Shown here piece by piece: positions 1 to 5,213 of a stretch of 5,213 nt of DNA. Position numbers and translations under genes: made by a program. Under the pieces are notes generated by a model. That model was not told the DNA's origin and searched no databases. It worked only from the letters and a program-made list of their open reading frames with translations. The DNA is from Candidatus Lithacetigena glycinireducens (lineage in GTDB: Bacteria > Coprothermobacterota > HKB111): the NCBI GenBank assembly GCA_018725485.1, contig QLUP01000077.1, positions 1-5,213 on the forward strand, in the 5' to 3' direction. Numbering within the stretch: position 1 is the stretch's first letter; each line of letters starts with the position of its first letter.

Positions 1-602
1 ACTTGGTTAATTTTTGTTAAATTTGGCATTAAATATTCTCTCGGAATAATTTTCTCGTTTATGATTTTTGCTTTCCATGTTGTTACCATCGTTTGTCCTG
101 ATATTTTGGGTATAGAAGATTCAATTATAGGGCAGGGGATAAACGATTTTTCATTAAGTATTGCCTCTGCTAATATTTTATCACCGCTTGTTTCAGCAAT
201 AATAGCATCTTCAAGTCTGCGTGTCTCAGCCTCTTTTTGTGCTAAGTTCACAAGTCTTGTTTCTTCTGTTTTGCATTTAGCTTCTTCTGCTAAATTCCAA
301 TTTACCATTTCTTTGTTAATATGCTTTTTTAATGGTATGAGTTTTTCTAATTCGGCCGCTCTTGCTGATGTCAATGCTTTATGGGCAGCATTAGCTTTTT
401 CGCAAAGAGGGTCAAAAAAAGCTTTAATTTTTTTCTCTAGTGCATTAATAGTTTTAAACATCTCTCCTGCTTGTATATAAGTTTCTGCGTTTACTACCTT
501 AAAAGTTAAGACTTGATTATCAATAGCAATAAATTCTCGTTTTACTTCTTCTGGTATCATAATCGCATTTTCTACATCATTTGATTTTTTAATTTTTTGC
601 AT
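1..602 (-). CDS. Phage coiled-coil protein of the recombination cluster, partial (C-terminus beyond window)
   Basis: The frame opens at ATG 602-600 and has no stop before the window edge, giving 200 residues of an incomplete protein. The start is fixed by AGGAGG at 612-607, 4 nt upstream. Residues 45-135 are charged, Glu/Lys/Ala-rich and helical, with a motif AFFDPLCEKANAAHKAL near 61-77, so a long coiled coil is likely. A compact C-terminal part follows, containing TTWKAKI (174-180) and IPREYLMPN (186-194). From memory, this layout (helical N-half, then a T-W-K and P-R-E-Y-L-P block) recurs in unnamed phage proteins encoded beside annealing proteins and exonucleases. The biochemical role is unknown; an accessory to recombination or ssDNA handling is inference from neighbours. 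It is the last visible gene of the operon and lies directly after the homing endonuclease. The family resemblance is moderately sure; that it is a real gene is very likely. Confidence 0.82.
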   Translation of the reverse strand, partial: MQKIKKSNDVENAIMIPEEVKREFIAIDNQVLTFKVVNAETYIQAGEMFKTINALEKKIKAFFDPLCEKANAAHKALTSARAAELEKLIPLKKHINKEMVNWNLAEEAKCKTEETRLVNLAQKEAETRRLEDAIIAETSGDKILAEAILNEKSFIPCPIIESSIPKISGQTMVTTWKAKIINEKIIPREYLMPNLTKINQ

Positions 603-606
603 ATAT

Positions 607-612
607 CCTCCT
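607..612 (-). promoter_or_regulatory. Shine-Dalgarno site of the coiled-coil gene, overlapping the endonuclease stop codon
   Basis: The minus strand reads TAGGAGGATATATG. The TAG (613-611) ends the homing endonuclease and its last two bases are the first two of AGGAGG. The spacer to the ATG at 602 is 4 nt, which is short but workable. The endonuclease gene therefore ends exactly at the translation signal of the next gene without destroying it. Confidence 0.75.
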
Positions 613-1126
613 ATTTTATTTTATCTATACATTGTGAGGCTGATTTTCTAATATCTTTTTCCCAAAACCTAAAAACTTTATAGCCCTTAAAATGTAGAAC
701 AACATCCTGTGCTATATCTTTACCTTTATTTTTTCTCTTTGAATGCCAATAATCCCCATCACATTGAATAATTCTTTTATCCGGTAGCAGGAAATCTACA
801 AGAGCAATGCCTTCAATAGGGGCATGTTTTAGGTAAGGAATATTTCTTTTAATAAGTTCATTCTCAATAGCAATTTCTATGGAAGTATTTTTTTGTTTTG
901 AACGTTGCATACTCCAAATACCATGACATCTATTAGAACAAAAATTATTTTTTCTAATCACCGAAGGTCTTACATATTCTTCTTTTCCACATACTTTACA
1001 TATCTTTTTTACTCTCTTTGCTCGGATAGGTGCACGAATATTTTTCATGGTTTCTGCTATTTTTTGTTTATGTGATTCCGTAAAGGGATCAGGAGATTTT
1101 CTATTAGGAAATTTAATCCCAATCAT
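611..1126 (-). CDS. Vsr/DUF559-like homing endonuclease, nuclease-domain portion
   Basis: This 171-residue frame is the catalytic half of a probable free-standing homing endonuclease. Residues 1-28 end in a NUMOD3-like helix (TESHKQKIAETMKN), a DNA-binding module common in homing nucleases. Residues 43-67 hold C43-x2-C46 and C63-x3-C67, a likely zinc finger. Residues 81-160 resemble the Vsr/DUF559 branch of the PD-(D/E)XK fold: S82-I-E84 on a helix, V-D111-F, then QCDGDYWH with H128, D137 and D141, and GYKVFRFWEKD near the end. The layout recalls the EDxHD family (I-Bth0305I type), but that assignment is tentative. No convincing SD precedes ATG 1126. The frame continues upstream through TAA 1153-1151 into the NUMOD3 frame, so this start is probably secondary or non-functional. 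The DNA is visibly more AT-rich than the genes upstream, as expected for a mobile gene. It would cut phage DNA to spread itself. Confidence 0.8.
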   Translation of the reverse strand: MIGIKFPNRKSPDPFTESHKQKIAETMKNIRAPIRAKRVKKICKVCGKEEYVRPSVIRKNNFCSNRCHGIWSMQRSKQKNTSIEIAIENELIKRNIPYLKHAPIEGIALVDFLLPDKRIIQCDGDYWHSKRKNKGKDIAQDVVLHFKGYKVFRFWEKDIRKSASQCIDKIK

Positions 1127-1150
1127 CGCTTTTCTAATTTTTTCAATGTG

Positions 1151-1372
1151 TTAAGTTGATAATTTTCTACCCCGCAGTGCTTCACTTATTTTTCTTTTAG
1201 CTTCTTCCGTATATTTGTGTCCTAGCAACGCTTCACTTATTTTCTTTTTAGTTTCTTCCGTATGTTTATGTCCTAAACTATTTTTTTTACCTTTCAATGC
1301 ATTACTTAATTTTAGTTTCGTTTCTTCGGAAAATTTTCTTCCTACATTAATAGTATGTCCTCTACTAAACAT
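1151..1372 (-). CDS. NUMOD3-repeat N-terminal fragment of the homing endonuclease
   Basis: This 73-residue frame carries NUMOD3 repeats with the pattern G-x-K-x-(S/T)-E-E-x-K-x-K-(L/I)-S-x-A-L-x. Three full 17-residue units lie at residues 11-27, 34-50 and 51-67, with a six-residue insert (28-33) between the first two. A fourth begins at G68 and is broken after T73 by TAA. NUMOD3 modules bind DNA in homing endonucleases and have no catalytic role, so alone this is a targeting domain without a nuclease. The ATG (1372-1370) lies inside the last codons of the upstream nuclease gene, which ends 8 nt later; the only SD-like sequence is a weak purine run. The frame is the same as the nuclease-domain frame downstream, and the eight codons between them complete the fourth repeat. 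I read it as the 5' part of one broken gene, although a separate small DNA-binding protein cannot be excluded. Confidence 0.75.
   Translation of the reverse strand: MFSRGHTINVGRKFSEETKLKLSNALKGKKNSLGHKHTEETKKKISEALLGHKYTEEAKRKISEALRGRKLST
1172..1273 (-). repeat. Two adjacent 51-bp direct repeats encoding NUMOD3 modules
   Basis: Units 1172-1222 and 1223-1273 align without gaps and match at 42 of 51 positions by eye. Each encodes a 17-residue NUMOD3 unit. More diverged copies lie at 1292-1342 and 1121-1171, the latter containing the stop codon. The high DNA identity of the central pair suggests a recent in-frame duplication. Confidence 0.75.
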
Positions 1373-1949
1373 AATTTTCTTTTTTCCACTGTTGTAATGT
1401 TAATGCTGAAAGAAAAACGGATAACCCTTTCTGTAATTCCCGTGCATTGACAGGTTTTAGATTATATTTTCCATTGTTAAGGTAAAGATTCATCCCAGAT
1501 AGGATAATAATCCCCGATACCCGCAGTAATTCCATATACGCTGCAAGCTGGATAGGATGCCAGGGAGCAAAACTGCCTATTTTACAGTCTATTACAGTCA
1601 TGCTTCCATTCAAATAACCCCATAAATCAGGTGTGCCTGCAAATTTATGCAAGTTGTGATACATAGGTCTTTCAAACCCCTCTACTTTGAACCCTGTATC
1701 TTTCAAAAACTTTTCAAACCCCTGGAGAAAAGGTTCAAGCTGAGGGTCAAGGTTATCCCTATCAAGATTATCCTCAAGGTGTAATTTAATGGCTTGGTGG
1801 AGATATTTTCCCCTTTTCATGTGCCATTCATTATTACCTTGATAATTTATTAACCCCTCAGCCTGAAGAATTTGAGTTACAGAGGGTAGGATTTGACCAT
1901 TAGAAAGTGAATATGTATGTGTTTCAGGGTCAAATCTAAGTTCAAGCAT
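1365..1949 (-). CDS. PD-(D/E)XK nuclease, RecB/Cas4-like phage recombination exonuclease
   Basis: This 194-residue protein has the motif set of RecB/Cas4-like PD-(D/E)XK nucleases. An N-terminal FDPETHTYSL...LPSVTQIL block typical of phage members is followed by RGKYLH with H51, AGTPD with D108, ID-x-K with D121 and K123, and QLAAY giving the QxxxY motif (Q134, Y138). These residues would bind Mg2+ and cut DNA. By analogy with lambda Exo and YqaJ-type enzymes it probably resects double-stranded ends to expose single strands for the annealing protein encoded upstream; strand polarity cannot be told from sequence. Its ATG shares one base with the stop of the annealing gene (TAATG), which suggests translational coupling, and AAGGA lies 9 nt before the start. 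The usual K-T-G after the catalytic lysine reads K-I-G here. The length and the terminal QQWKKE look normal for the family, so the downstream homing endonuclease has not truncated it. Confidence 0.87.
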   Translation of the reverse strand: MLELRFDPETHTYSLSNGQILPSVTQILQAEGLINYQGNNEWHMKRGKYLHQAIKLHLEDNLDRDNLDPQLEPFLQGFEKFLKDTGFKVEGFERPMYHNLHKFAGTPDLWGYLNGSMTVIDCKIGSFAPWHPIQLAAYMELLRVSGIIILSGMNLYLNNGKYNLKPVNARELQKGLSVFLSALTLQQWKKENYV

Positions 1950-2845
1950 TATATAGTGTCCTTTTTATCTTCGGTTTTACTTTCGGTTTGGACTTGAAAC
2001 ATACAAACTGCTCTGTCTTCACATATTGTAGTTTCATCTACATAGCTTGATAAACTGCAGGTGAGTGGATTCCCAGTGCAGCCTTCAAACTTTATTGCTA
2101 TGAGGTTATTACCTTTTTCACTTGCCTGATAGACAATTTCAACTGGCTTGCCTATCTTTGTGGCAGCAATATCGTGCAATGTTTTTGAAAACGTGTTATA
2201 CCATATACTGTCAGCAAGGATTCCATACAGCGTCCATACTTTATTTCCTTTTTTACCTTCCTTACTGGATACCTTTTCTATTACAGCCTTGATTGTGATA
2301 CCTTCGGCATCTGTTGTTTGTGTCTGTTTTTTAGCTTGCGGTGGCATTATGGGGGGCTTGTTCTGCGTCATGTCCTGCATTTCCTCTGCTGGTGTAGCCC
2401 TGTATCCTGCAAGCACAACAACCCATGCAAGCACGTTTCGGAGTGCTTTCGCACAGGCTCTTGTTTGCGCCATGCTCCTAAGTTGAAATAATGGTTTGTC
2501 CTTCCAGTTTGGTTCGTCATTGAGGCACATTGCCTCTGCTGCGCTGATTTCCATGCCATCGGAAGTTTTTATAGCTACCGCCTTAGCCTCAAAACCCTGA
2601 ACATTGCCATAATCTATATACTGTGTTTGGGTTATTTTGGCAGTGATACCATAGAATCTGCCGACTGTCTGCCAGTCCTCAAATTCCAGGTATTGCTCAC
2701 CACCTATTATTATTGGCTTCTTCTTTTTGCCAATAATATCCGCTAATGCCCTTGCTGCCTCTTGAGCCTCTGCTAATACCTGCTCTGGCGGTCTATTTAT
2801 TGCTATGTCGCCATGAGTTTCATATGCTACCAATTCTTTTGCCAT
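1949..2845 (-). CDS. Putative single-strand annealing / ssDNA-binding recombination protein
   Basis: The predicted protein has 298 residues from ATG 2845. This start is preferred because AGGAGG lies 9 nt upstream (2860-2855); an in-frame ATG 36 nt further up has no such site and would add a lysine/arginine-rich leader. Residues 45-158 form the conserved core: EFEDWQTVGRFYGI, AEAMC, MAQTRACAKALRNVLAW and the signature WVVVLAGYRATPAEEM. I recall this core from phage proteins next to RecB-like nucleases; a relation to Erf/Rad52-type annealing proteins is my inference. A Pro/Gln-rich linker (159-180) leads to a segment (181-254) whose beta pattern suggests an OB fold. The tail has four cysteines (C256, C263, C275, C281), possibly a metal site, and an acidic end. 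It follows the acidic microprotein by one base and overlaps the nuclease start, so the three are probably co-translated. Role: coating or annealing ssDNA made by the nuclease. Confidence 0.82.
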   Translation of the reverse strand: MAKELVAYETHGDIAINRPPEQVLAEAQEAARALADIIGKKKKPIIIGGEQYLEFEDWQTVGRFYGITAKITQTQYIDYGNVQGFEAKAVAIKTSDGMEISAAEAMCLNDEPNWKDKPLFQLRSMAQTRACAKALRNVLAWVVVLAGYRATPAEEMQDMTQNKPPIMPPQAKKQTQTTDAEGITIKAVIEKVSSKEGKKGNKVWTLYGILADSIWYNTFSKTLHDIAATKIGKPVEIVYQASEKGNNLIAIKFEGCTGNPLTCSLSSYVDETTICEDRAVCMFQVQTESKTEDKKDTI

Positions 2846-2846
2846 A

Positions 2847-2951
2847 TTATTTGTCCTCCTTTTCTTCTTCTTCTTTCTCATCAGGTTCGTCGTATTCTTT
2901 GCTGTTTTCGTATTTCAAAGCCCTGATTGCATCAAGTTTATCCTCTGTCAT
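2847..2951 (-). CDS. Acidic 34-residue microprotein
   Basis: A short gene with all translation signals in place. ATG 2951-2949 overlaps the TGA of the zinc-ribbon gene as ATGA. AGGAGG lies at 2964-2959, 7 nt upstream, and the TAA (2849-2847) ends one base before the ATG of the annealing protein. The peptide starts MTEDKLDAIRALKYEN and ends in a run of Glu and Lys (EEEEKEDK), encoded by a GAA-rich tract that also supplies the SD of the next gene. The first half could form a short amphipathic helix and the tail is strongly acidic. Function is unknown. It may be a small partner of the annealing protein, or a leader whose translation delivers ribosomes to the next start. The overlaps and SD make it more than a chance frame. 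Confidence 0.65.
   Translation of the reverse strand: MTEDKLDAIRALKYENSKEYDEPDEKEEEEKEDK
2855..2860 (-). promoter_or_regulatory. Shine-Dalgarno site that sets the annealing-protein start
   Basis: AGGAGG lies 9 nt before ATG 2845 and inside the last codons of the acidic microprotein. It rules against the longer in-frame start at 2881, which lies upstream of this site and would translate the purine-rich tract as a poly-lysine leader. Confidence 0.75.
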
Positions 2952-3151
2952 TTGTTAGCCTCCTCTGTTTTGGTCTTTCTTACATAAGGGCGCTCTTTTT
3001 TCCTATCCCAATACGGACTTCTGCATTTGGGGCACGTCCGCACTTCTGTTTTTCTTGGAAGCCACTCATGTAGACATCTTTTGCAAAGAAGCTGTTTGAG
3101 TTCTATGTTGAACCTCTTTGCATTTGAAAGATTTTCGCTGGTTAGAGACAT
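2948..3151 (-). CDS. Small zinc-ribbon protein
   Basis: This 67-residue basic protein has a clear zinc ribbon: C23-x2-C26 (LCKRCLHEW) and C40-x2-C43 (CPKCRSPYWDR), with tryptophans following each knuckle. The pattern C-x2-C-x-H-x-W-x-P-R...C-P-x-C-x-S-P-Y-W resembles small zinc ribbons found singly in phages and prophages, whose function is not established; nucleic-acid binding is a reasonable guess. The tail is Lys/Arg/Glu-rich and probably disordered. The start is supported by AGGAGGAGG (3166-3158), 6 nt upstream of the ATG, and by a strong promoter about 25 bp further up, making this the first gene of the recombination operon. The TGA overlaps the ATG of the next small gene. Because it comes first, it may be an early regulator or a recombination accessory; this is inference. 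Confidence 0.82.
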   Translation of the reverse strand: MSLTSENLSNAKRFNIELKQLLCKRCLHEWLPRKTEVRTCPKCRSPYWDRKKERPYVRKTKTEEANK

Positions 3152-3175
3152 TGTTTACCTCCTCCTTTTCACTTA

Positions 3176-3204
3176 AGTATAGCATATACTATTAGATTTG
3201 TTAA
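3176..3204 (-). promoter_or_regulatory. Sigma-70-type promoter of the recombination operon
   Basis: On the minus strand TTAACA (3204-3199) is followed after exactly 17 bp by TATACT (3181-3176), with TGC just before it as an extended -10. Transcription should begin near 3169, about 18 nt before the zinc-ribbon ATG and just upstream of its SD. A copy of the octamer TATTAGAT lies inside the spacer (3190-3197), where a bound repressor would block polymerase. Confidence 0.75.
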
Positions 3205-3215
3205 GCTAAAAATAT

Positions 3216-3230
3216 CATTGTAAATCAATG
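3216..3230. repeat. Small inverted repeat upstream of the recombination promoter
   Basis: CATTG and CAATG flank a 5-bp AT spacer, just upstream of the -35 box. With only five base pairs per arm it could be chance; position alone suggests a possible regulator site. Confidence 0.3.
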
Positions 3231-3241
3231 GTTTTGTAGCA

Positions 3242-3280
3242 ATCTAATATGCTTATATTAATATTTATCTGATATTAGAT
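3242..3280. repeat. AT-rich inverted repeat, candidate operator or weak transcript-end structure
   Basis: Nine-base arms (3242-3250 and 3272-3280, reading ATCTAATAT / ATATTAGAT) surround a 21-nt loop that itself contains the palindrome ATATTAATAT. The repeat spans the stop of the 86-aa gene and lies about 40 bp upstream of the recombination promoter. No T-tract follows on the minus strand, so it is a poor terminator. The arm sequence recurs inside the promoter spacer, which favours a protein-binding site. Confidence 0.5.
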
Positions 3281-3518
3281 GAAGGTCTCTATCATCTTCT
3301 GGTTCATCTCCGCATGATGTGCTTCGTAGGTCGGCAACTAAATCGTTTCTTCTAACTTCAGCCAGCTCTAACGATATTCTTAGTGCTGTGTTAAGTTCTA
3401 AATTGAGAGGATATTTTTCTATTAGTCCTTTGTGAAGAAGAACTGCTTCCTCTAAGTCCCAAATTTCATCCAAAATTAAATTAAGGTCTCTATAATTAGT
3501 TGTTTTTGAATCAGTCAT
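3258..3518 (-). CDS. Hypothetical small helical protein
   Basis: An 86-residue protein that I do not recognise. ATG 3518 is chosen because AAGGAGGAGG ends 5 nt upstream; a GTG six bases earlier in the same frame lies inside that SD and is unlikely to be the start. Residues 10-64 are rich in Leu, Glu and Ala with helical spacing (ILDEIWDLEEAVLLHKGLIE, then ALRISLELAEVRRNDL), so two amphipathic helices forming a hairpin or dimer are likely. The C-terminal 20 residues are acidic (GDEPEDDRD). No catalytic motif or signal peptide is seen. It is the last gene of the upstream operon, follows a GC-rich hairpin, and its stop falls within the AT-rich inverted repeat before the next promoter. Confidence 0.72.
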   Translation of the reverse strand: MTDSKTTNYRDLNLILDEIWDLEEAVLLHKGLIEKYPLNLELNTALRISLELAEVRRNDLVADLRSTSCGDEPEDDRDLHLISDKY

Positions 3519-3546
3519 TTTCACCTCCTCCTTACGGGTTTTTTAA

Positions 3547-3573
3547 GGGAGCAGGTATCCATTGCCTGCTCCC
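3547..3573 (-). other. Intergenic stem-loop 1
   Basis: Nine-base-pair stem GGGAGCAGG/CCTGCTCCC with a 9-nt loop, between the 110-aa gene (stop 10 nt before) and the SD of the 86-aa gene (13 nt after). On the minus strand it is followed by TTAAAAAACCCGT, not a T-tract. The CCCGT could alternatively pair with ACGGG at the base of the stem, giving a competing fold near the SD. Confidence 0.7.
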
Positions 3574-3581
3574 GTATAGTT
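3563..3581. repeat. Direct repeat copy 1 (partner at 3958-3976)
   Basis: TGCCTGCTCCCGTATAGTT here matches 3958-3976 at 18 of 19 positions. It covers one arm of stem-loop 1 plus the bases on the stop-codon side, so the conserved block extends beyond the stem. Confidence 0.65.
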
Positions 3582-3583
3582 AT

Positions 3584-3916
3584 TTAGCTTTTCATCTCAT
3601 CTACCCTACCCCAATACTTTTTTAAGAAAGGGTCTGTCAGATGCGATAGGCTTCGTTGTGCTTCCTCAACAGACATTCCCGCGAATCCCATCTGATATCC
3701 GAGAGTTTCGAAGTTGGTAATTTTTGTGGTATGGTTCATAGGAACTCCACGGCTCTGAAGACGGTCCTTACTATAATAATTGCAGAGCCCGTGTTGATAG
3801 CCCCGCCAGAATTTCACGAGGATGGGGATGTAGAATCTCTCATGTTTCGGCAGGTTTGCTGACTCAGCCAGTCTTCCCGCCTTTTCTATATTACGTCTGA
3901 ATTCTGTTTGTTCCAT
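3584..3916 (-). CDS. Hypothetical 110-residue protein with two GYQxG motifs
   Basis: The frame is open further upstream, but the start is placed at ATG 3916 because GAGG (3927-3924) lies 7 nt before it and a longer version would read through a perfect palindrome. The protein is basic to neutral with no recognised domain. Two similar glycine motifs occur, FWRGYQHGLCNYY (mid-protein) and LGYQMGFAGMS (about 30 residues later), suggesting an internal duplication or a paired helix turn. The C-terminal part (VEEAQRSLSHLTDPFLKKYWGRV) looks helical. No signal peptide or membrane segment is visible. It is the fourth gene of the upstream operon, flanked on both sides by stem-loops with the same stem sequence. 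Function unknown. Confidence 0.72.
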   Translation of the reverse strand: MEQTEFRRNIEKAGRLAESANLPKHERFYIPILVKFWRGYQHGLCNYYSKDRLQSRGVPMNHTTKITNFETLGYQMGFAGMSVEEAQRSLSHLTDPFLKKYWGRVDEMKS

Positions 3917-3938
3917 TTCTTTACCTCTTTTCTTTTGA

Positions 3939-3968
3939 GGGAGCAGGCACATATATGTGCCTGCTCCC
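3939..3968 (-). other. Intergenic stem-loop 2, perfect 30-nt palindrome
   Basis: Fifteen bases pair perfectly with the next fifteen, with no loop; the outer nine match the stem of stem-loop 1 and the centre is CACATATATGTG. As RNA it would form a long hairpin with a small open loop. It starts 12 nt after the stop of the 78-aa gene and ends 11 nt before the GAGG of the 110-aa gene. It is followed on the minus strand by TCAAAAGAAAAG, so no terminator T-tract. Confidence 0.8.
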
Positions 3969-3976
3969 GTATGGTT
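3958..3976. repeat. Direct repeat copy 2 (partner at 3563-3581)
   Basis: TGCCTGCTCCCGTATGGTT covers one arm of stem-loop 2 and its flank, 395 bp from the first copy. The copies follow two unrelated genes, which suggests an element duplicated or selected in intergenic positions. Confidence 0.65.
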
Positions 3977-3980
3977 GTTT

Positions 3981-4217
3981 CTATAGTTCTTTTCCGTTCT
4001 GGTCGTAATATACGTGCGAGTGCCTGCGTTCCTCCCAAGAGCATGTGCACCCAGGGATTGCAGGACTACTACCACGCCACTCGCCTGTCCACTTGTGCCA
4101 CTGGCTGGAGTGCCTGCCAGTGTATACCATCACCTCTGCTTGTTTTGCCTTCGGGCAGAACCATATTTCCGCCTTGTAATACTTCTCCGCATATTTTTTT
4201 GCTTTTTCTACTGTCAT
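3981..4217 (-). CDS. Hypothetical 78-residue protein
   Basis: ATG 4217 has AAGGAGG upstream with a 6-nt spacer, one of the best SD sites in the window. The N-terminus is a basic helix (VEKAKKYAEKYYKA), then a beta-like aromatic part (EIWFCPKAKQAEVMVYTG), then a Trp/His/Ser-rich stretch (SSQWHKWTGEWRGSS) and CTCSWEERRHSHVYY. Three cysteines (C21, C57, C59) and several histidines might bind a metal, but no known spacing fits. I do not recognise the family. It is a cytosolic protein by appearance, with no signal or membrane segment. It lies between stem-loops 3 (upstream) and 2 (downstream) in the operon of small genes. Confidence 0.72.
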   Translation of the reverse strand: MTVEKAKKYAEKYYKAEIWFCPKAKQAEVMVYTGRHSSQWHKWTGEWRGSSPAIPGCTCSWEERRHSHVYYDQNGKEL

Positions 4218-4236
4218 TTTTTTCCTCCTTTTTTAA

Positions 4237-4266
4237 GGCGGGCTCAGCCAGTATGCTGAACCCGCC
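4237..4266 (-). other. Intergenic stem-loop 3
   Basis: Twelve-base arms (4237-4248 and 4255-4266) pair with one G-T/G-U type mismatch around a 6-nt loop; on the minus strand the stem begins GGCGGGTTCAGC. TTAAAAAA and then the SD of the 78-aa gene follow within a few bases. No T-tract follows the stem on either strand. Confidence 0.72.
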
Positions 4267-4332
4267 GATGTGTTTGTGTTTCGGCCTTACCCACCTCAGC
4301 TCTGGCGAGGCTGAAAAGAGGATAGTCTACTT
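4267..4332 (-). other. Untranslated spacer with possible alternative pairings
   Basis: The 66 nt between the stop of the 106-aa gene and stem-loop 3 hold no gene. GCCGA (4264-4268) and TCGGC (4281-4285) can pair, and this uses bases of the outer stem of stem-loop 3, so the two folds exclude each other. TCAGC/GCTGA around 4290-4312 gives another small hairpin. These may be chance. Confidence 0.3.
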
Positions 4333-4653
4333 CTATCCCTGAATTGGAATCTCTCCTTCGTATTCACTGTCTGCGAGACTGTCATACCATTCTTGTAGAA
4401 TGTAGATAGCCCCTGCTGTTTCGGCAAACACTTTTTCTGCTGAAAGTGTAGTTTTTTCTGGAAGTTCTACCGTCGGAGATTCATGTGTTCCGAGAGTCAT
4501 ATATACCCGCCAGTCATTTTCGTCGGGTTGGTCTATCCAGTGCGCCGATGCCTCTGTGAAAATGTTGTCGAGAAGCGCAATCGTCCCATATTCAGTTCCG
4601 TCCAGATACCTTTCAACCTTGCCGTTTTTTTTGACTATTACTTTGAGTTTCAT
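4333..4653 (-). CDS. Hypothetical 106-residue acidic protein
   Basis: ATG 4653 is preferred over in-frame starts further up because GAGG (4665-4662) lies 8 nt before it and a longer protein would have to be translated through stem-loop 4. The N-terminus MKLKVIVKKNGKVERYLDG looks like two beta strands joined by a turn. The middle (GTIALLDNIFTEASAHWID...DWRVYMTLGTHE) mixes helix and strand, and a C-terminal helix (AEKVFAETAGAIYILQEWYDSL) leads to an acidic tail. The protein is acidic overall, with no cysteine and no signal or membrane segment. I do not recognise it; small acidic early phage proteins often inhibit or modulate host proteins, but nothing here shows that. It is the second gene of its operon. 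Confidence 0.74.
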   Translation of the reverse strand: MKLKVIVKKNGKVERYLDGTEYGTIALLDNIFTEASAHWIDQPDENDWRVYMTLGTHESPTVELPEKTTLSAEKVFAETAGAIYILQEWYDSLADSEYEGEIPIQG

Positions 4654-4714
4654 TCCTTTTACCTCTTTTCCCTCCGCCGCCTCTTGCGAGTGCGGGCTTA
4701 TGAGGTTTTTTTGA

Positions 4715-4740
4715 GGGGACTGGCATATGAAACCAGCCCC
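4715..4740. other. Intergenic stem-loop 4, with a T-tract on the plus strand
   Basis: Arms GGGGACTGG (4715-4723) and CCAGCCCC (4733-4740) pair with one bulged A. On the minus strand it follows the 104-aa gene by 19 nt and is followed by TCAAAAAAACC, so it is not a classical terminator there. On the plus strand GTGTTTTTT follows, which does resemble an intrinsic terminator for antisense transcripts. Confidence 0.65.
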
Positions 4741-4759
4741 GTGTTTTTTCAGTTGTTTC

Positions 4760-5074
4760 TCAGTTTTGTGTGTTGTGTGATTGCTCTGCAATTTTTTTCA
4801 GACGTGGTAGGCCGCCTTTGAGATGTCTACCATACGATGTCAATACACACCCTGTCTGCGTGTTCACGAAAAACTGCTCTATGACCTCCCCACCAGGCTC
4901 GTCGTATTCCAACCACACCTGATCCCGGAATGACTCTGGAACTTCGTCCAGGGTCCAGTTACCCAGCCATTGCTCTGTCTCTGTATCATCATATATTCTT
5001 TTGATACATCTCTCTCTTGCTAGGTTTTTCTCCACTGCAATTCTCGCCTGTTCTATGGCGTCTTTTATTTTCAT
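4760..5074 (-). CDS. Hypothetical 104-residue protein, first gene of the upstream operon
   Basis: ATG 5074 has AAAGGAGG (5090-5083) 8 nt upstream; an in-frame GTG three codons earlier overlaps this SD and is rejected. The protein starts with a helix (KIKDAIEQARIAVEKNLARERCIKRI), then an acidic part with tryptophans (TEQWLGNWTLDEVPESFRDQVWLEYDEPGG), then a strand-rich piece (VIEQFFVNTQTGCVLTSYG) and a basic C-terminus (RHLKGGLPRLKKIAEQ). Two cysteines are far apart and do not suggest a zinc site. No family is recognised. Immediately after a consensus promoter, it should be the earliest and most highly expressed protein in the window, which fits an early phage protein; this is inference from position only. 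Confidence 0.75.
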   Translation of the reverse strand: MKIKDAIEQARIAVEKNLARERCIKRIYDDTETEQWLGNWTLDEVPESFRDQVWLEYDEPGGEVIEQFFVNTQTGCVLTSYGRHLKGGLPRLKKIAEQSHNTQN

Positions 5075-5113
5075 TTCTCTCACCTCCTTTCTATGTATAA
5101 TATATATAATATA

Positions 5114-5142
5114 ATCATATCATATATTCATAGCCTTGTCAA
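5114..5142 (-). promoter_or_regulatory. Near-consensus sigma-70 promoter of the small-gene operon
   Basis: TTGACA (5142-5137), a 17-bp spacer and TATGAT (5119-5114) with a TGA extended -10. Start of transcription is expected near 5107, leaving a leader of about 33 nt that includes the SD. The DNA upstream (5143-5213) is A/T-tract rich on the minus strand and could act as an UP element. A perfect -35 with an extended -10 marks a strong constitutive or early phage promoter. Confidence 0.85.
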
Positions 5143-5213
5143 GACCCAAAAAATCCTTTAATTTCAATGAGTTACATTTTTTCTATTTTCTTTTTTCTCC
5201 ATATATATATATC
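5143..5213. other. AT-rich region upstream of the promoter
   Basis: No gene is seen. A (AT)n run lies at the very end of the window and several A/T tracts follow. A 12-codon minus-strand frame here has no SD and is ignored. Confidence 0.4.

Follow-up and report, generated by a model that had tools for sequence, protein, structure and literature searches.

A nonsense codon in the NUMOD3 repeats probably disables or much weakens a free-standing EDxHD homing endonuclease gene between two phage recombination genes

The homing cycle predicts that function is lost after fixation (PMC1654191), and the homing endonuclease genes of phages are described as unstable, with frameshifts, variable stops, deletions and one gene split into two ORFs (PMC10448857). 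Phage enzymes carry an extended, modular DNA-binding region attached to the nuclease (PMC3943268). I-Bth0305I (PDB 3R3P), the type member of the EDxHD homing endonucleases, with a Vsr-like catalytic domain, is treated among the group I intron endonucleases (PMC3943268). In Vibrio phage ICP1, gp115/gp116 is a homing endonuclease gene that a frameshift has divided into an HNH nuclease ORF and an AP2 DNA-binding ORF (PMC10448857). The gene described here lies in a single contig of 5213 bases, referred to as the window, from a 1.24 Mb draft genome of 204 contigs. Similar to I-Bth0305I it encodes a Vsr-like catalytic domain, and as in the phage enzymes this nuclease was combined with an extended modular DNA-binding region. 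Unlike I-Bth0305I, however, it sits between two genes with no detected intron, and it carries an in-frame stop. The division of nuclease and DNA-binding ORFs by one small mutation recalls ICP1 gp115/gp116, although here the parts are EDxHD and NUMOD3 and the mutation is a nonsense codon. We favor, at a probability of roughly three in four, the reading that a free-standing EDxHD homing endonuclease gene, with five N-terminal NUMOD3 repeats and a zinc-finger-like linker, has suffered a real nonsense mutation by which its homing is abolished or strongly reduced.

All main ORFs of the window are on the minus strand and the genes match phage families (Table 1). They are transcribed in the order PHROG 19042 gene, PHROG 298 exonuclease, NUMOD3 ORF, nuclease ORF and PHROG 10477 gene.

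Table 1. Parts of the interrupted gene and its neighbours, in window coordinates
Feature	Position	Strand	Evidence or remark
Whole interrupted homing endonuclease gene	611..1372	-	254 codons including internal and final stops
Upstream ORF, 73 aa, three complete NUMOD3 units and start of the fourth	1151..1372	-	PF07460, E 5.8e-21
In-frame TAA, unit position 7 of fourth NUMOD3 repeat	1151..1153	-	translation
Remainder of fourth repeat ahead of first ATG, HIEKIRKA, without Shine-Dalgarno	1127..1150	-	
Downstream ORF, 171 aa: end of fourth unit, fifth unit, zinc-finger-like region, EDxHD nuclease	611..1126	-	
PHROG 298 exonuclease, complete, upstream neighbour	1365..1949	-	phrog_298, E 3.6e-26
PHROG 10477 gene, exonuclease-annotated, downstream neighbour, runs off contig	3..602	-	
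PHROG 19042 gene, precedes exonuclease	1949..2845	-	syntenic in viral relatives

Translation of 1390-608 on the minus strand gives one frame with a sole internal stop, reading ...GRKLST-stop-HIEKIRKAMIGIKF..., in which the TAA at 1153-1151 occupies codon 74 out of 254 in 1372-611. This bears out the observation of a first-pass annotation that the NUMOD3 ORF (1372-1151) and the nuclease ORF (1126-611) share a register and are split by one TAA. Random codons of the same base composition would be expected to hold ~23 stops per 253 (P of one or none ~8e-10), and the remaining two minus-strand frames contain 20 and 37; 1372-611 is thus one coding frame with one interruption. One in-frame stop where homologues stay open is one of the marks of a nonsense pseudogene, and the gene shows it.

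The stop falls within a series of 17-residue NUMOD3 units. Units 1-3 read GRKFSEETKLKLSNALK, GHKHTEETKKKISEALL and GHKYTEEAKRKISEALR, the fourth is GRKLST-stop-HIEKIRKAMI with the TAA at unit position 7, and the fifth, GIKFPNRKSPDPFTESHKQKIAETMK, is a looser match to the repeat. Among 123 NUMOD3 units from relatives, 89 have Glu at position 7 and the others A, R, S, K, D or G; the fifth unit of the interrupted gene itself has Ser there (PFTESHKQKI). The residue replaced by the TAA was therefore most likely Glu, to judge from the aligned units, although Ser, Lys and others occur at this position, so that the loss of a conserved glutamate proposed in the first-pass annotation is likely but not certain.

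The downstream ORF matches nucleases of the DUF559/MTES_1575/Vsr type in a profile search. It contains a CxxC...CxxxC zinc-finger-like region at residues 43-67, followed at about 78-171 by the EDxHD nuclease with E84, D111, H128 and D137. Against solved structures, phmmer found 3r3p_A (I-Bth0305I, E 1.6e-7). An AlphaFold2 model of the nuclease (mean pLDDT 89) used with Foldseek also placed 3r3p on top (E 2e-5, TM 0.73-0.77 by target length), the next matches being Vsr (1cw0/1vsr). Both sequence and predicted fold support homology of the catalytic domain to the EDxHD/Vsr-like domain of I-Bth0305I. Over 71 relatives E84, D111 and H128 are invariant and D137 is conserved in at least 90%, and the window has all four. 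Alignment to 3r3p suggests that these residues form the catalytic motif, with Ala in that chain opposite D111 and H128; the chain is perhaps an inactive construct. What the present copy lacks is the full modular DNA-binding region in the nuclease polypeptide, as the TAA severs three complete NUMOD3 units and leaves the nuclease ORF with a partial and one complete unit. Because of this separation the gene is, to judge from its sequence, probably a broken rather than a functional member of the EDxHD homing endonucleases.

Relatives were gathered in two IMG/VR scans and one GTDB genome scan, giving 75 that are non-redundant. NUMOD3-like units and the nuclease lie in one ORF in 33 of these, a count obtained with a home-made NUMOD3 profile that likely missed divergent units (the units of L004 and L006 score with Pfam only). 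NUMOD3 and nuclease as two intact genes, one after the other, would contradict the earlier claim that this was once one homing endonuclease gene. This arrangement was found in 0 of the 75; together with the single-ORF relatives this leaves the claim well supported. The closest full-length relative found, L002 (IMGVR_UViG_3300031862_000042; 52% identity in the nuclease), has NUMOD3 units, zinc-finger-like region and nuclease as in the window, but in an uninterrupted single ORF of 250 codons. Its contig also carries a terminase-like ORF (2096-3796) with an apparent intein at the ATP-binding motif (GGKR-C...HN-SGKT, by eye). L003 and L018 (4634-5137) have, ~1.2 kb away from the EDxHD ORF, a second NUMOD3 endonuclease ORF that is apparently HNH-type; L003, a viral contig, and L018, a Patescibacteria draft genome, encode identical endonuclease proteins.

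Four of the 75 relatives carry interruptions, and no two of these genes are broken at the same place. L122 (IMGVR_UViG_3300018046_000112, 2060-2842) has an in-frame TAA just ahead of the nuclease domain, in L006 (2515-3300) an in-frame TAG separates the catalytic Glu from the catalytic Asp, L111 (2177-2737) is broken by frameshifts, and L118 (2029-2839) has a frameshift in the NUMOD3 region, with another assembly, L119, identical over the break. The layout of L122 is that of the window, with a NUMOD3 ORF, an in-frame TAA and a DUF559-type nuclease ORF in one register. It differs in that the stop lies ~12 residues before the nuclease domain rather than within a repeat, and in that no ATG precedes the catalytic Glu; L006 likewise has no ATG ahead of the catalytic core. 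The same stop, which the first-pass annotation had suggested looking for in related phages, is not among these four, but breaks do recur, and their unrelated places argue for recurrent decay rather than a conserved split.

Related phages also reveal the site of insertion. In these the PHROG 19042 gene, the exonuclease and a PHROG 10477-like gene are consecutive, and in six of them (L022, L024, L025, L026, L032 and L052) the site is empty, the exonuclease and the next gene overlapping or lying within ~12 nt. The overlaps are mostly ATGA or TAATG. The PHROG 10477 neighbour alone as query found no relatives, and its counterparts in the related phages were located by synteny beside the PHROG 19042 gene. 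The window has the endonuclease gene precisely at this point, with the exonuclease on one side and the PHROG 10477 gene on the other. A location within a self-splicing intron was considered and rejected, since no Rfam family reached its gathering score in the window and the exonuclease is complete to its C-terminus. Given the empty site in related phages and the lack of an intron family in the window, the gene is a free-standing phage homing endonuclease gene inserted at the exonuclease/next-gene junction, and this junction would have been its homing target. Both the insertion at this junction and the assignment of the nuclease to the EDxHD, I-Bth0305I-like family are additions to the first-pass annotation.

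The downstream PHROG 10477 gene has its own Shine-Dalgarno sequence, AGGAGG (upstream ...AAAATAGGAGGATAT-ATG), and at 602-618 the TAG stop of the nuclease overlaps this ribosome-binding site. The overlap suggests that the inserted gene supplies or preserves the start signal of its neighbour. Elsewhere in the window, GC-rich inverted repeats lie between small genes at 3544-3576, 3939-3968 and 4237-4266. Their arms are GGGAGCAGG...CCTGCTCCC, twice and with one perfect 15-bp palindrome, and GGCGGGCTCAGC...GCTGAACCCGCC, so that two of the three have an arm sequence in common; they are perhaps terminators or regulatory hairpins.

The intact protein would have bound a long target through its NUMOD3 repeats, and its nuclease would have cut the unoccupied exonuclease/next-gene junction, leading to copying of the gene into it. 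With the point nonsense mutation, translation would now end in the fourth NUMOD3 repeat. The NUMOD3 ORF, whose ATG at 1372 has a weak Shine-Dalgarno sequence only, overlaps the end of the exonuclease gene by 8 nt, so its translation probably depends on coupling to that gene and would produce a 73-residue NUMOD3 peptide without the nuclease. No Shine-Dalgarno sequence precedes ATG 1126, confirming the earlier observation, and reinitiation there would give at most a trace of a repeat-poor 171-residue nuclease. As the TAA ends translation, ATG 1126 has no Shine-Dalgarno sequence and three of the five units are gone, homing is probably lost or strongly reduced in the present copy. This is consistent with the homing cycle (PMC1654191) and with the published instability of these genes (PMC10448857), and would put the copy in the decay stage of the homing-endonuclease life cycle.

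How long ago the break occurred is less tightly constrained. Of the columns conserved at 85% or more, 0 of 17 are changed in the window, a comparison biased in its favour because the relatives were gathered with the window as query. The intact columns count against decay and point either to a young break or to a nuclease part still under selection. In simulations limited to substitutions, 8% of copies were without a second stop and kept all 15 near-invariant residues after 30 neutral substitutions, and ~3% did so after 40. Up to ~35 neutral substitutions (~5% of the gene) are thus compatible with the present sequence, a span that indels would shorten somewhat. The first-pass annotation had the gene broken "recently"; this is a fair guess, but weakly supported when so many substitutions are still allowed.

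The verdict "broken" is itself the best reading, and the unrelated breaks in four of 75 relatives speak for it, but it has to be weighed against an error of base calling or assembly, in which the TAA exists only in this metagenome-assembled contig and the phage itself carries an uninterrupted gene. In favor of such an error, one substitution is the sole defect and the near-invariant residues are all intact; the contig is one small fragment of a draft genome in 204 contigs; and no near-identical second copy of the locus that would confirm the stop was present in viral contigs, GTDB genome contigs, phage and plasmid records or related genomes, one of the same genus. We nevertheless regard an error as unlikely. 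Nothing suggests poor sequence, as the neighbouring ORFs are all open; the mutation is a substitution and does not fall in a homopolymer, which makes it the least common kind of consensus error; and broken relatives are not rare, one frameshifted copy being identical in two assemblies. Slightly less credible is a leaky gene, in which reinitiation at ATG 1126 or read-through would yield a little working nuclease and homing at a reduced rate. The ATG is only 24 nt after the TAA, where L122 and L006 by contrast have none ahead of the catalytic core, the downstream ORF still encodes the entire catalytic domain together with the zinc-finger-like region and the fifth NUMOD3 unit, and the conserved columns are undamaged. 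Against this, most neighbouring genes have the good Shine-Dalgarno sequence that ATG 1126 lacks, the product would miss three of the five binding units, and none of the 75 relatives has kept the arrangement.

Readings in which the two ORFs are meant to be separate fare worse. It is very doubtful that the stop was selected as a regulatory split, in which the coupled upstream ORF would supply a NUMOD3 peptide able to bind either the target or the region of the gene itself, while reinitiation would provide a low, tolerable dose of a nuclease with a short binding arm. A true two-gene split, in which the two products assemble or the NUMOD3 peptide controls expression, appears more improbable still. 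Each part does form a complete ORF within an operon, and the ORF for DNA binding is coupled to the exonuclease, but an orderly two-gene arrangement is absent from all 75 relatives, the interrupted ones break at unrelated places, and the stop lies inside a repeat and not between domains. As a conserved arrangement, with no example among the non-redundant relatives, the split was rejected. Also rejected, with a negligible chance of being correct, was decoding of the TAA as an amino acid in the phage or its host, for which nothing speaks except that the frame continues past it. The first-pass annotation had judged recoding unlikely on the ground that neighbouring genes end in TAA; its judgement holds but its ground is incomplete, as TAA, TAG and TGA all terminate neighbouring genes on the contig, which makes the stronger case. 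In addition, no tRNA gene is present in the window.

Taken as a real nonsense mutation, the window copy clearly shows a free-standing EDxHD homing endonuclease gene caught in its decay phase, with the empty site visible in related phages, and alongside it other members of the family have been broken independently at other places. It represents an ordinary stage of the life cycle and leaves knowledge of homing endonuclease genes unchanged. Automatic annotation, however, would list a NUMOD3 protein and a Vsr-like nuclease as two separate products of what used to be a single gene.
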